Part shown: in pieces, positions 1-37,944 of the stretch
Numbering within the stretch: position 1 is the first letter of the stretch
Layout of the letters: each line of letters opens with the position of its first letter
Assembly (NCBI GenBank): GCA_013820755.1
Contig: JACDHZ010000005.1
Location: 1-37,944, forward strand
Length of the DNA: 37,944 bases
Source of the DNA: Chthoniobacterales bacterium
GTDB taxonomy: Bacteria; Verrucomicrobiota; Verrucomicrobiia; Chthoniobacterales; UBA10450
Direction: 5' to 3'
Made by a program: the position numbers and the translations under genes
The notes under the pieces: model-generated
Told to the model about the DNA's origin: nothing
The model's database searches: none
Seen by the model: only the letters and a program-made list of their open reading frames with translations

Positions 1-2288
1 ATTCGCGCCTGCGGGCAAAGCTCAGCAATCCGGGTGCGCACCTTTTCGATCGAATGCACGCGATTGTGGAGGAAATACACCTGCCCTTGGCGCTCCAGTT
101 CGCGGTTGATCGCGTCACGAATGATCCGCTCATCGTAGCCGCAGACGAATGTTTCGACCGGCAGGCGGTTCAAGGGCGGCGTCTCGATCGTAGACATGTC
201 TTTCACGCCGATTAGCGAGAGATACAGCGTCCGCGGAATCGGCGTAGCGGAGAGCGTGAGCACATCCACGAGCTTGAACAATTCTTTGAACTTTTCCTTA
301 TGCAGCACGCCAAAGCGTTGCTCTTCATCGATCACGACCAGACCAAGATCCTTGAAGACCACGTCACCGGAAATTATTCGGTGCGTGCCGACCACGATGT
401 CAATTCCACCGTCGCGGAGGAGCTGCAGCACCTTGCGTTGCTCGGCGTGGGAACGGAAGCGGCTCAGCATTTCGGTGCGCACCGGGTAATCGAGCATCCG
501 CTGGCGGAACGTCTCGAAATGTTGCTGCGCCAGCACAGTCGTCGGTGTGAGCACCGCGACCTGCTTGCCTTCCATCACAGCTTTGAATGCGGCTCGGATC
601 GCCACTTCCGTTTTCCCAAAACCGACATCGCCGCATATCAACCGGTCCATCGACCGCGGCTGCTCCATGTCGTGTTTGGTTGCATCGATCGCCTTCAGCT
701 GATCCGGCGTCTCGCGATACGGAAACGAATGCTCGAACTCGCTCTGCCATTTCGTGTCTGGCCCGAACGGGTGCCCAAGCTGCGTCTCCCGCTCCGCTTG
801 AACGGCGAGCATTTTCCCCGCGTAATCAAAGATCGATGCAGCGGCGTTCTTCTTTGCGCGCGCCCACTTCGCGTCGGCTAACGAGCTGAGCGGTGGCGAT
901 TTTTTGCCGACGCCCACGTAACGCGACACAAGATAAGCCTGCTCGAGCGGCACATAGAGCTTCGCTTCGTCCGCAAACTCGAGCGCGAGCACCTCCTGCA
1001 TACCACCGCGTGCCGCAGGGACTTTCATCAGCTGAAGAAACCGTCCGACGCCGTGCTCGAGATGGACGACGAGATCGCCCTCGTTCAACTCGCTGAAGTC
1101 TATTTGCGTTCGATGAACGCCCAATTTCTCGGCGCGCTGAAGCCGGCGGCGCCCATGGGTGGGATAGCGTCCGAACAATTCCGCCGCCGATAGGACGACG
1201 GTACTCCCCGCTGGAAACGAAAAACCCCTCGCGAGCGTACCTTCCGCAAGTTCAACACCATCGAGGCTGCCATCGGCCGCCGCCATGATCTCGCGGAAGC
1301 GCTCGATCTCACCCTCTGTCTGGAAGTAAATGACGACGAGATTTCCCTCGCGTTTCCAAACCTGCAGCCGCGCGGCGAACTGTGTCCGTTTCGCTTCCGC
1401 CAGGAGGAAATCGCCGGCAGCAAATTCACCCACGTCCGCGTCATGAAACGCGCCCGCGAAATCTTCCGCGCCTTCCGCTCCGATCCACCCATCGCTGATC
1501 GTAACGTGCGCAGGGGCATGCTCCTCGGGCTCGACGTCGATGCGCAAATGCGCTTTGCCGATGTAGTCACGGACGTACGCCCCTCGCTCATCAGCTGCAC
1601 CCAGCAGCAAATCGACCGCCGGAACGTTCCGCACCGAAGTCTGCGTATCGAGATCGAACTCGCGCAATGAATCCACCTCGTCACCGAAAAATTCTGCGCG
1701 AACAGGCAGCTGCGCCTGCCATGAATAGACATCGAGAATTCCGCCGCGGACGGCAAACTGGCCCCGTGTCGTGACCTGTGGGACGCGGTCGTAACCCGCT
1801 TCGCCAAACAACTCGAGCAACTGCTGCATCGGCTGGCGGCTTCGCTGTCTCAGGCGCAACGTTGCCGACTTCAGCGCTGCGAGGTTCGGCGCCGGTTGCT
1901 CCAGCGCGGCTTTTGTCGTCACAACGAGGTGCGGACCCGCTTCGCGGCTGACTCGGCTCAGCAGCGCGAGCCGCTCCGCCGCGATCTCAGGATCGGGCAG
2001 AATGTTTTCTACCGCGGCGAACTCTGCCTCGGGCAGGAACAGCGCTTGAGGCACCCAGTTCAAGAGGCTTTCGAACAACAGCTCCTGAGCTCGCACCGTT
2101 GGACAAACGATCCAGAAAGTCCGCGCGATGTGGCTTGCGATCGCCGCCGCCAGAAACGGCTGCGCAGCTTCCGTCACATGCGAGAACGCGACCGGCCGCT
2201 CGCCCGAATCGATCGTGCGCAAGCTGGCGGCAATCGGAGCTGCGTCGGTGACGCGCGCGAGAAGCTCGCGGCTGGTGGCATTCTGCAC
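1..2288 (-). CDS. mfd: Transcription-repair coupling factor Mfd (C-terminus beyond left edge)
   Basis: Mfd is a DNA translocase that removes RNA polymerase stalled at lesions and recruits UvrA. The frame is open from about 2318 to the left edge. About 760 residues are visible: an N-terminal UvrB-like region, a CarD/RID-type RNA polymerase interaction segment (GDLVVHLEHGVGRF), then the superfamily 2 motor with Walker A GDVGFGKTEVA, the DEEQRFG box, the LSATPIPRTLY motif, and GQVYFLHNRV close to the left end. The family is usually 1,100-1,200 residues, so the final third is missing here. No ATG lies in frame before the upstream stop at 2319-2321. The best starts are GTG at 2288 or TTG at 2294, both with weak ribosome-binding sites, so the N-terminus is uncertain. 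It lies 63 nt downstream of the thioesterase gene on the same strand. Confidence 0.95.
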   Translation of the reverse strand, partial: MQNATSRELLARVTDAAPIAASLRTIDSGERPVAFSHVTEAAQPFLAAAIASHIARTFWIVCPTVRAQELLFESLLNWVPQALFLPEAEFAAVENILPDPEIAAERLALLSRVSREAGPHLVVTTKAALEQPAPNLAALKSATLRLRQRSRQPMQQLLELFGEAGYDRVPQVTTRGQFAVRGGILDVYSWQAQLPVRAEFFGDEVDSLREFDLDTQTSVRNVPAVDLLLGAADERGAYVRDYIGKAHLRIDVEPEEHAPAHVTISDGWIGAEGAEDFAGAFHDADVGEFAAGDFLLAEAKRTQFAARLQVWKREGNLVVIYFQTEGEIERFREIMAAADGSLDGVELAEGTLARGFSFPAGSTVVLSAAELFGRYPTHGRRRLQRAEKLGVHRTQIDFSELNEGDLVVHLEHGVGRFLQLMKVPAARGGMQEVLALEFADEAKLYVPLEQAYLVSRYVGVGKKSPPLSSLADAKWARAKKNAAASIFDYAGKMLAVQAERETQLGHPFGPDTKWQSEFEHSFPYRETPDQLKAIDATKHDMEQPRSMDRLICGDVGFGKTEVAIRAAFKAVMEGKQVAVLTPTTVLAQQHFETFRQRMLDYPVRTEMLSRFRSHAEQRKVLQLLRDGGIDIVVGTHRIISGDVVFKDLGLVVIDEEQRFGVLHKEKFKELFKLVDVLTLSATPIPRTLYLSLIGVKDMSTIETPPLNRLPVETFVCGYDERIIRDAINRELERQGQVYFLHNRVHSIEKVRTRIAELCPQAR

Positions 2289-2351
2289 CGCCAATGCTTC
2301 GCCGGAATAGCGTGAACTTCAACGGCGCGGTAGCTAAACGCGACCCGAGCG

Positions 2352-2825
2352 CTACCAGCGGTGAAAGGCTGGATGCCCTTCCCGTACCGCGACGAATGTT
2401 CCGCGGCACATCGCGCATGCTTTCCCTGTCGAGCTGAACAACGTTCCTTCGATCGTGGCGCGATCGCCTGATGATTCGACGACGCGCGCGGAGAGCGAAA
2501 CAGATCCATTGGTTGGCGTCGGCCGGAGCAGCTTGATGGTGTAGTCAGCGGTCACAGTGCACGGCGGGCTATCTGCCCTCGCCTTCTGCATCAGGTGGTA
2601 GGCAGCCGTCCAATTGCAGTGGCAATCGAGCAGCGTGCCGATAATCCCGCCGTTCAGCACGCCGGGGAAGGCTTCATACTTCGGCTGCGGTGTCCACTCG
2701 GCTACGACTTCGTCGCCACGCGCAAAGCTGCGCACGTGCACGCCATCGGGATTCGCGGGGCCGCAGCCGAAGCACGCGTTGTTTGGCGCGTACTTCTCCT
2801 GAAGCGACTGCGTCTCGTCGGACAT
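2352..2825 (-). CDS. PaaI-family hotdog thioesterase
   Basis: This 157-residue protein has the single-hotdog PaaI/acyl-CoA thioesterase pattern. A cysteine-containing N-terminus (ACFGCGPANPDG) is followed by FPGVLNGGIIGTLLDCHCNW, the usual helix that carries the active-site region, and then the TADYTIKLLRPTP strand. Enzymes of this family hydrolyse acyl-CoA thioesters in the cytosol; the substrate cannot be read from sequence. Its start is 6 nt after the prpC stop, so it is very likely translated from the same transcript as the methylcitrate-cycle genes. A role in relieving CoA trapping during propionyl-CoA metabolism is plausible but only inferred from position. Confidence 0.85.
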   Translation of the reverse strand: MSDETQSLQEKYAPNNACFGCGPANPDGVHVRSFARGDEVVAEWTPQPKYEAFPGVLNGGIIGTLLDCHCNWTAAYHLMQKARADSPPCTVTADYTIKLLRPTPTNGSVSLSARVVESSGDRATIEGTLFSSTGKACAMCRGTFVAVREGHPAFHRW

Positions 2826-2831
2826 CGCCGG

Positions 2832-3974
2832 CTAGTTGCTGCCGTTGGATGAAGTGTCTGGATACGGACGTTCAGCGGGTCCAACGTAAAGCGAACGCGG
2901 GCGGATCAGCCGGTTGTTGTCGTGCTGCTCGATTACGTGCGCGCACCAACCGGAGACGCGCGAGACCGCAAAGATTGGAGTGTTCAGCTCCGAGGGGAAT
3001 CCGAACATCGTGAACACCGGCGCGGCGTAGAGATCTACGTTCGCGCAGAGACCTTTCTCGCGTTCCATCGTCTTCTCGAGCGTCTCACAAATCGGCACCC
3101 ACTCCGGCTTGCCGATGCGTTGCCCGTAATCGCGCGCGATCTCGCGCATGATCGGCACGCGCGAGTCGCCCTTCTTGTAGACGCGATGACCGAATCCCAT
3201 GATCTTTTTCTTCTTCGCGAGCGCGTCCATCATCCAGGCCTCCGCGCGATCCGGCGTCCCGATCTCATTCAGCATGTAGATCGATTCCTCGTTCGCACCG
3301 CCGTGTAGAGGGCCTTTGAGCGTGCCGCACGCGGACGTGCACGCAGCGTACATGTCCGCGAGCGTCGAAGCAGTGACGCGGGCAGCGAACGTCGAGGCGT
3401 TGAACTCGTGATCTGCGTAGAGGATAAAAATCGTGTCGAGCATGCGCACCTGCCATGTCTCGGGATCCTTGCCGGTGAGCTTGTAAAGGAAGTTCCCCGC
3501 GTGGGTCAGGTTGTTGTTGTCGGCGATGGGATCTTTGCCCTGCGAGATGCGCCAGGCGTCGGTGACCAACGTTGAGACGCGCGCGACCAGGCGGACCGCC
3601 TTACGCACGTTTGCGTCGTGCGAGTGGTCATTCAGATCCGGATCGAATGCGGCGAGCATCGAGACGCCGGTGCGCAGCACATCCATCGGATGCATCCTCT
3701 TCGGCAGGAGCCGCAGCATGTCGAGCACCGGCTCGGGCAACTCGCGGTTCGCCGCGATCTCGCGGCCGAAATCCATCAGCTGCTGCGCGTTCGGCAGCTC
3801 GCCTTTGAGCAGCAGATACGCGACCTCCTCAAAGTTCGCTTGCTCTGCGACCTTGTGGATGTCGTAGCCGCGATACATCAACCCCGCGTTCGGGTCGACC
3901 CAGCAGATCGACGTTTCGCCCGCCACCACGCCGGCGAGTCCTGGGCTGTAAGCTGGTTTCGTTTCAGTGCTCAT
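2832..3974 (-). CDS. prpC: 2-methylcitrate synthase / citrate synthase family protein
   Basis: The 380-residue protein is a short, type I-like citrate synthase of the PrpC size class. It shows the N-terminal GLAGVVAGET and YRGYDI motifs, LHGGANEE with the first catalytic-region histidine, GFGHRVYKKGDSR with the second histidine and a substrate arginine, and DLYAAPVFTMFGFP with the catalytic aspartate. The C-terminal HVIEQHDNNRLIRP segment is also typical. It would condense propionyl-CoA with oxaloacetate to 2-methylcitrate. The family cannot be separated cleanly from true citrate synthase by motifs alone. The assignment rests on its place between prpB (12 nt upstream) and the thioesterase (6 nt downstream) and on the prpD homologue in the same run. 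Confidence 0.9.
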   Translation of the reverse strand: MSTETKPAYSPGLAGVVAGETSICWVDPNAGLMYRGYDIHKVAEQANFEEVAYLLLKGELPNAQQLMDFGREIAANRELPEPVLDMLRLLPKRMHPMDVLRTGVSMLAAFDPDLNDHSHDANVRKAVRLVARVSTLVTDAWRISQGKDPIADNNNLTHAGNFLYKLTGKDPETWQVRMLDTIFILYADHEFNASTFAARVTASTLADMYAACTSACGTLKGPLHGGANEESIYMLNEIGTPDRAEAWMMDALAKKKKIMGFGHRVYKKGDSRVPIMREIARDYGQRIGKPEWVPICETLEKTMEREKGLCANVDLYAAPVFTMFGFPSELNTPIFAVSRVSGWCAHVIEQHDNNRLIRPRSLYVGPAERPYPDTSSNGSN

Positions 3975-3986
3975 AAGGTTGTTCTT

Positions 3987-4832
3987 CTACTTGGTCGGGT
4001 CGTAATCCAGCAGCTCATAGAGCTCTTTGCGCGTCTGCATGCGGTCGAGCCAGCTCTCCTGCGTGCCGCCGCTTTTTAAATCGCGCAGCATCTGCCCGGT
4101 CGCAAACATCGAGACGCGGAACGCCGTCTGCGGGTAGATGACCATGCGGTAGCCAAGCTCGGCCAGTTCGTCGCGGCTCAAGAGCGGGCTCTTGCCGAAC
4201 TCCGTCATATTCGCGAGCAACGGAGCGTCCAAGGCTTTGGCGAAATCGCGAAACTCTTCGCGCCCTTGCAGCGCCTCCGGAAAGATCGCGTCGGCGCCGG
4301 CCGCAAGGTAGCTCTTCGCGCGCTCGACGGCTTTGTTGAAGCTCTCGACCGCGCGCGCATCGGTTCGCGCGATGAGGAGAAAATCCTTGTCGCGTCGCGC
4401 ACCAGCGGCGGCGGCGATCTTCTCGTTCATCTCTTCGGTTTCGATTAACGACTTGCCTGCGAGATGGCCGCAACGCTTAGGAAATTCCTGATCCTCGATG
4501 TGACAACCAGCGAGGCCAGCGGCTTCGAGTTCGCGCACCGTGCGCGCTGCGTTGTCAGCTCCGCCGAAGCCGGTATCCGCGTCGACGATGCAGGGAATCT
4601 TCACGGCGCGCGCAATGTATCCGGCCAGCAGCGTCACCTCTGTGAGCGTGAGCAATCCGACATCCGGCACGCCAGCCGTCGCGTTGCACAAGCCCGCCCC
4701 GCTGATGTAAACCGCATCAAACCCCGCGCGCGCCACCATCCGCGCCGTCGCGGCATTGAAAACGCCGGGCATCGCGACGCAGCCATCGCCGATTAGCTTG
4801 CGCAGATTGCCAGCAGTCGTCATCGCACGCAT
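3987..4832 (-). CDS. prpB: Methylisocitrate lyase
   Basis: This 281-residue protein belongs to the isocitrate lyase/PEP mutase superfamily. Visible signatures are the PGVFNAATARMVARAGFDAVYISG N-terminal barrel strands (given in part), the metal-binding DADTGFGG, the HIEDQEFPKRCGH stretch that contains the KRCGH catalytic loop with its cysteine, and LLIARTDAR. It cleaves 2-methylisocitrate to pyruvate and succinate, the last step of the methylcitrate cycle. Two in-frame ATGs are close together, at 4832 and 4823; neither has a clear Shine-Dalgarno sequence. The gene follows prpD after a 127-nt gap filled with three hairpins and is 12 nt before prpC. Confidence 0.93.
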   Translation of the reverse strand: MRAMTTAGNLRKLIGDGCVAMPGVFNAATARMVARAGFDAVYISGAGLCNATAGVPDVGLLTLTEVTLLAGYIARAVKIPCIVDADTGFGGADNAARTVRELEAAGLAGCHIEDQEFPKRCGHLAGKSLIETEEMNEKIAAAAGARRDKDFLLIARTDARAVESFNKAVERAKSYLAAGADAIFPEALQGREEFRDFAKALDAPLLANMTEFGKSPLLSRDELAELGYRMVIYPQTAFRVSMFATGQMLRDLKSGGTQESWLDRMQTRKELYELLDYDPTK

Positions 4833-4837
4833 CGGAA

Positions 4838-4934
4838 GTCAGGCTTCGAGCCTGACTCGGCCGGGCTTCCAGCCTGTCGGCTCCGCAACCTGCAGGCTAG
4901 AAGCCTGCAGGCCGGGACAGGCAAGAGGCCTGTC
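4838..4934. repeat. Three consecutive perfect hairpins between prpD and prpB
   Basis: Three independent palindromes lie in this gap: 4838-4856 (8-bp stem, 3-nt loop), 4889-4911 (10-bp stem cctgcaggct, loop aga) and 4916-4934 (7-bp stem, 5-nt loop). The arms share the core cctg/cagg and look like members of a dispersed palindromic repeat. None is followed by a T-run, so they are not classical terminators. Their location inside an operon means that they could influence mRNA processing or the relative output of prpD and prpB. Confidence 0.75.
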
Positions 4935-4959
4935 TTCCGTCCGGATCGGCCATCGTCTC

Positions 4960-6357
4960 TCATTTCTCTTTAATCTCCAGCGATCCATTCAGCTTCGACA
5001 CATCGCTCGCCTGATCGAGCTGCCAGCATTGCTCCACCACTTTGTCCGCGCCGTCCTTCGTGATCTTCGGCGCCGCGAGCTCGAAGAACTTCCCTTCCAA
5101 CTCCGAGTCCTTCAGCCGGTTCTTCGCGTTGCCGAGCGGATAATCGACGCGCTTTGTTAGGGTGCGTCCATCCGCCAGCTTCACGTGCACAATGTTCGCA
5201 ACCGCTTCCGCATACATCGCGCTGAGCTCATCGTTCCGTTCGACCTTCACGCCTTGGAGGAACTCGATGATGCCGCTTTCCGTGAAACGCTCCGGCGCGA
5301 ACTGCTTGTCCGTCACCTCGCCATCGATCAACGCCACCGCCGTGATGTAAGGCAGGCTGTGATCCGCCGTCTCGCGGCTCTGCGGGTGCCACTTCTCCGG
5401 CTCGCTCCCGATGATGTCGACTGACGCGTCATGGCTTTCGATCACCATCGTTTTCACCTGCGATAAGTCCTGGATCTGGTTGCGTAAATGCAGCGCCGCT
5501 TCAATCGCGCTCTGGCTATGATATTCCGCCGGCCAGAACTTAATGCTCGTTTTTAGAATCATTGACGCCGGGCCCTCTCCGGGCATCGCTTCAGCCGTCT
5601 TCGTGAACAGACTGCCAACGTCGCCCATCGACACGCCGATCTCCTTCTCGAATCCCATCTGCCCTTCGAAAATTGGCGCCGGGCCCGTCATCCCGCGAGC
5701 CGCGAGCATCGATGCAAACACGCCGTGTCTCGCCGCATTCGCAAACGCCACGCCCTTCCAATGCGACAGCTCCCCTACCCGCGCCTGCCGAAACGCACCG
5801 CAATTCACACCCGCGATGTTCACCGCGTGACGCGTCTGCTCCAGGTCCAGTTTCATCAGATACGCGCAGGCCAGTGCGGTTGAAAACGCGCCGTACGTCA
5901 CGTGATCCCAGCCGCGTGCGCGGATGCTGGCCTGATCGCAAAAGCGGCACTGCACTTCGTACGCGATCGCCACCGCGGTGATGATCTCTTTGCCCGAAGC
6001 ACCTACGGCTTCGCCGATCGCGAGCACCGCCGAGAAGTTATCGCTCGGATGCGCGGGCTCCTTCGAGAGATAAGTGTCGTTGTAGTCGAAGTAACGAATG
6101 CAACAGCCGTTCGCGAACGCCGCCCAATCCGGCGGCGCCTTGTGCGTCGTGCCGATCACCGTCGCGCCCTTCTTGGCCGAGAACTCCGTCGCCAGTCCGC
6201 GGGCGATCGTGCACGGTTCCTCATTCCACGCCCCGAGCGCGCAGCCGAGCGAGTCGATCAAGCGCCGTTTCACCTCGTGGACCACGTTTTGCGAGAGATC
6301 TTCGTAGCGGAGCGAGCAGGCGAAAGCAGCGAGTTGGTGCGCGAGTGTGGTCGTCAT
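4960..6357 (-). CDS. prpD: MmgE/PrpD family protein, probable 2-methylcitrate dehydratase
   Basis: The product is about 465 residues when started at ATG 6357 (MTTTLAHQLAAFA). That length fits PrpD (about 480). A longer in-frame reading to 6873 is possible, but the added N-terminus has no family resemblance and crosses repeat sequence. Family features are the LIDSLGCALGA helix near the N-terminus, CCIRYFDYNDTYLSKEPAHPSDN, a region that is highly conserved in MmgE/PrpD, GWDHVTYGAFSTALACAYL, and KFWPAEYHSQSAIEAAL. The enzyme dehydrates 2-methylcitrate to 2-methyl-cis-aconitate. It is the first gene of the prpD-prpB-prpC-thioesterase run and is presumably transcribed from the 6358-6688 gap. Confidence 0.9.
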   Translation of the reverse strand: MTTTLAHQLAAFACSLRYEDLSQNVVHEVKRRLIDSLGCALGAWNEEPCTIARGLATEFSAKKGATVIGTTHKAPPDWAAFANGCCIRYFDYNDTYLSKEPAHPSDNFSAVLAIGEAVGASGKEIITAVAIAYEVQCRFCDQASIRARGWDHVTYGAFSTALACAYLMKLDLEQTRHAVNIAGVNCGAFRQARVGELSHWKGVAFANAARHGVFASMLAARGMTGPAPIFEGQMGFEKEIGVSMGDVGSLFTKTAEAMPGEGPASMILKTSIKFWPAEYHSQSAIEAALHLRNQIQDLSQVKTMVIESHDASVDIIGSEPEKWHPQSRETADHSLPYITAVALIDGEVTDKQFAPERFTESGIIEFLQGVKVERNDELSAMYAEAVANIVHVKLADGRTLTKRVDYPLGNAKNRLKDSELEGKFFELAAPKITKDGADKVVEQCWQLDQASDVSKLNGSLEIKEK

Positions 6358-6399
6358 AATTTGAGCCTGCAAAGTGCCGAGGAATCGATGAGGGGCAAG

Positions 6400-6455
6400 G
6401 GTAGCGCGCGCGTCTCGCGTGCTGCCGATGGCGTCCCGCCATCGCGAACTTGAAC
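6400..6455. repeat. Palindromic intergenic repeat in the prpD/vapB gap
   Basis: The 331-nt gap 6358-6688 separates divergent prpD and vapB. Within it, 6427-6443 is a perfect stem-loop (gatggcg, loop tcc, cgccatc) preceded by a GC-only alternating tract at 6404-6419. The design resembles dispersed repeats elsewhere in this window, although this exact sequence is not seen again here. The remainder holds a remnant reading ccacagatctcgcagattcacacagatt at 6535-6562 (not palindromic) and presumably the divergent promoters. Confidence 0.55.
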
Positions 6456-6654
6456 GATCGTCTTGCAACACTCCGGCTCCGAAAATACCAAAGGCATCGC
6501 AACTCAGGACCAATTGAAAGCCCCGGTGGTACATCCACAGATCTCGCAGATTCACACAGATTGTTGCTCTTTCCCAATCTGGGAAATGGCTGCGGTAATC
6601 TATGGACCTAATCTCTCCTCCCGGCACATCCAAGCCGAACTTACCGTTTGATGG

Positions 6655-6683
6655 TTGACTTACATTCAGATTCTGTCTTACTA
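6655..6683 (+). promoter_or_regulatory. Weak candidate promoter for vapBC
   Basis: A TTGACT hexamer at 6655-6660 is followed after 17 nt by TTACTA at 6678-6683, which is a poor match to a -10 box. The vapB ATG begins 5 nt further on and no Shine-Dalgarno sequence is present. If used, the promoter would give an almost leaderless mRNA. This is pattern matching only. Confidence 0.25.
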
Positions 6684-6688
6684 CGTTC

Positions 6689-6937
6689 ATGTCGGCCAAC
6701 CAAACCGCCACCGTATCTTTCACCGTCAAAGGCCAGGTCGTAATTCCCCGAGCGATTCGGCGGGAGTTCGAAATCGAGAATGGGACCCGCGCAATCGTGC
6801 AAACCACGGCAGACGGCATTTTGCTCAAGCCGATCACGGCGAAACACATCCGTAGCCTGCGAGGCAAGTACAAGCACCTCGACCTGATGAAGGTGCTGGC
6901 GGCCTCGCGGAAAGAAGACCGCGAGAGCGACCGCTGA
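6689..6937 (+). CDS. vapB: AbrB/MazE-type antitoxin (VapB)
   Basis: This 82-residue protein has an N-terminal swapped-hairpin AbrB domain: TVSFTVKGQVVIPRAIRREF, followed by an acidic strand and GILLKPIT. The C-terminal part (about 50-82) is charged and would be the flexible segment that wraps the toxin. VapB proteins bind both their PIN toxin and the operon's own promoter. The stop codon overlaps the toxin start by one base (TGATG at 6935-6939), so the two are translationally coupled. The pair stands alone between prpD (divergent) and the DUF1810 gene. Confidence 0.9.
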   Translation: MSANQTATVSFTVKGQVVIPRAIRREFEIENGTRAIVQTTADGILLKPITAKHIRSLRGKYKHLDLMKVLAASRKEDRESDR

Positions 6938-7359
6938 TGGCTACCAAAGTCATCGACAGTTGGGCACTGATGGCGCTGTTCAATGAAGAACCCGCTGCAG
7001 ACGCGGTCGAGAAGCTATTGCACGCGGCCACTGCGGGTCGTCACGACCTCCTCATGACCGTCGTCAACTGGGGCGAAATCTACTACACCGCGCTTCGTCG
7101 CGGAGGCGACGCGAGCGCGAAGGCGATCGCCGCAGACATCGCTCAGATGCCGATCACGCTGGTGCCGATCGAGTCATCGAATCTTGATTTTGTTCGTCAG
7201 GCTGCCGTCTTCAAAGCCACGAAAAAGCTGTCGTATGCGGATTGTTTCGCCGCCGCTCTTGCGAAACTCCGGAAGGCAGAACTGGTGACCGGCGACAAAG
7301 AATTCAGCGCGGTCGAGCGAGACATCAAGATCAACTGGCTCGAGACGTCCCGCGCGTAA
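6937..7359 (+). CDS. vapC: PIN-domain ribonuclease toxin (VapC)
   Basis: The 140-residue product is a complete PIN domain. The acidic metal-binding residues are all present: D7 in VIDSWAL, E47 in VNWGEIYY, D102 in LSYADCFAAALA and D120 in VTGDKEF. VapC toxins cleave RNA, often initiator tRNA or rRNA, and are held inactive by VapB. The ATG overlaps the vapB stop. Intactness of all four acidic residues suggests an active toxin, unlike the second, broken toxin-antitoxin pair at 10507-11091. Confidence 0.92.
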   Translation: MATKVIDSWALMALFNEEPAADAVEKLLHAATAGRHDLLMTVVNWGEIYYTALRRGGDASAKAIAADIAQMPITLVPIESSNLDFVRQAAVFKATKKLSYADCFAAALAKLRKAELVTGDKEFSAVERDIKINWLETSRA

Positions 7360-7413
7360 ATTGCGGTGCTTCTCGGCAACGCTGCGGAATATTCCGCAAT
7401 CCGCATTCCTCCC

Positions 7414-7890
7414 ATGTCTCTCGAGCACTTCCATGAAGCCCAGGCCAGCCGCTCGGCGGGCTACGACACCGCGCTCGCGGAGATTCGCCGCGGGCGCAAA
7501 ACGAGCCATTGGATGTGGTATATCTTCCCGCAGCTCTCCGGCCTCGGGCGCTCCGCGATGGCCGAGAAGTACGCCATCCGCGATCTTGCGGAAGCGTGCG
7601 ATTACCTGCGCGACCCGCTCCTCCGCGCCCGCTACGAAGAAATCACCGCCGCCGTCAGCAACCAGCTCGCCCGCGGCATCGCGCTCGAAGACCTGATGGG
7701 CAGCCACATCGACGCCCTCAAGCTCGTCTCGAGCCTCACTCTCTTTCGTGCCGCGGCGCAGAAGCTGGCCGGCGAGGAGCCGACCTTCGACTCGATTGCG
7801 CATCTCTGTGAGTTGTCGCTCAGCCAAACTGCCGCACGGGGCGAACTGCCCTGCGCGTACACGCTAACACGATGCGGGGGCAGTCATTGA
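7414..7890 (+). CDS. DUF1810 family protein
   Basis: Starting at ATG 7414 the product has 158 residues (MSLEHFHEAQASRSAGY). It matches the DUF1810 pattern: FHEAQ near the N-terminus, HWMWYIFPQLSGLGRS, AEKYAIRDLAEACDYLRDP, and DALKLVSSLTLFRAA. The family is small, mostly helical and has no established biochemical role. A longer in-frame reading from 7366 exists but adds residues without family resemblance. The last 20 or so residues are not family-like and may be a read-through tail. The gene follows vapC by 54 nt and converges on the TIR gene. Confidence 0.85.
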   Translation: MSLEHFHEAQASRSAGYDTALAEIRRGRKTSHWMWYIFPQLSGLGRSAMAEKYAIRDLAEACDYLRDPLLRARYEEITAAVSNQLARGIALEDLMGSHIDALKLVSSLTLFRAAAQKLAGEEPTFDSIAHLCELSLSQTAARGELPCAYTLTRCGGSH

Positions 7891-7968
7891 ACGGCAGCTG
7901 ACGCGGCATTGCCGACAAGGCGACGCTGCGCAACGCGCGATGATTTCGCGCTGAGCCACGTAATTCCG

Positions 7969-9144
7969 CTAGCTGCCCCCTCCAAGCGGATTCGGGAGCT
8001 GGTGTGTTTTCATTTCGTTGATCGCCTTCAACAGCCGGATTGTGACGTCCCCGTCGAGTTTGTCGCCCGAGTAACGCGCTTCGTACAGCCCCTGCAAGTT
8101 GCTCGGTAGCTGCACGCCGTCTTTCACGAGGAATATGATGCGCCTGCCGTACAACGCCATCGCTGCACCGATCTCGATGAGGACGTTGGAGTTCAAGACT
8201 ATGTGCTCCTTCGCGGCAGCATCGACAAGTTTCATCTCGTCCTCGATGTGGATGATGGCGGCGCCACACGTCCGCATATCATTCATCACTTTGTCGGGAA
8301 CAGGCTGGGCAACAGACTCGCGCTCTACCGATACGACAGGGATCAGTTGTCCGAAGTTCAACAGATCCTTGATCGGAGTGATGAACGCTGTGTTCTTACC
8401 GTGAGTCACGAACACTCGATTCAACCGCGGGTCAGGCCCCTGCTGTGCAACCGGGCGGGTGGCAGCGCTCGGTGGTTCGACAGCTTGCGGCTCGCGGATG
8501 TCATCTGCTGCGCCGTCGGCGGAAGCGACGGGAGGAACCATCGAATGTTCAACGCCGGGTGATGTCGCGAGGTCATCTGCGCTCGTGCTGAGCCATTTCC
8601 CAGTGCTCGCATTTCGGATCAAACCCACACGCTCCATATTCTTCGTGAACACTGCTGCGCACTTCTCAGCGTGTTCACGAGGAACGCTGAATTCTCTCAC
8701 TAGTGTGTTCTGGAGGAATATGTCCTCTGGGAGCTTCTTCCCGCGGAAGTATTCATAGACAGCTCGAAACGTCGGGGGCGACAACGCTGCCTGGACGAGC
8801 GCCTTCCGTTCGTCGTCCGGAGTACGCGGTTCAACGATGTTTCGCCCACCCTCTTCTAGGGTAACCTTTTCGGAATTGAAGCTTCCCGACGTGAGGCTGT
8901 ACTTGATCGAAGCCGACAACAGCGTGCGAAAGTCGGAGCTGCCAGGGCTCAGGCCTATAGCGATCGCGGTTTCGGTTGGTGGCAGCGGTTGACCACCATT
9001 CTTGTCGGACAGCGCCTTCGCGACTCGGAGTGCGTCTTCCAACGTATGCTTTGGGAAGTCGCTTTTCACGCGGCCGCGATGATCTTCCTTAGTGGCGGAT
9101 GCGGCACCGCCGTTGCCGTTACGTTCACTGCTGTTTTTCTTCAT
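7969..9144 (-). CDS. TIR-like domain protein with N-terminal helical/winged-helix region; candidate defence effector
   Basis: This 391-residue protein has three parts. Residues 33-180 form an alpha/beta region resembling winged-helix modules (LEDALRVAKALSDKNGGQPL, then LPPTETAIAIGLSPGSSDFRT, given in part). Residues 181-240 are a Pro/Ala/Glu-rich linker. Residues 241-378 form a TIR-like nucleotide-binding domain of the kind seen in CBASS/Pycsar-associated effectors: RVFVTHGKN, AAIIHIEDE, NVLIEIGAAMALYG with the putative catalytic glutamate E324, and FLVKDGVQLPSNLQGL. TIR domains of this class cleave NAD+ or bind nucleotides. No cyclase gene is adjacent, so it would act alone or sense something through its N-terminal region. 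A good ribosome-binding site (AGGA) lies about 10 nt before the ATG. Function in antiphage defence is inferred from domain and island context. Confidence 0.82.
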   Translation of the reverse strand: MKKNSSERNGNGGAASATKEDHRGRVKSDFPKHTLEDALRVAKALSDKNGGQPLPPTETAIAIGLSPGSSDFRTLLSASIKYSLTSGSFNSEKVTLEEGGRNIVEPRTPDDERKALVQAALSPPTFRAVYEYFRGKKLPEDIFLQNTLVREFSVPREHAEKCAAVFTKNMERVGLIRNASTGKWLSTSADDLATSPGVEHSMVPPVASADGAADDIREPQAVEPPSAATRPVAQQGPDPRLNRVFVTHGKNTAFITPIKDLLNFGQLIPVVSVERESVAQPVPDKVMNDMRTCGAAIIHIEDEMKLVDAAAKEHIVLNSNVLIEIGAAMALYGRRIIFLVKDGVQLPSNLQGLYEARYSGDKLDGDVTIRLLKAINEMKTHQLPNPLGGGS

Positions 9145-9159
9145 TCTATTTGTCCTGCG

Positions 9160-9185
9160 AGTGATCGCTCAGTTTTGTGATCACT
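9160..9185 (-). promoter_or_regulatory. Inverted repeat just upstream of the TIR gene (candidate operator)
   Basis: AGTGATC at 9160-9166 and GATCACT at 9179-9185 are exact inverted copies separated by 12 nt. The pair sits 16 nt upstream of the TIR gene start codon, next to its ribosome-binding site. The geometry (7-bp half-sites, about 19 nt centre to centre) is that of a dimeric repressor site. The protein's own N-terminal region could be the binder; this is inference. Confidence 0.4.
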
Positions 9186-9271
9186 AGGTTTTGGTTGTGA
9201 ACCGAGTGCGCCGAACGTAACATTTCCCTGTTCTACGGGGGTTAGCGCTAGACGCTCTCCTCTTTCTGGCC

Positions 9272-9310
9272 GGGGTCGGGAATAACTGTTTTCCCGGCCC
9301 CGACTCTTTT
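9272..9310 (+). other. Strong GC-rich hairpin with trailing T-run
   Basis: Arms at 9272-9282 (ggggtcgggaa) and 9291-9301 (ttcccggcccc) pair over 11 bp with one G-T wobble and an 8-nt loop, followed by gactctttt. On the plus strand it looks like an intrinsic terminator, but no plus-strand gene precedes it. It could end a transcript not recognised here, or be a repeat. Confidence 0.4.
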
Positions 9311-9501
9311 ACAGCCACAGTGTGCCCAGCTGCATCACTCGTTTCAACCACTTTTTTGTAATTACTTCTGTGGTGGTTCGTCGCTGGCGATGCGTTTCTA
9401 TCGTGTGCCAGGCGGATGACGGTCGGTGGCGGTTAATAAGCGTTACAGCAAGCAATATCTTGGCTGACTTAGAAGAAATTCTCCGCGCTGAGCTACGGGT
9501 G

Positions 9502-9708
9502 ACCAGACGCGGGTTGGAATGCCCTGTGGCGCGGTGAGGTCACGAGAGTTCTTCGGCCAGCCGCGGTTTCGGGTCAGCTCTTCCGATGAATATGCTCAAT
9601 ACGAGGCACGCGCTGATTCCCGACAGCTTCATTGAGCGCATTTCAGCCTCACATCCGGAATCTGATCCGTCTTGCCCGTGCCTTCCTCGTTGGGCCAACA
9701 CCGAGCCA
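9502..9708. repeat. Direct repeat, copy 1 (about 207 bp)
   Basis: This segment recurs at 9853-10062 with roughly 90% identity and a few 1- to 3-nt length differences. Both copies begin at accaga(c/t)gcgggt and end at caacaccgagcca. All reading frames that cross it lack recognisable protein motifs. The 1,157-nt stretch 9145-10301 has no gene that I can support; its content is this repeat pair, the AT-rich spacer between them, the hairpin at 9272 and the palindrome at 9160. Confidence 0.85.
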
Positions 9709-9852
9709 ATTTTCAGTTTAACGCTAAGAACCAACGTCGAACAGTTTACGTGTTATTACATTTTCTCGGCAAATTCCATCCTTAGCATGCATAAGTTAAT
9801 ACATGTTATCTTATGTAAATTATGGCGTAACCTTCCCTTTCTGTTCGCGATA
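9709..9852. other. AT-rich spacer between the two direct repeats
   Basis: The spacer is clearly richer in A and T than its surroundings, especially 9735-9825, which includes the repetitive catgcataagttaatacatg stretch. No coding motif is visible. AT-rich islands of this kind can be promoters, protein-binding sites or scars of foreign DNA. Confidence 0.6.
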
Positions 9853-10062
9853 ACCAGATGCGGGTCGGGAATGCTCTGTGGCGCGGTGAGGTCACGAGAG
9901 TTCTTCGGCCAGCCGCGGTTTCGGGGTCGGCCTGTTCCGATGAAGACGCTCAATACGAGGCACCCGCTGATTCACGACAGCTTCATTGAGCGTATTTCAG
10001 CCTCACATGCGGAATCTGATCCGTCTTGCCCGTGCCTTGCTCGTTGAGGCAACACCGAGCCA
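9853..10062. repeat. Direct repeat, copy 2 (about 210 bp)
   Basis: This is the second copy of the 9502-9708 segment, 351 bp further on. Differences are scattered substitutions plus small indels, so the duplication is not very recent. No terminal inverted repeats or transposase lie with it, which argues against an insertion sequence. Confidence 0.85.
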
Positions 10063-10301
10063 GTCGCGCGCCGGCGGTAATCGTCACCGACAGGTGCGAT
10101 TACAGCGACTACCGGCCTGCGGCTCGGCTACGGTCAACGCGCCAGTCAGAAGGGTGCATTCGTATCCTGGTACGCGGCATTACGTGCGGTCGGCAAATGG
10201 TCTTCTACACGCGCGAGACGTGTTGAATTGTTCCCGATGGCCGACAGCTGCGGAATTCCTCCGTGTCCAACCACCCGAAGCGTGATTAGATTTCGGCCCA
10301 C

Positions 10302-10466
10302 ATGACCAAAGTTTACTCCGATCCCACCGCCGCCCTCGATAGCCTGCTCCACGACAACATGACGATCGTGGCGGCCGGGTTCGGGCTCTGCGGCATCCCG
10401 GAGAATCTCCTCGCCGCGTTGCGCGACAGCGGCGTGAAGGGGCTCACCGTTCTGCAGCGGGAATAG
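10302..10466 (+). pseudogene. Truncated 5' copy of the 3-oxoacid CoA-transferase gene
   Basis: The 54-residue reading frame starts MTKVYSDPTAALDSLLHDNM and is nearly identical to residues 1-49 of the intact gene at 11273. It includes the family signature GFGLCGIPE. The match stops abruptly after GVKGLTV, where four unrelated residues and a stop follow. About 50 nt upstream of the ATG are also recognisably similar to the sequence upstream of 11273. It is therefore a 5' fragment left by duplication or by an insertion that cut the gene. It lacks the catalytic glutamate region and cannot be active. Confidence 0.88.
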
Positions 10467-10506
10467 AATAGCCAGCGTCTGACCCGTAGATTATTCTCGC
10501 AATCGT

Positions 10507-10742
10507 ATGCCGATCGAGGAACTGCTGAAGCGGGTGACGATTGACGCCGCGGTGTGTCACGGGAAGCCGTGTATCCGCGGTCTGCGTTATCCATGCCGAT
10601 GCTGCTCGAGTTGATGAGCAGCGGAATGACTCAACAGGAAATTCTTGCTGATTACGAGGACTTGGAACCTGACGATCTGCTGGCGGTGTTGGCTTACGCG
10701 GCGCGTTTGAGCGACGCCAAACGCGTTGTGCTGACGCGGTGA
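10507..10742 (+). pseudogene. DUF433 antitoxin-like gene with a frameshift
   Basis: From ATG 10507 the frame reads MPIEELLKRVTIDAAVCHGK then PCIRGLRYP, the typical DUF433 start with its GKPCIRG motif. It then hits a stop at 10612. The rest of the domain (MLLELMSSGMTQQEILADY, then LEPDDLLAVLAYAARL) continues in the next frame to the TGA at 10740-10742. A single missing base near 10591-10594 (ccatgccg where ccagtgccg would be expected) restores one continuous 78-residue domain. DUF433 proteins are often antitoxins paired with DUF5615 PIN-like toxins, as here. Either true decay or a base-call error explains it. Confidence 0.82.
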
Positions 10743-11091
10743 AGTTTCTCGTCGACGCGCAATTGCCGGGGCGGCTCGCGCGGTTTCTCGGCAGCGCGGA
10801 GCATGATGCACTTCATACGCTTGATCTGCCGAACGGAAAGCCACCATGGACGCTGAGCTTTGTGACATCTGCCAGCGCGAAGAACGCGTGCTGGTGACAA
10901 AAGATCTGGATTTCACCGATTCGTTCCTGCTCAGGCATAAACCGGCTCTGCTGTTGTTGATCTCGACGGGCAATATCAACAATCGCGACCTGGAAGCGAT
11001 TTTTCGTGCACGGCTTTCCGATATTGTGACGGCGTTTGCTTTATCGTCGTTTGTGGAGCTCGACCGAGACGGCATTATCATTCACGGGTAG
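10739..11091 (+). pseudogene. DUF5615 PIN-like toxin gene with a frameshift
   Basis: A GTG at 10739 overlaps the antitoxin stop (GTGA) and gives VKFLVDAQLPGRLARFLGS, then HDALHTLDLPNGK, the DUF5615 N-terminus with its first aspartate. The frame then goes astray near 10828-10834 and ends at a stop. The remainder (MDAELCDICQREERVLVTKD, then FTDSFLL, LLLISTGNINNRDL and FVELDRDGIIIHG) lies in another frame from 10846 to 11091. One base lost in the short A-run gaaagcc would rejoin the halves into about 118 residues. It is the second one-base lesion in this toxin-antitoxin pair. Confidence 0.82.
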
Positions 11092-11145
11092 GGCTTGAGG
11101 CGGTTAGGTCGCACGCGGCACTATTGAGCGCAGAGAAAGTTCGTT

Positions 11146-11182
11146 TGCGCGAGGGCGCACAAACCAGCACGCGAGGGCGTGC
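11146..11182. repeat. Twin mini-hairpins with a common GAGG loop
   Basis: Two stem-loops with the same GAGG loop sit next to each other: 11146-11159 (tgcgc/gcgca) and 11167-11182 (gcacgc/gcgtgc). They lie in the leader region of the CoA-transferase gene. The stretch 11236-11262 also reads atccgtgctcatccgtgtaatccgtgg, an internally repetitive sequence. A regulatory role is possible but not shown; both look like dispersed intergenic repeats. Confidence 0.5.
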
Positions 11183-11272
11183 GCTCCCCAGACTTGTTGC
11201 CGCACTCAAGGACAGCGGCTCCGGAATTCATCCGTGCTCATCCGTGTAATCCGTGGTTAAACTTCCCTTCAC

Positions 11273-12628
11273 ATGAGCAAAGTTTACTCCGATCCCACCG
11301 CTGCCCTTGACGGCCTCCTCCACGACAACATGACGATCGCGGCGGGCGGATTCGGGCTTTGCGGCATCCCGGAGAATCTCATCGCCGCGTTGCGCGACAG
11401 CGGCGTGAAGGGGCTCACCATCGTGGGCAACAACGCGGGCGTGGATGGCTTCGGCATGGGCGTGCTGCTCACGACGCGGCAGGTGAAGAAGGTGATGGCT
11501 TCCTACGTGGGCGAGAACAAGGAATTCGAGCGCCAGGTGCTGTCGGGCGAGCTCGAGCTGGAGCTCATCCCGCAGGGGACGCTGGCGGAGCGATTGCGCG
11601 CGGGCGGCGCGGGGATTCCGGGGTTCTACACGCGCACGGGGTTCGGCACGAAGTTGACCGAGGGCAAGGAGACGAAGGCGTTCGACGGCAAGGAATACGT
11701 GCTGGAGCCGGGGATCACTGCCGACGTGTCGCTCGTGAAGGCGTGGAAGGGAGACAAATCCGGAAATCTCATCTACCGCAAGACCTCGCGGAACTTCAAC
11801 CCAATGATTGCGACGATCGGCAAAGTCTGCGTCGCCGAGGTGGAGCAACTTGTCGAGGTCGGCGAGCTAGACCCCGACCAGATCCACACCCCCGGCATCT
11901 ACGTTGATCGCATCATCCAAGGTGCCAGCTACGAGAAGCGGATTGAGTTCCGGACGGTGCAGGGAACCGCTGCGTCGAAGAAGGAGTCGCCGATTCGTCA
12001 GGTGATGGCGAAGCGTGCCGCGCAGGAGTTGCGCGACGGCTATTACGTCAATCTCGGGATCGGCATTCCGACGCTCGTGGCCAATTTCATTCCCGAAGGC
12101 ATGAACGTGACGTTGCAGTCGGAGAACGGCTTGCTAGGCATCGGGCCGTTTCCCACTGAAGACACGGTCGACCCCGATCTGATCAACGCCGGCAAACAGA
12201 CGATTACCGAGACGCCGGGTTCGGCCTACTTCTCGAGCGCTGATTCGTTCGCGATGATCCGCGGCGGGCACATTGATCTGGCGATCCTCGGCGCGCTCGA
12301 GGTGGCGGACAACGGCGACATCGCGAACTGGATGGTGCCCGGAAAGATGGTGAAAGGACCCGGCGGCGCGATGGATCTCGTCGCCGGCGTGAAGCGCGTG
12401 GTGGCGGTGATGGAGCACGTGGCGAAGGACGGCAGCCCGAAGATTCTCAAACAATGCACGCTCCCGATCACCGGACTCGGCGTGGTGAACCTGATCATCA
12501 CGGATCTGTGCGTTTTCGAGGTGAAGGACGGGGACGGGCTGGTGCTGACCGAACTGCATCCTGGTGTGACCGAAGAGGACATCCGCGCCAAAACCGGCGT
12601 GCCCTTCAAAGTCGCGCTGAAGCGGTGA
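11273..12628 (+). CDS. Fused 3-oxoacid CoA-transferase (SCOT-type, A and B subunits)
   Basis: The 451-residue protein carries both halves of a family I CoA-transferase in one chain. The A half (about 1-235) has GGFGLCGIPE and NNAGVDGFGMG. The B half (about 238-451) has LGIGIPTLVANFIPEG and the SENGLLGIGP box with the catalytic glutamate E284. It moves CoA from succinyl-CoA to acetoacetate (or a related 3-oxoacid) through a glutamyl-CoA intermediate. In many bacteria the subunits are separate genes (scoA/scoB, atoD/atoA); here they are fused as in mitochondrial SCOT. Acetoacetate is also the end product of tyrosine degradation via HppD at 23240. A 5' fragment of this gene lies upstream at 10302. 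Confidence 0.93.
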   Translation: MSKVYSDPTAALDGLLHDNMTIAAGGFGLCGIPENLIAALRDSGVKGLTIVGNNAGVDGFGMGVLLTTRQVKKVMASYVGENKEFERQVLSGELELELIPQGTLAERLRAGGAGIPGFYTRTGFGTKLTEGKETKAFDGKEYVLEPGITADVSLVKAWKGDKSGNLIYRKTSRNFNPMIATIGKVCVAEVEQLVEVGELDPDQIHTPGIYVDRIIQGASYEKRIEFRTVQGTAASKKESPIRQVMAKRAAQELRDGYYVNLGIGIPTLVANFIPEGMNVTLQSENGLLGIGPFPTEDTVDPDLINAGKQTITETPGSAYFSSADSFAMIRGGHIDLAILGALEVADNGDIANWMVPGKMVKGPGGAMDLVAGVKRVVAVMEHVAKDGSPKILKQCTLPITGLGVVNLIITDLCVFEVKDGDGLVLTELHPGVTEEDIRAKTGVPFKVALKR

Positions 12629-12636
12629 CTCTAAGC

Positions 12637-12713
12637 AATGTGGGAGGAGCCTTAGCGCCCCGATTTAGGGGATAGCCGCGGGGAAATCGGGGCACTAAGG
12701 CCCCTCCCACATT
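12637..12713. repeat. REP-like hairpin, family A, copy 1 (downstream of RAYT)
   Basis: Long inverted repeat: left arm aatgtgggaggagcctta, core cgccccgattt, right arm aaatcggggc then taaggcccctcccacatt. It lies between the convergent CoA-transferase and RAYT genes, 8 nt beyond the RAYT stop codon. The same arms recur at 13231, 14973 (half) and 15064. Confidence 0.92.
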
Positions 12714-12721
12714 GGGCTCGC

Positions 12722-13672
12722 TCAGTCATACATCAGCGGCCAGGGATCAGTGACCGCCTCCTTGCAGACAGCACTGCTTGCATCCCACTGCTCCGGTAGG
12801 TCCACGAATCCTTTCACCACGGGATTCTGCTCAATGTAGCGAGCAACGTACTCAAACTGCCTCGCCGTTTTGAGGTGCGTATCGTAGTAGCCGTCTTGCC
12901 AAGCCGTGCCATGCGTGCTGAGGACTCGATCAGTTTTTTGACCCACAAAGCTCATCATGGCGTGCATGAACTTGGGGAGCGTCCACGGCTCGCGCAGAGC
13001 GACGAGCGCATGCCAATGATCCGGCATCACGACAAAGGCGCGGAGGTGAATGCGTTCGTATTGCACGGCGAAACGGAAGGCAGAGACAATGACCGCGCGT
13101 GCCTCCGCGTCGAGCACAGGCTTCTTCGGCAGCAGCGACTTCGTGACAAAGAAAGTTGCTGATACATCACTCCAGCGATGCAAGCGCAGGTTCTTGGAAT
13201 GTGGAGCAGAAGGACGTGGGATCTGCCTTAAATGTGGGAGGGGCCTTAGTGCCCCGATTGGTGGGCTTATAATGTCTTGCGCGTTTGCCTTACCTGAAGA
13301 TCGGGGCACTGAGGCCCCTCCCACATTAAGAGCCGTCGGGACGGGCGTCTCGAAGTAGAGATGACGATGGCTGGCGCATCTGGGATTGAACCCTTGGCGA
13401 CAGCGCGGGCAAGTTGACTTGCAATCGAGATACTCGCGGACGGTCAGTTCATGCCCGCAAGCGCCGCACAGAACGGCCGGCGTGTCGAACTGCTCGTTAG
13501 GCCAAACTCTCGACACGTGTCCGGCGAGCTCGGCGTGGCATTCGTAACACGGGAACCACTTCTCGCAGCAGGCGAACTTGATCGCGATGATATCGGTTTC
13601 GCCAGAGTAATGAGCGCACCGGGTTTGATCATCCACCCCCACACCTTTGACGTCCACGTTGTGAATCTTCAT
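12722..13672 (-). CDS. CHY zinc-finger protein fused to REP-associated tyrosine transposase (RAYT)
   Basis: One uninterrupted frame encodes two unrelated parts. Numbered from the upstream ATG at 13696, residues 9-117 are a CHY-type zinc finger with CAHY, ACCEKWFPCYECH, CGACGHE, CPRCRQGFNPRC and a final HRHLYF, where such proteins normally end. Residues 124-156 are translated from a family A REP hairpin (13231-13327). Residues 170-320 are an IS200-like Y1 transposase of the RAYT type, with the HUH motif at MPDHWHAL (H227, H229) and the catalytic tyrosine probably Y287 in ARYIEQNPV. No ATG or GTG precedes the transposase part after the repeat, only a TTG (residue 172). ATG 13672 is preferred because 13696 overlaps the MFS gene. 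Whether the product is one fused chain is not known. Confidence 0.85.
   Translation of the reverse strand: MKIHNVDVKGVGVDDQTRCAHYSGETDIIAIKFACCEKWFPCYECHAELAGHVSRVWPNEQFDTPAVLCGACGHELTVREYLDCKSTCPRCRQGFNPRCASHRHLYFETPVPTALNVGGASVPRSSGKANAQDIISPPIGALRPLPHLRQIPRPSAPHSKNLRLHRWSDVSATFFVTKSLLPKKPVLDAEARAVIVSAFRFAVQYERIHLRAFVVMPDHWHALVALREPWTLPKFMHAMMSFVGQKTDRVLSTHGTAWQDGYYDTHLKTARQFEYVARYIEQNPVVKGFVDLPEQWDASSAVCKEAVTDPWPLMYD
13231..13327. repeat. REP-like hairpin, family A, copy 2 (inside the CHY-RAYT frame)
   Basis: Arms aatgtgggaggggcctta and taggcccctcccacatt-like (here gaggcccctcccacatt) flank an unusually long central spacer (about 35 nt). The whole element is open in the CHY-RAYT frame and so is translated. 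Together with the copy at 12637 it brackets the transposase part on both sides, the usual arrangement of a RAYT gene and its REP substrates. Confidence 0.92.
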
Positions 13673-13682
13673 CGCCACGCGC

Positions 13683-14972
13683 TCACGCTGCGGCACGCTC
13701 GCGCGGACATAGCAGCACGAGGAGTGACGCGATGATCCAGCACGCGATCATGAAAACGAATCCGGCCTCAAACGAGCCGGTCCGCTGGCTTAAGGTGCCA
13801 ATTATCTTCGGTCCGAAAAAACCTCCGACGCTGGCGATGCAGCTGATGAACCCAACCACGGCAGCCGCCGCCGAAGCCGTGAGAAATGAATCGGGCAGCG
13901 CCCAGAACGCCGGCAAATAGGCGCTCGTGCCGAAAATCACCAGCGAAAATATGATGACGAGTCCTGCGTTCGATTGCGGCAGGAAGAACCACGCGCCGAG
14001 AGCAAGCGCCGCAGTCAACTGCGGAATGGCGAAATGCCATCGGCGTTCGCCGGTGCGATCTGAATTCCAGCCGATCAGCAGCATTCCAATCAGGCCTACG
14101 ATGAACGGAATCGATCCTATCCACCCGATGCGCTGCACGTCCGTCCAACCGGTGAGCCGCTGGAGCATGGTTGGCATCCAGAACCAAAAGGCGTAGCCAC
14201 CGGAGTAGCAGAACAATAACCCGGCAGCTAGCAGCACGACCGGCTGCTGCCGGAGCGCCTGCGACATCGTCATGTGCTCTACGTCGGCCTTCGCGCGGCG
14301 CTCCCCGGCGAGGCGGGCCGCCAGCCAAGCGCGTTCCTCAGCGGGCAGCCAATGCGCTTCACCGGGTCGATCGGGCAGCACGAAAAGAGTCACGATTCCG
14401 AGCAACACCGCCGGCGCGCCTTCCAGCAGGAAAAGCCAGCGCCATCCAGGAATGCCGAGCCAGTGGACGCCGAGGATCGCGCCCGCAAGAGGTCCGCTTA
14501 GGATGTAGGCGATCGGGATCGCGGCCATAAATCGCGCCATCGCCTTTGCTCGGTCCTGGAGAACGAACCAGTGAGAGAGATAAACAATGACGCCGGGGAA
14601 AAATCCTGCTTCCGCTGCACCAAGCAGAAATCGCGCGCCATAAAGCTCGTGCGGAGTGCGAACCAGACCGGTGAGCGCGGTTAATACGCCCCATGTTATC
14701 AGCGTAATCGCGAGCAGCAGCCTGGCGCTCCATCGTTCCACCAGAAGTGCGCCGGGAATTTGCAGCAAAAGATAACCGATGAAGAAAATCCCGCTCGCCG
14801 TGCCGAACACGGAGTCAGTCAGGCCAAGGTCCCCTTTCATCCCGAGCGTCGCGTAGGCGATGTTCGTGCGGTCCAGATAGTTTGCGACGTAGAGGAGGAA
14901 CAGGAACGGCAGAAGCCGCCACGCGATGCGACTACGTGCCGTTGCTCCTGTCTCTGTCAGCGAGGAAGCCAT
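13683..14972 (-). CDS. MFS transporter, anion:cation symporter (ACS)-like family
   Basis: The 429-residue protein has the 12-helix major facilitator pattern in two six-helix halves with a charged central loop around residues 205-235. The first helix ends in YVANYLDRTNIAYA, a motif typical of the ACS/tartrate-phthalate transporter branch, and GAAEAGFFPGVIVYLSHWF in helices 4-5 is also characteristic. GWNSDRTGERRWH is the second-half loop motif. Substrates of the branch are organic anions such as tartrate, hexuronates or aromatic acids; which one cannot be told. Its ATG (14970-14972) directly abuts a half copy of the REP repeat. The CHY-RAYT gene begins 10 nt after its stop. Confidence 0.9.
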   Translation of the reverse strand: MASSLTETGATARSRIAWRLLPFLFLLYVANYLDRTNIAYATLGMKGDLGLTDSVFGTASGIFFIGYLLLQIPGALLVERWSARLLLAITLITWGVLTALTGLVRTPHELYGARFLLGAAEAGFFPGVIVYLSHWFVLQDRAKAMARFMAAIPIAYILSGPLAGAILGVHWLGIPGWRWLFLLEGAPAVLLGIVTLFVLPDRPGEAHWLPAEERAWLAARLAGERRAKADVEHMTMSQALRQQPVVLLAAGLLFCYSGGYAFWFWMPTMLQRLTGWTDVQRIGWIGSIPFIVGLIGMLLIGWNSDRTGERRWHFAIPQLTAALALGAWFFLPQSNAGLVIIFSLVIFGTSAYLPAFWALPDSFLTASAAAAVVGFISCIASVGGFFGPKIIGTLSQRTGSFEAGFVFMIACWIIASLLVLLCPRERAAA

Positions 14973-14998
14973 AATGTGGGAGGGGCCTTAACGCCCCG
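14973..14998. repeat. REP family A half-element at the MFS start codon
   Basis: Only one arm and the core (aatgtgggaggggcctta then acgccccg) are present. The element starts on the base next to the MFS ATG, so on the minus strand it supplies the last 26 nt of the leader; read that way, the sequence before the ATG is cccctcccacatt, which has no ribosome-binding site. Confidence 0.8.
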
Positions 14999-15063
14999 CG
15001 GCCGCTGGCGGTGCAGACTAATGCGCCGCCACTAACCCTCACAATGTGAATGTGAAGCGGCTC

Positions 15064-15132
15064 AATGTGGGAGGGGGCCTTAGCGCCCGATCTCATAACG
15101 GGAAATCGGGGCGCCGAGGCCCCTCCCACATT
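15064..15132. repeat. REP-like hairpin, family A, copy 4
   Basis: Complete inverted repeat aatgtgggagggggcctta to gaggcccctcccacatt with the core gcgcccgat and atcggggcgc. It lies in the 282-nt gap between the divergent MFS and acyl-CoA dehydrogenase genes, whose remaining sequence shows no recognisable feature. Confidence 0.92.
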
Positions 15133-15254
15133 GAAAACGGCTTCCCAAATTCAATGTCGTGCCAGCTTGAAGGCGGTAACCTCCTTCGTACCTTGGCGCT
15201 CGCGTCTGCCGCGGGCAGCCGCGCGTAGTTTTACTCGAACGCTCCTTCACACCT

Positions 15255-16508
15255 ATGATGACACTCGAACATCCTCTCGACGAAGGATCCCGCACATTTC
15301 TGAAGGAGGTTGAGGAGTTCGGACGGACCGAAGTAGCTCCGTTCGCCGACCAATGGGATCATGACGAACAACTGCCCCGCGAGATTTTCACAAAAGCCGG
15401 CAAGATCGGCCTGATGGGCATGGTCGCGCCAAGGAAATACGGCGGCCGCGGATTGAGCTACGTCACGGCAGCGCTCGCCGTAAAGGATCTCGGGAAGCAA
15501 TACGCTTCGCTCGCGATGGATATTGCCGCGCATAACGCACTCGCCGTCGGGCAGATCAACATGTTCGGCAGGGAAGATCAAAAGCGCGCGTATCTGCCGC
15601 GTTTAACGAGCGGTGAATGGATCGGTGCGTGGGGGTTAACCGAGCCGAACGCCGGCAGCGACACGGGAGGGATCGAAACAAAGGCGGAGCCGCACGGCGA
15701 CCACTGGCACGTCAACGGGATGAAGCATTTCATCACCACGGGGCGCGTCGCCGATTTGGTTGTCGTGATCGCCACGACTGGCCGCACAGAGACGGGTAAA
15801 AATGAGATCAGCGCCTTCATCATGATGAAGGATCAGGTCGAGGGCGTGCGGAAGATTCACACCTACGGCATGCGCGCGAGCGAGACGTCCGAGCTGCGCT
15901 TCACGAACTCGAAAGCAGAAATTCTCGGAGAGCGCGGGCGTGGCCGTGAGCAGGCGCTCACCGTCCTCGATCGCGGCCGCATCAGCATCGCAGCGCTTGC
16001 TGTAGGCATTGCTGAAGCAGCCTTCGATCGCGCCAATTCCTACGCGAACGAGCGGAAGCAGTTCGGTCACGCCATCGGCAACTTCCAGGCGATCCAGTGG
16101 ATGCTCGTCGACTCGGCGATGGAGCTCGAGGCTTCAGAAGTGATGACATTGCACGCTGCGCATCTGCAGGATCGCGGCGAGAACACGACTAAGGAATCGG
16201 CGATGGCGAAGCTGTTCGCCTCCGAGTCAGCGGTGAAGATTTGCGACCGCTCCATGCAGATCCACGGAGGCTATGGCTACAGTCGCGATCTCCCGATCGA
16301 GCGGTATCTGCGCGATGCAAAGCTCTGCACCATCGGCGAAGGCACCTCAGAAGTGCAGCGCCTCGTGATTGCACGGCACGTGCTCAAGGAAGCCAAGCCG
16401 CTCAAGCTCGCACATCGCGAGCACCGTGAGGCGAACGTCGATCCGATGAGACCAGCAGGCGGCAACGCGCAGCAGCAACCGGGTGTTGAGACGGGCCGCG
16501 GCAGCTAA
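15255..16508 (+). CDS. Acyl-CoA dehydrogenase
   Basis: The 417-residue product is a flavoenzyme of the acyl-CoA dehydrogenase family, which inserts the alpha-beta double bond and passes electrons to ETF. It shows the GLTEPNAGSDTGG signature (128-140), the FAD-binding RKQFGHAIGNFQAIQW region (267-282), the second signature in QIHGGYGYSRDLPIERYLRDAK and the catalytic-base glutamate E362 in GEGTSEVQR. The chain-length class is not clear; the short/branched-chain group is plausible given the IcmF-type mutase next door. The last 37 residues (381-417) are a charged, Gln/Pro/Gly-rich tail with no family match. There is a second ATG one codon in (15258). No strong ribosome-binding site was seen. Confidence 0.92.
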   Translation: MMTLEHPLDEGSRTFLKEVEEFGRTEVAPFADQWDHDEQLPREIFTKAGKIGLMGMVAPRKYGGRGLSYVTAALAVKDLGKQYASLAMDIAAHNALAVGQINMFGREDQKRAYLPRLTSGEWIGAWGLTEPNAGSDTGGIETKAEPHGDHWHVNGMKHFITTGRVADLVVVIATTGRTETGKNEISAFIMMKDQVEGVRKIHTYGMRASETSELRFTNSKAEILGERGRGREQALTVLDRGRISIAALAVGIAEAAFDRANSYANERKQFGHAIGNFQAIQWMLVDSAMELEASEVMTLHAAHLQDRGENTTKESAMAKLFASESAVKICDRSMQIHGGYGYSRDLPIERYLRDAKLCTIGEGTSEVQRLVIARHVLKEAKPLKLAHREHREANVDPMRPAGGNAQQQPGVETGRGS

Positions 16509-16527
16509 CGGAGCGTTCCCCCTTTCC

Positions 16528-16622
16528 TGTCATTCCAAGCGAAGTCGAGGAATCTCTTACTGATTCCGTGGACTCGGCGCTAAGCAGGAGTAAGAGATGT
16601 CTCCACTTCGGTCGACATGACA
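16528..16622. repeat. Palindromic repeat family B, copy 1
   Basis: Left arm tgtcattccaagcgaagtcg then aggaatctcttac; right arm gtaagagatgtctccacttc then ggtcgacatgaca. The arms pair imperfectly over about 35 nt. The element lies in the convergent gap between the acyl-CoA dehydrogenase and mutase genes and could serve as a bidirectional terminator. Copy 2 is at 18603-18703. Confidence 0.85.
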
Positions 16623-16666
16623 AGTGGGGCGGTTCCAGTCGGTCTGCGACGGCTACACGATTCCTG

Positions 16667-18568
16667 CTAAACCATCGGGCGGAAACGCCCCACGACTTCC
16701 TGCAGGGTCTCGCCGATCTGGCCTAACGAGCAGACTTCCGCCGCTTCCATGAGCGCGGGGAAGCAGTTCTCGTCCGTCTCGACGACGGCAGCCAGCTTCT
16801 CGAGCGCGGGTTCGGCTTTCTTGGCGTTCTTTGCTTTGAACTTCTTCAGACGATCCACTTGCAGTTGCTGCTTCGAACGCGGCGTGCGCGCGAGCTCAAA
16901 CTCCGGCAAGTCTTCGTTCTCGTTGCGGTACTTGTTGAGCGCGATGATCGGGCGAACGCCGCTGTAAATCTGCTGCTCGTAGCGATGCGCCGCCGTCTGG
17001 ATTTGGCTGCGCTGATAACGGTTCTCGACCGCTCCCATGACGCCGCCGAGCCGTTCGATCTCGCGGAACTCTTCGAGGATTGCCGCTTCCACGGCTCGCT
17101 CGACCGCTTTCATGCCGGGCGAGCCGCTCAGCATGTTCATCGTGTGCTTAAAGATGCCGGATTCGTCGAGCAGGATCGCCTGACCGTGCGCGGCGAGCCG
17201 GATCCATTCTTCGCTCGGTGTGGTGAACGGCTCATCGGCGCTGTTCGAATGACACGAGTTGGTGCCGTTCATGTACGACAGCATCAGCTCCGCGGCGGTA
17301 CGCGTGAGATTGTTTTTGAACTCGGCAGCGACTAACGAGCGTCCACTCGTCTGGGTGTGGACCTTGAACATCTGCGCCTTGTGGCCGGCGCCAAACGCGT
17401 CACGCATGCCGATCGCCCAGATGCGACGGGAGACGCGGGTCAGCGCGATGTATTCGACGTCCAATCCGCAATCGAGGAAGAACGAGAGCCGCGGGCCGAA
17501 GTCGTTCACTTCGAGCCCACGCGCCGCCATCATCTCTGCATAGGCGAAGCCGTTGGATAGCGTGTAGGCAGCCTGCTGCACCGGCGTTGAGCCGGCTTCG
17601 CCGATGTGGTAGCCGCTGATCGAAACGGGATACCAACGCGGCATGTTCCGCGTGGTGTATTCCATCATGTCGGTCAGGAAGCGGAGCGATGCTTCCACGG
17701 GGAAGATGGTTTCGTTCTGCGCTTGAACTTCCTTGAAGATGTCCGCTTGAATCGTGCCACGGAGCTTCGGCACGATGTCCGGACCAAAGCGGCGTTTCGC
17801 GGCCGCGATATACATCGCCATGATGATCGGCGCGGGGCCGCTGATCGTCATCGAGGCGGAGAAGTCCGGTGAGCCGAGGTCGAACCCGTCGTAGAGCCGG
17901 ATCATGTCTTCGACGGTGTCGACGGCTACGCCGCCTTCGCCGATTTTGCCAAACACGCCGTCCGCATCGCTGTCGATGCCGTAGAGCGTTGGGCCATCGA
18001 ACGCGGTGCTGAGGCGCTTCGAACGCTGGTGCGCGCCGAGGAAATGAAAACGCTCGTTCGTATCCTCAGCGAGCATGAGTCCGGAGAACAAACGCGTTGG
18101 CTCCTCAGCCTGCTGTAGAGGCAGCCGTGTCGGCTGCTCCGCTTTATCCTGAGCAGGCGACACGCCTGCCGCTACAGTTCCATTGGAAGCGCCGTTTTTG
18201 CTGCCGTTCAGCTTTGACTTCTTGCCGTGACCGTTCTTCTCGTAGGTGCCGGTCTCGATCGTCGGGTTCTGCATCGGCTCGAGATACATCTCGCGATAAG
18301 CGCCGTTCAGGAACGGGAACTCGCCGGGTAAACCGTCAGCCAACAAGTAGCGCGTGATGTCACCCGCTTCGTCGATCTCAGGCAGGGCGAGACGTGGAAG
18401 CTTTAGACCTGTCGGCGCAGTGCCGACGGGAATGTTCGCCTTGATCTGGTTCCAGCGATCGACCATCTGCTGGCCGAACTTCTTGTCCGTGCGCGCGCGC
18501 TTTACCTCGTTCTCGACGAAGTTGTTGTACTTATCTACCGCTTCGACGACGCGTCCTAGTTTACTCAT
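16667..18568 (-). CDS. B12-dependent acyl-CoA mutase, catalytic subunit of split IcmF type
   Basis: The 633-residue product is the TIM-barrel half of a coenzyme B12 mutase without its own cobalamin domain. It has STAFDGPTLYG, MTISGPAP, the catalytic-region SISGYHI (H321) and HTQTSGRSL, and it ends VCSLGQIGETLQEVVGRF, a tail typical of IcmF. Two specificity positions can be placed by context: F161 in RLFSGLMLAED and Q284 in AQNETIF. Methylmalonyl-CoA mutase has Tyr and Arg there; isobutyryl-CoA mutases have Phe and Gln. The likely reaction is therefore isobutyryl-CoA to n-butyryl-CoA. Residues 131-152 are translated from an inserted palindromic repeat. The gene follows the B12/G-protein gene by 142 nt, the same order as the domains in fused IcmF. 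Confidence 0.88.
   Translation of the reverse strand: MSKLGRVVEAVDKYNNFVENEVKRARTDKKFGQQMVDRWNQIKANIPVGTAPTGLKLPRLALPEIDEAGDITRYLLADGLPGEFPFLNGAYREMYLEPMQNPTIETGTYEKNGHGKKSKLNGSKNGASNGTVAAGVSPAQDKAEQPTRLPLQQAEEPTRLFSGLMLAEDTNERFHFLGAHQRSKRLSTAFDGPTLYGIDSDADGVFGKIGEGGVAVDTVEDMIRLYDGFDLGSPDFSASMTISGPAPIIMAMYIAAAKRRFGPDIVPKLRGTIQADIFKEVQAQNETIFPVEASLRFLTDMMEYTTRNMPRWYPVSISGYHIGEAGSTPVQQAAYTLSNGFAYAEMMAARGLEVNDFGPRLSFFLDCGLDVEYIALTRVSRRIWAIGMRDAFGAGHKAQMFKVHTQTSGRSLVAAEFKNNLTRTAAELMLSYMNGTNSCHSNSADEPFTTPSEEWIRLAAHGQAILLDESGIFKHTMNMLSGSPGMKAVERAVEAAILEEFREIERLGGVMGAVENRYQRSQIQTAAHRYEQQIYSGVRPIIALNKYRNENEDLPEFELARTPRSKQQLQVDRLKKFKAKNAKKAEPALEKLAAVVETDENCFPALMEAAEVCSLGQIGETLQEVVGRFRPMV
18114..18176. 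repeat. Palindromic repeat inserted within the mutase coding sequence
   Basis: A 63-nt inverted repeat: 26-nt arms at 18114-18139 and 18151-18176 pair with three mismatches around an 11-nt loop. Its length is exactly 21 codons, and it has no stop in the mutase frame. It encodes VAAGVSPAQDKAEQPTRLPL within a low-complexity linker ahead of the barrel's substrate-facing strand. Confidence 0.9.
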
Positions 18569-18602
18569 AGCTTTGTTCCTTTGAGGCTCACACGTGCCCT
18601 TG

Positions 18603-18703
18603 TGTCATTCCGACCGAAGTGGAGGAATCTCTCACATCCCGCTCTTCGAGCGCGCCGAGAGTCGGAAGGAGTTAGAGATGTCTCGACTTGGCTCGACATG
18701 ACA
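18603..18703. repeat. Palindromic repeat family B, copy 2
   Basis: Arms tgtcattccgaccgaagtgg then aggaatctctcac, and gttagagatgtctcgacttg then gctcgacatgaca, match the element at 16528. It fills most of the 142-nt gap between the B12/G-protein gene and the mutase gene, exactly where the domains of fused IcmF would be joined. Confidence 0.87.
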
Positions 18704-18710
18704 AGGGTGA

Positions 18711-19865
18711 TTACCGCTTCGCGGATGCTGCTGCTGCGGGCTTCGGCTGTGTCAGCAGATCACACAATTGATCAACGCCGACGTCCCGGTGCCGTTTCGC
18801 GACGGTTGAGATCAACTTTTGAGGTCGTTCGTTCTGCTCGATGCGACGTTCGATCTCACTCATCGCAGTCTTCGCGCGTTCCTGGTCGCTCTTGTTCACG
18901 ACCACGATGTCAGCGAGGTCGAGCATCACGATCTTCTGCAGCTGCAAACGCGCGCCGTAGTCCGGGTTCATCACCAGCACCGTCTGGTCGACGAGCTTGG
19001 TCTGAAACGGCATCGCTTCCTGGCCGGTGCCGACGGTCTCGATGATCACGTAATCGAATCCGCTCTGCGACAACAGCAGCAGGCAGTCTTCGGTCGCAGG
19101 GGACAAGCCGCCGGCCTGCCCGCGCGTGGCCATGCTGCGCATGAATACGCGGTCGTGCTGCGAGTTGATCATGGTGGCGCGATCGCCCAGCAGCGCGCCT
19201 TCGCCGACAACGCTTGGATCGTGGGAAAGAATCGCGATCCGCGACTGCGCCTCGCGATGGAGCAGGCGCAGCACGAGCTCGTCGATCAGCGTGGTTTTGC
19301 CAGCGCCTCCCGGCCCGGTGAAGCCGATCACACGCGTGTTCCCGGACTTCTTCATGGCAGATTTGCGGGGCGCTTTGCCGTTGGCGTAGGAGTCCTCGAT
19401 CTGCGTCAGCTTGCGCGCGAGCTGCATATCGGCCGGCGCGCCGTTGCGGCCGCTTGCCTTGTGTTGTTTGCCGTAGCGCTGGTGAACCCAATCGACCATG
19501 CCGGTAAGCGACGTGCCGGCGAAAAATATCTTATCGACGCCGCGTTTCTGCATCACGCGCTGATCGTCGTGCGTGATTGTTCCCCCACCGCCGCCGAAGA
19601 CCGCGATGTCATCCGCGCCCCGTTTCCGGAGTTGCTTCACCACCTCGACGAAAAATTCAACGTGCCCGCCGTTATAACTCGAGATACCAACGGCGCGGAC
19701 GTCCTCTTGGATCGCGGCCCGCACCATGTCCTGCACGTAACGGTGATAGCCGAGATAAACGACCTCGATCCCGTGGCGGATAAACTCGAGGTTGATGGTG
19801 TTGATCGCGCTGTCGTGACCGTCGCAAATCGGCACTGCGGTGAGGACGCGGATCGGAGAGGCCAT
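18711..19865 (-). CDS. Cobalamin-binding domain fused to MeaI-type G-protein chaperone (N-terminal half of IcmF)
   Basis: The 384-residue protein has two domains. Residues 5-125 are a Rossmann-type B12-binding domain with D15-G-H17 (CDGHDSAIN; H17 would ligate cobalt), SSYNGGHVEFF and VFGGGGGTI. Residues 175-370 are a G-protein of the MeaB/ArgK group with P-loop GPGGAGKTT (184-192), the switch-region SHDPS, IETVGTGQEAM and the base-recognition NKSD. This is the exact order found at the N-terminus of IcmF. It would load and protect cobalamin for the separate mutase chain at 16667. The C-terminal part is short with a Pro/Ala-rich tail, consistent with loss of the mutase half. It is divergent from the membrane gene at 19931. 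Confidence 0.9.
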   Translation of the reverse strand: MASPIRVLTAVPICDGHDSAINTINLEFIRHGIEVVYLGYHRYVQDMVRAAIQEDVRAVGISSYNGGHVEFFVEVVKQLRKRGADDIAVFGGGGGTITHDDQRVMQKRGVDKIFFAGTSLTGMVDWVHQRYGKQHKASGRNGAPADMQLARKLTQIEDSYANGKAPRKSAMKKSGNTRVIGFTGPGGAGKTTLIDELVLRLLHREAQSRIAILSHDPSVVGEGALLGDRATMINSQHDRVFMRSMATRGQAGGLSPATEDCLLLLSQSGFDYVIIETVGTGQEAMPFQTKLVDQTVLVMNPDYGARLQLQKIVMLDLADIVVVNKSDQERAKTAMSEIERRIEQNERPQKLISTVAKRHRDVGVDQLCDLLTQPKPAAAASAKR

Positions 19866-19930
19866 GGAGGCCGAAGTCTAACGATAATCGTTTGACCGGC
19901 AACGGCATTCTGCCCTAGATCGAGCGCGGA

Positions 19931-20476
19931 ATGGGCTCCTCTCGTCACACCACGACGCCGTCAGGGAATCGCGCTGTCGTAGCGGTGGCGACCGCGGGAT
20001 TGATCGCGGGGAGCCTCGACATCGCGTCGGCTTTTGTCCTCGCCGGAATGAAAGGGCGCACGCCAACTTGGCTCCTGCAATACGTGGCGAGTGGTCTGGT
20101 GGGCGCGCAGGCGTTCAGCGGCGGGTTCGCGACCGCGGCCCTGGGGGCGCTCTTGCACTTTCTGATCGCGATGGGAGCGGCGGCGGTCTTTTACGTTTCC
20201 AGCCGAAAGCTGAGGATTCTGACGGAACGCCCAGTCGTCGGGGGGCTCGCTTACGGCGTTGCCGTGCACGCCTTTATGAATTTAATCGTCCTGCCTCTCT
20301 CCGCCGCAACGGTTCGGCCAACCGTTTCAGGCGTGGTGACGCAACTTATCATTCATATGCTTTTGATCGGGCTGCCGATCTCGTTGATCATGCGCCGTTC
20401 GCATCCTTGTCTTCTTCCTAATTATCATGACCGATCCCTTAGATTTCAGCGGCAAAGTGGTACTCGTCACCGGTAG
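19931..20476 (+). CDS. Hypothetical integral membrane protein
   Basis: This 181-residue protein has about four hydrophobic segments: roughly 16-38 (AVVAVATAGLIAGSLDIASA), 60-95, 105-125 and 130-152. The segment GLIAGSLDIASAFV near the N-terminus and a conserved-looking HAFMNLIVLPLS are visible, but I do not recognise the family with certainty. The final residues, from about 166, overlap the first 50 nt of the SDR gene in another frame and look like a random read-through tail, so the true C-terminus may once have been earlier. No partner role can be assigned. Confidence 0.7.
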   Translation: MGSSRHTTTPSGNRAVVAVATAGLIAGSLDIASAFVLAGMKGRTPTWLLQYVASGLVGAQAFSGGFATAALGALLHFLIAMGAAAVFYVSSRKLRILTERPVVGGLAYGVAVHAFMNLIVLPLSAATVRPTVSGVVTQLIIHMLLIGLPISLIMRRSHPCLLPNYHDRSLRFQRQSGTRHR

Positions 20477-21182
20477 CTCCCGCGGTCTCGGTGCGGAAAT
20501 GATCCAGGCTTTTGGCGCGCGCGGCGCGAAGTGCGTTGTCAATTACATCGCCGACGCGAACGGCCAGAATAAAGGCGACGCCGACTCGACCGCCGCGGGT
20601 CTAAACGCGCCACTCATCGTCGAGTGCGATGTCACGAAGCCGGAGCAGGTGGAGGCGATGATGAAGCAGATCGGCGACATGCACGGCGGGCTCGACATTT
20701 TGGTGAACAACTCCGGCATCATCCGCGACCGGACGATGAAGAAGATGACGCTCGACGAATTTGAGAGTGTCGTGCGCGTAAATCTTGCCGGGACATTCAA
20801 CGTCACGCAGAAAGCCGCGACTGTGCTGCGGAGCGGCGGGCGGGTGATCAATCTGTCGTCCGTCAGCGGCCAGGTGGGCCTCTTTGGCCAGGCGAATTAT
20901 TCGTCCAGCAAAGCGGCGATCATCGCGCTGACCAAAGTCTCCGCGCGCGAACTGGCGAGGCAGCAGATCACCGTGAACGCGATCGCGCCGGGATTCATCG
21001 ACGTGGGCATGAGCAAAGGGATGCCCGACGAAGTGACGGAGAGCTTCAAGAAACAAATCCCGCTCGGCCGACTCGGCGATGCGCACGAGATTGTGAATGC
21101 CGCGCTGTTTCTCGCATCGCCGATGGCGAGCTACATCACGGGCCACGTGCTGAATGTAAACGGCGGGTTTTACATGGGCTGA
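20427..21182 (+). CDS. SDR-family oxidoreductase, FabG/PhaB-like
   Basis: A classical short-chain dehydrogenase of 251 residues. The nucleotide-binding TGSSRGLG (15-22), NNSG (94-97), and the catalytic set S145, Y158 and K162 in INLSSVSG and ANYSSSK are all present. The arginine after the glycine-rich turn suggests NADPH. The sequence is closest in style to 3-oxoacyl-ACP/acetoacetyl-CoA reductases (IIRDRTMKKMTLDEFESVV and the C-terminal SYITGHVLNVNGGFYMG). It would reduce a 3-oxoacyl thioester, perhaps linked to the acetoacetyl-CoA produced by the CoA-transferase. Its start overlaps the preceding membrane gene by 50 nt, so the two are probably co-transcribed. Confidence 0.88.
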   Translation: MTDPLDFSGKVVLVTGSSRGLGAEMIQAFGARGAKCVVNYIADANGQNKGDADSTAAGLNAPLIVECDVTKPEQVEAMMKQIGDMHGGLDILVNNSGIIRDRTMKKMTLDEFESVVRVNLAGTFNVTQKAATVLRSGGRVINLSSVSGQVGLFGQANYSSSKAAIIALTKVSARELARQQITVNAIAPGFIDVGMSKGMPDEVTESFKKQIPLGRLGDAHEIVNAALFLASPMASYITGHVLNVNGGFYMG

Positions 21183-21247
21183 CGTTTCATTGTGCATGAG
21201 CGATCTCGCGTTCGAGCGCGATCTCCGCTACAACCCGCTTGGTGACC

Positions 21248-23164
21248 ATGCAGCGGACGCGTATTTCAATTGCTCCCTTGATCCTTCTCGCGGAGGTCAC
21301 GCGGGCACTGGCCGCAGATTACTTCGTGAATGCCGATCGGTCGCAGAGCGGGGCGTTTCACACCGTGCAGGTAGGGATCGACGCAGCCGCTGCTGGCATT
21401 GGACACGAGCGGACAAACATCTTCATCGCCGCCGGGTAGCTACAACGAACGAATCTTTGTGCCCAAGCCGTCCATCAGCCTGATCCGGCTCGGCGCGTCG
21501 CCCGAGGAGACGACGATCGCATTTCGCTGCGAACCGGAGTCTCTCGACGGGTCATTCAGCTGGGGCGCGGTGGCGGAGATTCAGCCGCGTGCGAGAGGGT
21601 TCATGGCGCGCAATCTGACGCTTGAGAACCTCACGCCGGATCACAATAGGACGCAAGGGGCTTGCGGCGAGGTCGTCTGCCGATGAGGCAATCTACGATA
21701 ATGTTCGCTTCATTGGATATCAGGATACGCTCCTCGTCGATGCCACGTCCCGCGTGTACCTCCGGGACTGCTTCATCACCGGCGACACCGATTTTATCTT
21801 CGGCGATGCGACTGCTGTGTTCGATCATTGCACAATCGAGAGCGACAGTGGTTATGTGACCGCAGCAAACACGAAGCGAATGACTGCCAACGGCCTTGTG
21901 TTCCTGGACTGCACGCTTTCTCCGGGACGAGACCAGAATGCCGCGACAAGCGACGGTTCCTCTGCGACGACGAGTTCCCTTTATCTCGGTCGCCCGTGGG
22001 GTTGGTACCTGGCCGACCAGATGCCAAGCACGATTTTCATTCGAACCAGGATGGGCCCGCATATCCGCGGCAGCGGTTGGGATCCCTGGGAGCAGACTGG
22101 CGTCGCAGGCGCGGATCGCGACCCGCGGACTCGCTACTCGGAATTTGCGAGCACGGATCTGTATGGCCGGGCACTCAACGACGCAGACGGGAATGGCACT
22201 CCGGACACTCGAGTCTCCTGGGCTGACCCGATCACCGCCGCGCAGGCGGCGAATTACAGGTCGAATCTTCGGACCCGCAGAGTTCTGGACTTCACATACG
22301 CAGCCGGAAACGAGCGACGTGCAATATCAAGACGCACGCCCTGCGTGGAATCCGGCTGTTCAGCTAGCGTTTTTGCCTTCAGCGCCCCATCTGGTCGCGC
22401 ATGCGTTGAATCTTTCCACTCGCGCGCGGAAGCAGGCTGGCGACCGCAACATGATTCTCGGCTTCATCATCGCTGGCGACGCACCGAAGCAGTTGATGGT
22501 GAGAGCGCTCGGGCCGTCGCTCAGACAAGCTGGCGTAATAGGCGCGCTTCCGGATCCGATGTGGACCTGCACGATCGACAAGGCGTCTGGGTTGCGACGA
22601 ACCAGAACTGGAAAGATTCGCAGCAGGCGGCATTGAGGAGACACGTTTGGCGCCTGCTGACGATCACGAAGCGGCGATCTTCGCGAATCTCGCGCACGGC
22701 GCTTACACAGCAGTCGTACAAGGCGCCGGAAGTGCGCAGGGCATCGCGCTCGCCGAATCTATGATCTCGATTCCGGAGCGACGAGATTGGCGAACATCAG
22801 CACGCGCGGATATGTCGGCACCGGAGCTTCAGTGATGATCGCGGGGTTCATCCTGGCCGGCGGCAGCCAGCACGCGAAGATCATCGCGAGGGGCCTCGGG
22901 CCTTCGCTCGCGCAAGCAGGTGTGAGCGACGCTCTCCCGGATCCGGTGCTGCAACTGCACGACAGCAATGGTGCACTCCTTGCATCCAACGATAGCTAGC
23001 AGGCCTCGCAGCAGATGGAAATCCAGCGGAGCGGGATTGCACCGACGCGGACTGAGGAAGCCGCAATTGAGGCTTCGCTCCCGCCGGGAATATATACGGC
23101 GGTGCTTTCCGGAAATGGTAGCAGCGTCGGCGTTGGATTAATGGAGCTTTACGCCTTGCAATAG
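21248..23164 (+). pseudogene. Secreted pectinesterase with C-terminal repeat domains, degraded
   Basis: The protein can be followed through all three frames. A signal peptide (MQRTRISIAPLILLAEVTRA) leads into a pectin methylesterase with GYQDTLLVDATSRVYLRD, GDTDFIFGDATAVFDH (catalytic aspartate) and LGRPWG. Two copies of an extracellular domain follow: one around 22440-22770 (RALGPSLRQAGVIGALPDP) and one at 22789-23161 (NISTRGYVGTGASVMIAGF, GLGPSLAQAGVSDALPDP). Continuity requires frame changes near 21430, 21660, 22300, 22557, 22630 and 22755, plus a TAG at about 22997-22999 where the repeat normally has Trp. Adjacent genes are intact, so true decay is more likely than poor sequence. Pectinesterases remove methyl groups from pectin outside the cell. 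Confidence 0.9.
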
Positions 23165-23239
23165 GGCTGCGGTTCACCTGTGGCCTGTGGCGGGAGCCGT
23201 GCACTTGTGATTTCGGCACGCAGTCCTAAATTACGGGCC

Positions 23240-24382
23240 ATGGACACACTCGTCGCCACTCCCCCGAAAACCGCGGCCAAGAACTCGGCGGAAGTCGATT
23301 TCCTCCCACTCCAAGGCACTGACTACGTCGAGTTCTACGTCGGCAACGCGAAGCAGGCAGCTCATTACTACAAAACTGCGTTCGGATTCCAGAGCCTCGC
23401 GTATGCGGGACCTGAGACTGGCCTCAAAGATCGCGCGAGTTATGTCATCCGGCAGAACAAACTGACGTTCATGCTTACGACGCCGCTTCGGCCCAAGAAC
23501 CCCATCGCGGATCACATCTACAAACATGGGGACGGCGTGAAGATGCTGGCGTTGAAAGTGGATGACGCGACCAAATCCTGGGAAGAAACAACTAAACGCG
23601 GCGGCAAAAGCTACATGCAGCCGACGACACTTACCGACGATGACGGCGAGTTGGTGATGAGCGGCATCCACACCTACGGCGATACGGTTCACCTGTTCAT
23701 TGAGCGGCGGAATTACAACGGCGTGTTCATGCCCGGGTTCCGCAAGTGGGAGAGCAGCTATAACCCCGCGGAATCCGGATTGCTCTACGTCGACCACTGC
23801 GTCGGCAACGTCGGCTGGAATCAGATGAATCCCTGGGTGAAGTTCTACGAGGATGTGATGGGCTTCCGGAACATCCTTACCTTCGACGACAACGACATCT
23901 CGACCGAATACTCCGCGCTCATGTCGAAGGTGATGAGCAACGGCAACGGCTACGTGAAGTTTCCCATTAACGAGCCGGCCGAGGGCAAAAAGAAATCGCA
24001 GGTCGAGGAGTATCTCGACTTCTATGACGGCGAAGGCGTGCAGCATTGCGCGCTCGCGACGAACGACATCGTGCAGACGGTGACCGATCTGCAAAGCCGT
24101 GGCGTCGAATTCCTGAAGATTCCTCCGAGCTACTACGAGACGGTGCTCGACCGCGTCGGCCATATCGATGAAGACCTCGAGCCGCTTCAGAACCTCGGCA
24201 TTCTGATCGATCGCGACGACGAAGGTTACCTGCTCCAGATCTTCTCGAAGCCGGTGGAAGATCGCCCGACGTTATTCTTCGAGATCATCCAGCGCAAAGG
24301 CGCGAAAAGCTTCGGCAAAGGCAACTTTAAGGCGCTCTTCGAGGCGCTCGAGAAAGAACAGGACGCCCGCGGCAACCTGTAG
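23240..24382 (+). CDS. hppD: 4-hydroxyphenylpyruvate dioxygenase
   Basis: From ATG 23240 the product is 380 residues, the usual family size; an in-frame extension to 23180 has no family sequence. It shows two vicinal-oxygen-chelate repeats, and the Fe(II) ligands are clear: H186 in YVDHCVGNV, H269 in GVQHCALATND and E348 in LFFEIIQRKG. The C-terminal GNFKALFEALE helix closes the active site. It converts 4-hydroxyphenylpyruvate to homogentisate in tyrosine degradation, a route that ends in fumarate and acetoacetate. No other homogentisate-pathway gene is in the window. It converges with the membrane gene at 24389. Confidence 0.95.
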   Translation: MDTLVATPPKTAAKNSAEVDFLPLQGTDYVEFYVGNAKQAAHYYKTAFGFQSLAYAGPETGLKDRASYVIRQNKLTFMLTTPLRPKNPIADHIYKHGDGVKMLALKVDDATKSWEETTKRGGKSYMQPTTLTDDDGELVMSGIHTYGDTVHLFIERRNYNGVFMPGFRKWESSYNPAESGLLYVDHCVGNVGWNQMNPWVKFYEDVMGFRNILTFDDNDISTEYSALMSKVMSNGNGYVKFPINEPAEGKKKSQVEEYLDFYDGEGVQHCALATNDIVQTVTDLQSRGVEFLKIPPSYYETVLDRVGHIDEDLEPLQNLGILIDRDDEGYLLQIFSKPVEDRPTLFFEIIQRKGAKSFGKGNFKALFEALEKEQDARGNL

Positions 24383-24388
24383 GCAGCT

Positions 24389-24886
24389 TTAGCGCCGGGA
24401 GGACATGCCGCCGCCAGCTTGCCTGATTCGATAGAAGTAAAGGAGACTTGCGCGCTGCCAAAAAAGCAGCCACGCCGAGAACAGACCGACAGCTGTCGCA
24501 ACAATCACGGCCACCTTGCCCAGCGACCATGGAACAGCGCCGATCGAGGTGAATCCCGCCGCCGACGCGAGAATCAATGGCGAGATCAGCATGAAACACC
24601 AGCGCGCCCACGGACGATGCGAGCGCAACCCGATACTCGTGAGCCCTGTTAATACGGCAATGGCCCCGACCAGCGGCGCAGCGAATACCAACCACTGTTC
24701 GCGCGTCACCTGCATGCCCCCAGCCATTCGCGGTTCAATTCCCGCGGCCACTGCAGCAATCGCGAGTACGGCACCGACCGCGCATATCCCGCTGAACCAC
24801 ATCAGAACAGTCAACGACAACGGCCTTCGAGAGGAGCGCCAACCGCCGGCAGCCAGCCGATCCTGTGCGAATTGAAGTGCCCTCAC
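24389..24886 (-). CDS. Hypothetical membrane protein with four predicted helices
   Basis: The 165-residue product has hydrophobic stretches at about 26-48 (LTVLMWFSGICAVGAVLAIA), 66-84, 95-115 and 122-146, with basic residues at the N-terminus and an arginine/glycine-rich C-terminus. No motif identifies a family. The stop is 6 nt from the hppD stop on the other strand. Function unknown. Confidence 0.65.
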   Translation of the reverse strand: MRALQFAQDRLAAGGWRSSRRPLSLTVLMWFSGICAVGAVLAIAAVAAGIEPRMAGGMQVTREQWLVFAAPLVGAIAVLTGLTSIGLRSHRPWARWCFMLISPLILASAAGFTSIGAVPWSLGKVAVIVATAVGLFSAWLLFWQRASLLYFYRIRQAGGGMSSRR

Positions 24887-25294
24887 GTCGCGACGGGGAG
24901 TTCAGCTCTGGAGAAAAAACGCCGAGAGCCGCTCTTCAGCGGGGCGACGTGATGGTCTAACAATGATCATTTAAGGTCAATGCGCGGGCGGAGCGAGGGG
25001 AATCGCCTCGTATGCTTGATAATAGCCGAGCTTCCGGCTACTGCCACCAAACAGAGGAAGGAAACACATTTATAACGCTCGACGTGCGTTGAGTCGTACT
25101 CTTGGGTTCACGCCGCTGGATACGATCCGCGTTGTTGTAAGCGGCAACGGGTAGGTTCTCCATCGCATGATTCGACCGGAACGCTGCTAATGGAGCGACT
25201 TCGCGGCTAGGCGAATCTTCGATTTCCGCGGCGGTACCGGAGGTGAACCGCGCTGTGTGTGGCATCGATTTAGCTTCTGAATGGAGCGACCTGC
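24887..25294. other. Intergenic stretch upstream of pilT
   Basis: This 408-nt gap has no gene that I can support; a minus-strand frame at 25038-25265 has no domain character. It presumably holds the pilT promoter. The only clear signal is GGAG at about 25283-25286, a suitable ribosome-binding site ahead of the pilT ATG at 25295. No riboswitch consensus was recognised. Confidence 0.5.
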
Positions 25295-26377
25295 ATGGCT
25301 CGCATCGATTCTTTCTTCAAGCTCATGTCAGAGCAGAAGGCCTCTGACCTTCATCTGTCGACCAACAATCCGCCGATGCTGCGCATCAACGGCGAGCTCG
25401 TGCGCGTCGATTATCCGGCGCTTCAGAATGACGATCTTAAGGCGATGGTGTACGAAATCGCGCCTGAAGCTAAGATCAAGGTATTCGAAGAGACCTCGGA
25501 TACGGACTTCGGGTACGAAGTGCCCGGCGTGGCTCGTTACCGGGCAAACTTCTTCCAACAAAAATACGGTATCTCGGCTGTGTTCCGATTGATCCCGTCA
25601 AAGGTGCTCACCGTCGACGACCTTGGCCTCCCGCCCGTGCTGCGAAAGTTTCCAATGCTGAAAAAGGGGCTGATTCTCGTTACAGGCCCAACCGGTTCAG
25701 GCAAATCGACAACGCTTGCCGCCATGATGGACTATGCGAACCTCCAGCGGCACGACCACATTATCACCGTCGAAGATCCCATCGAGTTCGTGCATCGCAG
25801 CCAGAACTGCCTCGTGCAACACCGCGAGGTGGGCATCCACACACGTTCCTTCGCTGCCGCGCTCCGTGGCGCGCTCCGCGAAGATCCTGACATTCTGCTC
25901 GTGGGAGAAATGCGCGATCTCGAGACAATCGAGCTTGCCCTGACCGCTGCGGCAACCGGCCACCTTGTATTCGGAACGCTTCACACTTCGAGCGCGGCGA
26001 AGGCTGTAGATCGAATCATCGACGTCTTCCCGACAGATCAGCAAAACCAGATACGCGCCACGCTTGCCGAGTCGCTGAAAGGTGTGATCGCCCAGAACCT
26101 TTTTAAGCGGATCGACACGCCGGGACGCGTCGCCGCGTTAGAGGTTTTGGTGGTGGATATGGCCATCGCTAACCTCGTTCGCGAAGGCAAAACGCACCAG
26201 ATCCCTGGGATGATCCAGGTTGGTAAGAAGAAGGGGAACCAGCCGCTCGACGATGCAATCATGGAGCATCTGCGCCATACCCGCATTTCGCCGGAAGAGG
26301 CGTACGACAAGGCGATCGATAAGAAAAAGTTCCGTCCGTTCCTGAAAGAGCCGCCGCCGGATATGTCGGAGGAATAA
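25295..26377 (+). CDS. pilT: Type IV pilus twitching motility ATPase PilT
   Basis: The 360-residue protein is a complete PilT retraction ATPase. An N-terminal PAS-like domain (ASDLHLSTNNPPMLRINGEL) is followed by the RecA-like core with Walker A GPTGSGKSTT (131-140), Asp box VEDPIEFVH (159-167), Walker B ILLVGEMRD (200-208) and His box GHLVFGTLHTSSA (222-234). It hydrolyses ATP as a hexamer at the inner membrane to depolymerise pilin. No pilus subunit or assembly gene lies nearby, so it is a solitary pilT. The basal AIRNLIREGK-type motif of the family is seen as AIANLVREGK. Confidence 0.96.
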   Translation: MARIDSFFKLMSEQKASDLHLSTNNPPMLRINGELVRVDYPALQNDDLKAMVYEIAPEAKIKVFEETSDTDFGYEVPGVARYRANFFQQKYGISAVFRLIPSKVLTVDDLGLPPVLRKFPMLKKGLILVTGPTGSGKSTTLAAMMDYANLQRHDHIITVEDPIEFVHRSQNCLVQHREVGIHTRSFAAALRGALREDPDILLVGEMRDLETIELALTAAATGHLVFGTLHTSSAAKAVDRIIDVFPTDQQNQIRATLAESLKGVIAQNLFKRIDTPGRVAALEVLVVDMAIANLVREGKTHQIPGMIQVGKKKGNQPLDDAIMEHLRHTRISPEEAYDKAIDKKKFRPFLKEPPPDMSEE

Positions 26378-26525
26378 ACAGTGTCGCGCCAGTCGCATCA
26401 TGAGAATCCCGGAACTCGACAGATTCCTCTCGGCGCGAGATGACGCGCTGCTGAAGCTAAAGACCTACAGCTACAAAGTGGTTGTCATGTACCGGATGTC
26501 AGACGCTGCATAGATAAAGCACGCG

Positions 26526-26550
26526 GTGTAGCGCCGATGCGACGCTACAC
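26526..26550. repeat. Short palindrome between pilT and the GNAT gene
   Basis: gtgtagcg at 26526-26533 and cgctacac at 26543-26550 form a perfect 8-bp stem with a 9-nt loop. It begins with the same gtgtag/ctacac ends as the palindrome inside the mutase gene (tgtag...ctaca), so it may be a smaller relative. No T-run follows. Confidence 0.5.
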
Positions 26551-26672
26551 GCGGCATGCCTCTTCGCGAGGATTGCTGCAACCAACTCCGCCGCCCCGAG
26601 CGTAATCCCTTCGCCGCAGCGAGTCTCACTGTAAGTTGCTCCGCACCGGCGAGGAACGATACTGCGCCGGCT

Positions 26673-27194
26673 ATGAAGCTGATTAAATGGATTCGGTTCA
26701 CATGGGATTTGACGGGGCTCCCTGCGTCCGAATGTGAGCTTCCGGAACATTACGAGATCACCGCAGCGACCGCTGACGACGAAAAGGAGCTGCGCCGAGT
26801 GATAACGAGTTCGTTCGCGCTCGATCCCGACTGGAACCCGACCATGAATGAAGTGATGCAGACGATTGACGGTTGGCTCTCGGATGCGTGGAGCTCTGAC
26901 ACGAAAGCTGCGCTCGTCTTGCGACATGGATTTCGGATCATCGGCGCGTGTGTGCTATCACTCGACTCCGCTCGTGATAATCACCTTTCGCCCGGCCCGT
27001 GCATTTTGATGGAATATCGAAACCGCGGCTTCGGAACGAAGTTGCTGGATCGGTCGTTACGGTCACTACGTGACGCCGGGCTCACTCGCGCCCTCGGTAT
27101 TGCAAAAGAAAACTCGCCGGCTACGAAGTTCCTCTACACGAAATTCGGCGGCGTCCCAACGCCGCAGCAGCCAACGACACTCGTGGCTGCCTAA
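26673..27194 (+). CDS. GNAT-family N-acetyltransferase
   Basis: From ATG 26673 the product is 173 residues; GAGGAA at 26651 is a distant ribosome-binding site. A longer in-frame reading from 26556 would cross the palindrome's flank and adds no domain sequence. The acetyl-CoA-binding motif A is seen as YRNRGFGTKLLDRSLRSLRDAG, shown here in part as RNRGFG, followed by NSPATKFLYTKFGGV, the family's C-terminal strand and helix. The N-terminal 40 residues (MKLIKWIRFTWDLTGLPASE) are unusual for a GNAT and might contact another protein or the membrane. Acceptor unknown. Confidence 0.82.
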   Translation: MKLIKWIRFTWDLTGLPASECELPEHYEITAATADDEKELRRVITSSFALDPDWNPTMNEVMQTIDGWLSDAWSSDTKAALVLRHGFRIIGACVLSLDSARDNHLSPGPCILMEYRNRGFGTKLLDRSLRSLRDAGLTRALGIAKENSPATKFLYTKFGGVPTPQQPTTLVAA

Positions 27195-27204
27195 CCGCTT
27201 CACG

Positions 27205-28212
27205 CTATCGTGGCGTGGGAGATGCAGCGGCCCCCGATGAAGTTGCGCGGCTTCCCTTCAGTAGGCCGAAAAGATCGCTGTCAGTCGAAAGCACCAGCGA
27301 CGCATCTTTGGTGAGTGCCTTGCGATACGTTTCCATGCTCTTGAGAAACGCATAAAACTCCGCCGCCTGCGGGTTTTGCGTATAAGCGCGGGCGTAGATC
27401 TCAGTCGCTCTCGCGTCCGCCTGGCCACGAATCTCCTGCACACGTCGATACGCCGTCGATTGAATCTCGTTCAGGTCGCGCTGCTTCTGGCCGGCGATCC
27501 GCGCAGCTTCGCCCTGCCCTTCCGAACGAAATAGCTGGGCGATTTGGTTTCGTTCGCTGATCATCCGCTGGTAGATCCGATCGAGAACGTCGGGGTTGTA
27601 GTTCACGCGCTTCATCCGCACATCGAGCAGCTCGATGCCGAACTCCGCGAGCTTGATCGCCGCGCCCGCTTTGATGTCTGCCTCGATTTTCGAGCGGCCA
27701 AACTCAATCGGCGGCAGACTCCCGATGCCCCCAAGGCCTACCGGGCCTGCTTTGAGATTCTCGTCCTTCAGCGGCTTGCGCGCTTTATCGGTCCGGACAA
27801 TCTCAATTAGATCATGGCGTGCAATTGCGTTACGCGTCTCGCTGCCAAGGATGTCTTCGAGGCGCGACTGCGCACTGCGCTCATCGCGCAGCCTGACGAA
27901 GTAGGTCGTCGGCTGATCGATTCGCCAGCGGGCAAAGGTATTGACATGAATGTAAGTCTTGTCGCGCGTTGGGATCGCGACGGGCGCGCCATCCCACTCC
28001 AGGAAACGTTTGTCGAGACGGTTCACGGCCTGCACGAATGGCAGCTTCGTATGTAACCCGGGTTCCGTGATAGGATTGCCAACCGGCTTGCCGAATTGCG
28101 TAATAATCACCTGCTCCGTCTGATCGACGACATAGAACGCGCCGAACAGGAGGAACAACACCAGCGCGGCCAGCGCGACCATTCCCGCAAAAAAGCAACC
28201 GCGATTGTTCAT
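27205..28212 (-). CDS. hflC: HflC, membrane SPFH/prohibitin-like FtsH modulator
   Basis: The 335-residue protein starts with a membrane anchor (about 9-30) followed by an SPFH domain: DQTEQVIITQFGKPVG, EPGLHTKLPFVQAVNRLDKR and VNTFARWRIDQP. A long coiled-coil segment (GQGEAARIAGQKQRDLNEIQ) precedes the C-terminal helix with YRKALTKDASLVLSTDSDLF, a known HflC-type ending. With HflK it forms a large periplasmic-side cage around the FtsH protease. The start codon overlaps the hflK stop by 4 nt (ATGA), so the two are translationally coupled. About 30 residues around 160 (GPVGLGGIGSLPPIEFG) are a glycine-rich insertion not usual in enterobacterial HflC. Confidence 0.93.
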   Translation of the reverse strand: MNNRGCFFAGMVALAALVLFLLFGAFYVVDQTEQVIITQFGKPVGNPITEPGLHTKLPFVQAVNRLDKRFLEWDGAPVAIPTRDKTYIHVNTFARWRIDQPTTYFVRLRDERSAQSRLEDILGSETRNAIARHDLIEIVRTDKARKPLKDENLKAGPVGLGGIGSLPPIEFGRSKIEADIKAGAAIKLAEFGIELLDVRMKRVNYNPDVLDRIYQRMISERNQIAQLFRSEGQGEAARIAGQKQRDLNEIQSTAYRRVQEIRGQADARATEIYARAYTQNPQAAEFYAFLKSMETYRKALTKDASLVLSTDSDLFGLLKGSRATSSGAAASPTPR

Positions 28213-29192
28213 GGCGTACCCCCCGGTTTCGTCGAAAGCGGCAGGATCGGGAGCAGCTGGCGCAACGAGTCGTCGATGATGAACTTTTGGCCCATCTGCG
28301 GAATCACGTCCCCCATCGTTTCGAGGTAGAGGCGGGTGCGTGTGATCTCCGGCGCCTTCGTGTATTGCTCGAGCATCGCGCTGAAGGAAGCGACGTCGCC
28401 TTCTGCTTCGTTGACGCGCTTGAATTGGTAACCTTCCGCGCCACGGATGGCTTGATCGGCTTCACCTCGGGCCCGCGGCACCGCTTGATTGTAGTCGCCG
28501 TTCGCCACGTTAATCGCATTCTCGCGATCCTGCTGCGCACGGTTCACTTCGTTAAAGGACGCTTGCACTTCCGCGGGCGGGTTCACGTTTTTCAGCTGCA
28601 CCTGATCGATGCGAAGCCCGAGCTGGTACAACTTCGCGAGTTCCTGAAGCCGGCTGAGCACCGCCATTTCGATCTCTTGTCGGCCAATCGTGATCACTTC
28701 ATCCACGGTGCGGTCACCGATCATCTCGCGCATCACGGCTTCGGACAGATCGCGCAAGGTCTGGCCGGGATTCCGCACATCGAACAGATACTGCCGCGCA
28801 TCGCTGATGCGATACTGCACCACCCACTCGACAAGCGCGGCGTTGAGATCGCCCGTGACCATCGATTTCTCCTCGATCTGATACGGGCTCGCCTGAATCG
28901 GGTCCATGTAGCCCCGCGTGAAAAAGCCGAACTCAAGTTTCAACTGTCGGCGTGTCGGCAGCACTGTGACATGGTCGATCCCGAGCGGAAGTTTGAAGTG
29001 CAACCCCGGCTCGACCGTCGTGAGATACTTACCGAAGCGGAGAACCACCCCCTCAGACTCAGCGGCCACGGTATAAAACGACGTCCAGACCAGAAACAGA
29101 ATTGGCACCACAACCAACAGCAGCGTGATTGTGCCCGCCGGCGGACGAGGGACGTTGTCGAGGTTGTAAACGACTGGGGGTCTACTGTCCAT
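28209..29192 (-). CDS. hflK: HflK, membrane SPFH/prohibitin-like FtsH modulator
   Basis: The 327-residue protein has an N-terminal membrane segment (about 18-42), then an SPFH domain with AESEGVVLRFGKYLTTVEPG, FKLPLGIDHVTVLPTRRQ and DLNAALVEWVVQYRISDA. Strongly diagnostic is LREMIG-type MREMIGDRTVDEVITIGRQE followed by VQLKNVNPPAEVQASFNEV. A coiled coil and a short C-terminus (LPLSTKPGG) follow. The glycine-rich cytoplasmic leader of E. coli HflK is missing, as in many non-enterobacterial versions. Partner of HflC, with which its stop overlaps. lepA lies 143 nt upstream on the same strand. Confidence 0.93.
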   Translation of the reverse strand: MDSRPPVVYNLDNVPRPPAGTITLLLVVVPILFLVWTSFYTVAAESEGVVLRFGKYLTTVEPGLHFKLPLGIDHVTVLPTRRQLKLEFGFFTRGYMDPIQASPYQIEEKSMVTGDLNAALVEWVVQYRISDARQYLFDVRNPGQTLRDLSEAVMREMIGDRTVDEVITIGRQEIEMAVLSRLQELAKLYQLGLRIDQVQLKNVNPPAEVQASFNEVNRAQQDRENAINVANGDYNQAVPRARGEADQAIRGAEGYQFKRVNEAEGDVASFSAMLEQYTKAPEITRTRLYLETMGDVIPQMGQKFIIDDSLRQLLPILPLSTKPGGTP

Positions 29193-29335
29193 GGTCAGAA
29201 ATTCCGGGATGCGCCACGCGCGAAATCATCATCTGATGGGAGCTTAGCTGCGGGGAACGGCGAGAGCGAAACCTTTCGCGCGGGAGCATTGCATTAGTGG
29301 AACACTGCTACCGAACGCGCTGCGGCTGGAGCAGA

Positions 29336-31132
29336 CTACTGCGTCTTCAACACCTGAATGAACGCCTCCTGCGGGATGTTGATCTTGCCGATGCTCTTCA
29401 TCCGCTTTTTGCCTTCCTTTTGCTTCTCCAGCAGTTTGCGTTTCCGAGTAATGTCCCCGCCGTAGCATTTCGCGGTAACGTCCTTACGCAAGGCCGAGAC
29501 GCTCTCGCGCGCAATGATTTTACCGCCGATCGCCGCCTGGATCGCAACCTGGTAGAGCTGGTTCGGAATCACTTCCTTCAGCTTCGTCGCCAGCTGACGG
29601 CCACGAGCTTCCGCGCGTTCCCGATGAACAATCATTGAGAACGCGTCGACGGGCTCACCGTTCACCAGGAGGTCCAGCTTCACGAGCTTCGCCGCGCGAT
29701 AACCGACGTGCTCGTAATCCATCGAACCATACCCGCGCGTGATGCTCTTAATCTTGTCGTTGAAGTCGACCAGGATCTCGTTCAGCGGCAGCTCGCAATG
29801 GAGCATCACGCGGCGCGTATCCAGCGTCTCTGTGTGGTCCATCGTGCCACGCTTCTCCATGATCAGCTGGAGAATGTCACCGATGTTTTCGTTCGGGCAT
29901 AACACATACGCCTTCACGATCGGCTCGCGGATTTCCTCGATGATGCTCGGATCGGGCAGGTGCGCGGGGTTGTCGACGAGCAGCGTCTCGCCGCGAGTGG
30001 TGAGGATTTCGTAAACCACGCTGGGTGACGTGGCGATGATGTCCATGTCGTATTCGCGACGGAGGCGCTCCTGGATAATTTCCATGTGAAGCAAGCCGAG
30101 GAAACCGCAGCGAAAACCGAAGCCCAGCGCGACTGAGCTTTCGGGTTGGTAGATGAACGCAGCATCGTTGAGCCGCAGCTTCCCGATGGCGGTCTTCAAA
30201 TGCTCGAAGTCCGCAGTGTTGATCGGATAAATTCCGCTGAACACCATCGGATGTATTTCCTGGAAACCCGGCAACGGCTCCTTCGCCGGATTCCGTAGGT
30301 CCGTGATCGTGTCACCGATTTTGATGTCAGCGGTCGTCTTGATGTTCGCGATAAAATAGCCGACGTCGCCTGCCACGAGCTTCGGCTGCGCAAACATCTT
30401 CGGTGTAAAGACGCCGACTTCCTTGATCTCATGGCGGGAGTCATTATTCATCATCCGCACCTGTTGATCGGCTTCGATGCTTCCCGAAAACACGCGGACA
30501 TAGGCGACAACGCCGCGGTATACGTCGAATACTGAATCAAACACCAGGGCTCGAAGTGTATCGTCCGCGGGCTCCTTCGGGGGAGGGATGCGATGCACGA
30601 TTGCCTCGAGGATCTCTTCGATCCCAAGACCCATCTTCGCGCTGCAATCGATCGCTTCTTCGGCAGGAATCTGCAGGATTTCCTCAATCTGCCGGTGAAC
30701 CGCCGGGATATCCGCGTTTGGAAGATCGATCTTATTGATAACCGGGACGATCGTGAGCCCCTGCTTGTGGGCGAGGTGCACATTGGCCACCGTTTGCGCT
30801 TCGACACCTTGCGCGGCATCCACGATCAACAACGCGCCTTCGCACGCCGCAAGCGAACGCGAAACCTCATACGCAAAGTCGACGTGTCCTGGCGTGTCCG
30901 AGAGGTTCAGCCGATACATCTCGCCATCTCTGGCCTTGTACTTCATCGCCACCGGATGCGCCTTGATCGTGATGCCCCGCTCGCGCTCCAAGTCCATCGA
31001 ATCGAGCAGCTGATCCTGGCGTTCGCGATCCTGGATCGTGCCTGTACGCTCGAGCAGGCGATCCGATAGCGTTGTCTTGCCATGATCGATGTGCGCGATG
31101 ATGCAGAAGTTGCGCGTAAGGCCGATGCACAT
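29336..31132 (-). CDS. lepA: Elongation factor 4 (LepA), ribosome back-translocating GTPase
   Basis: A translational GTPase of about 598 residues from ATG 31132 (MCIGLTRNFCIIAHIDHGKT). A start at 31171 is in frame but adds 13 unusual residues. It has G1 AHIDHGKTT, DTPGHVDF, NKID, and the LepA-specific domains with EIVKAYVLCP-type (here IVKAYVLCPNENIG) and the C-terminal KRMKSIGKINIPQEAFIQVL, where EF-G has nothing comparable. It binds stalled or pretranslocation ribosomes. The gene is on the opposite strand to the FHA gene at 31241, whose long alternative start would overlap it. Confidence 0.95.
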   Translation of the reverse strand: MCIGLTRNFCIIAHIDHGKTTLSDRLLERTGTIQDRERQDQLLDSMDLERERGITIKAHPVAMKYKARDGEMYRLNLSDTPGHVDFAYEVSRSLAACEGALLIVDAAQGVEAQTVANVHLAHKQGLTIVPVINKIDLPNADIPAVHRQIEEILQIPAEEAIDCSAKMGLGIEEILEAIVHRIPPPKEPADDTLRALVFDSVFDVYRGVVAYVRVFSGSIEADQQVRMMNNDSRHEIKEVGVFTPKMFAQPKLVAGDVGYFIANIKTTADIKIGDTITDLRNPAKEPLPGFQEIHPMVFSGIYPINTADFEHLKTAIGKLRLNDAAFIYQPESSVALGFGFRCGFLGLLHMEIIQERLRREYDMDIIATSPSVVYEILTTRGETLLVDNPAHLPDPSIIEEIREPIVKAYVLCPNENIGDILQLIMEKRGTMDHTETLDTRRVMLHCELPLNEILVDFNDKIKSITRGYGSMDYEHVGYRAAKLVKLDLLVNGEPVDAFSMIVHRERAEARGRQLATKLKEVIPNQLYQVAIQAAIGGKIIARESVSALRKDVTAKCYGGDITRKRKLLEKQKEGKKRMKSIGKINIPQEAFIQVLKTQ

Positions 31133-31240
31133 GAAGCGGTGCACTATGCGGGTGTGCCGGAGGATGGTCAATGCGAGGGCCCTCGCAGCTGTTGCGCTGA
31201 CAACGTTGATGTCCTCGCGGTGATCTGTTATCGCTTCGAC

Positions 31241-31747
31241 GTGCGCCGGTTAATAATCATCAAAGAGGGCGGCGGGACGATCCCGCACGAGCTGACAGAC
31301 CAGCGGGTGACGATCGGACGTTCAGCTGAGAACGTGATCATCCTTAACGATCCGTCTGTTTCAAGCCGTCACGCGCAGCTCGACGCGACCGGCGAAGATT
31401 ACCGCCTCATCGACTTGGAGTCGACGAATGGCACTCGCGTGAACGGGCAGGTGATCACGAGTGTCCTCCTCCGTGCTACGGATCGGATCCGATTCGGAAA
31501 CGTGGAGGCCTCGTTCGAGAATGCGCCGGCAGACCCACGGCCGCTGCCGCGGGTGGAGCAAGTTGAGGCCCGTGCCGCCGAGGTGAGCTCACGGCCGGAG
31601 GATTTCGGAAATGCGTCACCATTCCCGAAGAGGAGATCCGAACGGGACCCGGTCCGGCCCCTTGTCTACGGAGTAGCGGCGCTGGCGGTTCTCGCGTTTG
31701 TCGGGAGCATGATTGCGCTCGCGCAGATGCACTCGCCGATACCATAG
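31241..31747 (+). CDS. FHA-domain protein with C-terminal membrane anchor
   Basis: The FHA core is GRSAENVIILNDPSVSSRHA followed by DLESTNGTRVNG, with the conserved GR, SSRH and NG of phosphothreonine-binding FHA domains. A proline/glutamate-rich stretch follows and then a hydrophobic helix (VYGVAALAVLAFVGSMIALA) close to the C-terminus. It would hold a phosphopeptide reader at the inner face of the membrane. There is no good ATG: an ATG at 31082 would overlap lepA and add unrelated residues, so GTG at 31241 (VRRLIIIKEGG) is preferred, with GTG 31220 as an alternative. Partner kinase not in the window. Confidence 0.8.
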   Translation: MRRLIIIKEGGGTIPHELTDQRVTIGRSAENVIILNDPSVSSRHAQLDATGEDYRLIDLESTNGTRVNGQVITSVLLRATDRIRFGNVEASFENAPADPRPLPRVEQVEARAAEVSSRPEDFGNASPFPKRRSERDPVRPLVYGVAALAVLAFVGSMIALAQMHSPIP

Positions 31748-31845
31748 CGCCTGTTCGTTAGCCAGGCACGCGACGGTTTTCGCTTTCTCGTCATAGCGTC
31801 AGGGTTCCACCGCTTTTATCGCGAAGCCAAAATCACCAATTCGAA

Positions 31846-32529
31846 ATGTCAAAACGCCTGCTCCTCTGGGACATCGACGCGACGCTGATTACCACCGGTG
31901 GCGCGGGCGACCAGGCGTTGAAGCGCATCGTCGCGAGGCGTTATCGCGCCGACGATGATCTACGCGACATTGAAATCGCGGGACGCACTGACACGGCGAT
32001 CGTCCGCAGCATTCTCCAGAAGTATGGCGTCGCCGCGACGGCTGAAACTGTTGGTGGTTTTCTCGAGGAATATCTCGAGCATCTCGGGCAGCTGCTGCCG
32101 CAGCTGCGCGGCCGAGTCATGCCAGGTGTCGCTGAGATTCTGGAGCACCTGCACCCGAACACGGACCGCGTGCTCGCGCTGCTCACAGGCAATTTGCGGC
32201 GAGGTGCTCAGCTGAAGCTACAACGTTACGGGCTCTGGGCTTACTTCGAGTTCGGAGCGTTTGCCGACGATCACCATGATCGAAACGAGCTCGGCGCTTT
32301 CGCGCGGCACCGCGCTGAAGAAAAGCATGGCCATGGCTTCGACGCCGCGGAAATCGATGTGATTGGCGACACCGGTCACGATATCGCCTGCGGGAAGATT
32401 TTCGGTGCCCGCACGATCGCCGTTGCTACGGGAACGTGGACACCCGAAGAACTTGCCGCGCATCAGCCTGATTTTTTGTTCAATGACCTCTCGGACGTCG
32501 CCGGTGTGATCGACGAACTTGGGTGGTGA
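31846..32529 (+). CDS. HAD-superfamily hydrolase, phosphatase-like
   Basis: The 227-residue protein carries the HAD core: motif I at LLWDIDATL (nucleophile D9, D11), motif II at ALLTGN, and motif IV at IGDTGHDIACG. An alpha-helical cap sits between residues 20 and 90, as in phosphoglycolate phosphatases and related enzymes. The usual DxDGT nucleophile motif reads DIDAT, a common variation. Substrate unknown. The ATG is 98 nt after the FHA gene. Confidence 0.85.
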   Translation: MSKRLLLWDIDATLITTGGAGDQALKRIVARRYRADDDLRDIEIAGRTDTAIVRSILQKYGVAATAETVGGFLEEYLEHLGQLLPQLRGRVMPGVAEILEHLHPNTDRVLALLTGNLRRGAQLKLQRYGLWAYFEFGAFADDHHDRNELGAFARHRAEEKHGHGFDAAEIDVIGDTGHDIACGKIFGARTIAVATGTWTPEELAAHQPDFLFNDLSDVAGVIDELGW

Positions 32530-32571
32530 GCGATTGACGATTGGCCGGCCAGTGACATCTTGCTAGACCGC

Positions 32572-32895
32572 ATGACCGCTTCTTCCACGGAACGTCCGAA
32601 CGTGCTGCCGCTCGAAGGCGAAATTGACCTCCATGTGTCGCCGAGCATCGCCGCCTCTCTCAGCGCGATGGTCCAGCAGCGGTCGAAGCACGTCGTCGTC
32701 GATCTGTCGCGCGTCTCCTATATCGACAGCTCAGGGCTCGCTGTGCTGATCGAAGCGATGCAGAATGTCGTCGGATACGGTGGAAAGTTTGCGCTTGCCG
32801 GATTGCAAGATGGGGTGCGCCCGATCTTTGAGATCGCGCGGCTTGATCAGGTTTTCCGGATTTTCGACGATGTGGACGCGGCACTCGCCGCTTGA
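32572..32895 (+). CDS. STAS-domain anti-sigma factor antagonist
   Basis: From ATG 32572 the product has 107 residues, one STAS domain. LPLEGEIDLHVSPSI and VVVDLSRVSYIDSSGLAVLIEA carry the phosphorylatable serine (S53 or S54) of SpoIIAA-type regulators. Such proteins switch partners with an anti-sigma kinase; no kinase gene is adjacent. The last 49 nt overlap, on the opposite strand, the 3' end of the glycosyltransferase gene at 32847. Confidence 0.9.
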   Translation: MTASSTERPNVLPLEGEIDLHVSPSIAASLSAMVQQRSKHVVVDLSRVSYIDSSGLAVLIEAMQNVVGYGGKFALAGLQDGVRPIFEIARLDQVFRIFDDVDAALAA

Positions 32896-33986
32896 AGCAG
32901 GATCTCCAGCGTCCGCGCGACGTTGATAGAGATATCAAACCGAGCGGCACGCTGGACATTTAAGGGAAACGCCTCTGAACGCCTGGCTGCATCCATCCAC
33001 AGCGTTATCGCATTGGCAACCGAACCCCCGTTCGGTGCGTCAATGATTGAACCGTGAACTCCATCCTCGACCGTTTCGGCGAAGCCGTTGCTTCGCGTTG
33101 TAATAATCGGCAATCCTGAAGCGAGAGCTTCCAGGCAAGCATTCGAAAATGGATCGTACAGCGTTGGCAGCACAAAGATGTCGCTTGCGCAGTAAAGTGC
33201 GGCAACGTTCGGTACCTCGCCGACAAACTGCGCATAACGCGATCTATACCTGCTCGGGGTTCCGCGGCCGGCGACGAGGAGCTTGAGATGCGGATTATCA
33301 AGCTTCTCAATCCCGCGTAACGCGTGCACCAGCCCTTTCCTTTTCCATCCCGATCCAACGAACAGCACCGCGATATCTTCTCGCTGGAGTCCGAGAGCAC
33401 GGCGTTCCATCTCCCGCGCTTCTACATTGCACCGAAACTGATCAACGGGAACGCCACTCGGCACCACTTCGATCAGTTCCGGAGGATAGCCGTAGAACTT
33501 CGTGATCTCGTGTTTCACCATTGCGGAATTCGCTATGACGCGAGCAGCGCCGCCTTTTCGAAAAAGCGCCTCTTCGAGGCGGAGGATCGCAGCGTGTTTC
33601 CGATTGAATGCAGTCGTCAGCCGGTGCCACGCGGTGTCGTGCCCAGTACGGCGTTCCATCCACGCAGCATGGACGCCGTCACCAGCGCGATAGACATCGC
33701 AACTCCACACCCGCTCGAGACTCATCAACACGTCGACTGAAGCTCCGGCGCGAACCCGCTCTACTGCGTCCGCAAACTGGAGCGGTGACGCCGCTCCGAA
33801 TCCGCTGATGTCGCCGAAAGGCCATTCGCCGCGAGGCCAATCGTTCGTGGTGAACAGTTGCGCCTTGTGCCCCGCATCCACGACGCCTCGTGCGAGGCGC
33901 TTCAGATACGCTTCCGCACCGCCGCTCGGCGAGAATCCGCGACGAATGAATGCGATGTTCAGATGATTGGTGGGCACAAGACGCAA
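32847..33986 (-). CDS. Glycosyltransferase family 4, WaaG-like
   Basis: The 379-residue protein is a two-domain GT-B glycosyltransferase. The N-terminal IAFIRRGFSPSGGAEAYL matches the WaaG/LPS core glucosyltransferase style, VIANSAMVKHEI and VPSGVPVDQF mark the interdomain region, and VLFVGSGWKRKGLVHAL and PTLYDPFSNACLEALASGLP with the nucleotide-sugar-binding glutamate are the GT4 signature. It would add a hexose to the LPS core at the inner membrane. Its start is 61 nt from the divergent GT4 gene. The C-terminal 20 residues (SAASTSSKIRKT) are low-complexity and overlap the STAS gene. Confidence 0.88.
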   Translation of the reverse strand: MRLVPTNHLNIAFIRRGFSPSGGAEAYLKRLARGVVDAGHKAQLFTTNDWPRGEWPFGDISGFGAASPLQFADAVERVRAGASVDVLMSLERVWSCDVYRAGDGVHAAWMERRTGHDTAWHRLTTAFNRKHAAILRLEEALFRKGGAARVIANSAMVKHEITKFYGYPPELIEVVPSGVPVDQFRCNVEAREMERRALGLQREDIAVLFVGSGWKRKGLVHALRGIEKLDNPHLKLLVAGRGTPSRYRSRYAQFVGEVPNVAALYCASDIFVLPTLYDPFSNACLEALASGLPIITTRSNGFAETVEDGVHGSIIDAPNGGSVANAITLWMDAARRSEAFPLNVQRAARFDISINVARTLEILLQAASAASTSSKIRKT

Positions 33987-34047
33987 CCGGCTCCCCAGCG
34001 GAGTCGAACTTTACGCTGACGCGAAACACCACAATACTTCTTGGCTA

Positions 34048-35250
34048 ATGCCGGGTGAAACTCTAAACGCTCCGCCCGCACCTCCTTCGAGGGCTGATCG
34101 CGTACTGCCAAAAAGTCTGCTCTACTCGATCTCTGCGCGCATTGGTGGTTCCGGTTTGGACACCGATGCATTCGAGACTTTGCGCGCTTCGTACCATGGC
34201 GGCTTTCTAGGGGAAGCCGTCGCTTACGACAATCGGCAGAAAGAAATTCCGAGCCGCTACATCCATTCGCTTCGGTGGCATCCGGTAAGGCTGATCTCCT
34301 TTATCGAGCGGCCCTACTACTACGGAGCCAAAAAGAAATACCTCGATTGGATCGTCTCAGGGCAGCTGGGGAGCGGCCGTTTCGATCTGTTCCATAGCTG
34401 GTCAGGCGATTGTCTTCAATCGCTCCGGATGGCTCGCAGCCGCGGCATCCCTTCACTGGTTGAGATCCCCACATGGCACCGCGACCGGGGCAAAACCGTC
34501 CGCCCGCCGGCATCCATTGCACCCTCGACGAAGCGGCACTGGAAGCACAGTTTCCTGCTCGATCGCGAACGGTTCCTTGAGGAATACGCTCTGGCGGATT
34601 TGTTGGTCGTACTCTCGGAGAAAGCTGCGGAAACATTTCGCGTGCAAGGATTCCAAGACGAGAAGCTGTTCTACCTGCCGCGCGGTGTGGATGTAGAACG
34701 ATTTCGCCCTGGTCCGCGGCCGCCGGTTTTCCGCGCGGTTTTTTCCGGTGCGCTGATAGAACGAAAGGGTATTCATCACCTCCTCGAGGCGTGGCATCGC
34801 CTCGATCTTCCGAATGCGGAGTTGTGGCTCGTCGGTTCGGTACACGATGAAGCAAAGCCGCACCTCAAGAGGTTTTGGCGCGATAACATCCGCGTCGTCG
34901 GGTTTGCGCCGGACGTGGAGAACTATCTCAGCGAGGGAACAATCCACGTGTTTCCGTCGCAGTGCGAAGGCAGCGCGAAGGTCACGTACGAGGCCGCGGC
35001 ATGCGGCTTACCACAGATAACAACGCGCGAGGCTGGCGATGTAGTGAACGACGGAATCGAAGGGATTATTATCACCCCAGGCTGTATCGATGAACTCATG
35101 GAAGCCATTCTGCACCTGTACCAAAATCCCGACATCGTCGCGCGGATGAGCATCGCGGCGCGGGAGCGGGTCGTGGAAAACTTCACCTGGGATCATTTTC
35201 GTGCGCGGCTCCTTGGCGGATACGCGCGGGCGATGACGATGAAGCGCTGA
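34048..35250 (+). CDS. Glycosyltransferase family 4
   Basis: From ATG 34048 the product is 400 residues. A longer frame to 33967 overlaps the divergent gene and adds unrelated residues. The GT-B fold signals are FDLFHSWSGDCLQ, ADLLVVLSEKAAE, YLPRGVDVERFRP, AVFSGALIERKGIHHLLEAW and FPSQCEGSAKVTYEAAACGLP with the GT4 EX7E-type glutamates. The C-terminal domain is well conserved while the N-terminal acceptor half has no close resemblance, so the acceptor cannot be named. The context of a heptosyltransferase and MsbA-like exporter points to LPS or a related glycan. Confidence 0.88.
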   Translation: MPGETLNAPPAPPSRADRVLPKSLLYSISARIGGSGLDTDAFETLRASYHGGFLGEAVAYDNRQKEIPSRYIHSLRWHPVRLISFIERPYYYGAKKKYLDWIVSGQLGSGRFDLFHSWSGDCLQSLRMARSRGIPSLVEIPTWHRDRGKTVRPPASIAPSTKRHWKHSFLLDRERFLEEYALADLLVVLSEKAAETFRVQGFQDEKLFYLPRGVDVERFRPGPRPPVFRAVFSGALIERKGIHHLLEAWHRLDLPNAELWLVGSVHDEAKPHLKRFWRDNIRVVGFAPDVENYLSEGTIHVFPSQCEGSAKVTYEAAACGLPQITTREAGDVVNDGIEGIIITPGCIDELMEAILHLYQNPDIVARMSIAARERVVENFTWDHFRARLLGGYARAMTMKR

Positions 35251-35305
35251 CGCTGGTCGTCTTTTATCGTCTCCAATCCGCATTCGAAAGCATGGGCGCG
35301 ACTTG

Positions 35306-36358
35306 ATGAACATCCTTTTGATCCAAGTCAAGCGCATCGGCGACTTGATCCTGACTACCCCAGCGATTGCTGCTGTTCGCGCAAAATTTCCGAACGCAAG
35401 GATCACCCTTGTCGCCGCATCCGGTTCTCATGAGTTGCTGCCGGCGATTCGCGGTGTGGATGAATTTCTGTTGGCACGCGGGAAATTAATGGACGTGCTG
35501 GCCTGGTTTACGGTGGCGCGGAGCCACTACGATTACTCTTTCGACTTCACGCGCACTGACCGCTCCGCGTTGGTCACCCTCCTGTCTGGCGCGAAGAAAC
35601 GAGTTACCGCCGACCAGCCGCGGTTTCGTGCCCAGCTGCGGGCGCGCACCTACAACAAACTTGTCCAGCTGCAGAGCAACCAAATGCACACGGTTGATTA
35701 CCACCTGGCGCTCCTGCGGCCACTCGGCATCCGCAACGCCTCGCCGTCCATCCAGCTGGCTCTTCCGACGGGCGCGACGCGAGCAGCTGATCGCGTCCTC
35801 GCGAACGGCGGCCTTCGCGCAGGTGAGTTCTTGATTTTGCATCCAGGCTCAGCGCGCCGTGAGAAATACTGGGAGGATAGTCGCTGGGCGACAGTCATCC
35901 AAGCCGCTGCGGAGCGCGGACTTAAGAGCGTGCTCACCGGCGCCGGCTCGGTAATCGAGCAGGAGCACATACGAGAGATCCGATCTGGGTGCCGAAATGG
36001 CGTGATCGACCTCTCCGGCCAGGTAGATCTCCTCACGCTCGCAGCGTTGATCCAGCGGGCAAGGCTGCTTATCACCGTCGATTCGGCCCCTATGCATCTT
36101 GCGGCAGCGATGCATACGCCACAAGTGGTGCTGTTTGGACCCACGAACCCGTTGCATTGGGCACCGCGGTTTACGCCCGCCGTGATTCTTCAGGCCGGGC
36201 AAACGGCGCCCCTACAGGAATTCAACCCGAAGCAGAAGCCCGCAGCTATGAACCTGCTCTCGACTGAGCAGGTGATCGATGGTATGGAGGCGCTTCTGGC
36301 CGGTATGAACGCCGCCGCTCCGTATGGCACCACCGACGGGTATCCGACCCAAAGTTAA
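35306..36358 (+). CDS. Glycosyltransferase family 9 (LPS heptosyltransferase-like)
   Basis: The 350-residue product (ATG 35306; a TTG lies one codon before) is a GT9 enzyme. N-terminal ILLIQVKRIGDLILTTPAIAAVRAKFP is the family hallmark (given here in part), LILHPGSARREKYWEDSRW is the start of the donor domain, and VDSAPMHLAAAMHTPQVVLFGPTNP is its nucleotide-sugar end. WaaC, WaaF and WaaQ cannot be told apart by motif. It would transfer heptose to the inner core. The gene follows the GT4 gene by 55 nt and overlaps the transporter start by 35 nt. Confidence 0.9.
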   Translation: MNILLIQVKRIGDLILTTPAIAAVRAKFPNARITLVAASGSHELLPAIRGVDEFLLARGKLMDVLAWFTVARSHYDYSFDFTRTDRSALVTLLSGAKKRVTADQPRFRAQLRARTYNKLVQLQSNQMHTVDYHLALLRPLGIRNASPSIQLALPTGATRAADRVLANGGLRAGEFLILHPGSARREKYWEDSRWATVIQAAAERGLKSVLTGAGSVIEQEHIREIRSGCRNGVIDLSGQVDLLTLAALIQRARLLITVDSAPMHLAAAMHTPQVVLFGPTNPLHWAPRFTPAVILQAGQTAPLQEFNPKQKPAAMNLLSTEQVIDGMEALLAGMNAAAPYGTTDGYPTQS

Positions 36359-37944
36359 ACGCTCCATTTGGGAGACTATCAAGGCCGCCTCTGGTCCGTA
36401 TCGGCGGCTATTCAGGTATGTCGCACCCTACAAGTGGCGATTCGCGCTGGGGCTCGGCTTTGGATTTGCGTATGGCCTCATCAGCTCACTGCTGCCGATC
36501 GTTCTGGGCAAGGTAATGGCGGCGGTGTTCGAAGGCGGCGCCGTTAATACGCAGGAGCTTGTGAGGCATGCGAACCAGTTCGATAACGCTCCCAGGATGA
36601 CAACCTCGATGATCATCGTGTGCTTGGCGATCCCGGCAATTATGACGACGCGCAGTTTCGCGAACTACCTCAACGCGTACTACATGACGTGGGTGAGCAT
36701 GAAGGTGCTCACCGACATCCGCACGCAGCTGTTCCAGAAGATCCTGGCGCATTCGATGGATTTCTTTAACAAAATGCGCTCCGGCTTCCTCATGTCTCGC
36801 ATCACGAATGACACGCGCATGATGCAGATGGCTCTGCAAAACGTCAGCAGCGACATCTTCAAACAACCGGTGGCGATAATCAGCGGAGTGGCCGTGCTGT
36901 TGTACCTGGATTGGAAGTTTACAGTCGTAACGCTGATTCTGTTCCCGACCTGCATTATCCCGATCAGCATCTACAGCAGACGGGCACGTCGCGCGGCTAA
37001 ATTTGAGTTCGAAGACATGGGGCAAATGGTCGTCACCATGCAGGAGACGTTCGCCGGAATACGCGTGATCAAGTCGTTCGCTCGAGAAGACTTCCAGGAA
37101 AAAAGCTTCCGTCGCAGTAACCGCCTCCTGTTCGAAAATGGCATGCGGATCACACGCGCGATGGAGTCAGTTGGACCGTTGGTGGAGACCATCGCCGCGA
37201 TCGGCGTGGGGCTTGCGTTGTTGTATGTCTACTTCACGCAGTTGAGTGCAGCGCGTTTCATCGCGCTCAACACAGGTATTTTCCTGCTCTACGAGCCGAT
37301 TAAAACGCTCAGTCGCATACAGGTGGTGATGGAGCGTTCGATCCAGGCGACGACGGAAATCTTCGCGATCCTGGATCTGAAGCCGTCGGTGGTTGATGTG
37401 CCAGACGCCATCGAGCTGCCACAATGCAAGGGCCACATCGAACTCGATCACGTCGCATTCCGGTATGCCGGCGGAGTGACCGACGCGGTTCAGGGTTTAC
37501 AGCTGCAGATCAAGACCGGCAAAACGTACGCTCTCGTAGGCGCGAGCGGCGCGGGCAAGAGCACGATCCTTTCGCTGCTGCTGCGCCTCTATGACCCGAC
37601 CTGTGGCACGGTGCGGATCGACGGCTACGATCTTCGAAAGGTGACGCAGAAATCACTGCGTCAACAGATCGGATTAGTGACGCAGGAAACGTTTCTGTTC
37701 CACGACACGATTTTCCAGAACATCAAATTCGGCCGCCTCGATGCGACGGATGAGGAAATCTACGCCGCCGCGCGCGCTGCTTTCGCGCATGACTTCATCA
37801 TGGCACAGCCGCAAGGATACGACACTGTCATCGGCGACAAAGGCTGTCTGCTTTCCGGTGGCCAGCAGCAGCGTCTCGCGATCGCACGTGCGCTGCTCAA
37901 GAACGCGCCAATTCTCCTGCTTGACGAAGCAACCTCCGCGCTCG
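36324..37944 (+). CDS. MsbA-like lipid/LPS ABC exporter (C-terminus beyond right edge)
   Basis: About 540 residues are present and the frame runs to the right edge. An ABC exporter membrane domain with six hydrophobic segments (about residues 35-330) is followed by the nucleotide-binding domain with Walker A GASGAGKST (about 405), Q-loop VTQETFLF, signature LSGGQQQR (about 510) and Walker B ILLLDEATSAL at the very end. The H-loop is beyond the edge. FFNKMRSGFLMSRITNDTRMMQ and FAGIRVIKSFARE are typical of MsbA-type half-transporters. Its start (ATG 36324) lies within the GT9 gene, so the two are coupled. It probably flips lipid A-core made with the neighbouring glycosyltransferases. Confidence 0.9.
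   Translation, partial: MAPPTGIRPKVKRSIWETIKAASGPYRRLFRYVAPYKWRFALGLGFGFAYGLISSLLPIVLGKVMAAVFEGGAVNTQELVRHANQFDNAPRMTTSMIIVCLAIPAIMTTRSFANYLNAYYMTWVSMKVLTDIRTQLFQKILAHSMDFFNKMRSGFLMSRITNDTRMMQMALQNVSSDIFKQPVAIISGVAVLLYLDWKFTVVTLILFPTCIIPISIYSRRARRAAKFEFEDMGQMVVTMQETFAGIRVIKSFAREDFQEKSFRRSNRLLFENGMRITRAMESVGPLVETIAAIGVGLALLYVYFTQLSAARFIALNTGIFLLYEPIKTLSRIQVVMERSIQATTEIFAILDLKPSVVDVPDAIELPQCKGHIELDHVAFRYAGGVTDAVQGLQLQIKTGKTYALVGASGAGKSTILSLLLRLYDPTCGTVRIDGYDLRKVTQKSLRQQIGLVTQETFLFHDTIFQNIKFGRLDATDEEIYAAARAAFAHDFIMAQPQGYDTVIGDKGCLLSGGQQQRLAIARALLKNAPILLLDEATSAL

Follow-up and report, generated by a model that had tools for sequence, protein, structure and literature searches.

A minus-strand open reading frame in the window, the whole 37,944-nucleotide stretch that was analysed, joins a CHY zinc finger to a RAYT transposase through a translated REPIN. 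The best explanation, to which we assign a probability just above one half (about 0.52), is that a single-copy REPtron inserted before the stop codon of the CHY gene and captured its translation, with the CHY domain carried along as a passenger whose constraint is relaxed. The window corresponds to contig C223 in the 3.0 Mb draft assembly (MAG; 316 contigs, 92% complete) of a Verrucomicrobiota host of the Spartobacteria/Chthoniobacterales type. The reading frame (12722-13672, minus strand; 316 codons) is uninterrupted from the ATG at 13672 to the TGA at 12722-12724. As proposed in the preliminary description, it encodes a CHY domain, 33 codons made by a REP element, and a Y1 transposase with intact HUH and tyrosine motifs. 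Pfam located zf-CHY at residues 19-81 (E 2.5e-11; 44.2 bits for a cut-off of 31.3) and Y1_Tnp, also above its cut-off, at residues 183-283 (E 8.3e-10). The RAYT part matched the NCBIfam model REP_Tyr_transpos NF047646 (83.3 bits for a cut-off of 80), and alignment to E. coli TnpA-REP (4ER8) identified the HUH motif as H219-W220-H221 and the catalytic tyrosine as Y279, within YIEQNP. The cysteine and histidine columns of zinc ligands are retained in the CHY part, as checked by inspection of the alignment. An AlphaFold2 model of the fusion, obtained with one partner sequence as input, had a pLDDT of 33 and was uninformative. The Rfam search returned no match, and a promoter scan detected no signal above chance near the locus. 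The MFS gene ends about 10 nt before the CHY ATG, on the same strand. The features of the locus are collected in Table 1.

Table 1. Features of the CHY-RAYT locus (positions in the window) and host proteins with in-frame RAYT cassettes (locus identifiers).
Feature	Position or loci	Strand	Basis
CHY zinc-finger part, residues 1-108	13349..13672	-	Pfam zf-CHY; orthologs' own stop immediately follows YFE
Native CHY tail, residues 109-115 (TPVPTAL)	13328..13348	-	Joined flanks
REPIN (REP, 41-nt loop, inverted REP) forming the linker, residues 116-148	13231..13327	.	Sequence, folds
GGAGG within the REP (13317-13321) followed by in-frame GTG122 (13307-13309), candidate internal start of the RAYT	13307..13321	-	Sequence reading
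Degenerate former RAYT start, GTC	13213..13215	-	Upstream sequences compared by eye
RAYT part, residues 156-316 and stop	12722..13207	-	NF047646, 4ER8 alignment, similarity to G011 RAYT
REPIN 3' of RAYT	12637..12714	.	Sequence, fold
Displaced CHY stop TAG, far side of insert	12631..12633	-	Joined flanks
MFS transporter upstream of CHY	13683..14972	-	Pfam MFS_1; syntenic in relatives
CoA-transferase, convergent neighbour	11273..12628	+	Pfam CoA_trans; syntenic in relatives
RecG	L064, L067-L069, L090-L092, L096-L098		
MetH	L082-L085		
AlaRS	L051, L089, L094		
LeuRS	L086, L087		
ValRS	L065, L066		
ThrRS	L059		
ClpB	L070		
Sua5/TsaC	L053		

The linker is encoded by a 97-nt REPIN (13231-13327), which corresponds exactly to 33 codons (residues 116-148) and contains no stop codon in the CHY frame. 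Folding of the RNA from positions 13220 to 13340 gave -65.1 kcal/mol (z -9.05), and folding of the REPIN as DNA gave a z of -9.66. On the other side, where a REP had been located at 12637, the locus is closed by a second REPIN (12637-12714), the RAYT lying between inverted REP-like repeats. With a 25-nt REP arm and up to three mismatches, nine copies were detected in the 3.0 Mb assembly, six of them inside the window. The reversed arm, used as a control, gave no copies in the same assembly, and none was expected by shuffling of the window. The abundant population of cognate REPs that is usual, albeit not universal, for RAYTs was not found, the count being nine arms in an assembly that is 92% complete. 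The GTAG tetranucleotide is absent from the foot of the REPs, whose arms read AATGTGGGAGGGGCCTTAGTGCCCCGATT. A further, diverged REPIN pair is present at 14973-15132, upstream of the MFS gene and between this gene and a divergent acyl-CoA dehydrogenase gene.

Five relatives (G001, G003, G023, G008, and G031), of which G001 and G003 belong to the same genus as the window genome, display the gene order MFS, CHY, convergent CoA-transferase with no insert. Their CHY orthologs have their own stop, at most three codons past the conserved YF[E/D/A]. The gap between the CHY and CoA-transferase genes comprises tens of bases in most of these genomes and about 240 in G003. These relatives provide the CHY gene without the REP, and their empty sites bear out the proposal that a REP-ended element landed at the 3' end of this gene. 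Joining the window flanks at AATG...CATT yielded YFETPVPTALA followed by TAG. Thus, the insertion point lies ahead of the CHY stop, which now stands at 12631-12633; this codon, said earlier to have been removed by the insertion, was displaced, not deleted. Among 30 genomes, four states of the locus were observed: MFS-CoAT, MFS-CHY-CoAT, MFS-RAYT-CoAT, and the fused state of the window. CHY is an accessory gene, found in 10 of the 213 genomes of the order. In G001, the CoA-transferase N-terminus occurs a second time, as a partial copy just upstream of the full gene (L040:5307-5444).

Close orthologs of the RAYT were found in 11 of the 83 genomes of the family, including that of the window, with one strong match in each (E at most 1e-25). 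The RAYT is single-copy in each of these genomes, with no sign of self-multiplication. The RAYT part of the window is 83% identical to the RAYT of G011, which is located, as in G068, at the 3' end of the MFS gene with no adjoining CHY gene. In G026, G063, G076, G093, G103, G072, and G015, the RAYT lies in the same neighbourhood, near the 3' end of a gene labelled by eye as methylmalonyl-CoA-mutase-like; the RAYT of G015 is frame-shifted. Single inverted REPs border the RAYTs of G011 and G026. A full REPIN precedes the RAYT in the window only; in nine out of ten relatives, a single 5' REP is followed by an ATG or GTG some 4-12 nt on. The GTG start of G011, G068, and G069 reads GTC in the window, with one nucleotide fewer downstream.

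In the latter three relatives (loci L009, L074, and L075), the REP tail lengthens the MFS protein by NVGGASVPRPT, and the TGA ending this extension overlaps the RAYT GTG (GTGA), an arrangement that looks like translational coupling. The RAYT of G069 is separated by about 4 kb from the REP on the CoA-transferase side (G069:C25:44234-48946), as if another element had landed inside. A long open frame at the RAYT of G068 (381 aa) was considered as a fusion and rejected, since it corresponds to the MFS gene read in another frame. The search for further CHY-RAYT fusions revealed none in the 83 family genomes, searched by RAYT, and none in the other nine CHY-bearing genomes of the order.

The comparison with relatives also bears on the integrity of the junction. 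The MAG is fragmented into 316 contigs and the REP arms are repeated, so that CHY and RAYT might have been joined across a REP by an assembly or binning error. However, the order MFS-RAYT-CoAT was obtained independently in G011 and G068, as was MFS-CHY-CoAT in five other genomes, and the REPINs in the window are not identical, having in common only arms of about 28 nt. We consider such an artefact extremely unlikely.

The in-frame start codons remaining in the fused frame are the CHY ATG, GTG117 and GTG122, both within the REP, and TTG164. The RAYT is in frame from the CHY ATG and its own start is lost, an organization that would place the transposase under the translation start of CHY, as initially proposed. 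A TTG had also been put forward as a separate RAYT start. This codon does exist (residue 164 in the numbering from the ATG), but it has no Shine-Dalgarno-like sequence, and GTG122, with GGAGG 7 nt upstream, is the better candidate. Judging from these signals, GTG122 could start the RAYT separately from within the REP, and both products may be made. This leads to a serious rival explanation, in which the open reading frame is continuous but the RAYT is mainly produced separately, as a protein of about 195 residues initiated at the REP-borne GTG122, a site that ribosomes translating CHY may open. The GGAGG and GTG122 are suitably placed in the RAYT frame, and the REP-borne GTG that opens a mini-ORF in G011, G068, and G069, with its TGA overlapping the RAYT GTG, suggests that REPs can feed RAYT translation. 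In the window, however, the Shine-Dalgarno sequence and GTG122 are both paired in the -65.1 kcal/mol hairpin and, since CHY has no stop of its own, any full translation of CHY yields the fusion. We regard predominantly separate production of the RAYT as unlikely, although it carries real weight.

Pairwise dN/dS values for the RAYT part were 0.09-0.20 for pairs involving the window genome versus 0.07-0.18 for other pairs. Changes unique to the window genome comprised 17 nonsynonymous and 20 synonymous substitutions in the RAYT, versus 34 and 41 in relatives (p=1), and 28 nonsynonymous and 7 synonymous substitutions in CHY, versus 32 and 28 in relatives (Fisher p=0.015); these counts are small and cover time both before and after the fusion. 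Comparison of the window-unique changes in the CHY and RAYT parts of the same gene gave p=0.004. On the window branch, these substitution patterns suggest that the transposase is constrained and the zinc finger relaxed. Purifying selection on the RAYT together with relaxation of CHY argues for a REPtron capturing the translation of a host gene, rather than for a new DNA-targeting protein.

The same data bear on two other explanations. A selected bifunctional protein, in which CHY would alter the partner of the RAYT, zinc sensing, or DNA targeting, would account for the conservation of motifs in both domains. Nonetheless, CHY is the relaxed half, no second occurrence was detected in the 83 family genomes or among the 10 CHY genomes of the 213, and the known CHY function that we found is peptide binding, the CHY domain of Pirh2 taking part in the binding of a peptide degron (PMC10148881). 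We found no support for CHY as a nucleic-acid module, and the suggestion that the fused zinc finger modifies nucleic-acid targeting is not upheld; of the mechanisms considered, a bifunctional targeting protein has the weakest support, and we regard it as very improbable. Alternatively, the locus may be a passive relic heading to decay, poorly expressed as the hairpin blocks expression or is cleaved, with the CHY function lost. The CHY branch ratio near 1, the strong hairpin in the open reading frame, the loss of the RAYT start, and the presence of the fusion in one genome only are all compatible with this possibility. It is at variance with the RAYT part being intact and under normal constraint, and with the CHY ligand columns being kept. 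Decay of a relic is accordingly a doubtful explanation in our assessment.

The preferred explanation, capture of CHY translation by a REPtron, would involve the following steps. A REPtron (a RAYT between REP or REPIN ends) from a lineage resident in this Verrucomicrobiota family would have entered the small gap between the CHY and CoA-transferase genes. The RAYT would have been, or have become, in the CHY frame and, the REPIN being free of stops, translation of CHY would continue into it. The RAYT start would then have decayed because the CHY start serves. Transcription of the MFS-CHY operon and read-through of the hairpin would drive production of a CHY-linker-RAYT protein, whose RAYT domain would keep its role as a REP-specific single-strand nuclease, with CHY as a probable passenger. 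We counted against this explanation the -65 kcal/mol hairpin within the open reading frame, the Shine-Dalgarno sequence and GTG in the REP, the occurrence of the fusion in one MAG only, and the fact that falling in frame by chance is not rare, as roughly a third of insertions would do so before stops are considered.

REPtrons, or RAYT (TnpA-REP) genes flanked by REPs or TIRs, have been described (Nunvar 2010, PMC2817692; De Nocera 2013, PMC3733652; 2018 HuH survey, PMC6006769). The window element resembles them by its single-domain HUH-Tyr transposase, its single copy, its flanking inverted palindrome-bearing repeats, and its location at gene 3' ends, between convergent genes. It differs from them by the absence of the GTAG tag, by its low REP copy number, and by the absence of a RAYT start in CHY-RAYT, the transposase being the C-terminal part of a host open reading frame. 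Intragenic REPs that are translated in frame are known from several bacteria, Opitutus terrae and Rickettsia among them, and a little over 10% of these repeats lie at the ends of coding regions (PMC3733652). In-frame REPs are also known inside tnpA-REP genes, and the 2018 HuH survey states that it set aside proteins that were longer than expected owing to fusions or annotation errors (PMC6006769). Like REP-decorated proteins and Rickettsia palindromic elements, CHY-RAYT has palindromic repeats that are inserted in frame and translated, in some cases at the end of the coding region. In those proteins the addition amounts to 20-80 residues of repeat, whereas CHY-RAYT includes the entire transposase gene in frame. 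CHY-RAYT is a variation on an already known kind of element, and the fusion is present in no other genome searched.

A more interesting result than CHY-RAYT, which deserves its own study, is the pattern of RAYT cassettes present in frame, in this bacterial order, inside CarB, RecG, MetH, AlaRS, LeuRS, ValRS, ThrRS, ClpB, and Sua5/TsaC (Table 1). In these Verrucomicrobiota relatives, the housekeeping proteins are full-length and the RAYT domains embedded in them are flanked by REP-coded peptides. The RAYT part of the scanned ThrRS and RecG examples was detected by NF047646 or by similarity, and Pfam missed it at the threshold used. The genome of the window itself harbors a REP-RAYT-REP cassette inside CarB (L049, G000:C140:3711-4490), in a frame of 1338 codons; the cassette ends are 49-nt inverted repeats, 84% complementary. 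The CarB cassette was detected in 14 of the 112 genomes of the order with a match, same-genus relatives being empty, and always at the same site, between IVEEAEELR and RRAKKLGFSDRQ. In the tree of the CarB-cassette transposases, grouping was rejected for the three genomes of g3 (AU p=1.7e-5) and for the three genomes of g4 (AU p=4.5e-4), which are clades with full support in the CarB tree. This conflict is compatible with a single coding site at which cassettes were inserted, or replaced, more than once. In G030, the frame of a HisC-like aminotransferase continues uninterrupted into a RAYT whose own ATG is retained (L093:1306-3450), providing a second C-terminal host-RAYT fusion. Together, the in-frame cassettes in many host proteins and the HisC-RAYT fusion indicate that host reading frames do take up RAYTs. 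The long frames at L099, L100, and L101 were rejected as embedded cassettes, L100 being a RAYT that precedes a cytochrome c gene, and L088 is a tandem RAYT pair.

Inteins are in-frame elements found in essential enzymes at one fixed site, with a patchy distribution that does not track the tree of the host gene. The CarB cassettes share each of these properties. Unlike inteins, they contain no recognised splicing domain and are presumably retained in the host protein; CHY-RAYT also differs from inteins in being terminal, not internal. Comparison of these loci suggests that REP-RAYT cassettes of the Spartobacteria/Chthoniobacterales type may live in frame in host proteins, many of them essential, being translated along with them and left unspliced, and may repeatedly enter the CarB site in an intein-like manner, CHY-RAYT being one outcome of this lifestyle; we hold the odds of this broader proposal to be even. 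In the open papers that were searched, we found no description of host enzymes carrying an entire RAYT gene in frame.

RAYTs are considered to be domesticated, single-domain proteins, and their expression and persistence are poorly understood. The cassettes raise the testable questions of whether in-frame RAYTs retain nuclease activity in a functioning host enzyme, and of what returns them to the same CarB codon. A RAYT that has lost its own start and rides on a host open reading frame, in an order where its sisters occur in frame in CarB, RecG, MetH, and tRNA synthetases, points to the capture of host translation as a genuine means by which RAYTs persist.
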